This document shows, piece by piece, positions 1 through 60,523 of a stretch of DNA of 60,523 bases. Numbering within the stretch: the stretch's first letter is position 1; the number at the start of each line of letters is the position of its first letter. The translations under genes were made by a program, and so were the position numbers. Below the pieces are notes generated by a model. The model had not been told where the DNA came from and ran no database searches. It saw nothing but the letters and a program-made list of their open reading frames with translations. Source of the DNA: Candidatus Eremiobacteraceae bacterium (GTDB lineage: Bacteria > Vulcanimicrobiota > Vulcanimicrobiia > Eremiobacterales > Eremiobacteraceae); the NCBI GenBank assembly GCA_035314825.1, contig DATFYX010000007.1, positions 1 to 60,523 on the forward strand. The letters are read 5' to 3'.

Positions 1-1
1 G

Positions 2-229
2 GCGGTCATGGCCAAACTCAAACCGCTGGCGACGGCGCGCTGTCCGTTCGATCCGCCGCCACCGCCGCCGCTGCCGAAGACGAGCCACTGGGTCCGGCCG
101 AAACTCGTCGCCGAAGTGAAGTTCGGCGAGTGGACCGACGACGGGCTCTTGCGCCAGCCCGTCTTCCTGGGTCTGCGGACAGACAAAGATCCGAAGGACA
201 TCGTGCATGAGAGGCCGGTCGAACGATGA
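2..229 (+). CDS. ATP-dependent DNA ligase, C-terminal fragment (LigD-type), cut by window edge
   Basis: Only the last ~75 residues are inside the window; the gene runs in from upstream. The segment holds the OB-fold tail typical of LigD-type ATP-dependent ligases: a Pro-rich linker, then HWVRPKLVAEVKFGEW and the LRQPVFLGLR.DK motif VI region. It should seal DNA nicks in bacterial non-homologous end joining. The stop overlaps the start of the PE-POL gene by 4 bp (ATGA), so the two are translationally coupled. In many bacteria ligase, PE and POL are one LigD polypeptide; here at least the ligase is separate. The upstream domains cannot be seen. Confidence 0.85.
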   Translation, partial: AVMAKLKPLATARCPFDPPPPPPLPKTSHWVRPKLVAEVKFGEWTDDGLLRQPVFLGLRTDKDPKDIVHERPVER

Positions 230-1812
230 AGGGTTCGCTGCGAGAGTACAAGCGCAAGCGCGATTTCAAACAGACGAGCGAGCCCGCCGGTGCGGTAAAG
301 GCGCGCGCGGGCAAGCGGCTGCGTTTCGTGGTGCAGAAGCACCGCGCTTCCCATCTGCATTACGATTTCCGTCTAGAGGCCGGCGGCGTTCTCAAGTCCT
401 GGGCGGTGCCCAAAGGCCCGTCGCTGGACCCGGGGGAGAAGCGCTTGGCGATGCACGTCGAGGACCACCCGCTCGACTACTACGATTTCGAAGGCGTGAT
501 ACCGCAGGGCAACTATGGCGCCGGCCAGGTGATCGTGTGGGACTACGGCTGGTACACGCTCGCGGAAGGCACCGACCCGGCGCGCGAGATCGCCAACGGC
601 AAGATCAAGTTCATCTTGCACGGGCGCAAACTGCGCGGCATGTTCACCCTTGTGAAGATGCGCGGCCGCAGCGCCGGCGACAACGCATGGCTGCTGGTCA
701 AAGACAAAGACGAGTACGCCGACCCGCATTGGGATGCCGAAAAGCATGTTCGCTCGGCGAAAAGCGGCCGCACGCTCGATGAAGTGGAGAAGAATCCGCG
801 CGCTCGCACTTGGATCTCCAACCGCCCTGCCGCGCCGTCAAAGGCGCCAGCGGGGAAAGCGCGTGTAGCAAAACGCGCTACTACGGGTGTTGCGTTGCCC
901 GCGTTGACCAATCTCGACAAAGTGCTTTGGCCCGACGACGGCTATACCAAGGGCGACTTGATCAAGTATTACCTCAGCGTCGCCCCGTGGCTGCTGCCGT
1001 ATGTAAAGGATAGGCCCTTGACGCTGCAGCGCTTCCCGAACGGCATCAACGGCGTCTCGTTCTTCGAGAAGCAGGCGCCGCGCGGCGCGCCGGACTGGGT
1101 GGAGACGGTGAGCGTCCCGTCCACGTACGGCAAGCGCTCGAAGATCGACTACGTCGTGTGCAACGACGAGCGAACGCTTGCGTGGCTGGCGAATCTCGCG
1201 GCGATCACGCTGCACGCGTGGATCTCGAGCATCGGCTCGCTCGGCTCGCCGGATTTTTGCTTGCTGGATCTCGACCCGCAAGCGGGCTGCTCGCTTGCGG
1301 CGCTGGCCAAGGTCGCCCTGCAGCTGCGAGACGAGCTCGAGGCGTTGGGCATAGCGCCGGCGGTGAAGACGTCCGGCGGCAAAGGGCTGCACGTGATGTG
1401 GCGTCTGGCGCCGGATTACGACTACGCGGAGATCCGCCGGTTCACCGAGCTGACCGCGACGCGGCTGGCGGCCGTCATGGGCGATGCGATCACCATGGAA
1501 CGCTCGATCAAGAAGCGCAAGCGCGGCAGCGTCTACATAGATTGGGCGCAGGTGGGCGAAGGCAAGACCATCGTCATGCCGTTCATCGTGCGGCCCAGGC
1601 CAAAGGCGCCTGTCTCGTGGCCGCTGGAATGGAACGACGTCGCGCGCATGGCGCGCTCGCGGGCAGCGGATATCTTCGCCGAAGCGGCGCGCTGGAACAT
1701 CGCGACGGCGCCGGCGCTGCTCAAGAAGAGCGGCGACCGCTGGAAAGAGGCCCTGCGCAAACCGCAGCGTTTGGAACCGGCGCTCAAGAAGGCGCGCACG
1801 AGCTGGAGCTAG
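226..1812 (+). CDS. ligD: LigD-like PE-POL protein (3'-phosphoesterase + primase-polymerase domains)
   Basis: 528 aa. The N-terminal ~180 residues form the 3'-phosphoesterase domain: H39, H45 and D47 in HRASHLHYDF, then HVEDHPLDYYDFEG. A basic Ala/Lys linker (about 200-225) joins it to the POL (archaeo-eukaryotic primase-like) domain. POL catalytic acids are visible: DLD at 348-350 and D439 in YIDWAQ, with the SGGKGLHV nucleotide-binding motif between them. Predicted role: 3'-end cleanup and gap filling/ribonucleotide addition during end joining. Order PE-POL without ligase is one of several known LigD permutations; the ligase lies just upstream. No Ku gene is in the window. Confidence 0.9.
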   Translation: MKGSLREYKRKRDFKQTSEPAGAVKARAGKRLRFVVQKHRASHLHYDFRLEAGGVLKSWAVPKGPSLDPGEKRLAMHVEDHPLDYYDFEGVIPQGNYGAGQVIVWDYGWYTLAEGTDPAREIANGKIKFILHGRKLRGMFTLVKMRGRSAGDNAWLLVKDKDEYADPHWDAEKHVRSAKSGRTLDEVEKNPRARTWISNRPAAPSKAPAGKARVAKRATTGVALPALTNLDKVLWPDDGYTKGDLIKYYLSVAPWLLPYVKDRPLTLQRFPNGINGVSFFEKQAPRGAPDWVETVSVPSTYGKRSKIDYVVCNDERTLAWLANLAAITLHAWISSIGSLGSPDFCLLDLDPQAGCSLAALAKVALQLRDELEALGIAPAVKTSGGKGLHVMWRLAPDYDYAEIRRFTELTATRLAAVMGDAITMERSIKKRKRGSVYIDWAQVGEGKTIVMPFIVRPRPKAPVSWPLEWNDVARMARSRAADIFAEAARWNIATAPALLKKSGDRWKEALRKPQRLEPALKKARTSWS

Positions 1813-1829
1813 AGGTGACGGTCGTCGGG

Positions 1830-2753
1830 TCAGCGTCCGACGAACTTGTCGAGGCGGAAGCGGCCTCGCCGCGCCAGCATCGGTTTCCACAGATCGCCGA
1901 AGCGGCGCACTCGGGCCGGCACGTTACGCAGCGTGAAGTCGTCGATCGCGATGCCGCGCTCGATCTCTTCCCAGCGGACCGGTGTCGAGACTGCGGCGTG
2001 CTGCGTCGGACGCACTGAGTAGATGGAAGCCAACGTCCTGCCCCACGCGTTTTGGTTGTAGTCGACGAGCACTCTGCCGCGCGGCCGCTTCGACACGCGG
2101 TACTCGGCGGTGATGAGCTTGGGATAGGTCTTGGCAAGGCTTAACGCCAGCGCTTTAGCGAACGTCCAGACCTGCTTTTGCACCGGGCCGCGCACGATTG
2201 GCACGTAGACGTGGATGCCGCGCGAACCGGTCGTCTTGGCGTAACAGGGCATGTCGAGACCCTCGAGGGCGGTGCGCACCACCAGAGCCGTCTCGCGCAC
2301 GTCGTCGAAATCCGCACCGGGAACGGGGTCCAAGTCGAAGTGGAGATAGTCCGGACGATCGACGTCGTCGCACGTCGCATACCACTGGTTGAGGTCGATG
2401 CATCCGAGATTGATCACCCACAGCAGCGACGCCAGGTCTTGGACCATCGGGAAGTCGATGACGTTGCCCGACGAGTGATCGATGCGGCAGGTCTCGATCC
2501 ACTCCGGATGGGGCTGCGGGATGCGCTTCATGAAGAAGAACGGCTTGTTGATGCCGTTGGGATAGCGCTTCATGACCATCGCCCGGTCGCGCAGGTGCGG
2601 CAGCAGCACATCGGCGACGTCGGCGTAGTATTGCAGCAGTTCGCCTTTGGTGATACGCAGCTTCGGCCAGAACACCTTGCCGAGATTGGTGAGCGACACG
2701 GAGCGCCGGCCGATCGCCAGCGTGCAATCGCCAAGCGCGGGAAGGTAGGGCAT
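1830..2753 (-). CDS. Stand-alone LigD-type polymerase domain protein
   Basis: 307 aa from the ATG giving MPYLPALG. It is a second POL (AEP primase-polymerase) protein, facing the PE-POL gene tail to tail with a 17-bp gap. Motifs are complete: NLGKVFWP near the N terminus, YPNGINKPFF, the catalytic HFDLDP, KTTGSRGIHVYVP, and VLVDYNQNAWGRT carrying the third acid. It has no PE or ligase domain. A role in end joining or primer synthesis is inferred from family and location. The reading frame stays open 95 codons further upstream, but that stretch is low-complexity and overlaps the divergent gene, so I use the later start. Confidence 0.87.
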   Translation of the reverse strand: MPYLPALGDCTLAIGRRSVSLTNLGKVFWPKLRITKGELLQYYADVADVLLPHLRDRAMVMKRYPNGINKPFFFMKRIPQPHPEWIETCRIDHSSGNVIDFPMVQDLASLLWVINLGCIDLNQWYATCDDVDRPDYLHFDLDPVPGADFDDVRETALVVRTALEGLDMPCYAKTTGSRGIHVYVPIVRGPVQKQVWTFAKALALSLAKTYPKLITAEYRVSKRPRGRVLVDYNQNAWGRTLASIYSVRPTQHAAVSTPVRWEEIERGIAIDDFTLRNVPARVRRFGDLWKPMLARRGRFRLDKFVGR

Positions 2754-2787
2754 CGGACGGGCTCGCAACCTTTCTGTCGATGGTAGC

Positions 2788-4026
2788 GTGGCGGCGCGGT
2801 TTCGCGTGAGCGCCCGAGTTCTCATCGTCGGCGCCGGCCCCGGCGGTCTGACGCTCGGGCTGCTCTTGGCGCGCGCCGGCGTCGCCGTCGAGGCGTACGA
2901 GCAGGCAGCGACGTTCGAGCGCGAATTTCGCGGCGAGAGCCTGCTGCCGAGCGGGCTGCAGATCCTCGAGGATCTCGGCCTTCGCGAACGGCTGGCGTCG
3001 CTCGAGCGAGCTTCTCCCACCGCCGTGCGGCTGCACATCGGGCGCAGCGGTATGGTCTACGACTCTCCGCCGCTGCGATCGGACGACGGCAGTCCGATCG
3101 TGACGTCGCTGCCGCAGCGTCAGTTGCTCGAGGCTCTCGCCGGCGAAGCGCGCGCGCTTCCCGGCTTTTCGTTGCGCATGGGCGCCGCCGTGCGCGAGCT
3201 GCTCGACGACGGCTGTTGCATCGCGGGCATCCGCAGCGGCGCGGACGAGGTGCGCGCCGATCTTGTCGTCGGCTTCGACGGCCGTTTTTCGGCCGTGCGG
3301 CGCAGCGCCGGGCTTGAAATGCGTGACGCGCATGTGGATTTCGACATCGCGTGGTGTGCGGTGCCGCGGTTTGCGGACGCATCGGACCGATACGAGGCGA
3401 CGATCCGCGGACGCGAAGTGTGTTTTTGGTATCCGACGGGCTCGGTCACGCGCGTCGGCTTGCTGCTGCGCAAAGGCGAGTTCCAAGCGCTACGAGCCGC
3501 CGGTTTCGACCGCTTCCGAACCCGCCTCATGGCCGCGACGCTGGGCCCGCTGCAGGCGTCGCTGTCGGCGGCGCTTCGGTCGTGGGGGGACGTCACGTTG
3601 CTGCCTGCGGTCAGCGAAATGGCACCGCGCTGGTGGCGGCCGGGGCTGATCGTGCTCGGTGACGCCGCACATCCGATGTCCCCGGTCGGAGCACAGGGCA
3701 TCAACGTCGCCCTGCAAGACGCGGTCGTCGCGGCCCGCCATCTGCTTCCAGCCATGGAGCTGACGAAATCATTCGACCGTCGCGAGGCGATCGACGCAGC
3801 GCTGGCGGCGATCGAGCGCGAGCGGCGGCCCGCCGTGGCGCGGATCGCGCGCGCCCAGAACCTGTTGCCGCGTCTGATGTCGCTTTTGGGTCCCGAGTCC
3901 AGCGTGCGCTTGGCGATCGCGCTATTCGGGCCGCTGGCGCGAAGCGGCTACCGGGCTACGCTCGCACGTGCGCTCATCGGGCGTTTCGTGTGGGGCGACA
4001 CCGCCGTGAGAAAATCGCGGGCTTGA
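2788..4026 (+). CDS. FAD-dependent monooxygenase (PHBH/UbiH-type)
   Basis: 412 aa, GTG start (an in-frame GTG at 2806 would remove six residues). The N terminus has the Rossmann FAD motif VLIVGAGPGGLTLG; a GDAAHPMSP motif near residue 291 is the second FAD-binding site of the PHBH-fold aromatic hydroxylases. Length fits the family (about 380-420). These enzymes hydroxylate aromatic or polyketide/quinone substrates using NAD(P)H and O2; the substrate cannot be read from sequence. It is divergent from the POL gene across 34 bp. No pathway partners adjoin it. Confidence 0.85.
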   Translation: MAARFRVSARVLIVGAGPGGLTLGLLLARAGVAVEAYEQAATFEREFRGESLLPSGLQILEDLGLRERLASLERASPTAVRLHIGRSGMVYDSPPLRSDDGSPIVTSLPQRQLLEALAGEARALPGFSLRMGAAVRELLDDGCCIAGIRSGADEVRADLVVGFDGRFSAVRRSAGLEMRDAHVDFDIAWCAVPRFADASDRYEATIRGREVCFWYPTGSVTRVGLLLRKGEFQALRAAGFDRFRTRLMAATLGPLQASLSAALRSWGDVTLLPAVSEMAPRWWRPGLIVLGDAAHPMSPVGAQGINVALQDAVVAARHLLPAMELTKSFDRREAIDAALAAIERERRPAVARIARAQNLLPRLMSLLGPESSVRLAIALFGPLARSGYRATLARALIGRFVWGDTAVRKSRA

Positions 4027-4172
4027 TGATCCAAGAACGCCGGACGTCGTGTGCGAGAGGGTCCATCGACGCACGCGCCTAAACGCGAATCATCATTATA
4101 TACGCATTCCTCAGAGCGCGCGCCGGACGTGCAAGAAACGTCCCGGAGCTCGCCGAAACCGCGCACGCTCGC

Positions 4173-4246
4173 GGCGACATAGCCAAGTGGTAAGGCAGAG
4201 CTCTGCAAAAGCTCCATCGCCGGTTCGACTCCGGCTGTCGCCTCCA
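4173..4246 (+). tRNA. tRNA-Cys (GCA anticodon)
   Basis: Full cloverleaf by eye: acceptor GGCGACA (4173-4179) pairs with TGTCGCC (4236-4242); anticodon stem GAGCT/AGCTC encloses loop CTGCAAA with anticodon GCA; T arm GCCGG-TTCGACT-CCGGC. Discriminator base is T at 4243, as expected for Cys tRNAs, and CCA (4244-4246) is encoded. It lies in the 5' region of recG in the same orientation. Confidence 0.96.
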
Positions 4247-6379
4247 GCCTCGCCGGATCCGCAAGCCGGGCAGAGCGCGCCCTTCACCGGTGCGCCGCTA
4301 ACATCTCTAGGAACCCTCAAGCGGGCTACCGTCGAGCAGTTCGACCGGATGGGCGTCCGCACCGTGCTCGACCTGCTGCGCCACTACCCGTACCGGTACG
4401 AGGATCTTCGCTCTGCGGCGACCGTCGCTGCGCTTCGCGAGACGCGCGCAGCCGAGGGCGAGGTCAATCTGCTCGGCGTGATCCGCCAGGTCAAACACAT
4501 CCGCTTGCGCGGCCGCGTGCGCGCCAAGACCACGGCGATCGTCGACGACGGCACGGGCACCATCACCGCGATCTGGTTCGGCCGCCCGTACTTGGGCTCG
4601 CAGCTGCGCGCCGGTCAGCGCATCTTCATGCGCGGGCGTGTCGAGCTCACGTTGACGGGCGTGCAGATGTTGGTGTCACGCCACCGCGTGGTTCCCGAGG
4701 AGGAGCCGTACAGCGGCGAGCTCGTGCCAATCTATCCGTTGACCACAGGTTTATCGAACCACATCGTGGTGCGCCTCGCCGCACGAGCCCTCTCACGCCT
4801 CGCGGCGAGCAAGAACGCCGACGCGCTTTTCGATCCGCTCCCGGCGGCGATCGCCGCGCGGCGCAAGTTCGCCGACGCGCGCTGGTCGCTGCGTGCGATC
4901 CACCAACCGGGCTCGCTCGAAGAAGCCGAGCGCGCGCGCGGCCGGCTGATCTTTGAAGAGTTCTTCTTGCTGGCATTGGCCGCCGCGCAGCGCCGGGCAG
5001 CGCGCATGGGCGAGCGCTCGCCCGATTTTTCGAAAGCATCGGCCCGGCACGCGGACGACTTCAACGCGGCGATCCGCTCGCTGCTGCCGTTCGACTTGAC
5101 CGGAGCGCAGGCGCGCGTGATCGACGAGATCGTGAGGGACCTGGTCAAGCCCTCGCCGATGAATCGGCTGCTGCAAGGCGACGTCGGCTCGGGCAAAACT
5201 GCGGTCGCCGCTGCGGCGGTGCTGTTCGCGGTGCGCGCCGGCCATCAAGCCGCGTTCATGGCACCCACCGAAATCCTTGCGGCGCAACAGTTCAACACGC
5301 TCACGCGGCTGCTGTCCGCAGCCGGCGTGCGCGTCGCGATGCTGGTGGGCGCGCTGCGGCGCGCCACCCGAGATGACATCCTCGAGCAGCTGCGCCGCGG
5401 CGAGCTCGACGTCGTAGTGGGCACGCATGCGCTGCTGACCGAGGACGTCGAGTTTGCACGGTTGGGTCTGGTCGTGATCGACGAACAACATCGCTTCGGC
5501 GTGATGCAGCGCGCCGCGCTTCGTGCCAAGGGCAAACACGTCACGCCGCACACGCTGGTCATGACCGCGACGCCGATCCCACGCACCCTCGCACAGACCG
5601 TGTACGCCGACCTGGACATCTCGGTGATCGACGAGATGCCGCCGGGGCGCAAACCGCCGAAGACGTACGTGCGCGACGTCGCGAGCAAAGACAAGATCTT
5701 CGCGTTCATCCGCGATCAGGTGGCGCAAGGGCGGCAGGCGTACGTCGTGTGTCCGGCGATCGACGAGTCGGACCGCGCGTTGCACACGGCGGTCAAGCAG
5801 GCGGAAGAGCTGCGCGCCGACGCGTTCAAAGGACTGCGCGTGGGGCTGCTGCACGGCAAGATCGGCGGCCACGAGAAAGAGAAGATCATGCGCATGTTCG
5901 CGGACGGGTTCTTGCAGATCCTGATCGCGACCACGGTCGTGGAGGTCGGCGTCGACGTGCCCAACGCGACGGTGATGCTCGTGTTCGACGCGCAGTCCTT
6001 CGGGTTGGCGCAGCTCCACCAGCTGCGCGGCCGCGTCGGCCGTGGAGCCGCAGCCTCGTACTGCATCCTCGTCGCCACGGACGATTCAGAGGAGACCGCC
6101 CGGCTGCATATCTTGGAGAAGACCAACGACGGTTTTGCGATCGCCGAGGAAGACGCGAAGATCCGCGGTTCGGGCGATCTGCTCGGCACCCGCCAGCACG
6201 GCATGGCGGACTTCCGCCTCGCGCATCTGGTGCGCGATTACCCGGTGTTCCTCGACGCCAAAAAGGAAGCGGATGCGCTGATCGCGCGCGACCCCAGGCT
6301 GGAGCGCGCCGAAAACGCGCGCCTGGCGGCATTCTTGGCCGCGCAAGACACGGACACCGCGCTGCGCGCCACCTCGTAA
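4187..6379 (+). CDS. recG: ATP-dependent DNA helicase RecG (start uncertain, overlaps tRNA-Cys)
   Basis: Superfamily 2 helicase that remodels stalled forks and branched DNA. The wedge/OB domain, the GDVGSGKT Walker A, DEQHRFG motif II, TATPIPRT motif III and the C-terminal RGRVGRG motif VI are all present, followed by the RecG tail. The conserved opening (PLTSLGTLKRATVEQFDRMGV) begins at 4295, so translation must start at or before it. In frame there is no ATG, GTG or TTG between 4190 and 4349. The nearest canonical upstream start is GTG 4187, inside the tRNA; ATG 4349 would cut into the conserved wedge. The true start may be a rare codon such as CTG 4235. Body of the gene is certain; the start is not. 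Confidence 0.9.
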   Translation: MVRQSSAKAPSPVRLRLSPPASPDPQAGQSAPFTGAPLTSLGTLKRATVEQFDRMGVRTVLDLLRHYPYRYEDLRSAATVAALRETRAAEGEVNLLGVIRQVKHIRLRGRVRAKTTAIVDDGTGTITAIWFGRPYLGSQLRAGQRIFMRGRVELTLTGVQMLVSRHRVVPEEEPYSGELVPIYPLTTGLSNHIVVRLAARALSRLAASKNADALFDPLPAAIAARRKFADARWSLRAIHQPGSLEEAERARGRLIFEEFFLLALAAAQRRAARMGERSPDFSKASARHADDFNAAIRSLLPFDLTGAQARVIDEIVRDLVKPSPMNRLLQGDVGSGKTAVAAAAVLFAVRAGHQAAFMAPTEILAAQQFNTLTRLLSAAGVRVAMLVGALRRATRDDILEQLRRGELDVVVGTHALLTEDVEFARLGLVVIDEQHRFGVMQRAALRAKGKHVTPHTLVMTATPIPRTLAQTVYADLDISVIDEMPPGRKPPKTYVRDVASKDKIFAFIRDQVAQGRQAYVVCPAIDESDRALHTAVKQAEELRADAFKGLRVGLLHGKIGGHEKEKIMRMFADGFLQILIATTVVEVGVDVPNATVMLVFDAQSFGLAQLHQLRGRVGRGAAASYCILVATDDSEETARLHILEKTNDGFAIAEEDAKIRGSGDLLGTRQHGMADFRLAHLVRDYPVFLDAKKEADALIARDPRLERAENARLAAFLAAQDTDTALRATS

Positions 6380-6446
6380 GAGCGCTCGAAAGCTCGGCTT
6401 GGCCCTACCTTAAGGAGAGCACCGCGCTGGCGTCCAATCCCAGCGT

Positions 6447-7076
6447 ATGCGACTTGCAGGCGGCAGCCGGGCTCGGACCACGCTCTCGGCGCCCAAGGGC
6501 GCCAAGACGCGTCCGACCGGCGCGAAAGTGCGCGAGGCGATGTTCGCCATCTTGGCGCAACGCGTCGAGGGCGCGCGCGTCCTCGACCTGTTCGCCGGTT
6601 CCGGAGCGCTCGGTCTCGAGGCGATGTCGCGCGGCGCCGCATCGGTGGTCTTCGTCGACAACGACGCGAACGCGGTGATGACCATCCGGCGCAACGCCGT
6701 GCGGGTCGTGCCCGACAGCGACCGCTGGCGCATCATGCCCATGCACGCGCTGCGCGCGCTGCGCACGCTGCGCGGCTCCTTCGACATCGTGCTGGTCGAT
6801 CCGCCATACGAGCGCGGCGCGCTCGACGAGTTGCGTCTGATGATGCAAAAGACGCTGCTCGGCGAAGAGGGCATCGCGGTCATCGAGCACCCGAGCTCCG
6901 ACAAGCCCGATCTGCCCGATTCGCTCGAAGTCGTCAAACGCGCGAAATACGGCGACACGTCGCTGACGTTCGCCGTGTGCAAGCGCGGCAAAGGCGTCGC
7001 GGCAGACGGCGCCGCGCGCGCGGCTGCCGTCCGTGCGCCGCGTGCCGCCAGGCGTTCGTCGCGGGGGAACCGCTGA
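6447..7076 (+). CDS. rsmD: 16S rRNA (guanine966-N2)-methyltransferase RsmD
   Basis: 209 aa. SAM motif I is DLFAGSGALGLEAMSRGA and the catalytic N-methylase motif is DPPYERG (family DPPY), with the usual early TRPTGAKVREAMF segment that identifies RsmD. It modifies G966 of 16S rRNA during 30S assembly. The C-terminal ~20 residues are an Arg/Ala tail beyond the usual end. Its stop overlaps the coaD start (TGATG), the common rsmD-coaD pairing. Confidence 0.93.
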   Translation: MRLAGGSRARTTLSAPKGAKTRPTGAKVREAMFAILAQRVEGARVLDLFAGSGALGLEAMSRGAASVVFVDNDANAVMTIRRNAVRVVPDSDRWRIMPMHALRALRTLRGSFDIVLVDPPYERGALDELRLMMQKTLLGEEGIAVIEHPSSDKPDLPDSLEVVKRAKYGDTSLTFAVCKRGKGVAADGAARAAAVRAPRAARRSSRGNR

Positions 7077-7609
7077 TGGCGCGGGCGCGCACGCGCGCCG
7101 TCGCTGCACCGCGCGATGGATTCGTCGTCGTCTACCCGGGCAGCTTCGATCCGGTGACGTTCGGCCACCTCGACATCGTGCGCCGCGCCGCCGCGCAGTT
7201 CCCACGCGTGATCGTGGCCGTCGTGGCCAATCCCAGCAAAACGCCGATGTTCACGTTGGCCGAGCGCGTCGCCATGCTGCGCGATGCGTGCGCCGGCATC
7301 CGCAACGTCGAAGTCGATTCGTTCGCCGGCCTGCTCGTCGAATACGTGCGCTCGGCCGGACCGGCGCTGATCGTGAAGGGCTTGCGGATCGTGTCTGACT
7401 TCGAGCACGAGTTCTCGATGGCGCTGCTCAACCGCAAGCTGCGCGGCGGCGCGGACACGATCTTCATGCCGGCGAGCCCGGAGTTCGCCTACGTGTCTTC
7501 GTCGTCGGTCAAAGAAGTGTTCTCTCTCGGCGGCGACATCGCCGAGTTCGTGCCGCCTTCGGTCCTGCGCCGCATGCGCGCGCATCGCGCCAAGGGGAAG
7601 AAGAGGTGA
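7076..7609 (+). CDS. coaD: Phosphopantetheine adenylyltransferase
   Basis: 177 aa. Catalyses ATP + 4'-phosphopantetheine to dephospho-CoA, the penultimate CoA step. The nucleotidylyltransferase signature YPGSFDPVTFGHLDIV is present with the H of the (T/H)xGH motif, plus VKGLRIVSDFEHE and the SSSVKEV C-terminal motif. I chose the ATG overlapping the rsmD stop; this leaves a short basic N-terminal extension of about 16 residues before the first strand. Confidence 0.95.
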   Translation: MARARTRAVAAPRDGFVVVYPGSFDPVTFGHLDIVRRAAAQFPRVIVAVVANPSKTPMFTLAERVAMLRDACAGIRNVEVDSFAGLLVEYVRSAGPALIVKGLRIVSDFEHEFSMALLNRKLRGGADTIFMPASPEFAYVSSSSVKEVFSLGGDIAEFVPPSVLRRMRAHRAKGKKR

Positions 7610-7613
7610 TCGC

Positions 7614-8093
7614 ATGAGCGTCTACACCGTCATCGACAAGCTCGAGAGCTCCATCAAAGAAGGCATCTGGCTGCCGTTCGGCGCGCGCATCGTGAGCCAG
7701 GACCGGCTGCTCGACTTGGTCGAGAAGCTGCGCTCGACCCTGCCCGACGAGGTGAGCCGGGCGAAGGCGGTGACGAAAGAAAAGGACCGGCTGATCGAGG
7801 GCGCAAGATCGGAAGCAGCCGCGCTTGTCGCGCAGGCGTCGACGACCAAGACTCAGCTGCTCGACGAGTCGGACATCACGCGGCAGGCGCAGGAACGCGC
7901 CGCGCAGATCATCTCACAAGCCGAGGCACACGCGCGCGAAGTGCGCCGCGGCGCGGACCAGTATGCCGACGGCGTGCTGGCGGCGCTCGACACGAGCTTG
8001 GGCAGTGCGCTGGCCGCCGTTCACAAGGGCCGTGAGCAGCTCGCGACGAGCCTGTCAAGCAACGGCGAGGCGAAGGCGCGCGACCGTTCGTGA
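7614..8093 (+). CDS. Coiled-coil protein of unknown function between coaD and a PDZ/Lon protease
   Basis: 159 aa, no family I can name. The sequence is mostly predicted long helix rich in Glu, Arg, Ala and Gln (about residues 30-145), with an F0-subunit-b-like heptad look, and no signal peptide or membrane segment. It begins 5 bp after coaD and overlaps the next start by 4 bp, so it belongs to the same operon. Similar small coiled-coil genes occur near coaD in other bacteria, but no function follows from that. Confidence 0.7.
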   Translation: MSVYTVIDKLESSIKEGIWLPFGARIVSQDRLLDLVEKLRSTLPDEVSRAKAVTKEKDRLIEGARSEAAALVAQASTTKTQLLDESDITRQAQERAAQIISQAEAHAREVRRGADQYADGVLAALDTSLGSALAAVHKGREQLATSLSSNGEAKARDRS

Positions 8094-9079
8094 CGGGAGA
8101 TCCCGAAGAAAAGCATACGCGGCTGCGGCTGCTCGGCGCGGCCGCGATCGGCCTCATCGTCGGGCTGGCGGCGTTTTTGATCCCGCTGCCGGTTCTGGTG
8201 TTCGGACCCGGTGACGCGGTCGACCTCAATGGGCTCGTCGCCGTGCCCGGGCACTCGCCGCCGCCGGGAATACTCTACCTCACCGATGTGAAGGTGATGC
8301 CGGGCCGGCCGGCGTTCTATCTAGCAGCCAAAGTGCTGCCCGGATTTGAGATCGTGCCGCGCCGGGACTTCGCCGGCAACGACAACGACACGCAGTTCGA
8401 CCGCGAGCTCGAAGACGCGATGAAGGAAAGCCAGAAGGTCGCCCAGATCGTGGCCGAGCGCGCGGCGGGTCTGCCGGTCAAGACGGCGACGACGACGAAG
8501 ATCGTGGAGATCAAGGCCGGCATGCCTGCGGCAGGCTGCTTCAAGACCGGCGACACGATCGCGTCGATCGACGGCCGCACGCCCGACGGGGTCGAGGCGA
8601 TCGCCGCGGCCGCGGGGAGAAAGCCGGTCGGGTCGACGTTCGCGTTCAAGATCGAGCGCGACGCCAAGCCGGTGGAGGTCGCCTGCCACACCGCGCTCTA
8701 CAAAGGAAAGCCGCTGTTCGGCATCATCGTGTCGGCGAACACCACGCTGGTATCGCTGCCGGTGCACGTGGAGTACAAGGTCAAAGACATCAACGGCTCG
8801 TCGGCGGGTCTGATGTTCGCGCTGCAGATCTACCGCTCGCTGACGGGCACGCCGCTCGCGGGCGGCACGCAGATCGCCGGCACCGGCGTGCTGGCAGCCG
8901 ACGGCGCGGTCCTGCCCGTCGGCGGCGCGATCGAGAAGCTGCGCGCGGCCATCGATCGCGGCGCGAAGATCTTCTTAGTGCCAAAGGCCGACTACCCGTC
9001 TATCTCAGGCATCCACGGCATCAGGATCTTGGCGGTGAGCTCGTTTGACGATGCGCTCGCGCAGCTGCGCCGGTACTGA
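8090..9079 (+). CDS. YlbL-like membrane-anchored PDZ domain / Lon-type serine protease
   Basis: 329 aa, GTG start overlapping the upstream stop. One N-terminal membrane helix (about residues 12-35) leads to an extracytoplasmic part with a PDZ segment (about 130-205) and a C-terminal Lon-type peptidase domain. The Ser-Lys dyad is visible: Ser in NGSSAGLMFAL and Lys in GGAIEKLRAA. This is the domain order of the YlbL/SdrC family, which sits next to coaD in many Gram-positives. Substrate is not predictable. Confidence 0.85.
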   Translation: MTGDPEEKHTRLRLLGAAAIGLIVGLAAFLIPLPVLVFGPGDAVDLNGLVAVPGHSPPPGILYLTDVKVMPGRPAFYLAAKVLPGFEIVPRRDFAGNDNDTQFDRELEDAMKESQKVAQIVAERAAGLPVKTATTTKIVEIKAGMPAAGCFKTGDTIASIDGRTPDGVEAIAAAAGRKPVGSTFAFKIERDAKPVEVACHTALYKGKPLFGIIVSANTTLVSLPVHVEYKVKDINGSSAGLMFALQIYRSLTGTPLAGGTQIAGTGVLAADGAVLPVGGAIEKLRAAIDRGAKIFLVPKADYPSISGIHGIRILAVSSFDDALAQLRRY

Positions 9080-9104
9080 GGCGTTGTCCCGCAGGGAAGC
9101 ACAT

Positions 9105-9133
9105 TTGACAGGGTGGAGCGCCTTTTCTATAAT
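9105..9133 (+). promoter_or_regulatory. Consensus sigma-70 promoter for the yceD-rpmF-fab operon
   Basis: TTGACA at 9105-9110 and TATAAT at 9128-9133, exact consensus hexamers with a 17-bp spacer. A start near 9140 gives a leader of about 54 nt before the GTG at 9194. Confidence 0.88.
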
Positions 9134-9152
9134 GATGCAAGTCAAATCGATG

Positions 9153-9171
9153 GCCCGTCATCAGGACGGGC
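9153..9171 (+). promoter_or_regulatory. Leader hairpin upstream of yceD-rpmF
   Basis: Perfect 7-bp stem GCCCGTC / GACGGGC with loop ATCAG, followed by CTTTCG. It lies about 15 nt after the predicted transcription start and 22 nt before the yceD start. It could be a weak attenuator, a 5'-end stabiliser or a regulatory target; the T-run is too short to call a terminator. Confidence 0.5.
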
Positions 9172-9193
9172 TTTCGCGTGCGCAGGCATCCCC

Positions 9194-9700
9194 GTGAAAA
9201 TCTCAGTAGAACGGCTCTTTGGCCACGACGTCGAGGCCATCGAGATCGACCAGCATGTCCGGCTCGACGGCGACCTGGCCCGGCGTTATCCCGACGGGGT
9301 GCGCCTGCGCGCGGCGATCAGGCGCATGCAGCGCGGCGTGTACATGGAGGGCGAAGTCGCCGGCCGCGAAGCGGAGACGTGCGTGCGCTGCCTCGAACCG
9401 TTCGTGCGCGAGGCGCGCATCGAGATCGCCGAGGCCTTCAGCGAAGACGTCAGCCCGCAGGACGCGCAGTTCGCGGATCTGGCGCCGCTGGTGGATCGGA
9501 CGATCGACGTCAGCGAGCTCGTCGAGCAACTGCTCGAAGTCGACGAGCCGATGGCAGCGATCTGCGAGCCGCGATGTCGCGGCATATGCCCGCACTGCGG
9601 TGCGAACAGGAATCGCGAGCAATGCGCCTGCCATGAAGATCAGATCGACGAACGTCTGGCCGGCCTGGCAAAATTGATGCAAGAACCCGGAGTGAATTGA
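9194..9700 (+). CDS. yceD: DUF177/YceD family 23S rRNA accumulation protein
   Basis: 168 aa from GTG 9194. The frame is open back to 9113, but that start would lie inside the promoter -10 spacer, so it is rejected. The fold motif CVRCLEPF and a C-terminal Cys cluster (CRGICPHCGANRNREQCAC) match DUF177 proteins, which are needed for large-subunit rRNA accumulation and almost always precede rpmF. rpmF follows after 5 bp. Confidence 0.88.
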   Translation: MKISVERLFGHDVEAIEIDQHVRLDGDLARRYPDGVRLRAAIRRMQRGVYMEGEVAGREAETCVRCLEPFVREARIEIAEAFSEDVSPQDAQFADLAPLVDRTIDVSELVEQLLEVDEPMAAICEPRCRGICPHCGANRNREQCACHEDQIDERLAGLAKLMQEPGVN

Positions 9701-9705
9701 AGACG

Positions 9706-9903
9706 ATGGCGAATCCGAAACAAAAACGCAGCAAATCGAATACGCGGACCCGGCGCGCGACGTGGAAGACCAAAGCGCCGGCGCTCTCGACCTGTCCGCA
9801 GTGCCACCAGCCGCGCCGGCCGCACTTCGCGTGCCCGAACTGCGGCCACTACAACGATCGCATCGCGATCGCGCAAAAGGATGAGGCCAAGCCGGCCGGC
9901 TAG
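9706..9903 (+). CDS. rpmF: 50S ribosomal protein L32
   Basis: 65 aa. The classic N terminus ANPKQKRSKSNTR and a zinc ribbon with CPQC and CPNC pairs identify L32, zinc-binding (C+) form. An upstream in-frame TTG at 9697 would add three residues; the ATG is preferred. It lies between yceD and fabH. The usual next gene, plsX, is absent here. Confidence 0.96.
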   Translation: MANPKQKRSKSNTRTRRATWKTKAPALSTCPQCHQPRRPHFACPNCGHYNDRIAIAQKDEAKPAG

Positions 9904-9917
9904 GCCTGCACGCAATA

Positions 9918-11036
9918 ATGAACTACGGCGTCACGATCAGCGGAGTCGGCGCATACGCGCCGCCCGGCGTCCTCACCAACGAGGACCTCGAGAAGCTCGT
10001 GGACACGAGCGACGAGTGGATCGTGCAACGCACGGGCATGCGGCGCCGGCATATCGCAGCTCCCGATGAAGCGACTTCGGATCTCGCGATTCCCGCGGCG
10101 TTCGCCGCGCTCGACGCCGCCAAGCGGGCGCCCAGCGACATCCAGTGCGTCATCGTGGCGACAGCGACGCCGGATTATCTGTTTCCGGCCACCGCATGCA
10201 TCGTCGCCGCGCGTCTGGGCATCCCGGGCGCGGCGGCCTTCGACGTGTCGATCGGCTGCTCGGGTTTCGTCTACGCGCTGACCACCGCCGCGGCGCTCAT
10301 CCGTTCCGGCGTCTACGAGCGCATCTTGGTCATCGGTGCAGAGACGCTGTCGAAACTGGTCGACTATACGGATCGCGCGACGTGCGTCTTGTTCGGGGAC
10401 GGCGCCGGCGCGGTCGTGGTCGAGCGCTCGGATGAGGATTGCTTTCTCGGCAGCGAGCTCGGCGCCGAAGGCTCCGACCCGAGCGTGCTGTACCTGCCCG
10501 GCGGCGGCAGCCGCAACCCGCTCAATCGCGCGCTCAACGGGTACGTCGGGAACGGTCGAGCGAGTGACGGTCGAATGAATTCGACCGCTACAAGTGCGGC
10601 GAAGGGGAATGGGGCGGCGCACGAGCGCTTGGGCTATATCCAGATGCAGGGCCAGGCGGTCTTCAAGTTCGCGGTTCAGCAGATGGCGGGCTCGGTGCAG
10701 ACCGCGCTTGCCAAAGCCGGCCTCACGCCGGCCGACGTCGACTTCGTCGTGCCCCATCAGGCCAACAAGCGCATCGTCGACGCGACGATGAAGATGCTGG
10801 CGCTGCCGCTCGAGCGCTGTATCACCAATATCGACGAGTACGGCAATACGTCGTCGGCGTCGATCCCGCTCGCGCTGGCCGACTCGATCCGCGCAGGCCA
10901 GATCAAGAAGGGCAACGTGGTCGTGTTCGTGGCGTTCGGCGCCGGGCTGTCGTGGGGCGCTGTGGTGTGGCGCTGGCTGGGCGCGCCGGTCGGCGACGCG
11001 CGCGCGGCGGCACCGGCAAGCGCGGCACAAGCCTAA
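9918..11036 (+). CDS. fabH: 3-oxoacyl-ACP synthase III (FabH) with an in-frame palindromic-repeat insertion
   Basis: 372 aa. Condenses acetyl-CoA (or a branched starter) with malonyl-ACP to start fatty acid synthesis. The catalytic triad is complete: C114 in GCSGF, H280 in VPHQAN and N310 in EYGNTS. The protein is some 45 residues longer than typical FabH. Part of the excess is an insertion around residues 205-235, between the GGGSRNP loop and the conserved IQMQGQAVFKFAV strand, and part is an Ala-rich tail. Inside the insertion GRMNSTA (218-224) is encoded by the dispersed palindrome at 10569. The catalytic core is intact, so the loop probably tolerates it. First enzyme of a fabH-fabD-fabG-acpP operon. 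Confidence 0.95.
   Translation: MNYGVTISGVGAYAPPGVLTNEDLEKLVDTSDEWIVQRTGMRRRHIAAPDEATSDLAIPAAFAALDAAKRAPSDIQCVIVATATPDYLFPATACIVAARLGIPGAAAFDVSIGCSGFVYALTTAAALIRSGVYERILVIGAETLSKLVDYTDRATCVLFGDGAGAVVVERSDEDCFLGSELGAEGSDPSVLYLPGGGSRNPLNRALNGYVGNGRASDGRMNSTATSAAKGNGAAHERLGYIQMQGQAVFKFAVQQMAGSVQTALAKAGLTPADVDFVVPHQANKRIVDATMKMLALPLERCITNIDEYGNTSSASIPLALADSIRAGQIKKGNVVVFVAFGAGLSWGAVVWRWLGAPVGDARAAAPASAAQA
10569..10592 (+). repeat. Dispersed palindrome family 1, copy inside fabH
   Basis: Core GGTCGAAT-GA-ATTCGACC at 10569-10586, followed by the family tail CGCTACA. It is read in frame as GRMNSTA. A partial extra arm (GGTCGAGCGAGTGAC) precedes it. Confidence 0.85.
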
Positions 11037-11042
11037 GCCGGC

Positions 11043-12029
11043 ATGCCGACGCTCGGTGTCATCTTCCCCGGCCAGGGGTCGCAGAGCGTCGGGATGGGCG
11101 TCGACGTCGCCGAGCGCTTTCCCGTCTCGCGCGAGTGCTTCGCGCGCGCTTCCAAGATCCTCGGCTACGATCTGCTCGAGCTGTGCCGCAATGGCAGCGA
11201 CGAGCAACTGCGCGAGACGCGCGTCGGCCAGCCGGCGATCTTCACCGCCAACGTCGCCATCTGTCGCGCGGTCGAGACGCTCGGCCTGACGCCGATCGTG
11301 TCCGCGGGCCACTCGTTCGGCGAATACTGCTCGCTCACGATCGCCGGGTCGCTCACCTTTGACGAAGCCGCGCGGCTGGTGAACGAGCGCGGCTTAGCCA
11401 TGGGTGCTGCAGCCGATGAAGCGCCGGGCAGCATGGCTGCCGTGATCGGCTTCGATCAGGCGCGCGTCGCTGAGATGTGCGCGCAGGCCCGGCAAAGCAG
11501 CGGCGCCCGCGTCGATCTCGCCAACCTCAATGCGCCCATCCAGATCGTCGTCTCCGGCGATGAGGCCGGCGTCAACGCGCTGTGCGAGCTGGCAAAGGAG
11601 GCCGGCGCGAAGCGCGTCGTCACGCTCAACGTGTCGGGCGCCTGGCACAGCGAGCTGATGCGTCCGGCGGTCGCGCGCTTCAGCGCGTTCGTCGAGTCCG
11701 CGCGCATCGCGTTGCCGGCATTCGAGGTCATCAGCAACGTCGAGGTCGAGCCGTATCGATCGGTCGAGCAGATCCGGCGCTGTCTCATCGCCAGTCTGGT
11801 CTCGCGCGTGCGCTGGCACGAGACGGCCGTGGCGCTAGCGGCGCGCAAACCGGACTTTATCATCGAATGCGGCGCCAGCGCCGTGCTCGCTCCCATGATG
11901 CGCCGCTTGCCCGGCGTGGACGCGGAGCGCGTGATCCATGTCGCGGACGCGCAGGGCGTCGCAAAGCTCGCGCAGGCCGCCGGCGTCGCGCCGCGCGGCC
12001 AGGACACGGTCGGGAGCTCCCCGCTGTGA
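11043..12029 (+). CDS. fabD: Malonyl-CoA:ACP transacylase
   Basis: 328 aa. Loads malonyl groups onto ACP. PGQGSQSVGMG opens the protein; the nucleophile S91 sits in GHSFGEY (usually GHSLGEY) and the partner H202 in GAWHSELM. The C-terminal ~20 residues are an Ala/Gly-rich extension. It starts 6 bp after fabH and its stop overlaps the fabG GTG. Confidence 0.95.
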   Translation: MPTLGVIFPGQGSQSVGMGVDVAERFPVSRECFARASKILGYDLLELCRNGSDEQLRETRVGQPAIFTANVAICRAVETLGLTPIVSAGHSFGEYCSLTIAGSLTFDEAARLVNERGLAMGAAADEAPGSMAAVIGFDQARVAEMCAQARQSSGARVDLANLNAPIQIVVSGDEAGVNALCELAKEAGAKRVVTLNVSGAWHSELMRPAVARFSAFVESARIALPAFEVISNVEVEPYRSVEQIRRCLIASLVSRVRWHETAVALAARKPDFIIECGASAVLAPMMRRLPGVDAERVIHVADAQGVAKLAQAAGVAPRGQDTVGSSPL

Positions 12030-12772
12030 CTCGCACGCTCGAAGGCAAGACGGCTCTCGTCACGGGCGCGGGGACAGGCATCGGCCGCGCCATCGCGCAC
12101 GCGTTCGCGCAGGCGGGCGCGGCGGTCGTGCTCGCAGGCCGGCGCCGCGAGCCGCTCGAGGCGGTCAGGCAGGAGGTCGAGGGAGCCGGCGGAATGGCGC
12201 ACGTGCACGTGGCTGACGTTTCGCTGCAACCCGAGGCAGCGCAGCTCGTCGCCGCGGCGGTCAAAGCTTTGGGCCGTCTCGATGTCCTCGTCAACAACGC
12301 CGGGCGCACCTACGATCAGCTCATCTTGCGCATGAAATGGGATGAGCTCGACAAGACCCTGGCGACCAACCTGCAGTCGATGTTCTACACCTGTGCGGCA
12401 GCGGGAAAGGTCATGATAGGTCAGAAAAGCGGCTCGATCATCAATGTCACTTCCGTCGTGGCATTGACGGGAAATGCGGGGCAGAGCGCGTATGTCGCCT
12501 CGAAGGCCGGCGTGATCGGGCTTACGAAGTCGCTCGCGCAGGAGTTCGGGTCGCGCAACGTGCGCGTCAACGCCGTCGCTCCCGGATTCATCGAGACGGA
12601 GATGACCGCGTCGCTGCCCGACGCGCTCAAGCAGCAATACATGGGTCGCGTGCCGCTTCGCCGGTTTGGCAGCCCCGACGAGGTCGCTCGCGTGGCGGTG
12701 TTCTTGGCCAGCGACGCCGCGGCATACATGACCGGCCAGACGCTGGCCGTCGACGGCGGCCTGCACATGTAG
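12026..12772 (+). CDS. fabG: 3-oxoacyl-ACP reductase
   Basis: 248 aa, GTG start overlapping the fabD stop (GTGA). Classical short-chain dehydrogenase: TGAGTGIG cofactor motif, NNAG, catalytic Ser in NVTSVV, YVASK and the C-terminal TGQTLAVDGGL typical of FabG. Reduces 3-oxoacyl-ACP with NADPH in elongation. Position between fabD and acpP supports FabG over other SDRs. Confidence 0.94.
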   Translation: MTRTLEGKTALVTGAGTGIGRAIAHAFAQAGAAVVLAGRRREPLEAVRQEVEGAGGMAHVHVADVSLQPEAAQLVAAAVKALGRLDVLVNNAGRTYDQLILRMKWDELDKTLATNLQSMFYTCAAAGKVMIGQKSGSIINVTSVVALTGNAGQSAYVASKAGVIGLTKSLAQEFGSRNVRVNAVAPGFIETEMTASLPDALKQQYMGRVPLRRFGSPDEVARVAVFLASDAAAYMTGQTLAVDGGLHM

Positions 12773-12796
12773 TTCTATGGAGGTCATAAAAACCTG

Positions 12797-13036
12797 ATGT
12801 CAGTCTTCGAGAAAGTGAAGAAGACCATCGTCGAGCAGCTCGGCGTCGAGGAAAGCGAAGTGACGATGGATGCGTCGATCACCGACGACCTCGGCGCGGA
12901 TTCGCTCGACCAGGTGGAGCTCGTGATGGCGCTGGAGACCGAGTTCAATCTCGACATCCCCGATGAGGAGGCCGAGAAGATCAAGACGGTCGGCGACGCC
13001 GTCAAGTACATCGAAGAGGTCACCGAAAAGGCGTGA
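12797..13036 (+). CDS. acpP: Acyl carrier protein
   Basis: 79 aa, acidic. The phosphopantetheine attachment Ser36 lies in [15 protein letters not shown] good ribosome site (GGAGG at 12779-12783) lies about 13 nt before the start. Last gene of the fab operon; rnc/smc/ftsY, which often follow, are not here. Confidence 0.97.
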
Positions 13037-13085
13037 CGGTCGCGCGCGGTTCCGCCCCGCTTCCGCACCCGCGCTAGCTAGGTCC

Positions 13086-14384
13086 ATGCTCGAATCTCTA
13101 TCCGGTCGCCTGTCGGCGATCTTCGCACGGTTGCGTTCCCGCGGCAAGCTGAGCGAAGCGGACGTCTCGGAGGTGCTCCGAGAGGTCCGCATCGCGCTGC
13201 TCGAAGCAGACGTCAATCTGGGCGTGGTGAAGGACTTCATCGCCTCGATCCGGCCGCGCGCCGTGGGCGCAGAGGTGCTCGAGTCGATGACGCCCGCGCA
13301 AGCCGTGATCGCGATCGTGCGCGACGGGTTGGTCGAACTGCTCGGCGCGCGTCTCGATCCGGTGCATTTCGAAGGCACGGGTGCGACCACGGTGATGCTG
13401 GCCGGGCTACAGGGCAGCGGCAAGACGACGCATGCCGCCAAGCTCGCGCTCTTGTGGAAGAACGAGGGCCGGCGGCCGCTGCTCGTGGCCTGCGACGTGC
13501 ACAGGCCGGCGGCCGTCGAGCAGTTGCGCATGCTCGGCGCCCAGATCGACGTGCCGGTCTACGCGGAGGACGGCGCGAGCGACGCGCCCGGGATCGCCGC
13601 GCGCGCGCTCGAGCAGGCGCGTGCCGCGGGCAACGCGGTCGTCGTCTTCGACACCGCCGGCCGGCTGCAGATCGACGAACCGATGATGGCCGAGCTCGAG
13701 CGCGTGAAGGCCGCGATCCGGCCGTCCGAGACGCTGCTCGTCGTGGACTCGATGACCGGTCAAGAGGCGGTCAACGTCGCGCAGGTCTTCGACCGGCGCA
13801 TCGGCCTGACGGGCACGATCCTCACCAAGCTGGACGGCGACAGCCGCGGCGGCGCCGCGCTCTCCATCCGGGCTGTGACGGGCAAGCCGGTCAAGTTCAT
13901 CGGCGTCGGCGAAAAGGTGACCGCGCTCGAGCCCTTCCACCCCGACCGTCTGGTGTCGCGCATCCTCGGCATGGGCGACATGCTCACGCTCATCGAGAAG
14001 AGTCAGCGCGTTTTTGACGAACGTCAAGCCAAAGAGCTCGCCACCAAGATCCGCACAGCGAGCTTCACCCTGGCGGACTTCCTGGACCAGCTGCGCCAGC
14101 TCAAACGCATGGGCTCGGTGCAGGACCTGCTTCGGATGATCCCGGGGATGGGGAAGCTCGGCGCCGTGCGCGACATCGACGATTCCGAGGTGGCGCGCGT
14201 CGAGGCGATCATCTTGTCGATGACGCCGAAGGAGCGAGCCGATCCGCGCGTTCTCAACGCCAGCCGCCGGCGGCGCATCGCGGCCGGCAGCGGCAGGACC
14301 GTCCAAGACGTGAATCGATTGATCAAACAATTCGAAGCGTCGCAGAAGATGATGAAGACGCTGGGCCGCGGGCGCGGCCGCTAG
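13086..14384 (+). CDS. ffh: Signal recognition particle protein Ffh
   Basis: 432 aa from the ATG giving MLESLSGRL. N domain helices, then the GTPase G domain (GLQGSGKTT, DTAGRLQIDE, TKLDGDSRGGAAL) and the Met-rich M domain with LLRMIPGMGKL and the SRRRRIAAGSG RNA-binding helix. It binds 4.5S RNA and signal sequences for co-translational targeting. Opens the ffh-rpsP-KH-rimM cluster. An upstream open stretch overlaps acpP and is not real coding. Confidence 0.96.
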   Translation: MLESLSGRLSAIFARLRSRGKLSEADVSEVLREVRIALLEADVNLGVVKDFIASIRPRAVGAEVLESMTPAQAVIAIVRDGLVELLGARLDPVHFEGTGATTVMLAGLQGSGKTTHAAKLALLWKNEGRRPLLVACDVHRPAAVEQLRMLGAQIDVPVYAEDGASDAPGIAARALEQARAAGNAVVVFDTAGRLQIDEPMMAELERVKAAIRPSETLLVVDSMTGQEAVNVAQVFDRRIGLTGTILTKLDGDSRGGAALSIRAVTGKPVKFIGVGEKVTALEPFHPDRLVSRILGMGDMLTLIEKSQRVFDERQAKELATKIRTASFTLADFLDQLRQLKRMGSVQDLLRMIPGMGKLGAVRDIDDSEVARVEAIILSMTPKERADPRVLNASRRRRIAAGSGRTVQDVNRLIKQFEASQKMMKTLGRGRGR

Positions 14385-14414
14385 ACCATCGCGAGAGCGA
14401 TCAGAGGAGAGACA

Positions 14415-14717
14415 TTGGCCGTCAAGATCAGACTGCGCCGCACGGGCGCGAAAAAACAGCCTTCATATCGCGTCGTCGTCGCCGACTCGGCGTCGCCCCG
14501 CGACGGACGTTTCATCGAGATCATCGGGCACTTCAACCCACGCCGCGAACCCGCCGAGCTCGTGCTCGACGAGGACAAAGTCAAACACTGGCTGGGCAAC
14601 GGCGCGCAGCCCTCGGACACCGTAGCGCGGCTGCTGGCCGCAAAGGGACTGTACGACAAGGCGAAAGTGCCGATGCGCAAACCGCGCGAGAAGCGCAAAG
14701 GAAAGTCAAATGCCTGA
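14415..14717 (+). CDS. rpsP: 30S ribosomal protein S16
   Basis: 100 aa, TTG start with a strong ribosome site (GAGGAGAG) just upstream. The S16 signature [23 protein letters not shown] is followed by [13 protein letters not shown]. The basic C-terminal tail overlaps the next start by 8 bp. Confidence 0.96.
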
Positions 14718-15231
14718 CCGTCCGCCGGAGTTCACCGACATCGATCTGGATGACGAAGACGATCACGCCGCGACCGATCCGGCGCCCGTGCCCGCCGAGC
14801 CCGCTGATCTGGACGACGCTGACATCGATCTTGACGGCGATGAGGACGTAGACGAGGACGATGCGGAGGGCGACGACGAGGAGACCGGCGACGCGGACGT
14901 CGACCTCGATGAGGGCGCGGCGCCGGCGCCACAGGCGTCGCGTGCACCCTACGATGAGGATGACGAGGAGGAGCACGATGTCCGCGACGGCATCCAGCGG
15001 GCCGCGGCCGTGCTGAAGTACATCGTCGAGAACATCGTCGACGAGCCCGACCAGATCTCGATCGGCGCGACCGAGGACGACCGCGGGCCGGTCTTGCTCT
15101 TGCGCGTCGCCGAAGACGACCGCGGCAAGGTGATCGGCCGCCAAGGCCGCATCGTCCAAGCGATCAGGACGGTGGTCAAAGCGGCGACCATCGGCACGGG
15201 CGAGAAGGTCAGCGTCGAAATCATCGATTGA
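14710..15231 (+). CDS. KhpA-like KH-domain RNA-binding protein with long acidic N-terminal extension
   Basis: 173 aa, about twice the usual ~80 aa of KhpA. Residues ~95-173 are the KH domain with GKVIGRQGR (GxxG loop) and the conserved start of the helix [11 protein letters not shown]. Residues 1-92 are an unusual Asp/Glu-rich low-complexity stretch. KhpA proteins bind RNA and normally sit between rpsP and rimM, as here. The acidic arm may mimic nucleic acid and gate the KH surface; that is inference. Confidence 0.87.
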
Positions 15232-15743
15232 GCGGCGCCGACCGGGATGCACAGGTGCTGGTCGGCCGAGTGGTCGGGGTGTTCGGATTGCGCGGCGACG
15301 TCAAGGTCGCCGCTTCTTTTTTGGAGCTGCGCCCAGGGTTGGCGCTGACCGGCCGCGCCCCCGGGCAAGATGCGCGCACGCTGATCATCGAGCGCGTGCG
15401 GCCTGCGACCGGCCACGTGCGGGTGCTGTTCGAAGGGGTGACCGACGCGGACCAGGCGCAGGCGCTGCGCGGCACGACGCTGCACGCGCGAGCCGCCGAT
15501 CTGCCGCCGCTGCCGGCCAATGCGTATCGCGAATCAGAACTTGTCGGTATGACGGTGACCGACGCCCGCCTTGGCGAACTCGGCGCTGTGGTCGGCGTCG
15601 CCCGCTATCCCGGCGCGGATATGCTCGTGGTCGGGCCCAAGCGCGCGCTGGTGCCGATGCTCGAAGCGTACGGCCTGACTGTCGACCGGGTCGCGAGAGT
15701 GATAACGACGCGTCTGCCGGCGGGTTTCGAGGACTTGTTGTGA
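15228..15743 (+). CDS. rimM: Ribosome maturation factor RimM
   Basis: 171 aa, TTG start overlapping the upstream stop (TTGA). N-terminal RimM domain with VGRVVGVFGLRGDVKV and a C-terminal PRC-barrel domain (YRESELVGMTV onward). Assists 30S head assembly around S19. trmD and rplS, its usual followers, are missing; proline dehydrogenase follows instead. A terminator-shaped hairpin lies in its first 100 nt. Confidence 0.92.
   Translation: MSGADRDAQVLVGRVVGVFGLRGDVKVAASFLELRPGLALTGRAPGQDARTLIIERVRPATGHVRVLFEGVTDADQAQALRGTTLHARAADLPPLPANAYRESELVGMTVTDARLGELGAVVGVARYPGADMLVVGPKRALVPMLEAYGLTVDRVARVITTRLPAGFEDLL
15292..15322 (+). terminator. Terminator-like hairpin with U-tract inside rimM
   Basis: Perfect 8-bp stem GCGGCGAC (15292-15299) / GTCGCCGC (15306-15313), loop GTCAAG, followed at once by TTCTTTTTT (15314-15322). 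It lies 64-95 nt into rimM. Shape fits an intrinsic terminator or attenuator; chance from codon bias cannot be excluded. Confidence 0.5.
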
Positions 15744-15765
15744 TGCTGTTCGCGGAGCCGCTGCG

Positions 15766-16677
15766 ATGATGCGCGCGGCGCTGCTGCGCGCGGCGGACAA
15801 CCGCGGGCTGCAGCATCTCATCATGCGCCATGGCCGGCGCTTCGGCGCCTACCGCTTCGTCGCGGGTGAGACCGTCGATGAGTTCATGGATGCCGTGCGG
15901 GAGACCAATCGGGCCGGCATGCGCGTCGCCGCCGGGCTGCTGGGAGAAGACGTGCGCAGCGGCGAGGACGCGGCCGGCGTGGCGAACGCCTACCGCGCGC
16001 TGATCGACCGGTTCGCCGCCGACCGTGCCGACGCCAACGTCGCCCTTAAGCTGACGCATCTCGGGCTGCCGATCGCTGCCGACCTAGCGGCCGGCAATCT
16101 CGACTCCGTCCTCGCCAAGGCCGCCGAGCATGGCAGCTTCGTGCGCATCGACATGGAGCAGTCCGAGCATACCGATGCGACGCTTGCCATCTATCGGGAA
16201 CTGCGGGCGCGAGGGATCGACAACGTCGGCGCGGTGCTGCAGGCGTACCTGTACCGTTCGGAGGCCGACCTGCGCGCGCTGCTGCCGCTTCAGCCGAGCC
16301 TGCGAATCGTCAAGGGCGCGTATCTGGAGCCTGCATCGATCGCATTTCCGCGCAAGCTCGACGTCGACCGCAATTACGTGCGCCTACTCGAGCTGTGCTT
16401 GCGCGAAGGCCGGTTCACGGCGATCGCGACCCACGACGACGCCATCATCGCGCACGCGATCGAGTTCATCCGGCGCGAGGCGATCGCGCACGACCGCTTC
16501 GAGTTCCAGATGCTCTACGGCGTGCGCCCACGGCTGCAGGCGGATCTCGTGCGGCGCGGGTACGGCTTGCGAATCGCGGTGCCGTTCGGTTCGCAGTGGT
16601 ATCCGTATTTCATGCGCAGGCTCGCGGAGCGGCCGGCCAATGTCATGTTCATGCTGCGCTCGATGTGGCGGGGATGA
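15766..16677 (+). CDS. Proline dehydrogenase family protein
   Basis: 303 aa TIM-barrel flavoenzyme of the stand-alone PRODH type. Visible motifs: LKLTHLGL, FVRIDMEQSEHTDATL, the RIVKGAYLEP strand, IATHDD and FEFQMLYGVRPRLQ near the C terminus. It oxidises L-proline (or a related imino acid) to pyrroline-5-carboxylate, passing electrons to FAD and the quinone pool. No pyrroline-5-carboxylate dehydrogenase is nearby. The stop overlaps the next start (ATGA), so it is coupled to a DapA-family enzyme. Confidence 0.88.
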   Translation: MMRAALLRAADNRGLQHLIMRHGRRFGAYRFVAGETVDEFMDAVRETNRAGMRVAAGLLGEDVRSGEDAAGVANAYRALIDRFAADRADANVALKLTHLGLPIAADLAAGNLDSVLAKAAEHGSFVRIDMEQSEHTDATLAIYRELRARGIDNVGAVLQAYLYRSEADLRALLPLQPSLRIVKGAYLEPASIAFPRKLDVDRNYVRLLELCLREGRFTAIATHDDAIIAHAIEFIRREAIAHDRFEFQMLYGVRPRLQADLVRRGYGLRIAVPFGSQWYPYFMRRLAERPANVMFMLRSMWRG

Positions 16678-17552
16678 GCGAGCACCTCACGCGCGGCATC
16701 AACTGCGCGAGCCTCACGCCGCTCGGCGCGGACGGCAGCGTCTGCATCGATCTGCTGATCGCCCACTGCCGCTGGTTGTTGGACGAAGGCTGCGAGAGCA
16801 TCGTGCTGCTCGGCACCACCGGCGAGGCGAACTCGTTCACGACGGCAGAGCGCCAGGCGATCCTGGAAGGCGTGCTCGAGCGCGGCATCGCGCCGGACAC
16901 GTTGATCGTCGGCACGGGCTGCTGCGCGGTCGGCGACACCGTGGCGCTGACCAAGCACGCGCTGGCATGCGGGGTCGTGCGCGTGCTGATGCTGCCGCCA
17001 TTCTACTATAAGAACATCGAGGAGAATGGCGTCGTCGCTTCGTTTTCGCGCGTTATCGAGGCGGCCGGCGAGGAGCGCCTGCGCCTGTACCTCTACCAGA
17101 TCCCGCAACTTACCGGCGTTTCGCTCGTGCCGACGGTGATCGAAGCATTGCTCGAGACATATCCACAGGTCGTCGCCGGGATCAAAGATAGCTCGGGCGA
17201 TTGGAACGGCATCGCGACCTTATGCGCGCGCTTCGGGGAGCGGATGGATGTGCTGGTCGGCAGCGAGCGATATCTGCTGCCGGCGCTGCGCGCCGGGGCG
17301 AGCGGCTGCGTCACCGCCACCGCCAATGCACATCCTGCGATGATCAGCGAGCTGTATCGCAACGCAGTCCGGGAGGACGCGGACGCGCGCCAAGAAGAGG
17401 TCGCCGCCGCGCGCGCGATCTTCGAGGAGTTTCCGATGATCGCGGCGCTCAAAGAAGTCACGGCTGTCCGCACCGGCGACGCGCGCTGGCGCAACCTGCG
17501 CCCACCGCTCACACCGCTCGACGCCGCGCGCGCGCAGCGCCTCGCGCGTTAG
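16674..17552 (+). CDS. DapA/NAL-family aldolase-type enzyme (not clearly DHDPS)
   Basis: 292 aa from ATG 16674. TIM-barrel of the dihydrodipicolinate synthase/N-acetylneuraminate lyase family: GTTGE carboxylate-binding loop, Tyr in YLYQIP and Schiff-base Lys in AGIKDSSGD. The residue after the Tyr motif reads QIPQLTG, where true DapA has VPSRTG with an Arg that binds the second carboxylate of the substrate. Loss of that Arg argues against lysine biosynthesis and for another oxo-acid lyase. Coupling to proline dehydrogenase makes a role in (hydroxy)proline breakdown, such as a 4-hydroxy-2-oxoglutarate aldolase, a fair guess. Confidence 0.85.
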   Translation: MSEHLTRGINCASLTPLGADGSVCIDLLIAHCRWLLDEGCESIVLLGTTGEANSFTTAERQAILEGVLERGIAPDTLIVGTGCCAVGDTVALTKHALACGVVRVLMLPPFYYKNIEENGVVASFSRVIEAAGEERLRLYLYQIPQLTGVSLVPTVIEALLETYPQVVAGIKDSSGDWNGIATLCARFGERMDVLVGSERYLLPALRAGASGCVTATANAHPAMISELYRNAVREDADARQEEVAAARAIFEEFPMIAALKEVTAVRTGDARWRNLRPPLTPLDAARAQRLAR

Positions 17553-17626
17553 GCGCGCCAGCGGAGGAGTGTCCCGCGTGGCGCCGAAGGGCGGCTTATC
17601 GAACGCCTCTTCTGACGGGAGCTGTG

Positions 17627-18577
17627 ATGAGACTTGCACGGATCGCCCTATGTTTCGGTGTACTCGTCGGCCTCGCCGCCTGCAGCTCGTCGTCGTCGAC
17701 GACGATCAACATGCCGGCGGCGCAGACGATCTACGTGGGCAATGACGGCCCCACGAAGAGCATCGAGACGTTTTCCACCCTTGCCAGCGGCAATGCGACT
17801 CCGACAACGACCATCACCGGCGCGCTGACGACCGTCGCGAGCCCGCTTGGCATCGCCGTCGACAGTGCGGGCTTCATTTATGAGGCCGAGTTCGGCCACC
17901 CCATCATCAACGTCTTCAGCCCTGGTTCCACCGGTAACGTCGCCCCGGTGCGCACGATCACGAGCGTGAGCTCTCCGCTGGGTCTTGCGGTCGACGCAGC
18001 AGGCGATCTGTTCGTCGCCGATCGAGGCGCCGTCAACGTGAAGGTCTACGGGCCGGGCGCGACCGGCGCGGCCGTTCCGTTGCGGACGATCTCCGTCGCC
18101 GCGGCGGGCATGACCGATATCAGCTATCTCTGTCTCGATAACGCAGGCAATCTGTATGTCGGCGGGGAGAGCAGCGCCCACATCGCGGTCTATCCCGCCG
18201 CGACGGCGAGCGGTAACCCGGTGCCGCTTCATAACATCTCCGGTGCGGCGACGGGCCTCCTGAATCCCTACGGGATGTCCACCGACGCGCTCAATAACCT
18301 ATACGTCGCCGACTACGGCACCCAGAAGGTGAGCGTGTTCCCGCTCGGAGCCGACGGGAATGTGGCGCCGGCCCGGACCATCACCAGCTCCGGCCCCGCG
18401 TTCGTGAACATCTACGGTACCGCGATCGACAACCGCGGGAACCTCTACGTCAACGACAACAACACGAACACGATCTTTGTCTTCCCGCCGACCGCGAGCG
18501 GCGCAACGGCTCCGACGGCGACGATCGTGGGAGCCGGCACGGGCTTGTCCAATCCGTGGGGACTGGCGATCCACTAA
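17627..18577 (+). CDS. NHL/beta-propeller-like lipoprotein
   Basis: 316 aa. An N-terminal signal peptide ends in a lipobox (GLAAC, Cys19) followed by a Ser run. The rest is about six repeats of the form LGIAVDSAG-x-x-Y(V/E)A(D/E) alternating with VFSPGSTGNVAPVRTI, a beta-propeller pattern like NHL/SMP-30 proteins. It should be anchored outside the inner membrane. No catalytic site is evident. The stop is 12 bp from the stop of the opposing hydrolase gene. Confidence 0.8.
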   Translation: MRLARIALCFGVLVGLAACSSSSSTTINMPAAQTIYVGNDGPTKSIETFSTLASGNATPTTTITGALTTVASPLGIAVDSAGFIYEAEFGHPIINVFSPGSTGNVAPVRTITSVSSPLGLAVDAAGDLFVADRGAVNVKVYGPGATGAAVPLRTISVAAAGMTDISYLCLDNAGNLYVGGESSAHIAVYPAATASGNPVPLHNISGAATGLLNPYGMSTDALNNLYVADYGTQKVSVFPLGADGNVAPARTITSSGPAFVNIYGTAIDNRGNLYVNDNNTNTIFVFPPTASGATAPTATIVGAGTGLSNPWGLAIH

Positions 18578-18589
18578 GACTACGCGATA

Positions 18590-19282
18590 CTAGTTCGTCG
18601 TCCTCAGGAACGCCTCGATCGCGGGATTCACGAGATCGGGGCGTTGCGCCATCGCCAGGTGGCCGGCGCCGGGTACCTCGAGAAGTTGACTGCTGCCGAG
18701 GTGCTCGTGCAAGTAGCGCGAGTATTTCGGCGGTGTCAGCCCGTCTTCGCCGCCGACGACGATCAACGTCGGCGCGGCGACTCCTGGTAGCCGCGGCATG
18801 ATGTCAAACTCGTTGCACGCCGCGTAGTCGGTACGCGTCGCCCTTTGACCTACCGTCTCGTGCCACTGCTGCACCCGCTGACGCAATTCGGCTGGCGCGT
18901 TCGCCGACAGCGCGTAATCCACGAGCGCCGGAATGCATGCAGGCCATTGGCGGTCGAGCATATCGAAGATGGCCTGGCCGACACGTAGGCGGGCGCCGGT
19001 GCCGATCAGGATGAGGCCGGCCGCGTGGTCCGGATAGCGCAGCGCCCACTCCATGGCGATCGCTCCGCCCAGCGAGTTGCCCCCCACGACTGCTTTGCCT
19101 GCGCCCGCGCCGCGGATCGAACGTCCCAGCCAATCGGCCATGTCGCCGACGCTCGCGAGCGGCTCGCCGTCCGGGTGCCCGGGCAGCGACAGCGCGACCG
19201 AGCCTGGGAACGCCTCGACTTGCGCGCGGAAGCTATCCTGCGTGTAGCCCGAGCCGTGGACCCAGTACAGGCGTTGCAGCAT
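18590..19282 (-). CDS. Alpha/beta hydrolase
   Basis: 230 aa from the ATG giving MLQRLYWVHGSGY. Oxyanion HGSG near the N terminus, nucleophile elbow GNSLGGAIA, the acid in VGGEDGLTPP and the His in PGAGHLAMAQRP. Fits small esterase/lactonase-like hydrolases; substrate unknown. The frame stays open upstream for over 1.4 kb on this strand, but that is the shadow of the nuclease gene. Confidence 0.85.
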   Translation of the reverse strand: MLQRLYWVHGSGYTQDSFRAQVEAFPGSVALSLPGHPDGEPLASVGDMADWLGRSIRGAGAGKAVVGGNSLGGAIAMEWALRYPDHAAGLILIGTGARLRVGQAIFDMLDRQWPACIPALVDYALSANAPAELRQRVQQWHETVGQRATRTDYAACNEFDIMPRLPGVAAPTLIVVGGEDGLTPPKYSRYLHEHLGSSQLLEVPGAGHLAMAQRPDLVNPAIEAFLRTTN

Positions 19283-19325
19283 CCGCGCGGGTTCGGGCGT
19301 CGCGAGGTCCGGTCCGCTCCTGGCC

Positions 19326-19352
19326 GTCGAATGAATTCGACCCCTCCATAGG
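19326..19352 (+). repeat. Dispersed palindrome family 1, intergenic copy
   Basis: Core GTCGAAT-GA-ATTCGAC at 19326-19341 with tail CCCTCCATAGG. It lies in the 117-bp gap between the divergent hydrolase and nuclease genes. Confidence 0.75.
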
Positions 19353-19384
19353 CGCAAATCCCAGGACATCGTACACATGTTCGA

Positions 19385-19398
19385 CGAACCTACGTTCG
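19385..19398. promoter_or_regulatory. Candidate LexA (SOS) box before the DEDD/GIY-YIG nuclease
   Basis: CGAAC-CTAC-GTTCG, a perfect match to the Gram-positive/actinobacterial SOS box core CGAAC-N4-GTTCG. It ends 1 bp before the ATG at 19400. Confidence 0.55.
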
Positions 19399-19399
19399 C

Positions 19400-21220
19400 A
19401 TGCTGGACGTCGCGGGCGCTGTCGCGTTCGAGAAGCTTGACCTCTGGTCGTGCCCATTTGCCGTGATCGATATCGAGACCACCGGCAGCGTCGCGGGCAA
19501 GCATGCGGTCACCGAGATCGCGATGGTCCACGTCGTCGAGGGCCGGCTCGCCAAACGCTGGCGCTCGTTCGTCAATCCACGCCAGCCGATTCCGCGTTTC
19601 ATCACCGCGCTCACCGGCATCACCGATGAGATGGTCGCGGGAGCTCCGCTCATCGGCCGGCTGCTGCCCGACGTCGTCGATTTCATCGGGGACGCGATCG
19701 TCGTCGGCCACAACGTGCGCTTCGACGCGGGTTTCATCGAGCACGAGCTGCGCGCGCACGGCTATCCGGGCCTTGCCAATCCGACCGTCGACACGCTCGT
19801 GCTCGCGCGGCGCACGATCGCCGAGGTCGCCAACTACCGGCTCGGCACCCTGACGCGCGAGTTGGGGATCGACGTCGAGCGCCATCATCGCGCGCTCGCA
19901 GATGCGACGGCGACCGCGCAACTGCTCGTCCACTGCATCCGCAAGCTCGAAGATCACGGCGTTTTCACATACGGCTCGCTGCTCGAGTACTTGCGCACGC
20001 GCGCCCAGCCCCGCCGGCGCCCGTCCTCCGCGCGCAGCTATCCTCCGGCCGCGCAACTGCCGGTTTGGACCTCGATCCTGCTCGACGAGCTGGCGCACGT
20101 GCCTTCCAAACCCGGCGTTTACCTGCTCAAGGATGCGGGCGACAGCGTCGTCTACGTCGGCAAGTCGCGCAATCTGCGCCAGCGCCTGCGCGCGTACGCC
20201 ACGGCCGGCGCGCCCGCGGGCGCCAAGCTGCAAGCGCTGCGCGGCGTCGTGGCGTCTTTCGACTATCTGGTCACGGGCTCGGAATTCGAGGCGTTGCTGC
20301 TCGAAGCGCAACTGGTGCGCCAGCACAACCCGCCGTTCAACGCCTTGCTGCGCAACTTCAAGGAGTTCGCGTTCATCAAACTCGAGCGGGGGCATCACGG
20401 CCGCGTGCTGACGACCACCCGGCTGGCGGCCGACGGGGCGCAGTACTACGGCCCGTATCGGAGCATGGCGGCCGCGCGCGCCGCGGTGGCTGCGCTGCAA
20501 GACGCGCTCGGCTTGCGCGGCGTCGACGCTCCGTCGGACGACGGACTGGCGCTGCCGCCCGGACGGGCCGAGGCGCTGGTGGACGAGGCGATCGCGTTCT
20601 TGGAAGGTACCGCGGACGACGTGCTGCTGTGCACGGCGCGCCGGCGCGACGAGGCGGCGGCCCGGGGCCGGCATGACGTCGCCGCGCGCGAAGAGCAGCG
20701 CCTTGAGCGCCTGCGCCGCTTGCGCGCGAGCCACGCCAGTCTCGAATTCGCTGCCGGTCTTAACGTGCTCGTCCTGGCCCCATCGACCGATCCGGCGCTG
20801 GAGCAGTGCTATCTGTTCTGCGGCGGGCGCCTGGCCGGCCGCTGCGGCCTGCCGCGACGCCTACCGCAGCGCGACGCGGCCCGTGCGGCGCTCGCGCAGC
20901 TGCTGCGCGAACGCTACAAACCGACGACGGCGCCTCATTCGTTCATGCGCCAAGAGGAGATCGATCAGATCTCGATCCTCGCGACGTGGTATCGCGAGCG
21001 CCGCGAAGGTCTCTCGTACGTCGATCTGCCCGGCATCGATCCAACCGAGAGCACGGCAGCCGGCTGGGCCGCCGCTATCCTTGACGGGCAGGCGCTAGAC
21101 GTGGGTTGGGAAGTACCAAAGAATCAGGGCGAACAACAGCGCGAAGCCGGCCGCCAAGAAATAGAACAGGGCGGCTGCCCCGTTGTCATCGGCGACGCGG
21201 TGCTCGACATGGCTGGTTGA
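19400..21220 (+). CDS. DEDD exonuclease fused to UvrC-like GIY-YIG nuclease
   Basis: 606 aa. Residues ~18-190 are a DnaQ-type exonuclease: FAVIDIETTG (DxE), HNVRFDAGF and HHRALADA (DEDDh set). Residues ~235-320 are a GIY-YIG endonuclease like the UvrC N terminus and Cho: KPGVYLLKDAG, VVYVGKSRNLRQRL, then a UvrC-like GSEFEALLLEAQLV segment and a C-terminal region similar to Cho/UvrC. Such fusions are known in actinobacteria and relatives and are thought to act in excision repair. A LexA-like box abuts the start codon, matching the SOS control of E. coli cho. The last ~40 residues overlap a possible antisense membrane microprotein. Confidence 0.92.
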   Translation: MLDVAGAVAFEKLDLWSCPFAVIDIETTGSVAGKHAVTEIAMVHVVEGRLAKRWRSFVNPRQPIPRFITALTGITDEMVAGAPLIGRLLPDVVDFIGDAIVVGHNVRFDAGFIEHELRAHGYPGLANPTVDTLVLARRTIAEVANYRLGTLTRELGIDVERHHRALADATATAQLLVHCIRKLEDHGVFTYGSLLEYLRTRAQPRRRPSSARSYPPAAQLPVWTSILLDELAHVPSKPGVYLLKDAGDSVVYVGKSRNLRQRLRAYATAGAPAGAKLQALRGVVASFDYLVTGSEFEALLLEAQLVRQHNPPFNALLRNFKEFAFIKLERGHHGRVLTTTRLAADGAQYYGPYRSMAAARAAVAALQDALGLRGVDAPSDDGLALPPGRAEALVDEAIAFLEGTADDVLLCTARRRDEAAARGRHDVAAREEQRLERLRRLRASHASLEFAAGLNVLVLAPSTDPALEQCYLFCGGRLAGRCGLPRRLPQRDAARAALAQLLRERYKPTTAPHSFMRQEEIDQISILATWYRERREGLSYVDLPGIDPTESTAAGWAAAILDGQALDVGWEVPKNQGEQQREAGRQEIEQGGCPVVIGDAVLDMAG

Positions 21221-21235
21221 GATGTGTGCTGACAT
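21095..21235 (-). CDS. Possible 46-aa single-pass membrane protein, antisense to nuclease 3' end
   Basis: From the ATG giving MSAHISTSHVEH: a short polar N terminus and one strong hydrophobic helix (AALFYFLAAGFALLFALILWYF) ending PTHV. The opposite-strand nuclease C terminus is Gln/Glu-rich and poorly conserved here, so this strand may be the one under constraint. A longer 63-aa form from 21286 is possible. No family is recognised. Confidence 0.35.
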   Translation of the reverse strand: MSAHISTSHVEHRVADDNGAAALFYFLAAGFALLFALILWYFPTHV

Positions 21236-21364
21236 GGCTGAAATATCATCTCCTGCCGGCGCGCCCACAGCTATGACCAGGCTCACGTCTAGCGGAGGCG
21301 TGACGAGCCGGTCCGTCGTAGTAACCGTGACGGGGTTGCAGCTTCCCTAGGAATTCCACGCCGC

Positions 21365-22144
21365 ATGAAGACTCGCATCATCCTCCTCGCCGCCATCTTG
21401 ACCCTCGCGCCGATCGCCGCCGCGGCAATACCGCACGCGCCGGCTCCGGTCGATGCGCAGACCAAGGACATGCTGCTGCCGCAAGGGACGTTCGTCCGCG
21501 TCCGCATCTTGAACCAGATGTCGTCGCAGTACAGCCACGCCGGCGACCCCTTCTCGTGGGTCGTCTCCGACGATATCCTCGTCGGCAAGCGAGTGGTGAT
21601 CCCCGCCGGCACGATCGGATTCGGCAGATTGTCCAAAGTGATTCCCGCACACGGCGGCAACCAGCCCGGCTACATGGTCCTCACCTTCTACCCGATCGCG
21701 CTGACGGATGGCGGCAGAGTCGACGTCGCCATCACCAAGGCCAGCATCGTCCTCGATTCAAACACCAAGAACGGGTATGCGCCCGCCGCCGACGACGTCG
21801 CGAACATGATGTTGCCATACTTCTTCCTGATCGACGCCTTCCGCAAAGGCCCCGACATGACGATACCAAAGAACGCGGTGTTCCACGTCGGGGTGTTGGA
21901 AGACGTCTTCGTACAGCCTGCCGCCGTCGCTATCTCGGCGACGCCGCCGCCCGCGCCGACGCCCGGTCCGCCAGCCGGCGGTACGATGGCGACAAGTTCA
22001 TCGGCGCCGGCTTCGGGTTCGCCCACCGCGTCACCCGATATTCCGGCGGGCGCGACCGCGCCCGTCCACGCGACGCCGCACCCGGCCGCGACTCCGACTC
22101 CTGCGGCGTCGGCGACCCCCGCAGCCCTTTCTTCGCCGAAGTAG
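21365..22144 (+). CDS. Secreted protein with Pro/Ala/Thr-rich tail, unknown function
   Basis: 259 aa. Signal peptide at residues 1-20 (KTRIILLAAILTLAPIAAAA). The middle (about 25-180) is a beta-rich domain reminiscent of SH3-like assembly proteins: LLPQGTFVRVRILNQMSSQ, then KRVVIPAGTIGFGRLSKV, a pattern seen in TrbI/VirB10-like beta-barrel and similar conjugal proteins, but no pore partner is here. Residues ~190-259 are low-complexity Pro, Ala, Thr and Ser, like several other secreted proteins in the window. Function unknown. Confidence 0.75.
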   Translation: MKTRIILLAAILTLAPIAAAAIPHAPAPVDAQTKDMLLPQGTFVRVRILNQMSSQYSHAGDPFSWVVSDDILVGKRVVIPAGTIGFGRLSKVIPAHGGNQPGYMVLTFYPIALTDGGRVDVAITKASIVLDSNTKNGYAPAADDVANMMLPYFFLIDAFRKGPDMTIPKNAVFHVGVLEDVFVQPAAVAISATPPPAPTPGPPAGGTMATSSSAPASGSPTASPDIPAGATAPVHATPHPAATPTPAASATPAALSSPK

Positions 22145-22147
22145 CGT

Positions 22148-22867
22148 TCACACGACCCGGTTGGTCAGGGTGCCGATGCCCGCGATCTCCACGCTCACCT
22201 GATCGCCGCGCTGCATCGGTCCGATGCCTGACGGCGTGCCGGTCGCGATGACGTCGCCCGGTTCGAGCGTGAACGCGGCGCTGATGTACTCGATGAGCGT
22301 CGGGACGTCGAAGATCAGTTTGCTCGTCGGGCAATCCTGTCTGAGCGTTCCATTGAGCGACGTGCGCACGCGCAGCGCGGCCGGGTCGAGCCCCGTGACG
22401 ATCCACGGACCAAGCGGCGCGAACGTGTCGAATCCTTTCGCGCGCGCCCACTGGCCGTCGCTCTCCTGCAGATCGCGCGCGGTGACATCGTTGCAGACCG
22501 TGTAGCCGGCGACGACGTCGAACGCCTGCGACTTGGGCACGCCATGGCAGCGCTTGCCGATGACCACGGCGAGCTCGCCTTCGTAGTCGACACGCCGGCT
22601 CTGGGATGGATACACGATGTCGCCGTCCGGATCGTTGAGCGCGGACGGAGCTTTGAGGAACAGCAGCGGTTCTTTCGGCAGCGCGTTGCCGAGCTCGGCC
22701 GCGTGATCGGCGTAGTTGCGGCCGACCCCGATGATCTTGGACGGGACGCACGGCGCGAGCAGCTTGACGCGCGCCAGCGGCCAGCGCTCGCCGCCGGCGA
22801 CGGCGCTATCATCTTCGATAGTGCCGCTCTTGATGCGGCCGTCGATGGCGAATCGTACCAGTCTCAT
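22148..22867 (-). CDS. Fumarylacetoacetate hydrolase family protein
   Basis: 239 aa from ATG at 22867. FAH-fold signature: IIGVGRNYADHAAELG, the metal-binding YEGELAVVIG (E-x-E) and GYTVCNDVTARDLQ, with IEYISAAFTLEPGDVIATGTP at the C terminus. Members act as hydratases, isomerases or decarboxylases on 2-oxo acid intermediates of aromatic breakdown or as acylpyruvases. Exact substrate unknown. Divergent from the flavoprotein gene across 76 bp. Confidence 0.9.
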   Translation of the reverse strand: MRLVRFAIDGRIKSGTIEDDSAVAGGERWPLARVKLLAPCVPSKIIGVGRNYADHAAELGNALPKEPLLFLKAPSALNDPDGDIVYPSQSRRVDYEGELAVVIGKRCHGVPKSQAFDVVAGYTVCNDVTARDLQESDGQWARAKGFDTFAPLGPWIVTGLDPAALRVRTSLNGTLRQDCPTSKLIFDVPTLIEYISAAFTLEPGDVIATGTPSGIGPMQRGDQVSVEIAGIGTLTNRVV

Positions 22868-22943
22868 GAACGGCGTTTGCGCGCGGGCGCGGCGGATGCC
22901 TTTTCGAAAGGCGCGCTGTGCGGCCGCGGGTAAGTGGGCGCCC

Positions 22944-24344
22944 ATGAGCACTCACGAGTTCGATCTATGCGTCATCGGCGCGGGCAGCGCGGGCTTCGCA
23001 GCGGCGACGACGGCGCGCCGCATGGGCAAGCGCGTGTCGCTGGTGGATGGCGATGGCCCGCTCGGCGGCTTGTGCATTCTGCGCGGCTGCATGCCGTCCA
23101 AGACCGTCTTGCGTTCGGCCGAGGTCGCGCATCTCGCGCGCACCGCGGGAGACGTCGGCGTCACGGTGAGCGGGGTCGCGCCCGACGTCGCCGCCGTGAT
23201 CGCCCGCAAACGGCGCATCATCGAGGGTTTCGCCGACTACCGGGTCGGCGGCATCAAAGAGTTCCCGCTGTTCCGCGGCCAGCCGACGTTCACAGGTCCG
23301 CACGAGCTGGCCATCGGCCCGGACACCATCAGGGCGTCCAAGTTCGTGCTGAGCACGGGCTCGGTCGTCAACCTGCCGGATATCCCCGGTCTGCGCGAAG
23401 CCGGCTACGTGACAAGCGACGACGTGCTCGAGCTGGAGAAGCCGCCGCGCAGTTTCATCACGTTGGGCGGCGGACCGACCGCGTGCGAGCTCTCGCAGTA
23501 CCTGCGCCGCATGGACTGCGACGTGACGATGGTGCAGCGCAGCCCGACGATCCTGTCTTCAGAAGATCCCGACGTCGGCGAGGCCCTCGGAAGTGCGCTC
23601 GAGGACGACGGCATCCAACTGCACACGGCGACGGTCGTCAAGCGCGTCGAAGCCGATGGTGGGCGCAAGCGCGTCATCGCGCAGCGCGGTCCCCACGAGA
23701 TGGCCTTCGAAGCCGACGAGATCTTCCTCGCGCTGGGGCGCAGGCCCAACGTCGACGGCCTGGGTTTGGAGCGAGCGGGCGTCAGGTCCGATGCGCGGGG
23801 CGTGAAGGTCAACGAGTATCTCGAGACCACCAACCCGGATATCTGCGCGGCGGGCGATGTCACCGGCAGCTACGAGCTCGTGCACGTGGCCGTCTACGAA
23901 GGCCAATTGGCCGCGCACAACGCGTTCGACAAGGACAAGAGACGGTCGCAGTACGACCTGCAGCACGCACGCGCGGTGTTCACCGACCCGCAGGTGGCGA
24001 TCGCTGGCAAGACCGAGCGGCAACTGAGCGAGCTGGGCATCAGCTATTCGTCGTCGGCCTTCCCGTTCGACGACCTCGGCAAAGCGATCAGCGCGAACCT
24101 GACCCAGGGCTTCATCAAGGTGATGGCCGGAAAGGATGGCGTCATCTTGGGCGTCACCATCGTCGGCGCTGAAGCTGCCGATCTCATCCACGAGGCGATA
24201 GCCTTGCTGTACTTCAAGGCCAACGTGCGCGACGTGCTGGAGATGCCGCACTTGCATCCGACGCTGTCGGAGATCATCACCTATCCGGCAGAAGAGCTGT
24301 GCGAACGGCTCGAGGGCGAAGCGCGTGTCCTCGTCTGCCCGTAA
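22944..24344 (+). CDS. Pyridine nucleotide-disulfide oxidoreductase (dihydrolipoamide dehydrogenase/mercuric reductase-like)
   Basis: 466 aa from ATG 22944. FAD motif VIGAGSAGFAAA, redox-active disulfide in GGLCILRGCMPSK (Cys-x4-Cys), NAD domain GGGPTACELSQYL, second FAD motif ICAAGDVTG and C-terminal HLHPTLSE with the catalytic His. No lipoyl-complex E1/E2 genes and no N-terminal mercury-binding domain are nearby, so it is likely a general DLD-like reductase of unknown partner. Overlaps the following methyltransferase by 20 bp. Confidence 0.9.
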   Translation: MSTHEFDLCVIGAGSAGFAAATTARRMGKRVSLVDGDGPLGGLCILRGCMPSKTVLRSAEVAHLARTAGDVGVTVSGVAPDVAAVIARKRRIIEGFADYRVGGIKEFPLFRGQPTFTGPHELAIGPDTIRASKFVLSTGSVVNLPDIPGLREAGYVTSDDVLELEKPPRSFITLGGGPTACELSQYLRRMDCDVTMVQRSPTILSSEDPDVGEALGSALEDDGIQLHTATVVKRVEADGGRKRVIAQRGPHEMAFEADEIFLALGRRPNVDGLGLERAGVRSDARGVKVNEYLETTNPDICAAGDVTGSYELVHVAVYEGQLAAHNAFDKDKRRSQYDLQHARAVFTDPQVAIAGKTERQLSELGISYSSSAFPFDDLGKAISANLTQGFIKVMAGKDGVILGVTIVGAEAADLIHEAIALLYFKANVRDVLEMPHLHPTLSEIITYPAEELCERLEGEARVLVCP

Positions 24345-25125
24345 GCGCACGCTGTTCGAGCATCCCCGGCTCTACGATCTAGCATTCGGCTTTCGAGATT
24401 TCGTCGAGCAGACCGACGGGCTGCTGGCGCTGGCCTCGCGCTATGGCGCGCGAGCGCCGTCGTCCGCGCTCGAGCTGTGCTGCGGGCCGGCGCACCATCT
24501 GCGCGAGCTGGCGCAGCGCGGCCTGCGCGCGTACGGCGTCGACCACAACCGCGAGATGCTCGCGTATGCGCGCAGCCTGAGCCGGCGCGACCGCGTCGAC
24601 GTGCGCTTGATCCGCGCCGACATGCGCACGTTCTCTCTGCCGAAGCGCGTGGACATGGCGTATTGCCTGTTCGATTCGTTCTGCCACAACACGACTGATG
24701 CCGACGCGATCGCGACGCTGCGCTCGACCGCTGCGGCGCTGCGGCGCGGGGGAGTGTTCATCGCGGAGCTGACGCATCCGGCTGATTTCTTCGCAGGCAT
24801 CCGCTCGCGCAGCCTCAGCCGCTGGACGCAGCGTTTTCCGGATGTCACGATCGCGACGCGCTTCGCGCATACCAATGTCGATCCCATCGCGGAGACGTTC
24901 GAGCCCAGCATCGAGATCGACGCGCGCTATCGCGACGGCCGCCGTCCGGTCCGCATCGTCGACCGGCTGCAGTACCGCATCTGGATGCGCAGCGGTCTGC
25001 GTTTGGCGGCCGCCGCGAGCGGGCGATTCGATATCGTCGGATGGCACGGCGACCTGACGCCCGACGTGCCGTTGAGCATGCGCGATGAGGCCTGGCAGAT
25101 GGTCGTCGTGATGCGCAGGCGCTGA
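24325..25125 (+). CDS. Class I SAM-dependent methyltransferase
   Basis: 266 aa, GTG start inside the end of the flavoprotein gene. Motif I reads ALELCCGPAHHLRELAQRG, motif II YGVDHNREMLAYA, then IRADMRTFSLP and MAYCLFDSFCHN. The all-in-one fold suggests a small-molecule methyltransferase; substrate unknown. Stop overlaps the next start (TGATG). Confidence 0.85.
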   Translation: MSSSARKRTLFEHPRLYDLAFGFRDFVEQTDGLLALASRYGARAPSSALELCCGPAHHLRELAQRGLRAYGVDHNREMLAYARSLSRRDRVDVRLIRADMRTFSLPKRVDMAYCLFDSFCHNTTDADAIATLRSTAAALRRGGVFIAELTHPADFFAGIRSRSLSRWTQRFPDVTIATRFAHTNVDPIAETFEPSIEIDARYRDGRRPVRIVDRLQYRIWMRSGLRLAAAASGRFDIVGWHGDLTPDVPLSMRDEAWQMVVVMRRR

Positions 25126-26111
25126 TGAATATCGCGGTGCTCGTTCCGCATTGGGCGGGGCGTCTCGCGGCCGCGCTGCAGACGCCGGCATCGCCGGGCG
25201 GCGCGCGCTTCGACGTCGTCGCCGTCGACCCGGCGGATCCGACGGCGTCGCGCGACGTGCTGAGCGGCGCCGAAGTGGTCGTCACGGGGAGATTCGACGC
25301 GCAGTTGGCGGCGCTGTGCCCCGCGCTCAAGCTGCTGGTGTGTCCATGGGCGGGGACCGAGAACATCGATCGCGCCGCACTGCCTGCCGGCGTCTCGCTG
25401 ATCAGCGGCGGCGGCACCGAAGAGCCGATCGCCGAATACGTGATCGGCGCGCTGGTGGCGCTGCGGCACCACATCCTCGAGGCCGACCGCGCGCTGCGCG
25501 GCGGCGAGTGGCTCTACAGCTATACGGGCGACGGCGCGTTCGTCGACGAGCTGTTCGGGTCGACGCTCGGCTTGCTGGGCTACGGGCGCATCGGGCACGA
25601 GATCGCCAAGCGGGCCGTCGCGTTCGGCATGACGTGCAAGGCGTTGACGATGCACCCGCAGCGCGCCCAAGGGGCTGACCGCGCGTCGTGCGAGCCCGGA
25701 CCGCTATCGGACCCCGCAAGCGTGGATGAGCTGGTCGCGGGCTGCGATGCGCTGGCGGTCTGCTGCGAGTTGTCGGATGTCACCCGCGGCATGATCGACG
25801 CCCGGCGGCTGCAGAGCATGAAGCCGACTGCGGTGCTCGTCAACGTGGCGCGCGGGCCCATCGTCGTCGAACGCGATCTGTACGAGGCGCTGCGAGACCG
25901 GCGCATCGCCGGCGCGGCGATCGACGTGTGGTACCAATATCCGCAGCCTGGATCGAAGCACGCCAGCCCCTCCGCGTATCCGTTCGATCAGCTCGGCAAC
26001 GTCATCATGACGCCGCACGACAGCGGCTGGACGCAAGCAGCGATGCGGCGCCGTCTCGAGGGCATCGCCCGCGCGATATCGTCCTTCGCGCATGGAGGCC
26101 GCGCGGGCTAG
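25125..26111 (+). CDS. D-2-hydroxyacid dehydrogenase family protein
   Basis: 328 aa. NAD-binding motif GLLGYGRIGHEIAKRA, catalytic Arg in VNVARGPIV and a His in MTPHDSGWT; the Glu-equivalent lies in the intervening helix. The first ~100 residues form the discontinuous substrate domain with LLVCPWAGTENID. Could act on phosphoglycerate, glyoxylate or other D-2-hydroxyacids. Its stop overlaps the stop of the opposing UDG gene by 4 bp. Confidence 0.88.
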   Translation: MNIAVLVPHWAGRLAAALQTPASPGGARFDVVAVDPADPTASRDVLSGAEVVVTGRFDAQLAALCPALKLLVCPWAGTENIDRAALPAGVSLISGGGTEEPIAEYVIGALVALRHHILEADRALRGGEWLYSYTGDGAFVDELFGSTLGLLGYGRIGHEIAKRAVAFGMTCKALTMHPQRAQGADRASCEPGPLSDPASVDELVAGCDALAVCCELSDVTRGMIDARRLQSMKPTAVLVNVARGPIVVERDLYEALRDRRIAGAAIDVWYQYPQPGSKHASPSAYPFDQLGNVIMTPHDSGWTQAAMRRRLEGIARAISSFAHGGRAG

Positions 26112-26812
26112 CCCGGCCGCCGCTCGATGAGCGAGCGTGCGCGTGCGAAGACGCGGCGCAGCATCGGCAGCGTGAGTTTGCCGGTGTTGGTGTTCTGACG
26201 GCTGGGGTGGTAGCTTCCGAGCAGCGCGACGTCGCGCCGGCCGGGGGCCCGCAAAACGTATTCGGTGCCGTGAGAGAAACGAGGCCGCCTCTTGTCTTCC
26301 GCCACGTAGCCGCGTTCGCGCAAGCGGTCGTAGCCGATGTCGAACCCGATCTTGCCGAGCCCGACGACGACTTGCAGATCGCGAAGCAGGTCTAGCTCGG
26401 CTCGCATGTGCGTCGCGCAGCGATCGATCTGGCGCGGCGTGGGTTTGTTCTTGGGCGGCGCGCAGCGTAAGGCGGCGGTCATGAACGCGTCGATGAGCTC
26501 GAAACCGTCGTCGCGATGGGTCGACGTCGGTTGGGTCGCAAAGCCTGTCGCGTAGAGCGCGGGCGCAAGCCACGCGGCGGAGCCGTCGCCCGTGAACATG
26601 CGTCCTGTCCGGTTGCCGCCGTGCGCCGCAGGCGCCAGACCGACGATGAGCACGCGCGCGTCGGCGCGGCCGATGCTGGGAACGGGCTTGCCCCAATAGC
26701 GATCGCCTGCGAACTCGCGCTTGCGCTCGCGCGCGATGGCGGCGCAATACGAGCGTAGCTCCGGGCAGCGGCGGCACGCGACGATGCGGCGGCGCACCGC
26801 GGCAAGGGTCAT
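26108..26812 (-). CDS. Uracil-DNA glycosylase, family 5 (UdgB)
   Basis: 234 aa from ATG at 26812. Iron-sulfur Cys ligands CRRCPELRSYC and CAPPKNKPTPRQIDRC, active-site motif GLAPAAHGGNRTGRMFTGD and the second motif GSYHPSRQNTNTGK are diagnostic for UDGb. It removes uracil and other deaminated bases from DNA, useful in a high-GC genome. The last 4 bp overlap the opposing dehydrogenase gene. Confidence 0.93.
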   Translation of the reverse strand: MTLAAVRRRIVACRRCPELRSYCAAIARERKREFAGDRYWGKPVPSIGRADARVLIVGLAPAAHGGNRTGRMFTGDGSAAWLAPALYATGFATQPTSTHRDDGFELIDAFMTAALRCAPPKNKPTPRQIDRCATHMRAELDLLRDLQVVVGLGKIGFDIGYDRLRERGYVAEDKRRPRFSHGTEYVLRAPGRRDVALLGSYHPSRQNTNTGKLTLPMLRRVFARARSLIERRPG

Positions 26813-26832
26813 GCGTTTTTGGACTGCTCGTG

Positions 26833-27819
26833 TCAACTCGGCGGCGGTTCCCTTTGCACGTCGAAGGGAAGCGTGAGGCGCAGCCCTGCCGCCAGCGGTC
26901 GCGGATCGTATCCGAGCGCTCGCTTCGCCTTGCTGTTGTCGCCGATGTACGTCGCTGCCCCGGCTCGCAAAGCTTCGCCGGTGTACGTCGGTGGCAGAGG
27001 GAAGACCGTGCCGACGGCATCCATGAACGCCGCCAGCGCGCGCATCGTGGCAGGTCCTGGGTGGAAGCGAGGTGCTTTGATGCCCGTGAACTGCTCGGCG
27101 AGCGCCAGCGCGTCGATGAGCGTGTGCGGCGGGCCGGCGATGATGTAGGTCTCGCCGGGGGCTGCCGCCTCCATCGCTCTGATGTGCGCCCGCGCGATGT
27201 CGTCCACGTAGCCCCAGCACAGAGCCGCGCCGCGCGGGAGCAGCGGCAGCCGCCCTTTGAGGTATTGCGCGAAGAGCTCAGCCACTGCGCTCGTGTCGCC
27301 GGGTCCGTACACCGCACCCGGCATGACGATCACAAGCGGCAGGCCCTGGCGTATCATCGGCTCGGCCACTTCGTGATGGGCGACCCACTTGGTGCGGTCG
27401 TACTCGGTCAGCCATGGACCGCCCGGCGTGCGGTAAGACTCGTCGACCAAATTGCCGTGCGTGTCGCCGTTGACCGCAAGCGTGCTGGTGTACACGCCTT
27501 TGGGAACGCCCAGTTCCTTCATCATCGTCAGGACGTTGCGAGTGCCGTCGACGTTGATCGCTTGGCCTGGCGACGTATCGCGCGCGCCGATCTTGTACCA
27601 GCCCGCGATGTGAAAGACGCCGTCGACGCCGGCCATCGGTGCGCGCAGGCTCGCGGCGTCGGTGATATCGCCGGCGTGCACGGCCACACCCAGGCGCGCG
27701 AGATCGCCTGCGCGCGATGGATCGCGCGCGAGGGCGACGACCGTGTGGCCGGATAGGACGAGTTGACGCGCGACGTGTCCGCCGATGAATCCGGTCGCTC
27801 CGGTGACGAAATATTTCAC
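26833..27819 (-). CDS. NAD-dependent epimerase/dehydratase (HpnA/dihydroflavonol reductase-like SDR)
   Basis: 328 aa from a GTG (one more in-frame GTG lies immediately upstream). Extended SDR: VTGATGFIGGHVA, the YDRTKW catalytic YxxxK and VMPGAVYGPGD. Resembles hopanoid-associated sugar epimerases and dihydroflavonol 4-reductase-like proteins; the substrate is not predictable. It lies 20 bp upstream of the UDG gene on the same strand and is divergent from the VIT1/CCC1 gene. Confidence 0.88.
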   Translation of the reverse strand: MKYFVTGATGFIGGHVARQLVLSGHTVVALARDPSRAGDLARLGVAVHAGDITDAASLRAPMAGVDGVFHIAGWYKIGARDTSPGQAINVDGTRNVLTMMKELGVPKGVYTSTLAVNGDTHGNLVDESYRTPGGPWLTEYDRTKWVAHHEVAEPMIRQGLPLVIVMPGAVYGPGDTSAVAELFAQYLKGRLPLLPRGAALCWGYVDDIARAHIRAMEAAAPGETYIIAGPPHTLIDALALAEQFTGIKAPRFHPGPATMRALAAFMDAVGTVFPLPPTYTGEALRAGAATYIGDNSKAKRALGYDPRPLAAGLRLTLPFDVQREPPPS

Positions 27820-27904
27820 CACATCGCGTTTTGTGTCGCCTCGCGGCGCACCTTTGCGGCAAGGCAGGACGGCCTGTCCGAATGGCCAAGGCGTCGGGGC
27901 CATA

Positions 27905-28618
27905 GTGAAGACATCTGACAGCGCGATCCAGCGGCGGTTGGACGATGCGCAAAGCGGAACAGCGCGCGCCGGCGTCTTGGGCATCAGCGACGGCCTCGTC
28001 ACAAACATCTCCTTGATCCTCGGCGTCGCAGGTGCGAACGCGGATGCTTCTTTCGTGCGTCTCGCGGGGTTGGCGAGCCTTGTCGCGGGCGCGGGCTCGA
28101 TGGCGGTCGGCGAGTACATCTCGATGCAGGCGCAAAAAGAGCTGCTCGAGCGGGTGCTCTCCGATGCGCGGGCCGAGCAGCGGACCGATCCGAACGCGAT
28201 GACCGCGCGTCTTGCCGCCGTCTTCCAGCGGGCGGGCGTGCACCCCGATGATGCGCGTCATGCCGCCGAGACCGTGGCCCAACATCCCGAACAAGCGTTG
28301 GACACGTACGCGCGGATCGGACTGGGCTTCAACCCGAAGGAGTTAGGAGCGCCGGTCGGCGCCGCCATATCGTCGCTGCTCACCTTTGCAGCAGGAGCGC
28401 TCATCCCGCTCCTGCCGTGGTTTTTTTGGTCGGGAACGACAGCGGTGTTGATCTCGATATCGCTCTCGACGGTCGCCGCGGCGGCGATCGGCGGGTACCT
28501 CGGGCAGCAGACCGGCAAGGGCGTCGTCTGGTCGGCGGCCCGCCAAGTGCTCGTCGTCGCGGTGGCGGCGACCGCGACATATCTCGTCGGACGAATCTTC
28601 CGCGTTCGCGTCACGTAG
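27905..28618 (+). CDS. VIT1/CCC1 family iron/manganese transporter
   Basis: 237 aa from GTG 27905. Four to five hydrophobic segments: GVLGISDGLVTNISLILGVAG (the conserved first helix with the Asp-Gly signature), SLVAGAGSMAVGEYISM, then AISSLLTFAAGALIPLLPWF and VLISISLSTVAAAAIGGYLG, with an intervening cytosolic Glu/Arg-rich metal-binding region. Family members export or store Fe2+/Mn2+. The start region is tight against the divergent SDR (85 bp), which should hold both promoters. Confidence 0.87.
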   Translation: MKTSDSAIQRRLDDAQSGTARAGVLGISDGLVTNISLILGVAGANADASFVRLAGLASLVAGAGSMAVGEYISMQAQKELLERVLSDARAEQRTDPNAMTARLAAVFQRAGVHPDDARHAAETVAQHPEQALDTYARIGLGFNPKELGAPVGAAISSLLTFAAGALIPLLPWFFWSGTTAVLISISLSTVAAAAIGGYLGQQTGKGVVWSAARQVLVVAVAATATYLVGRIFRVRVT

Positions 28619-28654
28619 CGGCTCTGCACAACGGCAGAGCAGAAAGGAACACAC

Positions 28655-29083
28655 ATGCCGACACGCACGGCTCAAGCTCAGTGGAACGGAGATCTTCGCA
28701 GCGGCAACGGCCACATGCGGTTCGGCAGCGGCGCGTTCGATGGGCCGTACTCCTTTGATTCGCGCTTCGGCGACGGGAAGGGGACGAATCCGGAGGAGCT
28801 GATCGCAGCCGCCCACGCCGGCTGCTTCAGCATGGCGACTGCGGGAGGTCTGACGCGCGCGGGCCATCCGCCGACGAGCATCGAGACGAACGCGAAGCTC
28901 ACGCTCGAGCAGCGGCCAGAAGGCTTTCGCATCACGACGATCGAGCTGACCACCACTGCCGTCGTGCCGGGCATCGACGAAGCCGAGTTTCGGACGATCG
29001 CAGAAGAGGCGAAGAAGAACTGCCCGGTCTCCGTGGCGCTGGCCAGCGTGAACATCACGTTGAACGCCGCGCTGAAGCGTTAG
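28655..29083 (+). CDS. OsmC/Ohr family peroxiredoxin
   Basis: 142 aa. The two catalytic Cys are visible in HAGCFSMA and KKNCPVSVAL, with Arg/Glu of the OsmC active site region (NPEELIAAAHAG). Reduces organic hydroperoxides. A ribosome site (AAAGGA) lies upstream. It is followed 4 bp later by a secreted protein gene. Confidence 0.93.
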   Translation: MPTRTAQAQWNGDLRSGNGHMRFGSGAFDGPYSFDSRFGDGKGTNPEELIAAAHAGCFSMATAGGLTRAGHPPTSIETNAKLTLEQRPEGFRITTIELTTTAVVPGIDEAEFRTIAEEAKKNCPVSVALASVNITLNAALKR

Positions 29084-29087
29084 GTCG

Positions 29088-29942
29088 GTGCGCAGAGGGC
29101 CGTTCATCAGCGCGCTGGCGATCGCGGCGCTGGCCCCGTCGCTGGTCCGCGCCGGAACGCCGCCGCCGCCCGACGTCGAGCTGCCCGCTCTCTTCAAGGG
29201 CGGGCGTCCGTTCTTGCGCCTGACCGCGCCTGACGGATCGCGCGTGCTCGCCTGGCTCGACACCGATGGTACCGGGTTCATCACGCGCGCGGCAGCCAAG
29301 CGGCTCGGATTACAGGTAGCCGCGTCAGGGCGCGCCGCGCTGCCCGCATTCGCCGAACAGCTGCCTCCGGTCGGCGGCGACGGTACGCTTCCCGTGATCG
29401 ACCCAGACCCCAAGGACCCGGTGCTGGCCGGCGTCGATGTGCAGCTCGGCGCGACGTGGTTCGCAGGGCGTGTGTGGACGATCGATTACCGCAACGAGCA
29501 CATCGTCTGGAATGTGGATAGGCACGACATCACGTCGGATGCGATCAATCCGGTGAAGCTCCATTTCCGAAACGGCATCTACCCGACGCTTCCGGTCGTG
29601 GTCGAGGGCGAGCTGATCGAGATGTCCTTGGACACCGCCGCGACGGTCGTGGAAAGGACGGGCACGATCGCCGCCACCAGTTTCATCACCCATGACAGGC
29701 TTGCGAAGTGGCATGCCGCACATCCGGACTGGCCCGTGCAGAACATATCTCCGGGCGTCGATCGCATCGAAGTGACTGAGGTGAAGGTGCTCAGCATCCT
29801 GCTCGGCAGCGTCTCGTTCACCACGCGTCCGAACGACGACGTGTTCGAAGGGGAGACGCTGCAGGGCAAGCTCGGTTCGAACGCCTGGGCATTTCGCGTG
29901 CTCATGCTGGACTACGTGCGCGGCTTCGCCGCGTTCGACTAA
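29088..29942 (+). CDS. Secreted retropepsin-like aspartic protease family protein
   Basis: 284 aa, GTG start 4 bp after the OsmC stop. Signal peptide of about 22 residues ends at a VRA-G site. Two Asp-Thr motifs, LDTDGTGFITR (about residue 57) and LDTAATVV (about 182), resemble the paired active-site motifs of aspartic proteases, in one chain. Whether both act is uncertain since the second lacks the usual Gly after DT. Likely periplasmic. Confidence 0.7.
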   Translation: MRRGPFISALAIAALAPSLVRAGTPPPPDVELPALFKGGRPFLRLTAPDGSRVLAWLDTDGTGFITRAAAKRLGLQVAASGRAALPAFAEQLPPVGGDGTLPVIDPDPKDPVLAGVDVQLGATWFAGRVWTIDYRNEHIVWNVDRHDITSDAINPVKLHFRNGIYPTLPVVVEGELIEMSLDTAATVVERTGTIAATSFITHDRLAKWHAAHPDWPVQNISPGVDRIEVTEVKVLSILLGSVSFTTRPNDDVFEGETLQGKLGSNAWAFRVLMLDYVRGFAAFD

Positions 29943-29954
29943 CGCGCCGACGTC

Positions 29955-30950
29955 ATGGAACTGCTCGTCTTGGGAGGCACGAAGTTCCTCGGGCCGCACC
30001 TGGTAGAGTCCGCGCGTGCACGCGGCCACCAGGTGACGTTGTTCAATCGCGGCAAGAGCGGTCGTGCGCCTGCGGACGTCGAGTGGATCGCCGGCGATCG
30101 GGATGGCGAGCTGGGCAAGCTGGGTCAGAGGCGCTGGGACGCCGTCATCGATACCTGCGGTTTCGTGCCGCGCGTCGTGAAGGCATCGGTGGACGCGCTG
30201 CGCGAGCGTGCCGGCCGGTACGTTTTCGTGTCGACGATCAGCGTCTATCCGGAGAGTTTTGGCGGATCGTTCGACGAGAGCGAACCGCTCATCGCCCTTG
30301 AAGATCAGTCGGTCGAGACCGTGACGCCACAGACCTACGGCGGCCTCAAGGCGCTGTGCGAGGCGCGGGTCAGCGCCGGTTTCGGCGATCGCGCGCTGAT
30401 CGTGCGACCGGGCCTGATCGTGGGTCCGCTCGATCCGACCGACCGCTTCACCTATTGGCCCAACCGGTTCGCATTGGGCGGCGAGATACTCGCGCCGGCG
30501 CCGAGCGAGGCGTTCGTCTCGTTCATCGACGTGCGCGATCTGGCGGACTGGATCGTGGCGGCGCTGGACGGGGGCGTGGCAGGGATTTTCAACGCCAGCG
30601 GACGGTACGGCGCCATCACCATGGGAGACATGCTTGCCGCCTGTGCGGCGGCGGCCAGCACCGGGGTTCCGCTCTGGGTGAGCGAGGCGTTCTTGCTCGC
30701 AAACGGCGTGACGCCGTGGACCGAGCTGCCGTTATGGATCCCGCAAGGCGAGGACAGCATCGTAAAGGCGAGTTCCGCGCGGGCGGTCGAAGCGGGACTG
30801 CGCTGCCGCCCGCTCGCAGACACCGTCGCGGCGACGCTGGAATGGAGCAGGGGCCTTGGCCTTGACCGCCCCCTGAGGGCCGGTCTCACGCGGGAGCGCG
30901 AGGCCCAGTTGCTCGCCGCATGGCGGGCATCCGCGAAGACGACGACGTAA
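29955..30950 (+). CDS. NAD-dependent epimerase/dehydratase (CSP41-like SDR)
   Basis: 331 aa. Extended SDR with a variant glycine motif LGGTKFLGPHLVE, DTCGFVPR, the VFVSTISVYP strand and the catalytic YGGLKA (YxxxK). Resembles the CSP41/isoflavone-reductase-like group of atypical SDRs common in actinobacteria. Substrate unknown. 12 bp after the protease-like gene. Confidence 0.85.
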   Translation: MELLVLGGTKFLGPHLVESARARGHQVTLFNRGKSGRAPADVEWIAGDRDGELGKLGQRRWDAVIDTCGFVPRVVKASVDALRERAGRYVFVSTISVYPESFGGSFDESEPLIALEDQSVETVTPQTYGGLKALCEARVSAGFGDRALIVRPGLIVGPLDPTDRFTYWPNRFALGGEILAPAPSEAFVSFIDVRDLADWIVAALDGGVAGIFNASGRYGAITMGDMLAACAAAASTGVPLWVSEAFLLANGVTPWTELPLWIPQGEDSIVKASSARAVEAGLRCRPLADTVAATLEWSRGLGLDRPLRAGLTREREAQLLAAWRASAKTTT

Positions 30951-30983
30951 CCAGCGGTACGATAAACGGAAAGGACCGCCATC

Positions 30984-31883
30984 ATGAGCGCGCAGTCAGA
31001 CCAGTGGCCCGCGATTCCGCTCGAGTCGTGGCGCGACACCCTCGACACCTTGCACCTGTACTCGCAGGTGCCTGGCAAGATCCGGACCAAGCTCGCGCCG
31101 CCCGAACCGGAGTTCAACCACGTCACGCTGTACGTCGCCGGGCGGGGGCTCACCACCGGTCCGATACCGTACGGCGGGCGCGCGTTCGAACTCGCCTTTG
31201 ACTTCGTGGACCATAGGTTCGTCATCGCGTGCAGCGACGGCGCCACCAGTTTCATCGATCTGGGGCAGCGCAGCGTGGCGTCGTTCTATGCGGCGGTGAT
31301 GGCCGGGCTGCGCGACTGCGGCGTCGAGGTGAAGATCTCCGAGCTGCCGCAAGAGGTGCCGGATCCCATCCCCTTCTCACAGGATGACAAGCACGCGTCG
31401 TATGACCGCGCCGCCGTCGAGCGCTTCTGGCGCGCCCTTGTCGGCATCGACACCGCCTTCAAAGCGCATCGGGCGCCGTTTCGCGGCCGCCACTCGCCCG
31501 TGCAGCTGTGGTGGGGTTCATTCGATCTCGGCTACGAGCGGTTTTCAGGCCGGCCGGCCGCGCCGCCGCCCAACGCGAATTTCATCTATCGCGAGTCGAT
31601 GGACGCCGAACTGATCAACGCCGGGTTCTGGCCCGGCGACGCGAGGTTCCCCGAACCGGCGTTTTTCGCGTACGCGTATCCGAAGCCCGAGGGATTGGAG
31701 TCCGCTTCGATCGCGCCGACGGCTGCGTTTTGGAGCAAAGAGCTCGGAGAGTGGGCGCTGCGCTATGAGGATGTGCGCCGCTCGCCGTCGCCGCACGATA
31801 TGATCATGCAGTTCTTGTCGAGCACGTACGACGCCGCGGCCTCGCGCATGCGTTGGGATCCCGAGTTGAAGGGCAGGTCCTAG
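30984..31883 (+). CDS. DUF5996 family protein
   Basis: 299 aa. N-terminal WPAIPLESWRDTLDTLHLYSQVPGKIR and a central region SPVQLWWGSFDLGYERFSGR that are conserved in DUF5996 proteins. Biochemical role unknown. No signal peptide or membrane helix. It ends 2 bp before the reductase gene. Confidence 0.85.
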   Translation: MSAQSDQWPAIPLESWRDTLDTLHLYSQVPGKIRTKLAPPEPEFNHVTLYVAGRGLTTGPIPYGGRAFELAFDFVDHRFVIACSDGATSFIDLGQRSVASFYAAVMAGLRDCGVEVKISELPQEVPDPIPFSQDDKHASYDRAAVERFWRALVGIDTAFKAHRAPFRGRHSPVQLWWGSFDLGYERFSGRPAAPPPNANFIYRESMDAELINAGFWPGDARFPEPAFFAYAYPKPEGLESASIAPTAAFWSKELGEWALRYEDVRRSPSPHDMIMQFLSSTYDAAASRMRWDPELKGRS

Positions 31884-31885
31884 AC

Positions 31886-32882
<997 letters not shown>

Positions 32883-32899
<17 letters not shown>

Positions 32900-33998
32900 C
32901 GGCGACGCCGAGAATGCCGACCACGATCTCGATGGCGATCAGGACGATGACGATGAGCTCGAGGAACTCGCTGCGCGCGGTCGCGGCCCGATCGATCAGG
33001 TAGCGGTAGACCTCGCCGACGCTGTCGAGTTTGCTCTCGATCTGGCGCTGCCAGACGTCCAATCCTAGCCGCGACGCGACTGCGCGGTAGATGCGCGCGT
33101 AATATGCGTCGCCGACGATCTTGAGCGCGTTGCTTGCCCGATCGGCGAGCTCGCGGATGTCGACGAGCAGATAGCCGAGCGCTTCGGCGCGTTCGTCGGC
33201 CTCGAAGCGGCGCAGGGGGCGCCATTTGCGGCGCGGCGGCAGATCGGTCGAATAGATGGCGTCGAGCTCGGCGTCGAGGCGCGCGTCGTACGTGCGGAAT
33301 TCGACGAGCTGCGAGTTGGCGAACTCGAGCAGGTCGAGGATGACCTCGGCATTCTCGCGGCTGTCGCAGATGAACGCTGCATCCCATTGCAGCACGACGA
33401 GATCGTCCGGCAGGTAGCTGAAGCGCAAACGCAGGGTCTCCGCCTGTTCTTCCGGCGAGAGCGGCTGGTGCTCGGCGAGCATGAGTCCGAGCACGGCGGG
33501 CCCGTGCTGGTCGAGCAGCATCGCCGCGTCGAGCGGCGTCGCAAGCCGCTCGACGGCGCTGGTGAAGTAATCCTCGACCAGCGTGTCATGGGGTTCGACG
33601 AGCGCGGGCGCGCTATCGCGCAGGATCTCGTCAAGCAAGCGGCGGGCGTCGCCGATCAGGCGGTCGTCTGTGCGCAGCGCGATGATCAAGTCGATGAACC
33701 CCGACCACGTTCCCGAGTACGGAAAGGCGAAGCGGATCGAGACGACGCCGTAGTCGTAGACCTTAGCGCGGGCCTCGGCGCTGACGCCGCCGAGCGTGAC
33801 GGAGGGAAGTTTCGCGGCCAACGGCGGCACGGCGAATTGGATGTGCTCGGCCGACGGCGCGGCGCGAAAGCGCAACGGCGCGGGCTGCGCGCTCTCACCG
33901 GCGATGCTGCCGAGCTTGGTCAGGTCGATCGTGTCGGAGACGTCGAACAAAAAGCTCGCATAAAAAGTGGCGGCGGCGATGTCGGGGCCTTCGGGCAT
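32883..33998 (-). CDS. DUF155/RMD1 family protein with C-terminal membrane helix
   Basis: 371 aa from the ATG giving MPEGPDIAA. The core WDAAFICDSRENAEVILDLLEFANSQLVEFR motif and the closing LEL.VI.LI...V.GI hydrophobic helix are those of the RMD1/RMND1 (DUF155) family, known in eukaryotic mitochondria and in bacteria. Bacterial function is unknown. An upstream in-frame ATG at 34061 is possible. Divergent from the bestrophin-like gene across 122 bp. Confidence 0.85.
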
Positions 33999-34120
33999 AA
34001 TGGACTCTCGCCGCGCGATAGCGGGGAATCCTCTTTTGCGACCGCCGCGCAGGCAGGACATGGGCGGTTCGCAGGAAAGCTGATGGTCGCCGAGCCTCCG
34101 TGTGAAGAAGGAAGAGGGCG

Positions 34121-34918
34121 ATGAGTTTCAGCGCAGCGGATATCAGGGAGACGTCTTTGATCGTCCTCGTGTTGATCGTGGTGGTCGGCCTGGGCTCGTA
34201 TTTCGTCACCCGCCGGATGCGCGCGAGCAGTGCGGACGACGCGCCATTCGGCGTGATCCTCGCTGCTGCGTTCGCGCTCGTCGGATTGCTGCTCGGTTTT
34301 TCGTTCTCGCTCGCGCTGTCGCGCTACGACGCGCGCCGCCAGGTCACGGTGCAGGAGGCCAACGCCATCGGCACCACGATCCTGCGGGTCCATCTGCTCC
34401 AGCCGTCGATCGCCGTGCCGATGTGGTCGACCCTGCGGGAGTATGTCCAAGCGCGTATCGACTTCGCCGCGGCGGGCACCCAGCCGGGCGCGCGGGATGA
34501 GCCCGGCAGGCGCAGCGCGGCGCTGCAAAGCAAGATGTGGTCGCTGGCGATGAGCGCCGCTCAGCGCGATCCGCACTCGACGATGGTGCCGCTGTTCATC
34601 CAAACGCTCAATGCCGTGATCGATCTGAGCGCCGAGCAGGACGCCGCGCTCAGCGCCACGATTCCGGACGCCGTGCTGGTCATCTTGATCTGCGTCGTGC
34701 TCATCGCGGCGGCCCTGCTGGGAGCGAATTTCGGCAGGGTGAAGGAATTCGACTTTCCCGCGTTCTGTTTTTTCGCGGCGATGTTGGCGGTGGTCATCGC
34801 GACCATCCTCGACCTGGACCGTCCCCAGGGCGGATTCATCAAAGTGCCGCTGACCCCGCTGCAGAATCTACAGCCGATGGTGGCCGGCCCGCCGCCGGTC
34901 CCGAGCGGCGTGCGTTAG
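34121..34918 (+). CDS. DUF4239 (bestrophin-like) membrane protein
   Basis: 265 aa. Two helices near the N terminus (IVLVLIVVVGLGSYF and VILAAAFALVGLLLGFSF), a cytosolic stretch with SRYDARRQVTVQEANAIGTT, then two C-terminal helices and a LDRPQGGFIKV segment. This is the DUF4239 bestrophin-like pattern; ion-channel function is unproven in bacteria. 6 bp before the next gene. Confidence 0.85.
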   Translation: MSFSAADIRETSLIVLVLIVVVGLGSYFVTRRMRASSADDAPFGVILAAAFALVGLLLGFSFSLALSRYDARRQVTVQEANAIGTTILRVHLLQPSIAVPMWSTLREYVQARIDFAAAGTQPGARDEPGRRSAALQSKMWSLAMSAAQRDPHSTMVPLFIQTLNAVIDLSAEQDAALSATIPDAVLVILICVVLIAAALLGANFGRVKEFDFPAFCFFAAMLAVVIATILDLDRPQGGFIKVPLTPLQNLQPMVAGPPPVPSGVR

Positions 34919-34924
34919 AGGTCG

Positions 34925-36700
34925 ATGGATCAATCGGTCCAGACGCTCGCTCCTGACCTCTGGACGACGCTGCGCGGCGTCTTCGAGCTCGATCCGCACG
35001 CGTTCGTCGCCGGGTTGGCGCTGCGCGATTCCGCTCTGGTCGCGTTCGCGATCGTCTTCTTGGCGGGCCTGTCTGAAGCGATCGGGCAAAGCGTCGTGCT
35101 GTTCGCCAACCGCATCAAGCCGGCCCGGTTTTTCCTCAGTCTTGCGGTCACCGCATTGCTGTTCGGGTTCTCCTACGTGTTCTTGACGTTGAGCACGTGG
35201 GCCATCACGTTCTTGCCGCTGGCGACGCGCATCCCGCTGCGCTCGCTGGCGATCGTCTTCGCGCTCAGCTACGCGCCGCTGCTGCTGGGGTTCCTCGAGG
35301 CGCTGCCGTACATGGGCGTGCCGGTCGGCTGGCTGCTGCGCATCTGGTACCTGCTCGCGTCGCTGGTCGGCGTGGCCGCGGTGGGTCATCTCTCGGTGCT
35401 CGACGCCATCCTCTACGTGGGGGTCGGCTGGCTCGCGCTCGTGATCGTGCGCCAGATCATCGGCCGGCCGGTCGCGCTGTTGACGGCGCGGATCATGAGC
35501 GCGGTCTCCGGCGTGGAAGATTTCGACATGGACGAAGTCGCGGCGATCTCGCGCGCCGAGGCGCAGCCGGCCGCACCCCAGACGACTGCCGCAACGCCGG
35601 GCGCGGCACAGTCGGCTCGACCCGCGCATCCGCCGAGCCGCCGAGTGACGGCGTTGATCGGCGCGCTCGGCTTTGTGGTCGTCGGCGTCGTCATCGCGGT
35701 CTCGGTCAAGCCGCTCCAGAACGTGCTGTTCGGCTGGACCATCCATCTGCCGGTCGCATTGCGGCTGCCGTTCGACCTGTTATGGTTCGGCGTCGTCGCG
35801 TTGCTGGTCGCCGCCATCCTCGCGCCGCTCGAAACGCTGGGTTGGTGGGCCGGTTGGTATGGCGGCGAGATCCAGGGCGATGCGTCGAAGGTCGCCGCGG
35901 ACGGAGGGGGAGCGGCCGGGATCTCGCGCTATATCATCTATCTCGACGGCATCGGGCAATCGAGCTCGACGTACACCCCCGACGTCGAGACCTTTCTCGA
36001 CGCGCTCGCGCCGGCGCTGCCGCAGCGCGTACGCCTGCTGCGCGGCCTCATGGTGTACTCCGTGCTCAACAAGCCGCTGGAAGAAGACCCGATATGGTCG
36101 GGCTTTTGGACGATTGTCGACAAGCTGCGGTTCGCCAATCCGGCCAGCCTGCTCGGCATGTTCGTCAACCTGCGCAACGTGATCATCGTCGCCGTCTCGG
36201 CGGATTCGCGGTACGGACCGATCTACAACTACGGCATCGCCAAAGTGCTGTACGACGGACTCCTCGAGGACGGCTACCGCGTCGGCAGCGGCGTTCCGGT
36301 GACGTTGATAGGCTACAGCGGCGGGGGTCAGATGTCGGCGGCATCGGCGGGCCTGCTCAAACGGGCGATCGGCGCGCCGGTCGAGGTGATCTCGCTCGGC
36401 GGGGTCATGAGCGGCGCGAACGACTTCTTGGATCTGATGATGTTGCACCATCTCGTCGGGGAGAAGGACGGGGTGGAACGGCTGGGCCCGCTGTTGTTCC
36501 CGTCGCGCTGGAAGATCGCGTGGAACTCTTTTTGGAACCGGGCGCGGCGGTTGGGCCTGATCGAGATCATCTCGCTGGGCCCGGTCGGGCATCAAGTGCC
36601 CGGCGGCATGTTCGATCCGGTGGCCAGATTGCCAAACGGCCAGACGTATCTGACGCACACGATCGAGAACATCTCGGATATCGTGCGGGCCAAACCCTAA
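34925..36700 (+). CDS. Polytopic membrane protein with cytoplasmic alpha/beta-hydrolase-like domain
   Basis: 591 aa. The first ~190 residues hold about five Yip1-like helices, a Pro/Ala linker follows (about 210-245), then two more helices and a soluble part (about 335-591). That part contains YIIYLDGIGQSSS and the nucleophile elbow IGYSGGGQMSAAS, with a His in LGPVGHQVPGG, consistent with an alpha/beta hydrolase. I cannot name a family for the whole protein. It is coupled to the DUF4239 gene; the pair suggests an envelope or lipid role, unproven. Confidence 0.75.
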   Translation: MDQSVQTLAPDLWTTLRGVFELDPHAFVAGLALRDSALVAFAIVFLAGLSEAIGQSVVLFANRIKPARFFLSLAVTALLFGFSYVFLTLSTWAITFLPLATRIPLRSLAIVFALSYAPLLLGFLEALPYMGVPVGWLLRIWYLLASLVGVAAVGHLSVLDAILYVGVGWLALVIVRQIIGRPVALLTARIMSAVSGVEDFDMDEVAAISRAEAQPAAPQTTAATPGAAQSARPAHPPSRRVTALIGALGFVVVGVVIAVSVKPLQNVLFGWTIHLPVALRLPFDLLWFGVVALLVAAILAPLETLGWWAGWYGGEIQGDASKVAADGGGAAGISRYIIYLDGIGQSSSTYTPDVETFLDALAPALPQRVRLLRGLMVYSVLNKPLEEDPIWSGFWTIVDKLRFANPASLLGMFVNLRNVIIVAVSADSRYGPIYNYGIAKVLYDGLLEDGYRVGSGVPVTLIGYSGGGQMSAASAGLLKRAIGAPVEVISLGGVMSGANDFLDLMMLHHLVGEKDGVERLGPLLFPSRWKIAWNSFWNRARRLGLIEIISLGPVGHQVPGGMFDPVARLPNGQTYLTHTIENISDIVRAKP

Positions 36701-37176
36701 CGGTCCAGGTGCAGTTCCATCTCTTCGGTGGGCGTGAAGCCCAGCGATTCGTACACCATGCGGCCTTGTTTCGAAGCGCGCAGGCGCACGACCACGCAGC
36801 CCTTGCCACGCGCCCACTCGATCGCTGCTTGGGTGATGCGCTTCGCGACGCCGAGACGCCGATGTGCGGGCGCGACGTAGACGCTGGTCACGTAGGCCGA
36901 GGGCTGGCCGTAGATCTCGCTGCGATGGTTGCGCAGGACGTACACGCCGCCGGTGCCGACGAGTTCGCCGTCGTGCTGCGCGACGAAGAACGCGGCGTCA
37001 TGGCGCGCGATCAGGCCCGTGACGAATTCTGCGAACCGCTCGCGCCAGAGGCCGTCGGCGTCAAGGTCCGAGCCATCGAGCTCGAGCGTCATCGCGCGGC
37101 GCATCTCGATGATCGCGGAGAGTTCGCCCTCGGCGAACGGACGTATGTCGATGGGCAGGGTCTTGGGCGCAGACAC
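36697..37176 (-). CDS. GNAT family N-acetyltransferase
   Basis: 159 aa. Acetyl-CoA site motif A is VYVAPAHRRLGVAKRI, preceded by GTGGVYV and followed by RMVYESLGFTPTEEMEL. Target unknown. The stop overlaps the stop of the opposing gene by 4 bp. Confidence 0.88.
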   Translation of the reverse strand: MSAPKTLPIDIRPFAEGELSAIIEMRRAMTLELDGSDLDADGLWRERFAEFVTGLIARHDAAFFVAQHDGELVGTGGVYVLRNHRSEIYGQPSAYVTSVYVAPAHRRLGVAKRITQAAIEWARGKGCVVVRLRASKQGRMVYESLGFTPTEEMELHLDR

Positions 37177-37196
37177 AGGCGGATTTTGGCGAAATA

Positions 37197-37226
37197 GGAA
37201 GCGACGGCCTTGCGGCCGCCGCTTCC
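37197..37226 (-). terminator. Probable terminator downstream of nrdJ
   Basis: Inverted repeat GGAAGCG ... CGCTTCC with an inner CGGCC-TTGC-GGCCG and one A/C mismatch. On the minus strand it follows the nrdJ stop and is trailed by TATTTCG; on the plus strand it is trailed by TTTT, so it may be bidirectional. Confidence 0.6.
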
Positions 37227-37253
37227 TTTTCGAGTCATCGCAGTATTATTCGG

Positions 37254-40200
37254 TTAGGAACAGCCCATGCTGCGGCCGCAGCTATCGCAGACGTAGCAGG
37301 CGCCGTTGCGGCGCGTGATCGAGCCGCATACGTCGCACAGCGGTGCGTCGCCCATCATCGCCGCCATCTGCGCCTCGCGCGAGCGGACGGCGGCGAGGTG
37401 CGCGGCCAGCGTCGGATCCATGATGGCGGACGTCTGCGCAGCTTGGCTCGCGCCAGAACCGTGCGCGCCGTTGGCGCCATTGGCGCTCTTGATGCGTGGG
37501 TTATTTCCCGGCCCGGCATTCGGGCCGCCATGGCCGTTGCCCGGATCGTCGTGCACCTGCTGTGCGGCGACATGCGCCTCGAACTCGGCTTGCGCCGCGT
37601 CTTCGTGGGTGACGGCGTCGACATCGCGGTCCTCCGGCTTGACCTGGACGAAGTCGGTGCGTCCGAGATATTCCATGCCGAGCACGCGGAAGATGTAGTC
37701 GATCACGCTAGTCGCGTGTTTGATGTTGGGATGGTCGACGAAGCCGTTGGGCTCGAAGCGCGTGAACACGAACTTGTCCACGAACTCCTCGAGCGGTACG
37801 CCGTATTGCAGACCGATCGAAACAGCTATAGCAAAGCAATTACCCGTGAGCACGCCCCCTTCAAGCACAAATGTGCTCGTGGTCGGCTCGACGACGCAAT
37901 AGACAGGTTCTTGGCCATCGAGCGGCTCGATGGATTCTACAAAATACGGCAGCATCGTTTGACGCGCTGTAATCCGCCAAAGGGGCGCAGTGCGCGGTCC
38001 GAAGTTGGTCGGCTTGTCGTTCATCGAGACACCGGTTATCGTGTACCCGTAGAGCGGCGCATTGGCGATGAACCACTTGGCGGCTTCTTGATTGCTCGTA
38101 CAGAGGAGTTCGGCGCCGCGGCAGTTCGAGCCGCCATCGGCGCTCATCCATCCTCTTATAAAGCTCGCCACGTAGGCACGGCTGTGTCGACTGGTATCAG
38201 GCAAGGCCTTAAGCGCTATGTCAGGCGATATGAACGTAAGACGCGGATCTCCGTGCAAAGAAGGCGGATGGACGATGGTATGCGCGAGGCCTGCCAGCAC
38301 TGGTAAGTGTGCTTGGTCCTTGGCGCCGCATAGCCTCAAGTGGTAGCGCTGCGGATAGTGGACGTGCTGGTCACCGTCGCCGAACACAAACCCGTGCATG
38401 AAGCCTTCAGGATCGAGTTCGCTGACACACTCGATTCGGGCTGCGCCGAGACAGTCGCCAACTTTGAGAGACGTCGTTACCGATCCATCCTCGAGAACCC
38501 AGCGGTGATTCGGCGTGACGGTAAAGGTGCGCCTGAAAGCGCTTCCCTTACTACCGATCGTCTTGAGGACAACACGTTGAATTGGCTGCTCGCCGAACTC
38601 AACTACCCAGCCGCGTCGGCGAAGTCCATCAGCGCACGTAACGGTCACTGCTTGGCCGGCCTTGGACTTGAGCGTAACAAGAGAATTGCCGTCGAAGAAA
38701 CGTGTGTCGCCGGTAAAGCAATTCATAAGGCTTCTGAACGACGCGCCTTCTTTGTGCAGGTCGACGAAGATCTCGCCAAGCGTGCCATCGGCGTATTCGC
38801 CGGTCCGTAGGAAGACCGTGTGACCCGAGATCTTCGCCTTTTGCGTCCAGCCGCGGCGCTTGGCGGGCAGCCGGTTGCGCTCGATGGCTTTGGCGAATTG
38901 GCGTTTGAAATCGGTCGAGGTCGTGTTGGCGAGGATGCGCTGGGCGGCGGCGAGGATCTCGTCGGGGCGCAGCTCTTCGGCGCGCTGCTTGCGAGCAGCC
39001 TCGAGCTGCTTGGCGAACTCCTCCGAAAGTGCTAGCTGTTTGTCGTCCTCTTGCGCGGTCTTGTCCGAGCTTTTGTTCGAGAGCGGCTGCGAGAGTTTCG
39101 AACCATCGCGGTAGAGCGCCATGGCTTTGATGCCGAGTTCCCACGAACGCATGTAGGCCTCTTTGATCTCGTCGACAGTCGCCTCGTTGGGCATATTGAT
39201 CGTCTTGGAGATCGCACCGCTGATAAACGGCTGCGCGGCCGCCATCATGCGGACGTGGCCCATGTGATGGATGAAGCGCTTGCCGAGCTTGCCGCACCGG
39301 TTGGCGCAGTCAAACGCGGGATAGTGCTCCTCTTTGAGGTGTGGTGCGCCCTCGATCGTCATCGTGCCGCAGATGTAGTTGTTCGCCGTCTCGATCTCTT
39401 CACGCGAGTAGCCAAGCGCGCGCAGCAGGTCGAAGTCCGTCGCCGTGTATTGTTCGGCGTCGAAGCCGAGACGCTGCATCGTCGCCTCACCCAGCGTGAA
39501 CTGGTTGAACGCAAAACCGACCTCAAACGCTGACGGAAGCGCCTTTTCGACCTTGGCGATGTCCTCATCGGTGAACCCGCGTGCTTTAAGCGTCTCTGCG
39601 TTCACGTAAGGAGCGCCGTAGAGCGAGCCGGTACCCTTCGCGTAGCGGATGACGTCGTCCATCTGCGTTTGTGTGTAGCCGAGGTTGCGCAGAGCTTCAG
39701 GGATGGACTGGTTGATGATCTTGAAGTAGCCGCCGCCGGCGAGCTTCTTGAACTTGACGAGTGCAAAGTCGGGTTCGATACCGGTGGTGTCGCAGTCCAT
39801 GATCAGGCCGATCGTGCCGGTCGGCGCGATGCATGTGGCCTGCGCGTTGCGATAACCGTGCAGTTTGCCTAGCTCCACTGCGCGATCCCAGCTGTCGCGC
39901 GCCGCGGCCAGCAGGTAAGACGGGGCGAGCGACGGGTCTATGCCCATCGGGATGACCGCGAGCTCCTCGTACTCGGACGCCGTGGAGTTGTACGCGGCGC
40001 GCTTGTGATTGCGCATGACGCGCAGCATCGAGTCCGCGTTGTCCTTGTAGCGCGGGAACGGGCCGAGATCGCGGGCCAGCTCAGCCGATGTCGCGTACGA
40101 TTCGCCGGTCAGCATAGCGGAGATGACGCCGGCCGTCGCGAGTGCGCGCGGCGAGTCATACGGAATACCCGAGACCATGAGCAGCGTACCGAGATTCGCG

Positions 40201-43200
40201 TAGCCGAGGCCAAGCGTGCGGTATTCGTACGACTTACGGGCGATCTCGGGGCTTGGGAACTGAGCCATCAGCACCGATATCTCGAGCACGACGGTCCACA
40301 GCCGAATCGCGTGCAGATAGCTATCGACGTCAAACTGACTCTTAGACGAGTCATAGAACTTCATCAGGTTGATGCTGGCCAAGTTGCAGGCCGTATCATC
40401 TAAAAACATATATTCAGAACAATTATGAACATAGAAACCATTTGCGTCAAAAGCGTTCTTGCCAGGCACTGTGCAATCAAAAACGGGCTTAACGCCCAGC
40501 GGCGTTATGTCCATGACCACCGCCGTCTGGCGGAACGGACTTAGCTCCGTCGTCAGGGCGACATCACCAACGCTGTCTCTTGAGGCCGCGAAGACTAGGC
40601 GAGAGACGTGGCTATGCAGCGCCAGCCGTTTACCGGAAACGATTTCTCGAAGCGGGAGCCAAGTTTCCGAGTCATCATCATTGACAGCTAAGAACAGATG
40701 GTCCTCAGTTGCTTTGACAGCGAAGCCGTCACGCGTTCGAAGCTCGTAGACTTGCTTGACGCCGGTTGGAAAGAAGCCTTCCGGCGTGCTTTGATACTCA
40801 ACGCCGTCAACGAGCGCAGTGAACTGCCGTCCAACGAGATCCGAGACTACAACATAGCCGTTGCTCGTCGCGATTCGGGTATCTGCCGTCACGCACGGAT
40901 TGCTCGCGCGGATGCGACCGCCCGCTGGGCACGTATGCCACGAGTTGATGATATCGTCGAACTGCACGCCAGGATCTGCGCAACTCCACGCCGCGCGCGC
41001 GATCTCATCCCAAAGGTCGCGTGCACGAACTGAACGCGCGATTGACTTGTCTTTCCGCCATAACAGATCCCATGTTCCGTCTTTGCGCACCGCATCGACG
41101 AATTTGTCCGAGACGCGCACGGTGTTGTTAGAGTTCTGACCGGAGACGGTCTGATAGGCATCGCCTTCGTATGAACTGGCATAGCCGGCCGCGATGAGCG
41201 CCGCGACTTTCTTTTCTTCCTCGACCTTCCAGTTGATGAATTTCTCGATGTCAGGGTGATCCATATCGAGGATGACCATCTTGGCCGCGCGTCGCGTGGT
41301 GCCGCCGCTCTTGATGGCGCCGGCCGCTCGATCGCCTACACGCAAAAAAGACATCAAACCGCTCGAGGTGCCGCCCCCCGAAAGTTTCTCGCCCTCAGCG
41401 CGAAGATTGGAGAAATTAGTACCGGTGTTGTGTATGACGACGAGACCACGCTCACCAGCCAGGTAGGTATTTGTTTTCCGCGTTGTAAGATCGTTGAATG
41501 GAACATCCTCGACGCAAGGGGCAACCTCCGTGACGAACGTGACGCCCTCGGCGACGAGGCGAATCCGTTCGAGTTCCGCGTCGACTTGTTCCTCAGGCCG
41601 AGCAGCAATGGCCGCAAGGACCTTGGCGGGATTAACGATTCCCTCGTATACAAGCCGCCCGACGTGAAAACGCTCACCTCCCGAAAAGCCATGGAGACCG
41701 TACTGGTCCCGTTCTGGGAAGACGCGCTCTCCGAGATCTGCGTCGATCGGCATGCACGTGTGACGGCGATTCTCATGTGCCGGGTCTTGTAAGGCTGCGG
41801 CATGCTTCGGCGTGGCAAGATTCTTCGCTACAGCTTGCGCGCGCCGAACGCTGGTCGATCGCCGGATGATCGCCGTTGAGAACGTATTTCCGTTCTTCAC
41901 AATGCCGCCGCCTAGACCAAGCAAAGAGGCCATCACCGCTACTTCTTCGACGAACGTTCGGCACTCCGACGTATAGTTCGCACGACCATCTGCGACGGTA
42001 CCATCGGAATCTATCAAGCCAGCAAGGAACGCGAGTTGCAGCTCCGAGTCGCCTGTCTTGATGAAATCCGGAACGGAAAGCGTCGCACCTTTGGCTCCGG
42101 GCGCATGCACGATTTCCGAAAAGAATGCTGTCGCCGCAGCCTTGGTGCACGTCAAGGATAGCCCCTTACTGCCTCGGCCGTCTTGCGAAATGGAGCTGCC
42201 TGCGCCGAAACGACTGCGAAGGATTCGCGCAGTGCGCTCTAACGGCTCGCGATCCTCGTCGTGGAACCGAAGACGTAGACTGCGATAGGTATACGCGCGG
42301 CCCCGCCGCACCGTGCGTTGACGGCGCCACCCTAAAGAACCGTCTCCGATGAAATAGCCGACGAGCCAAGCGATCTCGGTATCCGGCGTCACCGTCAGGT
42401 TCTTGCCGGTATGAAACCACGGTACTTTGTAAGAAAGCGGTTTGGCTGTGCTGTTGTTATCGATGTGACGCGTCGTTGAGGAGTTGGGACCGATCACTGC
42501 ATCACCACGGACAAGTTGATCTGCGCGGCGCTCCACGATATCGCGACCATCCCAAACCATGAAAGGATGCCACGCTGATACGGTCGCTCTGGCACCCGAG
42601 TCGAAGCTGACGGTTATCTTATCTTCTTTGGGAATTTCATATGACCAGACCAACTCGATCGGGTCCTCTACGATACGTCCGCTTTTCTTGTCAAGCGATA
42701 GCGTCTTGAGTCCCATGTCGCGGACATTGACAAATCGGCCTTTGCCATCAAAATTAACGACGGGCCGATGGCGCGAGACTTCGTCGAACAGTTCCCCCAG
42801 CCGAACGAGCCCGCGGCCGGCGACTGGTACAAACGCACGTCCGGAAATGCAGCCACTTCCGTACTTGAACAATCGAGCCTCGCGGACCCATAGATCCATG
42901 ATACCGTTATCGTTGACAAGATCGTCATCGACCGACTGGATGAAACAATTGTGGACCACGACGCTGTTTGTTAGGAAGTTGTGACTATCAGTTTCAATGT
43001 CATAAACGACTTCCTCGGCCAGTTGTTCAATGGACTCGATCTCTACCGGATATAGTGCCGGCGCCGTTAGTGTTTGCAGCCGACTCCCAGTGGCCTCTGC
43101 AATGCCACGCGCAACTTCAGCCACTAAAGGATTTTGAAGATTCTGTCTGTCCAAGAAATGCAGTGTCCGAACAAGTTCCGCATCAAAACGACGAACGAGC

Positions 43201-43982
43201 CGCATGCCAGGTGTCAGGTTAGAGACTTCGGACCAAAGGAATCCACGCTGTGGGTCGTCGACAAGGACGAGATGATCGGCCGTAGCTTCAATGAACTTGC
43301 CAAGCGCCAGATTCACGCGAAAAACGCGCTTGATTCCATTGTTCTTCGCTGCGCGAACGTGGGTGATTCCCTCTTTATCGTATACAGCTAATCCAACGAG
43401 ATTGCGTCGATAAATCTCTTCGATTGGCATTGGACCTTGTAAAGTGTCGACTATTGCCCGGCCTGGCAAGCACGCATGGGGTTGTGGATGCGTGTAGGAA
43501 TCTTTCGCGCGCGTCAGCTCTTTCGTGTCGGGATCGACGAAGTAGTGGCCCTGTGAGGGACCAGTGATCCCATACGCGTAGGCGAGGCCTGTGTTGAACC
43601 ATTGCGGCGAGTTCGGCGCCGCCATCTGGTTGATCAGCATGTGCGTGATCTCGGCGTCGAACGCGGCAGCGTCTTCCTCGCTGTCGAAATACTTGTAGCG
43701 GCGTCCCCAATCGGTCCAGCAACCGGCGAGGCGGCGCACCACCTGGCGCGCCGAGGTCTCGCGACCGAGCGACCCATCCGGCTGCGGCACGCCGGCTTTG
43801 CGGAAATACTTCTGCGCGAGGATGTCGGTGGCGACTTGCGACCAGGCCTTGGGCACCTCGATATCGTGCATCTCGAACACGACTGTGCCGTCGGGCTCCC
43901 GGATGACCGAAGACCTACGATCCCAGTCGATCGTGTCGAGCGGATCGATGCCGGGTTGGGTGAAGCGCCGCTGGATCTTCAT
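37254..43982 (-). CDS. nrdJ: B12-dependent (class II) ribonucleotide reductase NrdJ interrupted by four inteins
   Basis: 2242 aa precursor. The four in-frame inteins (175, 475, 158 and 294 aa) sum to 1102 aa, leaving a 1140-aa mature enzyme, the normal NrdJ size. Extein landmarks: HACFIQSV (redox Cys), ASNPCSEY with the thiyl-radical Cys (residue 1188) 11 residues before ACNLAS (Cys1199), which equals the C322-C333 spacing of Thermotoga maritima NrdJ; APTGTIGLIMDCDT; and a C-terminal zinc-ribbon tail ending CDSCGRSMGCS. It makes deoxyribonucleotides using adenosylcobalamin, with or without oxygen. Every splice junction rejoins conserved NrdJ sequence. A -10/-35 pair and a LexA-like box lie upstream. 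nrdR is not nearby. Confidence 0.95.
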   Translation of the reverse strand: MKIQRRFTQPGIDPLDTIDWDRRSSVIREPDGTVVFEMHDIEVPKAWSQVATDILAQKYFRKAGVPQPDGSLGRETSARQVVRRLAGCWTDWGRRYKYFDSEEDAAAFDAEITHMLINQMAAPNSPQWFNTGLAYAYGITGPSQGHYFVDPDTKELTRAKDSYTHPQPHACLPGRAIVDTLQGPMPIEEIYRRNLVGLAVYDKEGITHVRAAKNNGIKRVFRVNLALGKFIEATADHLVLVDDPQRGFLWSEVSNLTPGMRLVRRFDAELVRTLHFLDRQNLQNPLVAEVARGIAEATGSRLQTLTAPALYPVEIESIEQLAEEVVYDIETDSHNFLTNSVVVHNCFIQSVDDDLVNDNGIMDLWVREARLFKYGSGCISGRAFVPVAGRGLVRLGELFDEVSRHRPVVNFDGKGRFVNVRDMGLKTLSLDKKSGRIVEDPIELVWSYEIPKEDKITVSFDSGARATVSAWHPFMVWDGRDIVERRADQLVRGDAVIGPNSSTTRHIDNNSTAKPLSYKVPWFHTGKNLTVTPDTEIAWLVGYFIGDGSLGWRRQRTVRRGRAYTYRSLRLRFHDEDREPLERTARILRSRFGAGSSISQDGRGSKGLSLTCTKAAATAFFSEIVHAPGAKGATLSVPDFIKTGDSELQLAFLAGLIDSDGTVADGRANYTSECRTFVEEVAVMASLLGLGGGIVKNGNTFSTAIIRRSTSVRRAQAVAKNLATPKHAAALQDPAHENRRHTCMPIDADLGERVFPERDQYGLHGFSGGERFHVGRLVYEGIVNPAKVLAAIAARPEEQVDAELERIRLVAEGVTFVTEVAPCVEDVPFNDLTTRKTNTYLAGERGLVVIHNTGTNFSNLRAEGEKLSGGGTSSGLMSFLRVGDRAAGAIKSGGTTRRAAKMVILDMDHPDIEKFINWKVEEEKKVAALIAAGYASSYEGDAYQTVSGQNSNNTVRVSDKFVDAVRKDGTWDLLWRKDKSIARSVRARDLWDEIARAAWSCADPGVQFDDIINSWHTCPAGGRIRASNPCVTADTRIATSNGYVVVSDLVGRQFTALVDGVEYQSTPEGFFPTGVKQVYELRTRDGFAVKATEDHLFLAVNDDDSETWLPLREIVSGKRLALHSHVSRLVFAASRDSVGDVALTTELSPFRQTAVVMDITPLGVKPVFDCTVPGKNAFDANGFYVHNCSEYMFLDDTACNLASINLMKFYDSSKSQFDVDSYLHAIRLWTVVLEISVLMAQFPSPEIARKSYEYRTLGLGYANLGTLLMVSGIPYDSPRALATAGVISAMLTGESYATSAELARDLGPFPRYKDNADSMLRVMRNHKRAAYNSTASEYEELAVIPMGIDPSLAPSYLLAAARDSWDRAVELGKLHGYRNAQATCIAPTGTIGLIMDCDTTGIEPDFALVKFKKLAGGGYFKIINQSIPEALRNLGYTQTQMDDVIRYAKGTGSLYGAPYVNAETLKARGFTDEDIAKVEKALPSAFEVGFAFNQFTLGEATMQRLGFDAEQYTATDFDLLRALGYSREEIETANNYICGTMTIEGAPHLKEEHYPAFDCANRCGKLGKRFIHHMGHVRMMAAAQPFISGAISKTINMPNEATVDEIKEAYMRSWELGIKAMALYRDGSKLSQPLSNKSSDKTAQEDDKQLALSEEFAKQLEAARKQRAEELRPDEILAAAQRILANTTSTDFKRQFAKAIERNRLPAKRRGWTQKAKISGHTVFLRTGEYADGTLGEIFVDLHKEGASFRSLMNCFTGDTRFFDGNSLVTLKSKAGQAVTVTCADGLRRRGWVVEFGEQPIQRVVLKTIGSKGSAFRRTFTVTPNHRWVLEDGSVTTSLKVGDCLGAARIECVSELDPEGFMHGFVFGDGDQHVHYPQRYHLRLCGAKDQAHLPVLAGLAHTIVHPPSLHGDPRLTFISPDIALKALPDTSRHSRAYVASFIRGWMSADGGSNCRGAELLCTSNQEAAKWFIANAPLYGYTITGVSMNDKPTNFGPRTAPLWRITARQTMLPYFVESIEPLDGQEPVYCVVEPTTSTFVLEGGVLTGNCFAIAVSIGLQYGVPLEEFVDKFVFTRFEPNGFVDHPNIKHATSVIDYIFRVLGMEYLGRTDFVQVKPEDRDVDAVTHEDAAQAEFEAHVAAQQVHDDPGNGHGGPNAGPGNNPRIKSANGANGAHGSGASQAAQTSAIMDPTLAAHLAAVRSREAQMAAMMGDAPLCDVCGSITRRNGACYVCDSCGRSMGCS
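37839..38720 (-). mobile_element. NrdJ intein 4 with LAGLIDADG-like endonuclease and Gly-Asn C terminus (residues 1755-2048)
   Basis: 294 aa. Begins Cys1755 (CFTGDTRFFD), block B TVTPNHRW, motifs FMHGFVFGDGDQ and FIRGWMSADGG, and ends EGGVLTGN before Cys2049. Splicing gives SLMN|CFAIAVSIG. The penultimate residue is Gly instead of the usual His. Confidence 0.92.
40422..40895 (-). mobile_element. NrdJ intein 3 (mini-intein, residues 1030-1187)
   Basis: 158 aa. Begins Cys1030 (CVTADTRIAT), block B ATEDHLFL and ends NGFYVHN before Cys1188. Splicing gives ASNP|CSEYMF, placing the thiyl-radical Cys as the +1 splicing nucleophile. No endonuclease motif. Confidence 0.95.
41427..42851 (-). mobile_element. 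NrdJ intein 2 with LAGLIDADG homing endonuclease (residues 378-852)
   Basis: 475 aa. Begins Cys378 (CISGRAFVPV); block B is TVSAWHPF; two endonuclease motifs LVGYFIGDGSLG and FLAGLIDSDGTVAD; ends GLVVIHN before extein Thr853. Splicing joins KYGSG|TGTNFS, the conserved NrdJ sequence. The row 42601-42660 is 25/60 GC, well under the about 67 percent seen in a neighbour such as 45421-45480. Confidence 0.95.
42948..43472 (-). mobile_element. NrdJ intein 1 (mini-intein, residues 171-345)
   Basis: 175 aa. Begins Cys171 (CLPGRAIVDT, block A), block B ATADHLVL and ends DSHNFLTNSVVVHN before extein Cys346. There is no LAGLIDADG motif. The flanking extein reads QPHA|CFIQSV, so splicing restores the conserved redox-Cys motif. 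Confidence 0.93.
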
Positions 43983-44117
43983 GGGGTGTTGATGTCCTTT
44001 CTCTCTCTAAGCCGCGCGGGGAGACGCGCACACCGCTGGTCCTCAAGAACAGCGCACAATAGTTCGACGAACGCTTGAGCGGCCCTACCTATAGTGGTAA
44101 TAGGCCTAATGGACCCC

Positions 44118-44146
44118 ATTATATAGCGGAAATATGGCTGATTCAA
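44118..44146 (-). promoter_or_regulatory. Predicted sigma-70 promoter of nrdJ
   Basis: On the minus strand TTGAAT (44141-44146) and TATAAT (44118-44123) with a 17-bp spacer. Confidence 0.65.
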
Positions 44147-44155
44147 GAAAAATTT

Positions 44156-44169
44156 CGAACGGCCGTTCG
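44156..44169. promoter_or_regulatory. Candidate LexA (SOS) box upstream of nrdJ
   Basis: CGAAC-GGCC-GTTCG, a perfect 14-bp palindrome and exact CGAAC-N4-GTTCG match, 9 bp upstream of the -35 hexamer. Confidence 0.55.
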
Positions 44170-44288
44170 TTCAAATGGGAGGCCCGATGCGGCGGGCTTT
44201 CGCGCGATTTTGCGCAGAACTTATCCCCAGGCGAGCCCGAATCTGGGGATGGCGATCGCCCTACAAGAACGGGACAGGATACGCGGTC

Positions 44289-45257
44289 TTACTGGGCGTC
44301 GATCGTCAACGTGAAGCCGTTGTACGCCGAATAGCAGCGATCCGCGCCGCTTGAAAAATCAGCCCGTTCCGGGACCAGGACGAAGCCATAGTTCGGGCGC
44401 GTCCCCGCCGCCCATTCCTGGACGGCCCGCGTCACGTCGATGCTGACGAACATGCCGTTGCTGATCGAGAACTGGCCGGATGTCTCCGTGTCACCCGGAC
44501 GATTCGCCGGAAACACCAGATACGGAGTTCCCAGCAGCGCGGCGGGACTGTCGGGATTGTTCATCCACATCGCATTGGCCGTCTGCAGTTGAGCGGCGCA
44601 CGACACGTTGCCGGTGAGCGGATTGCCCTGCGCAGTCGACGAGCTGCGCGAGACGTAGAACGTCAGCGTCGCGTCCACCACTTTAGCGCCTTTGGCCGCG
44701 TCACGGAACCAGATGCCCGAGCGGTAGATGACGCCGCACCGAGCGCCCTGAGAGAAGTTCCATCCGACGAGCGCCTCACCCGATTGAAGAAGCGGAACCA
44801 CCGAGCGCGCGTTGGACATGCTGCACTGCGGATTGACATACGCCTTCGTGGTGTTATTCGTCGTGCTCAGGACTTGGCGTTGCACGCCCCGCGGCGGCGT
44901 CGGCGTGGGCGGCGGCGCCGCGCTTGGTCCCGACAACGGCACCGGCGGCAAGAAGGGAGTCGCAGCGATCGGCGTGGGTGTGGGAATCGGCGTCGGCGGC
45001 GAAGTCGGCGGAGATGTGGGAGGCGGTGCGGTCGCCACGAATGGCGTGGGCGTCGGAGCCGCCGTCGGCGTCGATGTCGGAACGGGGGTGGGAGTCGCAG
45101 TTGGATGCGGCGTGGGAGTCGCCGTCGGTGTGGGCGTCCCCGTCGGCGTTGGTGACGCGAGCGCGACCACGGAAGCGGTGCCGGCTTGAGCGGGAGCTAA
45201 CGCTACCATGGGTACGAGCAGCAGCGCGGATACCAGCGCGATCGTCTCAAATCTCAT
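44289..45257 (-). CDS. Secreted protein with Pro-Thr repeat stalk and DNRLRE-like C-terminal domain
   Basis: 322 aa. Signal peptide (about 1-25, cleavage near AQA-G), then about 90 residues of Thr-Pro-rich repeats (TPTPT type), then a beta-rich domain (about 135-322) with [14 protein letters not shown] and [25 protein letters not shown], the pattern of DNRLRE/carbohydrate-associated surface domains. The stalk would hold the domain away from the cell. No enzyme motif. Divergent from the nitrilase-family gene. Confidence 0.8.
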
Positions 45258-45403
45258 CGTCAGCTCGCCCCTCGAAATGCGCGACTCCCCACGTGGGAAA
45301 CGCTCCCGCAGCGGGCTTTAGTTCCTTCCAGCATGGTCAAGGCCGCACCCGCAGCCGGCCGGGCGCGGGGCCCCCGCACGTCGGGAAAGAAGCATCCATC
45401 ACT

Positions 45404-46417
45404 ATGGCGCATGCCAGGAAATTCGAGCTGGCGCTCGTGCAGTTCGCGCCCCGCAAGGGCGACGTCGACGCCAATTTCGCGGCGATCGGCGACGCGTTCG
45501 CAAGCCTCGCTGCCGACCGCGACGACTTCCCCAACGTCGTCGTGTTTCCGGAGGCCGCGCTCTCCGGCTATTTCGTCGAGGGCGGCGTCCGCGACGTCAG
45601 TCTCACCGCCCGCGAAGCGTTTGCGCGACTCGTGCGGCTTGCGAGATCGCATGCTCCCAAGCGCGCCTCGTTCGACGTCGTTCTCGGCTTCTACGAGATC
45701 GACGCGAACGATAAGCTCTACAACAGCGCGCTCTACGCCACCGTCGGCGCGCGCCCTCGCTTGCGCCACGTGCATCGCAAGCTCTTCCTGCCGACCTACG
45801 GCGTCTTCGACGAGGAGCGCTTCGTCACGCGCGGGCGGACGATCGCAGCGTTCGACACCCCGTACGGCCGCGCCGCGATCCTGATCTGCGAGGATGCCTG
45901 TCATTCGCTGGCCACCACGCTCGCAGCGCTGCGCGGCGCGCAGATCATCTACATCCCGAGCGCATCTCCCGGGCGCGGCATGGAAGATTTCGAACCGGAC
46001 AACGTGCGGCTGTGGCGTGAGATCATCCGCGTGGCGGCAGCCGAACACGGCGTCTTCATCGCCTACGCGGGTCTGGTCGGCTTCGAAGGCGGCAAAGGCT
46101 TCACCGGCGGCTCGCGTCTCGTAGGACCGTTCGGCGACTTGCGCGTCGAAGCGCCGTTCGCCGGCACCGCCATCGTGCGCGCGCCGGTCAACCTCGAGGA
46201 TGTCGCCGTCGCGCGAGCCGCGCTGCCGGCCCTCGGCGACCTCGAATCCAATCTGCCCGAACTGATCCCGGCGTTGCTGGCAGTCGAGGGCGAGGAGACG
46301 GAGAAGTCGGCGAAGCGGGCGCGGGTGAACGGTCGAATGAATTCGACGGCTCCACACAAACGCAATTCGACCGCTCCAAAGTCCAAGGCGCGGCGGAAAG
46401 CCGGGCGCCCATCGTGA
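45404..46417 (+). CDS. Carbon-nitrogen hydrolase (nitrilase superfamily) next to nadE
   Basis: 337 aa from ATG 45404. Glu-Lys-Cys triad: Glu in FPEAALSGY, Lys in HRKLFLPTYG, Cys in CEDACHS. Resembles the glutaminase/amidase half of fused glutamine-dependent NAD synthetases. The stop overlaps the nadE GTG (ATCGTGAG region), so the pair is coupled and may form a two-subunit NAD synthetase; inference. The C-terminal ~35 residues are a basic tail containing GRMNSTAP and a second NSTAP encoded by the dispersed palindrome at 46331 and its half-copy. Confidence 0.88.
   Translation: MAHARKFELALVQFAPRKGDVDANFAAIGDAFASLAADRDDFPNVVVFPEAALSGYFVEGGVRDVSLTAREAFARLVRLARSHAPKRASFDVVLGFYEIDANDKLYNSALYATVGARPRLRHVHRKLFLPTYGVFDEERFVTRGRTIAAFDTPYGRAAILICEDACHSLATTLAALRGAQIIYIPSASPGRGMEDFEPDNVRLWREIIRVAAAEHGVFIAYAGLVGFEGGKGFTGGSRLVGPFGDLRVEAPFAGTAIVRAPVNLEDVAVARAALPALGDLESNLPELIPALLAVEGEETEKSAKRARVNGRMNSTAPHKRNSTAPKSKARRKAGRPS
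46331..46378 (+). repeat. Dispersed palindrome family 1, full copy plus half-copy in the nitrilase-family gene
   Basis: Full copy GGTCGAAT-GA-ATTCGACG at 46331-46348 with tail GCTCCA, then a half-copy ATTCGACCGCTCCA at 46365-46378. Both are read in frame as NSTAP. Confidence 0.82.
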
Positions 46418-47268
46418 GCCGAGCCTTCAAGATCGTCACCGCGCCGCCGCGCGACGACACGCCGGTCATCGATGCTGCGCTTGTCGAGCGCTGGCTGGTC
46501 GCATTCATCCACGACGAGCTCGTCCGCCGCCGCGGGATCACGGAAGCGGTCGTCGGCGTTTCCGGCGGCGTCGACTCCGCCGTCGTCGCTTACTTGTGCG
46601 CCCGCGCGCTCGGCCCGCAACACGTGCTCGGTCTGCGTCTGCCGTATCGCACTTCCAGCAGCGAAAGCCTCGAACACGCAGCGCTCGTGATCGAGAAGAC
46701 CGGCATCCGAGAACGACTCATCGACATCAGCGACGCGGTCGACGGTTATCTCAAGCACGAGCCCGACGCCTCGGCGCAGCGGCGCGGCAACGTCATGGCC
46801 CGCGCGCGCATGATCGTGCTTTTCGACCAGGGCGCAAAGATCGACGGCTTGCCGATCGGCACGGGCAACAAATCCGAGCGCATGCTCGGCTACTTCACCT
46901 GGCATGGGGACGATTCGCCGCCGATCAACCCGATCGGCGATCTCTTCAAGACCCAGGTCTGGGAGCTCGCCCGGCAGCTCGGCGTGCCCGACGTCGTCAT
47001 CGACAAGCCGGCGACCGCCGATCTCATCCGCGGCCAGACCGACGAAGAAGACCTCGGCATCACCTATGCCCAGGCCGACAAGATCCTCAACCGGCTGCTC
47101 ATGGGGTATACTATGGCGGACATGATCGCGGCGGGCTATCCGCGCGAACAGGTCGAGCTGGTCAAACGGCGCGTCGACGCGACCCATTGGAAGCGGCACC
47201 TCGCGACCACCGCATTGATCTCGACCACGGCGATCAACGAGTTCTACCTCCGCCCTGTAGATTATTGA
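46414..47268 (+). CDS. nadE: NAD+ synthase
   Basis: 284 aa, GTG start overlapping the upstream gene. ATP pyrophosphatase P-loop SGGVDSAVVAY, plus GTGNKSERMLGYFTWHGD and PTKTQ-like region DLFKTQVWELA, and the C-terminal TDEEDLGITYAQAD typical of NadE. Amidates deamido-NAD to NAD+. CinA, which recycles NMN, is two genes downstream. Confidence 0.94.
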   Translation: MSRAFKIVTAPPRDDTPVIDAALVERWLVAFIHDELVRRRGITEAVVGVSGGVDSAVVAYLCARALGPQHVLGLRLPYRTSSSESLEHAALVIEKTGIRERLIDISDAVDGYLKHEPDASAQRRGNVMARARMIVLFDQGAKIDGLPIGTGNKSERMLGYFTWHGDDSPPINPIGDLFKTQVWELARQLGVPDVVIDKPATADLIRGQTDEEDLGITYAQADKILNRLLMGYTMADMIAAGYPREQVELVKRRVDATHWKRHLATTALISTTAINEFYLRPVDY

Positions 47269-47269
47269 T

Positions 47270-47294
47270 GTAGTCCCGCGCTCTTGAGCGCGGG
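47270..47294 (+). repeat. REP-like hairpin family 2, single copy after nadE
   Basis: GTAGT followed by CCCGCGCTC-TT-GAGCGCGGG: a perfect 9-bp stem with a TT loop, starting 2 bp after the nadE stop. Related to the paired copies at 58107. Confidence 0.72.
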
Positions 47295-47311
47295 TGAGTA
47301 AGGAGCAGAAG

Positions 47312-47746
47312 ATGCCCATCAAGCTCGGCACCGTCGGACATTTCGGCATCAGCGTGCGTGATCCCGAGAAGAGCGCGCACTGGTGGGTGAAAAACCTCAA
47401 CGTGAAAAAGCTCTTCTCGTTTCCTGACGGGGTGCTCATCGGCACGGACGCGGTGACGATCGTGCTGCTCAAAGGCGAGCCCCGTCCGGAGGTGCTCGAC
47501 CACGTCTCCTTTCATCTGAACGATATGAAGGCGCTGCGCGATGCGCTCGCCGAGCTCAAGCGCAAGGGCGTCGAGCTCGAAGATCCGGGCGAGGAGATCG
47601 GACCCGAGGCGTCGGGATCCAAGAACATGGGCCTGTGGTTCCACGACCCTGACGGCTACCGATGGGAGCTCAGCGTGCTGGCCAAACGTCCGGTCAAACG
47701 CCCGGTCAAACGCAAGGCCAAGCGAACGACCAAGAGGAGCCGGTGA
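47312..47746 (+). CDS. VOC (glyoxalase/bleomycin resistance) family protein
   Basis: 144 aa from ATG 47312, which has the ribosome site AAGGAG just upstream (a GTG 18 nt earlier is less likely). One VOC repeat pair: GHFGISVRDPEKSAHWW and HDPDGYRWELSVL. The Lys/Arg-rich tail (KRPVKRPVKRKAKR) is unusual for the family. A metal-dependent small enzyme or binding protein; substrate unknown. Its stop overlaps the next ATG. Confidence 0.85.
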   Translation: MPIKLGTVGHFGISVRDPEKSAHWWVKNLNVKKLFSFPDGVLIGTDAVTIVLLKGEPRPEVLDHVSFHLNDMKALRDALAELKRKGVELEDPGEEIGPEASGSKNMGLWFHDPDGYRWELSVLAKRPVKRPVKRKAKRTTKRSR

Positions 47747-48141
47747 TGTCGCGCTACCTTCACACGTCCATCTTCGTCAACGACATGGACGAGACGATCG
47801 ATTTCTACACCAAAAAACTCGGCCTGAAACTGCTCGACAAGGCGCACTATCCCGGCAACGCGGACATGGCGTTCGTCGGCCGCGATTGGGACGCGTACAT
47901 CGAATTGGTCTACGACTTGGAAGCACATCCGCCGTATCAGCTCGGCAACCGCTACGAACACCTCGCGCTCGAGATCGACGGCCCCCTGACCGACCTGGTG
48001 GAGCGCCTGCGCCGCGACGGCGTCAAGATCGTCAAGGAGCCCAAGAAGTCGCCGGGCGGAACCCGCGCGCTCGCCATGATCGAAGATCCCAACGGAATCG
48101 TCGTCGAACTGCTCGAGCCCAAGACCGGCCCGATCAAGTAG
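47746..48141 (+). CDS. Lactoylglutathione lyase-like VOC protein
   Basis: 131 aa, ATG overlapping the previous stop (TGATG). HTSIFVNDMDETIDFYTKKLG, then YIELVYD, NRYEHLALEID and IEDPNGIVVELLEPK give the metal-binding His/Glu set of GloA-type glyoxalases. May detoxify methylglyoxal; inferred from family. cinA starts 5 bp later. Confidence 0.88.
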   Translation: MSRYLHTSIFVNDMDETIDFYTKKLGLKLLDKAHYPGNADMAFVGRDWDAYIELVYDLEAHPPYQLGNRYEHLALEIDGPLTDLVERLRRDGVKIVKEPKKSPGGTRALAMIEDPNGIVVELLEPKTGPIK

Positions 48142-48145
48142 CCGC

Positions 48146-49387
48146 GTGGCCAGCGCCGAGATCATCACGGTCGGAACCGAGCTGCTGCTCGGCCAGCTCG
48201 TCGACACCAACACGACCTTCATCGCCAAGGCGCTGGCCGATGCGGGCATCGACGTGCACCGCGAGACGTCCGTCGGCGACAACGCGGCGCGCATCGCGGC
48301 CGCGGCGCGCGAAGCGCTCGGGCGCGCCGACTGCGTCATCATCGCCGGCGGTTTGGGCCCGACGGTCGATGACCTCACGCGCGACGGCGCCGCCGCCGCG
48401 ACTGGACGCGCCCTCGAACTCCACGAAGCCAGCCTCGAGCGCATCAAAGCGATGTTCGCGCGCCTCGGCCGGCCGATGGCCGAGAACAACGCCCGACAAG
48501 CGATGATGCCGGCCGGCGCGATCGTGCTCGATAACGATCAGGGCACCGCGCCGGGCTTCATCGTAGAAGAAGATGGACGGGCGCTCATAGCGGTTCCGGG
48601 CGTACCGCGCGAGATGAAGGAGATGATCACCCAGCAAGTCGTGCCATGGCTCGTCAAGCGCTATGGCGTGGAGGCGACCATCGTCACGCGCGTGCTCAAC
48701 ACGATCGGCCTGGGCGAGTCCGATCTCGACGCGCGCATCGCCGACCTGTTCCACGCCGGCGTCAATCCCAGCATCGCCGTGCTGGCGCACTACGGCCAAG
48801 TCGACGTCAAGCTCACCGCCAAAGCCGCCACTCGCGCCGAGGCGATCGCGATGCTCGACGAGCTCGAACCGCGTATCCGCGAGCGGCTGCCCGATTGCGT
48901 GTACGCCGTGGACGGCGGACCGATCGAGCAGGTCGTCGGCGAGCTGCTGCGCGCGCGCGCCTGGACGCTGGCCACCGCCGAGTCGTGCACGGGCGGCCGC
49001 ATCGCCACGATGCTGACAAGCGTCCCCGGCTCTTCGGATTATTACCTCGGCGGCGTGGTCTCGTATGCGAACGAGGCGAAACTGGATTTCCTCGACGTCG
49101 CGCCCGATCTCATCGAGCAGCACGGCGCGGTGAGCGCCGAGGTCGCGACCGCAATGGCCGTCGGCGTGCAGGCGCATCTGCGCGCGTCGTGCGCTATCGC
49201 CGTCACCGGCGTGGCGGGACCGGGCGGGGGCAGCGAAGAGAAGCCGGTCGGTCTCGTGTACGTCGCTCTGGCCGGCCCGGACGAGACCGCCGACGTGCGC
49301 AAGCTCATGCTGCCCGGAGACCGCGAGATGGTACAGCGCCGCGCGGCGATGGCGGCGATGACGATGCTCTGGAAGGCCGCGCGCTGA
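48146..49387 (+). CDS. cinA: CinA: MoaB-like domain fused to NMN amidohydrolase (PncC) domain
   Basis: 413 aa, GTG start. N-terminal half: EIITVGTELLLGQLVDTN and GGLGPTVDDLTRD (COG1058 pyrophosphatase-like). C-terminal PncC half: TAESCTGGRIATML, SYANEAKLDFLDV and GVAGPGGGSEEKPVGLVY, which deamidates NMN to NaMN. With NadE and the nitrilase-family protein it makes a small NAD recycling group. Stop overlaps the next start. Confidence 0.95.
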   Translation: MASAEIITVGTELLLGQLVDTNTTFIAKALADAGIDVHRETSVGDNAARIAAAAREALGRADCVIIAGGLGPTVDDLTRDGAAAATGRALELHEASLERIKAMFARLGRPMAENNARQAMMPAGAIVLDNDQGTAPGFIVEEDGRALIAVPGVPREMKEMITQQVVPWLVKRYGVEATIVTRVLNTIGLGESDLDARIADLFHAGVNPSIAVLAHYGQVDVKLTAKAATRAEAIAMLDELEPRIRERLPDCVYAVDGGPIEQVVGELLRARAWTLATAESCTGGRIATMLTSVPGSSDYYLGGVVSYANEAKLDFLDVAPDLIEQHGAVSAEVATAMAVGVQAHLRASCAIAVTGVAGPGGGSEEKPVGLVYVALAGPDETADVRKLMLPGDREMVQRRAAMAAMTMLWKAAR

Positions 49388-49947
49388 TGCCGCCGGCCAT
49401 AGAAACGCCGCGCCTCATCCTGCGCAGTTTCACCGAGGCCGACTTCGAGCCGTACTTCGCAGCGATACTCTCGCAGCGGCCGGTCATGCGCTGGCTCTCC
49501 GGCACGGGCGAGCCGCGCACGCGCGAGGAGGCCGTGCTCACCTGGGCGCGCCTGCTCAGCCCGGATCGCGATCCGCGCGACCGCTTCTGGGCGGTCGTCG
49601 ACCGGGCGAGCGGCGATCTGCTCGGCCACGCCGTGCTCCAGCGGCTCGACAAGGGCGAGTTGATCGAGGTCGGTTACGCGCTCGGCGAGCGCTGGTGGGG
49701 CGCCGGCATCGCCACCGAAGCGTCTCGCGCGGTCGTCGACTTCGGTTTCGCCACGACCGACCTCGACATGATCGTCGGCATCGCGCGGCCTGAGAACGCC
49801 GCCTCGCGCCGCGTGCTCGAGAAGAGCGGCCTCACGTACCAAGGAACGCGACAGTATTATGGTCTCGACGTCGCCTACTACGAGCTTCGTCGCGCCGACC
49901 ACAAAAAGGTCACCCCGGTCCCCCTTCAGAAAAAACGCGAGGAATGA
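49387..49947 (+). CDS. GNAT family acetyltransferase (RimJ/RimL-like)
   Basis: 186 aa from ATG 49387. ETPRLILRSFTEADF opens it as in RimJ/RimL-type enzymes; EVGYALGERWWGAGIATEA is the acetyl-CoA motif and ENAASRRVLEKSGL the closing motif. Target unknown. It shares 1 bp with cinA and 4 bp with the protease gene. Confidence 0.9.
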   Translation: MPPAIETPRLILRSFTEADFEPYFAAILSQRPVMRWLSGTGEPRTREEAVLTWARLLSPDRDPRDRFWAVVDRASGDLLGHAVLQRLDKGELIEVGYALGERWWGAGIATEASRAVVDFGFATTDLDMIVGIARPENAASRRVLEKSGLTYQGTRQYYGLDVAYYELRRADHKKVTPVPLQKKREE

Positions 49948-51440
49948 AGCACCGTTCCAGCGGTTCCTGGTTTGTCTTTGCCTTGGTCGCGGCGGCATCG
50001 GTCGCGTCTATGGCCAATTCGTGCAACGGCAAGAGCAGCAGCAGCGTCGGTCCGACGCCGCCGCCTGGACCTACGCCGTTGACCGGCTGCAACGCCGGCG
50101 CGACGAGCATCCAGATCGCGGGCGAAGAAGCGTCGTTCTCCCGGCGCCTTCCCGGGCGCCAGCCGCGCCAGCCGTACGTCCCCGGCGAGCTCGCCGTCAA
50201 GTTCACCGGCACCGGTTCCGAGCCGGAGGTCGCGGCGGCGATGGCGCGCGTGCGCGCCGTGCAGGTGCAGCCGCCGAGCGAGCTCGGCTACGCCGTCTAC
50301 AGCATCCCTCAGACGCAGGATCCCGCCGCTGCGGCCGCCTCTCTTGCGGGCACGCGCGGCATCGCCGAAGCCAAGCCTCTCATGGCACGCTATCTTCAGG
50401 ATATCCCAGATGATGTCGACTTCGGCACCGCCGCGCAGCTGACGTCGCCGCAGACGGTCAATCCGGTGCAGTGGGACATGTACGCCATCCAGATGCCCGC
50501 GACGTGGACGAACTATAAAGGAAGCGCGGCGGTGACGATCGCGATCATCGACACCGGCTACGACGCTAATAACGTCGACATCTGCTCCAAAGTCGTCAAC
50601 TCCGCGGTTTTCGACAAGGGCGGCGGCGCGCTGGATACCGCCGGCAGCGCGCAAGACATGGACGGGCACGGCAGCAACGTCAGCGGCATCGCCGCGTCGG
50701 TGACCAACAACGTCACCCGCTTTGCCGGCGTCGGCTGGAACACCGATCTTTTGGAAGTGCGCGTGTTCCCGACGCCGACCGTTTCGAATCCATCGCCGAC
50801 CGCCAGCAACCTGGACATCGCTGCGGGCATCAACTGGGCCGTGGCCAACGGCGCCAAAGTCATCAATCTGAGCTTGGGCGCCCAGGGCACATGCGACACG
50901 ACGGAGGGCAACGCCATCAACGCGGCGCTCGGCAAAGGCGTCGTCGTCGTGGTCGCCTCGGGCAACGACGGACTGGGGACGATCGACGCGCCGGCCGACT
51001 GCCCAGGTGTCATCGCGGTCGGCGCGACCGCGCTCGACGACATCAATTTTCCAAGCAACCCGCCTGAGGTCATCGCGGGCTATTCGAACTGGGGGACGAA
51101 CCAGAACGGTTTGACGCTGGTCGCACCGGGCGGCGACCCATGCATCAACCAATCGCAGAGCAGCTGCACGCCGAGCCAGCCGCCCGACTATCTCCAGTGG
51201 ATCACCAACAATTACTCGACGACGGCGCACTCGCTCGCGGGCCACGGCATCTTCATCGCGGGCACCTCGCAGGCGACGCCGCACGTCTCCGGCGTCGCCG
51301 CGCTGATGCTCACCAAGAACCCCGCTTTGACGTCGGCGAGCGTCAAGGTGCTGCTGCAGACCTATGCCACCGATATCGGCAATCCCGTCAAACAAGGCGC
51401 TGGGCTTCTAAACGCCACAGCGACCCTCCAACATACGTGA
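49944..51440 (+). CDS. Subtilisin-like (S8) serine protease lipoprotein
   Basis: 498 aa. Signal peptide with a probable lipobox Cys (ASMANSC, residue ~27), then a Pro/Ser linker and a fervidolysin-like pro-region (YVPGELAVKFTG). Catalytic triad: Asp in IAIIDTGYDAN, His in DGHGSNVSG, Ser in GTSQATPHVSGVAA, with oxyanion Asn in ASGNDG. Secreted, lipid-anchored protease activated by pro-peptide removal; inference from family. Its ATG overlaps the acetyltransferase stop. Confidence 0.93.
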   Translation: MKHRSSGSWFVFALVAAASVASMANSCNGKSSSSVGPTPPPGPTPLTGCNAGATSIQIAGEEASFSRRLPGRQPRQPYVPGELAVKFTGTGSEPEVAAAMARVRAVQVQPPSELGYAVYSIPQTQDPAAAAASLAGTRGIAEAKPLMARYLQDIPDDVDFGTAAQLTSPQTVNPVQWDMYAIQMPATWTNYKGSAAVTIAIIDTGYDANNVDICSKVVNSAVFDKGGGALDTAGSAQDMDGHGSNVSGIAASVTNNVTRFAGVGWNTDLLEVRVFPTPTVSNPSPTASNLDIAAGINWAVANGAKVINLSLGAQGTCDTTEGNAINAALGKGVVVVVASGNDGLGTIDAPADCPGVIAVGATALDDINFPSNPPEVIAGYSNWGTNQNGLTLVAPGGDPCINQSQSSCTPSQPPDYLQWITNNYSTTAHSLAGHGIFIAGTSQATPHVSGVAALMLTKNPALTSASVKVLLQTYATDIGNPVKQGAGLLNATATLQHT

Positions 51441-51444
51441 CGTC

Positions 51445-52857
51445 GTGGTAGCGGCGCCACCGCGCGCAAGCGTCGCACCGTCAGCGCACCTCGCCCGAGT
51501 CCTCGGTTTCCTCGACCTGTCGATCCTGTCGTCGGCCAGCATGGCGCCGGCCTATTCGATCGCGGCGACGTTTGGCCTGATGATCGCAGCGGCGGGCGCG
51601 GGCGCGCCGCTCGCGCTGATCATCCTCACCGTGCCGGTCATGTTCATCGCGATCGCCTTCCATCGCATGTGCGAAGAACACCCGGATGCCGGTTCCACCT
51701 ATGCGTGGGCGCGGCTCGCGTTCGGCACGCGCACCGGGGCGTTCTCCGGCTGGATCGTGATGCTCTCGTATTTCGGGGCGGCGATGGCGACGGTCGTGCC
51801 CGCCGGCGTGTACACGCTGCGCTTCCTCGATAACCCGCTCCACATGGTCGGACCGCAACTGGCCGACAACCCGTTTGCCGTCGCAATCGTGGGCGGCGCC
51901 TGGATCGTGGCCGCCGGGCTGCTGCTCGCCTGGGGCATGCGCCCGACCGCCGATGCGTCCGCCGTCTTCCTTATCCTCGAGCTCGGCGCGCTGTTGCTGT
52001 TCGCGGCATTCGCGCTGATGCATCCGGTGGTCCCGGGCGGCCACGCCGGATCGCTGCTCACCTGGGGCAGCGGCGGCGGCGCAGGTTTCCTCACCGCTAT
52101 GGTGCTCGCCATCTGGGTCGCCGACGGCTGGGAGATCTCGACCTACACGTCCGAAGAGAATACCGGCTCGACCCGGCAACCGGGGCGCAGCGCGCTCGTC
52201 GCACTCGTGACCACCACCGCGATCATGCTCGTCTGCGCGGTCGCGTTCATGCGCGTCGCTCCGCTGTCGGGTCTGGCGGCGCACGCCACGGACACCCTTG
52301 CCTATGTCGCGGATCAGCTCGGCGGCGGCTGGCGCACCTGGGCCATGGTGCTGACCGTCATCGTGTCAACCGGCGCGACGCTGTGGACCGGCCAGCTCGG
52401 TCTGTCGCGCCTGCTCTTCTCCGCCGCGCGCGACGGCCTGCTGCCCAAAGCGTTCGGTGTCGTGCATCCGAAATTCGGCACGCCGGCGTTCAGCATCGGC
52501 GTCGTGACCGTCGGCGCGTTGATCTTGGCGCTTCTGCTCGGCCTCGAACCGACGGTGTATGCGAGCCTCGATGACGTCGACAACATCGTGTCGATCCTGC
52601 TCGGCATGACCTTCATCGCCACCGGAGCGGCGTGCGTGGTCTATTTCCTGCGCAAAGGCACGAAGTGGTTCGACCTCACGCGCGTGGTCCTGCCTGCGAT
52701 CGGAACGATCGGCCTTGCCGCTCTGCTCATCAAGAACTTCCACGACCAGAGCCGCGTCGATCAGATCGCCGCCATCGGCTGCATCGTCGCCGGCATCGTC
52801 GTCGGCTGGCTCGCGCCGATAGCCACGTCGTCGTTCGCGAAGCGCACGACCAGTTGA
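51445..52857 (+). CDS. APC superfamily amino acid permease
   Basis: 470 aa, GTG start. About 12 hydrophobic segments. The first helix carries SILSSASMAPAYSIAATFG, and HPDAGSTYAWARLAFG is the conserved APC loop; STYTSEENTGSTRQPGRSAL is the mid-protein signature. Imports amino acids or polyamines by proton symport; substrate unknown. Stop overlaps the next TTG. Confidence 0.92.
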   Translation: MVAAPPRASVAPSAHLARVLGFLDLSILSSASMAPAYSIAATFGLMIAAAGAGAPLALIILTVPVMFIAIAFHRMCEEHPDAGSTYAWARLAFGTRTGAFSGWIVMLSYFGAAMATVVPAGVYTLRFLDNPLHMVGPQLADNPFAVAIVGGAWIVAAGLLLAWGMRPTADASAVFLILELGALLLFAAFALMHPVVPGGHAGSLLTWGSGGGAGFLTAMVLAIWVADGWEISTYTSEENTGSTRQPGRSALVALVTTTAIMLVCAVAFMRVAPLSGLAAHATDTLAYVADQLGGGWRTWAMVLTVIVSTGATLWTGQLGLSRLLFSAARDGLLPKAFGVVHPKFGTPAFSIGVVTVGALILALLLGLEPTVYASLDDVDNIVSILLGMTFIATGAACVVYFLRKGTKWFDLTRVVLPAIGTIGLAALLIKNFHDQSRVDQIAAIGCIVAGIVVGWLAPIATSSFAKRTTS

Positions 52858-53684
52858 TCGCTGCCCTGTTCGCGGCGGCGGCGCTGCTCGTAGCGTCGCC
52901 TGCGTCGCCCGCTCCGTCCATGACCCCGACCGCGGCCGCTAGCCCGAGTCCGGCCGCCAGCGCCGCGCCGACGCCGGTGCGCACGGCTCCGCCGGGTGCG
53001 CACATGTGGCAGGGCATCGCACCCGGCACTCCGGCGGCGGGGCTGCGCAGCAAGCTCGGCACGCCGCTGCTCGTGCGCATCCAGCCCGACGGCTCGCTGC
53101 TGGATTGGTATCCCGGGCCGACGACCAACGCCTACATGATCGTGCGCGAGCACCAACAGGTCGTACAGTACGTCCAGGCGTTTCCGATCGACATCAGCGG
53201 GCCGCTCGATGGTTTGAAAGATCCGTACGGCGTCCAGCCCGGCTTCGACTACGGGCAGATCAAAGCGCTGCGCGGCGAAGCCAAAGAGGCCCGCCAGGTC
53301 GCCCCCGCCATTGCCGTCGCAGTCTATGAGGACCAACAGGGTTTCGTGTGGCTGTATGAGCTCACCGCCGCAGGCGTGCACGCGATCACGCTGTACGACA
53401 CGCACGCGCCCTCGGCGCCGCCGCCCGAGCCCGTGCCGGATCCACACGACGGTTCGAGCCTGGGTCGCGCCTATGTGCTGCACGCGCACGACGAACAAGA
53501 AGGCGTGCGCTTCGAGCAGTACTACGCGACGCACCGCGGCGGCTGCTCGGCGTGGACGGTCGCGAACCAAACGCTGCTCTCGATCGGCGCACGCAAGATA
53601 GACCAACTCGACCTTGAGTGCATAGATACGAAGGACCACGCCAGCATGTTCTTCGACGTCACCTCCTTCATGGGCAAGACCTAG
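52854..53684 (+). CDS. Secreted protein of a small paralogous family (copy A)
   Basis: 276 aa from TTG 52854, which overlaps the permease stop and begins a clean signal peptide (IAALFAAAALLVASPA). Then a Pro/Ser/Ala stretch and a domain (about 50-276) with GIAPGTPAAGLRSKLGTPLL, LKDPYGVQPG, DPHDGSSLGRAYVLHA and a final MFFDVTSF. The gene at 55036 repeats this order of motifs, so the two are paralogues flanking leuC. The GxTPxxLRxxLGxP start recalls SmpA/OmlA-like folds, but the function is unknown. Confidence 0.75.
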   Translation: MIAALFAAAALLVASPASPAPSMTPTAAASPSPAASAAPTPVRTAPPGAHMWQGIAPGTPAAGLRSKLGTPLLVRIQPDGSLLDWYPGPTTNAYMIVREHQQVVQYVQAFPIDISGPLDGLKDPYGVQPGFDYGQIKALRGEAKEARQVAPAIAVAVYEDQQGFVWLYELTAAGVHAITLYDTHAPSAPPPEPVPDPHDGSSLGRAYVLHAHDEQEGVRFEQYYATHRGGCSAWTVANQTLLSIGARKIDQLDLECIDTKDHASMFFDVTSFMGKT

Positions 53685-53741
53685 GTACGCTTCGCGATCA
53701 CGCCGAACCGTGAGTATCGCACGCATCCGCGGAGGACTCGC

Positions 53742-55028
53742 ATGGCACGGCCGATGACCCAGACCGAAAAAATCCTCGCCGCGCACGCCGGCAAAGCCGA
53801 CGTGAGCCCCGGCGATATCATCTCGATCGACCTCGATCTCGTCATGGCCAACGAGCTGTCGGCGGCCGTCGCGATCACCGAGTTCCGCAAGATCAAAGGC
53901 GCGACCAAAGTCTGGGATCCCGGCAAGATCGCGCTGTGCCCGAGCCACTTCACGCCCAACAAAGACATCGCGACGGCGACGCTGTCGACGATGATGCGAG
54001 ATTTCGCCAAAGAGCAGCACATCGTGCATTACTTCGAAGTCGGCCGCGGCGGGATCGAGCACGTCGTGCTGCCCGAGAACGGCATGGTCGGGCCGGGCGA
54101 GACGATCATCGGCGGCGACAGCCACACCACGACGTACGGCGGCGTCGGCGCGTTCGCGACCGGCGTGGGCAGCACCGATATCGCCGCGGCCTTCGCGACC
54201 GGCGAGATGTGGGTTCGCGTGCCTCCCAGCATCAAGGTGATCTATGAGGGCGCCTTGCGCCCCTACGTGCATGGCAAGGATCTGATCCTGACGACCATCG
54301 GCCGCGTGGGCGTCGACGGCGCCATCTACGCGGCGATCGAGTTCACCGGGCCGGTGGTCAAAGAGCTGCCGATCTCCGGGCGCTTCACGATGGCGAACAT
54401 GTCGATCGAGGCGGGCGCGAAGAACGGCATCTTCCCCGTCGACGCCATGACCGAGGCGTATTGCGCGGCCGTCGGCAAGAAGAACTATACCGTCTACCAC
54501 GCGGACAAGAACGCGCAGTACGAGTCGGTCATCACGATCGATTGCTCGAAGATCGAGCCGCAGGTCGCGCTTCCCTGGCTGCCCGAGAACACCAAGAACG
54601 CATCGGACCTCAACGACATCAAGATCCATCAGGCGGTCATCGGCACGTGCACGAACGGGCGCATCGAAGACATGCGCCAGGCGGCTGAGGTCCTCAAAGG
54701 GCGCTCCATCCATCCAGACGTGCGCTGCATCGTCATCCCCGGCAGCCAAAAAGTCTACAAGCAGTGCATCATCGAGGGTCTCACCGAGATCTTCATCGAT
54801 GCCGGGTGCGTCGTGTCGACGCCGACCTGCGGGCCGTGCGTCGGCGGACATATGGGCGTCCTGAGCGAGGGCGAGCGCTGCATCTCCACGACGAATCGCA
54901 ACTTCAAAGGGCGCATGGGCCACGTCAAGAGCGAGGTCTACCTCACCGGCCCGTATGTCGCCGCCGCGTCTGCGGTCGCAGGTTTTATCGCCAATCCCGA
55001 GCAGCTAGGCAGCCCCGTCGCGGTGTGA
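53742..55028 (+). CDS. leuC: 3-isopropylmalate dehydratase large subunit (archaeal/homoaconitase type)
   Basis: 428 aa, the size of the short archaeal-type LeuC rather than the 466-aa enterobacterial form. Iron-sulfur ligands are seen in GTCTNGR and TPTCGPCVGG, with the active-site region GDSHTTTYGGVGAFATGVG. With LeuD it isomerises 2- to 3-isopropylmalate. leuD follows only after two secreted-protein genes. Confidence 0.93.
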   Translation: MARPMTQTEKILAAHAGKADVSPGDIISIDLDLVMANELSAAVAITEFRKIKGATKVWDPGKIALCPSHFTPNKDIATATLSTMMRDFAKEQHIVHYFEVGRGGIEHVVLPENGMVGPGETIIGGDSHTTTYGGVGAFATGVGSTDIAAAFATGEMWVRVPPSIKVIYEGALRPYVHGKDLILTTIGRVGVDGAIYAAIEFTGPVVKELPISGRFTMANMSIEAGAKNGIFPVDAMTEAYCAAVGKKNYTVYHADKNAQYESVITIDCSKIEPQVALPWLPENTKNASDLNDIKIHQAVIGTCTNGRIEDMRQAAEVLKGRSIHPDVRCIVIPGSQKVYKQCIIEGLTEIFIDAGCVVSTPTCGPCVGGHMGVLSEGERCISTTNRNFKGRMGHVKSEVYLTGPYVAAASAVAGFIANPEQLGSPVAV

Positions 55029-55035
55029 TGCGGGC

Positions 55036-55821
55036 ATGATCGCGTGCGCGCTCATCGTCCTGCTCGCCACGTCGGCGTCACCGTCGCCAACGCCGACACC
55101 ATACAAACTGCTAGCCGTTCCCACGCCAGGCGCGACGCCGTGGAGCCCGCTCTCGCTCGCGGGCGTGACGCTGGGCGACACCCCCGACGCCGTGCGCGCG
55201 CGGCTGGGCGAGCCATCCGTCGAAAACGTGAAGCCCGAGATCACCGTCTGGACCTATCCGATGGACATGGGCCGCGTCAACCTCAACGTGTTCATCAGCC
55301 ACGCGCGCGTCAACAGCGTCAGCGCGGCGTTGGCCAACGGCGCCAAGCAATCGAAGTTCGCGGATCCATACGGCGTGCATCTCGGCGACGGCGTCGACTC
55401 GATGACGTCGTCGCGCGGCGATCCGGGCGATCTGTCTGCCAACCGCAATACGTACGCCATCGGCCCAGGATTCAGGTGGATATACGAGTTCGATCATGGC
55501 GTCGCCGCGTCGGTGCTGCTCGAAGGGAGCACCACGTTGACCGGCCCGCTGCCGAGCGCGATCCCTGGCCCGCCCGGCCACGACGGCAGCAGCCTCGACA
55601 AAGCGATCCGATTCAAGGCGGGCAACCAGCGCCAAGCCGCGCTCGCGCAAGGCGTGTTCCTGGCCCAATTCTGCGACGGCCACGGCGGCTGGGTGCCGAC
55701 CACGCGTGCGTTGCTGTCCAATCCGCAGACCGGCATGGCGGCGGTGATGTACGGCGTCACATGTTCGACCACGCAGCGCGCGGTCAGGTACTACTTCGAC
55801 GTCAGCCGCTTGCCAAAGTAA
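55036..55821 (+). CDS. Secreted protein of a small paralogous family (copy B)
   Basis: 261 aa, ATG 8 bp after leuC. Signal peptide (IACALIVLLATSASP), a short TPTP stretch, then the same motif order as the gene at 52854: GVTLGDTPDAVRARLGEPS, FADPYGVHLG, GHDGSSLDKAIRFK, and closing YYFDVSRL. Two conserved Cys (FCDGHGG and GVTC) may form a disulfide. Function unknown. Confidence 0.75.
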   Translation: MIACALIVLLATSASPSPTPTPYKLLAVPTPGATPWSPLSLAGVTLGDTPDAVRARLGEPSVENVKPEITVWTYPMDMGRVNLNVFISHARVNSVSAALANGAKQSKFADPYGVHLGDGVDSMTSSRGDPGDLSANRNTYAIGPGFRWIYEFDHGVAASVLLEGSTTLTGPLPSAIPGPPGHDGSSLDKAIRFKAGNQRQAALAQGVFLAQFCDGHGGWVPTTRALLSNPQTGMAAVMYGVTCSTTQRAVRYYFDVSRLPK

Positions 55822-55830
55822 AGGAGCGTC

Positions 55831-56406
55831 ATGTCAAAGCTATTGAGTTTCATCTTGATCGCGTGCGCCGCGCTGCTTTTCGCCCGATCGAGCGTGCTGG
55901 CCGCCAGCGGCGGCGCGGCGGCTTCCGGCGGAAATCTCCTCCATGACGGCGACTTCTCAGCCGCGCCGAACCCCGGTTCGTACACCACGTATTCAAAGGG
56001 ATCGACCGCGATCACGGGCTGGGTCGTCACGAAGGCGACTGTCGATCTGATCGGCACCTACTGGAGCGCGCCCGGCGGTCTGCGCAGCGTCGATCTCGAT
56101 GGCACCCCCGGCTTCGGCGCGATCGCCCAGACCATCGCGACGACTCCCGGAAAGACATACTCCGTGAGTTTTCTGTTGTCAGGCAACGATGAGTGTCCTC
56201 CGACCGTCAAACACATGCGCGCCAGCGCGGCCGGTGTGCACGCCGATTATACGGTGAACGGGGCCGGAGTGCGTAAGAACGCGTGGGTGCACAAGACCTG
56301 GACCTTCAAGGCATCGGCTTCGAAGACGACGCTGCAGTTCGAAAGCAAAGATACGAGCGGCGGCGAGTGCGGCCCAGTGGTCGCCGACATCCGGGCGACC
56401 GGTTAG
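55831..56406 (+). CDS. Secreted DUF642/choice-of-anchor C-like protein
   Basis: 191 aa. Signal peptide of about 24 residues ending VLA-A. The body NLLHDGDFSAAPNPGSYTTY, then STAITGWVVTKATVDLIG and LRSVDLDGTPGFGAIAQTIATTPGKTYSVSFLLSGN are the beta-sandwich pattern of DUF642/choice-of-anchor C proteins, usually cell-surface carbohydrate-associated. Inserted between leuC and leuD. Confidence 0.8.
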   Translation: MSKLLSFILIACAALLFARSSVLAASGGAAASGGNLLHDGDFSAAPNPGSYTTYSKGSTAITGWVVTKATVDLIGTYWSAPGGLRSVDLDGTPGFGAIAQTIATTPGKTYSVSFLLSGNDECPPTVKHMRASAAGVHADYTVNGAGVRKNAWVHKTWTFKASASKTTLQFESKDTSGGECGPVVADIRATG

Positions 56407-56495
56407 AGCGCCCAGAGGGCTTACGCGAGGCGCCGGTCGGCAAGGCGCCGGTTGCGCACCCGGAGAACACGCTTGACCGGAGGCGAACCGAACCG

Positions 56496-57017
56496 ATGAT
56501 TCTCAAAGGCACGGCGCACAAATACGGCAAGAACGTCGACACCGACGTCATCATCCCCGGCCGCTACTGCAACCTCATCGATCCGGTCGAGCTGGGCAAG
56601 CACGCGCTCGAAGACCTCGACGCGGAATTCGTGAAGAAGGCCAAGCCGGGCGACCTCATCGTCGCGGATACCAACTTCGGCTGCGGCTCGTCGCGCGAGG
56701 TGGCCGCGGTGGCGCTCAAAGGCGCCGGCGTGTCCGGTGTGGTGGCCAAGTCGTTCGCCCGCATCTTCTACCGGAACTGCATCAACACCGGGCTGCCGAT
56801 CTTCGAATGCCCTGAGGGCGTGGACGGCATCAGCGACGGCGACACGATCAAAGTCGACGCGGATAACGGCGTCATCGTCAACGAGACGACCGGCAAGTCG
56901 TTCAAGGCGACGCAATTCCCGAAATTCATGCAGGACCTGATCGCCAAAGGCGGACTGCTGCGCTACGTCGAGCAGCGGCTGGTCGAGAAGAACGCCGGGA
57001 AGGGCTCGGTCGAATGA
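56496..57017 (+). CDS. leuD: 3-isopropylmalate dehydratase small subunit
   Basis: 173 aa from ATG 56496. YGKNVDTDVIIPGRYCN, NFGCGSSREVA and SFARIFYRNCINTGLP are the LeuD motifs. Partner of LeuC in leucine synthesis (or of a homologous isomerisation). The TGA stop falls inside a family 1 palindrome at 57008, so the C terminus GSVE comes from the repeat. Confidence 0.93.
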   Translation: MILKGTAHKYGKNVDTDVIIPGRYCNLIDPVELGKHALEDLDAEFVKKAKPGDLIVADTNFGCGSSREVAAVALKGAGVSGVVAKSFARIFYRNCINTGLPIFECPEGVDGISDGDTIKVDADNGVIVNETTGKSFKATQFPKFMQDLIAKGGLLRYVEQRLVEKNAGKGSVE

Positions 57018-57031
57018 ATTCGACCGCTACA
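57008..57031 (+). repeat. Dispersed palindrome family 1, copy spanning the leuD stop
   Basis: Core GGTCGAAT-GA-ATTCGACC at 57008-57025 with tail CGCTACA. Read in a different frame from the fabH copy, it yields VE-stop and ends leuD. Confidence 0.85.
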
Positions 57032-57041
57032 TAAGACGAGC

Positions 57042-58124
57042 GTGACGAAGACGTACAAGATCGCGGTCATCCCCGGCGACGGCGTCGGCCCGGAAGTGAT
57101 CGACGAAGGGCTGAAGGTCCTCAAGCGCGCCAGCACGCTGTTCGGCTTCACGTATACGACGAAGTCATATCCGTTCGGCGCCGACCACTATCTGGCCACC
57201 AACGAGTTCATGCCGCCGGGCCAGCTGACTGAGTTCCGGACCATGGACGCGATCCTGCTCGGCGCTATCGGCGATCCGCGTCTGCCGCCCGGCCTGGTGG
57301 AGCGCGGCGTCATCGCGGCCACGCGCTTCGGGCTGGATCTGTACATCAATCTGCGGCCCATCAAGCTGTACGCCGAGCATCTGTGCCCGATCAAGGGCAA
57401 GAAGCCCGAAGACGTCGACATGATCGTCGTGCGCGAGAACACCGAAGATCTCTACACGGGCCTTGGCGGCCACTTCAAGAAGGGCACGCCGGACGAAGTG
57501 GTCATCGCCAACCAGATCTTCACCCGCACAGGCATCGAGCGCGCCGTGCGCTACGCGTTCGAGCTCGCGGTGCGGCGCAACGGCAAGAAGAAGCTCACGC
57601 TGGTGGACAAGGCCAACGCGATCGAGGTGCAGCAGCTGTGGCGGCGCACCGTCGAAGAGGTTGCGCCGGATTATCCCGCGATCGCCTACGATTTCGCCTA
57701 CATCGACGCGGCTTGCATGTGGATGGTCAAGAACCCGGAATCGTTCGACGTGATCGTGACCACCAATCTTTTCGGCGACATCCTCACCGATCTGGGCGCG
57801 ATGGTGCAAGGCGGCATGGGCGTGGCGGCCTCGGGCAACATCCATCCTGGCCAGGTATCGCTGTTCGAACCCATCCATGGCTCGGCACCGAAATACAAAG
57901 GCCTCAACTCGGTGAGCCCGATCGCCGCGATCGGGGCGGTGGGCATGATGCTCGACTATCTGGGCGAGTCGCGCGCCGCCGAGGCGATCGAGTCCACCAT
58001 CCGCTCGCTGCTCTCCAGCAAGCGGATCCCGTCGCTGGATGCGTCGAGCGGGTTGAAGACATCGGAGATCGGCGACATGGTCGTCGCCGAGCTCGAAGGA
58101 AATGCAGTAGTCCCGGCCTCTTGA
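57042..58124 (+). CDS. Isopropylmalate/isocitrate dehydrogenase family protein (likely LeuB)
   Basis: 360 aa, GTG start. NAD/substrate loop PGDGVGPEVIDEG, substrate region RENTEDLYTGLGG, VDKANAIE, the YIDAACMWMV catalytic helix and TNLFGDILTDLGAM metal-binding Asp. Position after leuCD suggests 3-isopropylmalate dehydrogenase, though ENTEDLY is also seen in isocitrate-type enzymes. The last residues AVVPAS and the stop are encoded by the REP-like repeat at 58107. Confidence 0.88.
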   Translation: MTKTYKIAVIPGDGVGPEVIDEGLKVLKRASTLFGFTYTTKSYPFGADHYLATNEFMPPGQLTEFRTMDAILLGAIGDPRLPPGLVERGVIAATRFGLDLYINLRPIKLYAEHLCPIKGKKPEDVDMIVVRENTEDLYTGLGGHFKKGTPDEVVIANQIFTRTGIERAVRYAFELAVRRNGKKKLTLVDKANAIEVQQLWRRTVEEVAPDYPAIAYDFAYIDAACMWMVKNPESFDVIVTTNLFGDILTDLGAMVQGGMGVAASGNIHPGQVSLFEPIHGSAPKYKGLNSVSPIAAIGAVGMMLDYLGESRAAEAIESTIRSLLSSKRIPSLDASSGLKTSEIGDMVVAELEGNAVVPAS

Positions 58125-58156
58125 GGCCGGGCCCGCGCGCAAGAGCGCGGGACCAC
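58107..58156. repeat. REP-like family 2, two copies in inverted orientation at the leuB-like stop
   Basis: First copy GTAGTCCCG with stem CCCGGCCTC-TT-GAGGCCGGG (58112-58131); second copy in reverse, stem CCCGCGC/GCGCGGG (58132-58151) ending GACCAC. Compared with the 47270 copy, stem bases differ in a paired, compensatory way (CGC/GCG versus GCC/GGC). The leuB-like TGA is at 58122-58124, inside the first copy. The pair may also end transcription. Confidence 0.75.
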
Positions 58157-58169
58157 AAGAAGAGGAAGC

Positions 58170-59360
58170 ATGAAAAACGGCAGACCGGAAGTCGTACTCG
58201 TCAACGCCGCGCGCACGCCGTTCGGCAATTTCGGCGGCACGCTGCGAGACGTGAGCGCCATCGACCTGGCGGTGATCGCGAGCAAAGCCGCGATGGAACG
58301 CTCGAACGTCGCGCCCGAGAAGATCGACCAGGTCATCCTCGGCAACGTGATCCAATCGAGCGCCGACGCCATCTATGCGGCGCGCCATGTCGGCCTCAAG
58401 GCGGGCTGTCGCGAGGATGTGCCTGCGCTCACCGTCAACCGCTTGTGCGGCTCCGGGCTTCAAGCGATCGTGAGCGGCGCGCAGCAGCTGCTGCTGGGCG
58501 AAGCGAAATACGTGCTCGCCGGCGGCACCGAGAACATGAGCCAATCGCCGCACGTCATCCGCGGCGCGCGCTGGGGATTGGCGCTTGGCCAGGGCAAACT
58601 CGAAGACTCGCTGTGGGAAGGCCTGATCGACAGCTACCACAACACGCCGATGGCGATCACCGCCGAGAATCTGGCCGAGCGCTACGAGATCACGCGCCAA
58701 GAGGCGGACGAGTTCAGCCTGCGCTCGCAGCGCGGGGCCGCCAAGGCGCTTGAGAACGGATATTTCGCGGAAGAGATCGTGCCCGTCGAAATCGCTGGAA
58801 AGAAGGGGCCGGTCATCATCGACAAGGACGAGGGGCCGCGGCCCGGCGTCACGATGGAGCAGCTCGCCAAGCTGCCGCCGCGCTTCAAGAAGGACGGCAT
58901 CGTGACGCCCGGCAACGCCAGCGGCATCACAGACGGCGCAGCGATGGTCGTGCTGACGACCGCAGATCAGGCTCGCAAAGACGGCCTTGAACCGATTGGC
59001 CGGCTCGTCTCATGGGGCGTCGTCGGCGTCGATCCCGATATCATGGGCATCGGCCCGGCATTCGCGATCCCGCAAGCAGCCGAGCGCGCCGGCATGAAGC
59101 TCGAGGATTTCGATCTGATCGAGATCAACGAAGCGTTCGCTCCGCAGGTGCTCGCCTGCGCCCACGCGCTCCATCTCGACACCGAGAAGCTCAACCCGAA
59201 CGGCGGCGCCATCGCCCTGGGCCATCCGCTCGGCGCGAGCGGCGCGCGCATCACCTATACGCTGCTCCACGAGCTACGCCGGCGCAAGAAGAAGTTCGGC
59301 GCCGCAAGCGCATGCATCGGCGGCGGACAGGGCATCGCCGGCGTCGTCGAAGCGCTGTGA
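58170..59360 (+). CDS. Thiolase (acetyl-CoA acetyltransferase)
   Basis: 396 aa. Nucleophile Cys in NRLCGSGLQAI, GHPLGASGARI His region and second Cys in SACIGGGQGIAG, all typical of biosynthetic or degradative thiolases. Condenses or cleaves acyl-CoA. A good ribosome site (AAGAGGAAG) lies upstream. No other fatty-acid oxidation gene is visible next to it. Confidence 0.93.
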   Translation: MKNGRPEVVLVNAARTPFGNFGGTLRDVSAIDLAVIASKAAMERSNVAPEKIDQVILGNVIQSSADAIYAARHVGLKAGCREDVPALTVNRLCGSGLQAIVSGAQQLLLGEAKYVLAGGTENMSQSPHVIRGARWGLALGQGKLEDSLWEGLIDSYHNTPMAITAENLAERYEITRQEADEFSLRSQRGAAKALENGYFAEEIVPVEIAGKKGPVIIDKDEGPRPGVTMEQLAKLPPRFKKDGIVTPGNASGITDGAAMVVLTTADQARKDGLEPIGRLVSWGVVGVDPDIMGIGPAFAIPQAAERAGMKLEDFDLIEINEAFAPQVLACAHALHLDTEKLNPNGGAIALGHPLGASGARITYTLLHELRRRKKKFGAASACIGGGQGIAGVVEAL

Positions 59361-59395
59361 TCCTGCGGCCGGCGCCGGCTTCGTAAGGCACGGGA

Positions 59396-60394
59396 ATGGC
59401 GACCTGCCCTGCCTGCGGCGAGGAGCAGCGCGGTTCGTCCGCGTTCTGCTCTTCGTGCGGCGCGGTGCTGGACCGGCCGGACACGAGCGCGGCAGCGGGC
59501 TTGCCGCCGCCTCCTGCGCCGGCACCGGGCTCCATCGTACCTGAACCTCAAGCAGCGCTCGCCGCATCGCCGCAAACGCCGGTTGAAGACTTCGGTGACA
59601 TCGGCCAGTATATCGCGCGCCGCCTGCTCGCGCTGATCGTCGATCTAATCGGCGTGAGCGCACTACTCGCGACCACCATCGCGTATCTCGTCGCCCGCAG
59701 CGGCGCGGATCCGCATTCGTTCGGCGCTTTCTTCGAGACGGCCGTCTACGTGCTGTTCGCTCTCATCGTCTATCTGTGCGTGAGCGAAGCTTATCTGGCC
59801 ACGACGCTGGGCAAGGCGCTCGTCGGGTTACGGGTTCGCGCCGTCGGCGGCGGCCACGTCGGCATCGTGCGCGGCGTCGTGCGCAACGTCTTCTTGCCCT
59901 TCGATCTGCTGATCATCGGCTTCGTGCTCGCGGCCTTGACGCCGCGCCGCCGCCGCATCGGCGATTTCGTCGCCGGCACCGAGGTCGTCAACGCGCCGCG
60001 CGCCGCCATCGGAGCGATCGCGTCGATCGCGTTGCTCGGCGGCTGGACGTATGCGGCATACGCGTACGCCGATGGGCTGCGCACGGCTCAGGTGCTTTCA
60101 AACGGGGCCGAGATCTACGGGCCGGCTCTGCTGGCCGGCCAAGGCACACCGCCCCCGGGACCGACGCCGCTGCCGGACCGTACGGCTGTGCCCACTGAAC
60201 AGCCGATCACCGTGCCGACGCTGGCGCCATCGCCGGGCCAATCAGCGACTGGCCCCGCGCCGTCGCCTGCGGCATCCGGCGCCAGCGCCCGTCCATCACA
60301 GGCCTCGCCGCAAACCTCGCCATCGAACGCGAGCCCATCTGCACAACCTTCGCCTGCTCAGACGTCGCCCGGGCCGACCACCACGACGAGTTGA
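59396..60394 (+). CDS. Zinc-ribbon RDD family membrane protein with Pro/Ser-rich tail
   Basis: 332 aa. N-terminal zinc ribbon CPACGEEQ ... CSSCG (residues 4-22), Pro linker, an RDD domain (about 75-205) opening YIARRLLALIVDLIGV with three membrane helices and TTLGKALVGLRV, a fourth helix near 206-225, and a 90-residue Pro/Ser/Thr/Ala tail. Function of RDD proteins is largely unknown. The stop overlaps the next TTG. Confidence 0.85.
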   Translation: MATCPACGEEQRGSSAFCSSCGAVLDRPDTSAAAGLPPPPAPAPGSIVPEPQAALAASPQTPVEDFGDIGQYIARRLLALIVDLIGVSALLATTIAYLVARSGADPHSFGAFFETAVYVLFALIVYLCVSEAYLATTLGKALVGLRVRAVGGGHVGIVRGVVRNVFLPFDLLIIGFVLAALTPRRRRIGDFVAGTEVVNAPRAAIGAIASIALLGGWTYAAYAYADGLRTAQVLSNGAEIYGPALLAGQGTPPPGPTPLPDRTAVPTEQPITVPTLAPSPGQSATGPAPSPAASGASARPSQASPQTSPSNASPSAQPSPAQTSPGPTTTTS

Positions 60395-60523
60395 GCGTGC
60401 GGCGCCTGCACGAGCGTCTGCGGGGTTGGTTCGCGCCTGCCGGTGTGAGCCGGATGATCCAGATGGGCGACCTGCTCACAGCTTCGTGGGTCTCGCAAGG
60501 CATTCACGCGATCGCGTCGCTCG
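60391..60523 (+). CDS. Probable O-methyltransferase, N-terminal fragment cut by window end
   Basis: The first 44 residues in frame from TTG 60391 (overlapping the RDD stop) include RMIQMGDLLTASWVSQGIHAIASL, which resembles the dimerisation domain of acetylserotonin/hydroxyneurosporene O-methyltransferases (pattern WVSQAI...A..LGI). A GTG at 60397 is an alternative start. Too short to be sure. Confidence 0.5.
   Translation, partial: MSVRRLHERLRGWFAPAGVSRMIQMGDLLTASWVSQGIHAIASL

Follow-up and report, generated by a model that had tools for sequence, protein, structure and literature searches.

The gene for a fusion nuclease consisting of a DEDDh exonuclease (DnaQ) and a GIY-YIG (Cho/UvrC-like) domain in an uncultured soil bacterium of Candidatus Eremiobacterota is very probably repressed by LexA, via an operator of the Bacillus/Actinobacteria type (CGAACN4GTTCG) that is doubled within the genus. 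The gene is located in the window, i.e., the whole analysed stretch of 60,523 nucleotides, and the coordinates of the relevant features are collected in Table 1. As an in silico prediction, the assignment of a LexA operator to this gene is well supported, and the box pair would fit an ordinary SOS response.

Table 1. Features of the window around the fusion nuclease gene and the nrdJ gene.
Feature	Position	Strand	Sequence	Remarks
Alpha/beta hydrolase, divergent	18590..19282	-		Pfam Abhydrolase_6
Divergent promoter region	19283..19399			117 bp; holds both boxes; conserved GGnAT before box 1
Box 1	19370-19383; as 16 bp, 19369-19384		CGTACACATGTTCG; as 16 bp, TCGTACACATGTTCGA	predicted LexA-type operator, 1 mismatch
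Box 2 (reported feature)	19385-19398		CGAACCTACGTTCG	predicted LexA-type operator, perfect CGAACN4GTTCG
DEDDh exonuclease (DnaQ)-GIY-YIG (Cho/UvrC-like) fusion nuclease	19400..21220	+		606 aa
nrdJ, class II ribonucleotide reductase	37254-43982	-		one open frame, 2242 aa
Perfect box upstream of nrdJ	44156-44169			about 174 bp from nrdJ start 43982

The fusion protein contains a Pfam RNase_T domain (residues 22–176) followed by a GIY-YIG domain (residues 238–311), and neither the RNase H domain nor the helix-hairpin-helix domain of UvrC was detected in it by Pfam. It aligned to solved structures of the PolC/DnaQ exonuclease and the N-terminal nuclease domain of UvrC. Judging from these alignments, the catalytic-type motifs of both domains are in place, namely D-x-E (DIETTG), HN..FD and HHRALxD of the exonuclease, as read from the alignment to the PolC exonuclease, and GVY/YVG together with the R and E residues of the GIY-YIG domain, as read from the alignment to UvrC (1yd6). 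NCBIfam assigned the protein to the PRK07883 family, and because its score of 394.5 bits against NF005906 did not reach the curated equivalog cut-off of 495, we regard it as related to, yet outside, the curated PRK07883 equivalogs. The fusion of DnaQ- and Cho/UvrC-like parts proposed in the sequence-only reading was therefore borne out by the Pfam domains, the family assignment, the structure alignments and the 29% identity of the GIY-YIG part to E. coli Cho over 242 aa. Because of the RNase_T exonuclease domain fused to its N terminus, the protein should be described as Cho-like and not as Cho. Its closest named relatives, with 80–82% identity across the full protein, are encoded in metagenome-assembled genomes of Candidatus Eremiobacterota. 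No in-frame ATG, GTG or TTG is present between the upstream stop codon and the ATG at 19400, which is thus well placed as the start codon.

The perfect box claimed in the sequence-only reading was confirmed from the sequence (box 2) and ends 1 bp before this ATG. However, that reading overlooked a second palindrome 15 bp upstream (box 1), which forms a tandem pair with box 2 and turned out to be the better conserved of the two. Both boxes are located at most 30 bp before the start codon. Neither of them is ideal by the standard of the lexA boxes described below, because the core of box 2 begins with C, where a purine is favoured in the family, and the left half of box 1 reads CGTAC instead of CGAAC. 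The genome (2.55 Mb) contains seven perfect boxes and five matches of a reversed control pattern; the perfect-box word alone is therefore weak evidence, and the significance of the boxes derives from their position and conservation instead of their number.

The designation as an SOS-type box was substantiated by the lexA gene of the same lineage. The LexA protein of the source genome comprises 204 aa and matches PF01726 and TIGR00498 (215 bits versus a cut-off of 111), and its gene is preceded by two boxes of the CGAACN4GTTYG type, TCGAACATATGTTCT and TCGAACAAACGTTTG. A corresponding box pair, spaced 58–63 bp apart, was found upstream of lexA in 10 genomes of the family, including the source genome, and in six genomes from two further families of the class, i.e., in every relative whose locus could be parsed. 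Because these autoregulation boxes are conserved this deeply, we identify CGAACN4GTTYG as this lineage's LexA box. Most of the lexA boxes follow an R-N-R-Y core (purine-N-purine-pyrimidine), as box 1 does. The GAAC-N4-GTTC box type is that of Bacillus subtilis and Mycobacterium tuberculosis, as cited in PMC3323433.

Whole-length orthologues of the fusion protein were detected in all 14 genomes of the source family and in none of 135 other genomes of the phylum (E ≤ 1e-40). The upstream DNA was readable for 13 of these orthologues, the contig of the remaining genome (G012) ending at the locus. Conservation of the box in close relatives had been set beforehand as the test of the operator claim, and in 13/13 readable orthologues the 63-bp stretch that ends at the start codon contained a box with no more than one mismatch. 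Dinucleotide-preserving shuffles gave an expected chance of about 0.5% per gene for such a box, and the probability that all 13 orthologues carry one by chance is negligible. Box 1 ends 3–21 bp before the assigned start codon in each of the 13 orthologues and mostly takes the form CGNAC-RNRY-GTTCG, with 8 of 14 positions invariant (C, G and C of the left half and the whole GTTCG) and the R-N-R-Y core kept in 12–13 of 13 cases. In an alignment of the 13 orthologues anchored on box 1, the DNA upstream of the box was essentially unconserved except for the adjoining GGnAT; across the family, conserved half-sites enclose a changing 4-bp core and are flanked by diverged sequence. The same applies within the genus, where box 1 shows the cores ACAT, GCGT and GTAT between half-sites which are fixed except for T or C at position 3, and where box 2 is perfect in all three members with the cores CTAC, TTGC and CTGC. 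Over the whole family, box 2 is recognisable with at most two mismatches in 8 of 13 orthologues and absent in the rest. Because box 1 is retained in 13/13 orthologues and box 2 only in 8/13, box 1 appears to be the core operator and box 2 a reinforcement. Fusion homologues from outside the phylum (two from Actinomycetota and four from Pseudomonadota) showed no clear LexA box at their starts.

We weighed three other explanations of the two palindromes against LexA control of the nuclease gene. They may be operators of a different regulator whose site resembles GAACN4GTTC, or LexA may act on them jointly with a further factor, as might be suspected from position 3 of box 1 (T, C or A), which is mostly unlike that of the lexA boxes. 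However, the same box type is found at lexA throughout the class and also at imuA, dinG/yoaA and nrdJ, and the R-N-R-Y core of box 1 is that of most lexA boxes, so that we consider this explanation unlikely. Even less probable is that the pair mainly controls the alpha/beta hydrolase gene, which is transcribed divergently from the same intergenic region, because a box lies no more than about 21 bp from the start of the nuclease gene in 13/13 genomes, whereas the boxes in the window are at least 87 bp away from the hydrolase start.

The least credible of the three explanations is that the boxes arose by chance or as a by-product of coding sequence, with the true start codon located further upstream. 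The reading frame is indeed open over the 48 bp preceding the ATG and runs through both boxes, and the seven perfect boxes in the genome against five matches of the reversed control would by themselves be compatible with chance. Yet the conservation in 13/13 orthologues makes a chance origin negligible, and we rejected the coding explanation because the window's gene has no in-frame ATG, GTG or TTG upstream and because the distance and frame of the box relative to the start vary across the family while the half-sites stay fixed. LexA control of the fusion nuclease gene thus remains our preferred reading.

The boxes, their conservation, the LexA protein of the lineage with the same box type at its own gene, the protein domains and the structure alignments were directly observed or computed, and we infer from sequence the binding of LexA, the position of the promoter, the induction by damage and the biochemical role of the nuclease. 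In an undamaged cell, one LexA dimer would bind to box 1 and a second one to box 2, covering roughly positions 19369–19399. Core promoter, transcription start and start codon would thus all lie beneath the two dimers, which would keep RNA polymerase from initiating. A scan of the divergent region found no sigma-70-like promoter consensus. The 5' leader is presumably very short and possibly absent, which fits the proximity of boxes and ATG throughout the 13 genomes. The expectation of the sequence-only reading that LexA would directly block the start region is accordingly retained as a prediction for transcription initiation, but not for the start codon as such, as nothing suggests a block of translation. 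After DNA damage, RecA bound to single-stranded DNA would trigger the self-cleavage of LexA and so allow the nuclease to be synthesised. Its Cho-like GIY-YIG domain may then nick the DNA near the lesion, and the DnaQ-like domain would probably digest from the nick. This role is adopted from the mycobacterial fusion protein, for which a function in excision repair has been proposed, with the GIY-YIG domain making a nick and the exonuclease degrading the DNA from there through the lesion (PMC1564403).

The mycobacterial and actinobacterial PRK07883 fusions show the same domain order, and the homologue from Tsukamurella shares 35% identity with the window protein over 357 aa. They differ in that two actinobacterial examples carry no box at the start, and the window protein falls below the curated cut-offs. 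With cho of E. coli and Salmonella, which codes for an SOS-induced 3'-incision endonuclease, the gene has in common the Cho-like GIY-YIG domain and the control by LexA, predicted in our case, whereas Cho contains no exonuclease domain and the proteobacterial gene is preceded by a single CTGTN8ACAG box. In Salmonella, the LexA box of ydjQ/cho directly adjoins the ATG (distance 0 bp), and nalidixic acid induces the gene 3.3-fold (PMC8072944). Upstream of E. coli cho we found only a box with one mismatch, 23 bp before the annotated GTG, a match of the quality expected by chance in the 3.5 kb concerned. In Bacteroidetes, a GIY-YIG exonuclease (COG0847), a relative of the proofreading subunit of polymerase III, was predicted as a LexA target by comparative genomics, with two motifs (PMC8565304), but it involves another LexA type and other box motifs, e.g., CTAA-N5-TTAG. 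The parallel to cho in a different lineage and with a different box type, which the sequence-only reading had drawn, is therefore supported, but it is not new, since LexA control of a GIY-YIG repair nuclease is already published for enterics (cho) and, as a prediction, for Bacteroidetes. Our case would extend this list by another lineage, which uses a box type of its own. The repeated capture of GIY-YIG nucleases by LexA suggests that cells benefit from their activity when DNA is damaged but are harmed by it, or do not need it, at other times. Because the fusion proteins are little studied, damage induction, if true, would point to their role. The operator type itself is that of the GAAC-N4-GTTC boxes of Bacillus subtilis and Mycobacterium, which belong to other phyla; a further difference from these is that recA is unboxed in the source family.

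A limited search yielded no published description of LexA or the SOS response for Eremiobacterota/WPS-2 among the 20 best literature matches, and the analysis offers for this phylum a LexA box that can be tested and an initial list of SOS genes. Being a sample obtained with pattern and family searches, this list is incomplete. The imuA gene carries the same box 16 bp before its ATG, with a perfect TCGAACN4GTTCGA in three more genomes. A gene for a DinG/YoaA-type helicase has a box 2 bp from the ATG in the source genome and is boxed near the start in 8 of 13 genomes, the seven relatives within 45 bp. For nrdJ, a box was found 140–232 bp from the start in all 13 loci with a readable start, the perfect box at 44156-44169 of the window being among them. 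The nrdJ frame of the window contains an intein inserted after about residue 171, as indicated by N- and C-terminal splicing signals. In many relatives, the nrdJ match stops at residue 171, and frames of 1000–2100 aa are also present, so that the intein content seems to vary across the family. Upstream of recA, no convincing LexA-type box was present in the seven parsed genomes of the family, and sites with one mismatch were located inside the coding region. A recA gene apparently devoid of a box is unusual for an SOS regulon, and the SOS wiring may therefore differ in these bacteria. More tentatively, and with rather less than even confidence, we propose that operators of the LexA regulon of Eremiobacterota abut or cover the start codons of genes with little or no leader (those for the nuclease and the DinG/YoaA-type helicase), and that this regulon includes the class II ribonucleotide reductase and omits recA; the fused nuclease would then be specific to the family and have been put under LexA on or after its arrival.

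Some further sites were observed during these searches. CGAACATGTGTTTG (G000:C6:2288-2301) precedes the start of a dnaE gene in the source genome by about 11 bp. The encoded DnaE scored best with models of the replicative alpha subunit and not with the error-prone one; it would be surprising to find a main replicase under LexA. CGAACGTATGTTTG (G000:C67:30696-30709), likewise observed in the source genome, lies between the gene for Ku (non-homologous end joining) and a divergent ORF of 118 aa without a Pfam match, and SOS control of end joining is possible, as judged from this position. TCGAACAGGTGTTCGA (G000:C14:5052-5067) adjoins an ORF without a Pfam match; because the identical 16-mer recurs, on either strand, in four relatives (G001, G004, G011 and G013), it may mark a conserved gene of the regulon. 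Finally, a perfect CGAACCCCGGTTCG at 55967-55980 of the window is located inside a probable coding region and is probably due to chance.
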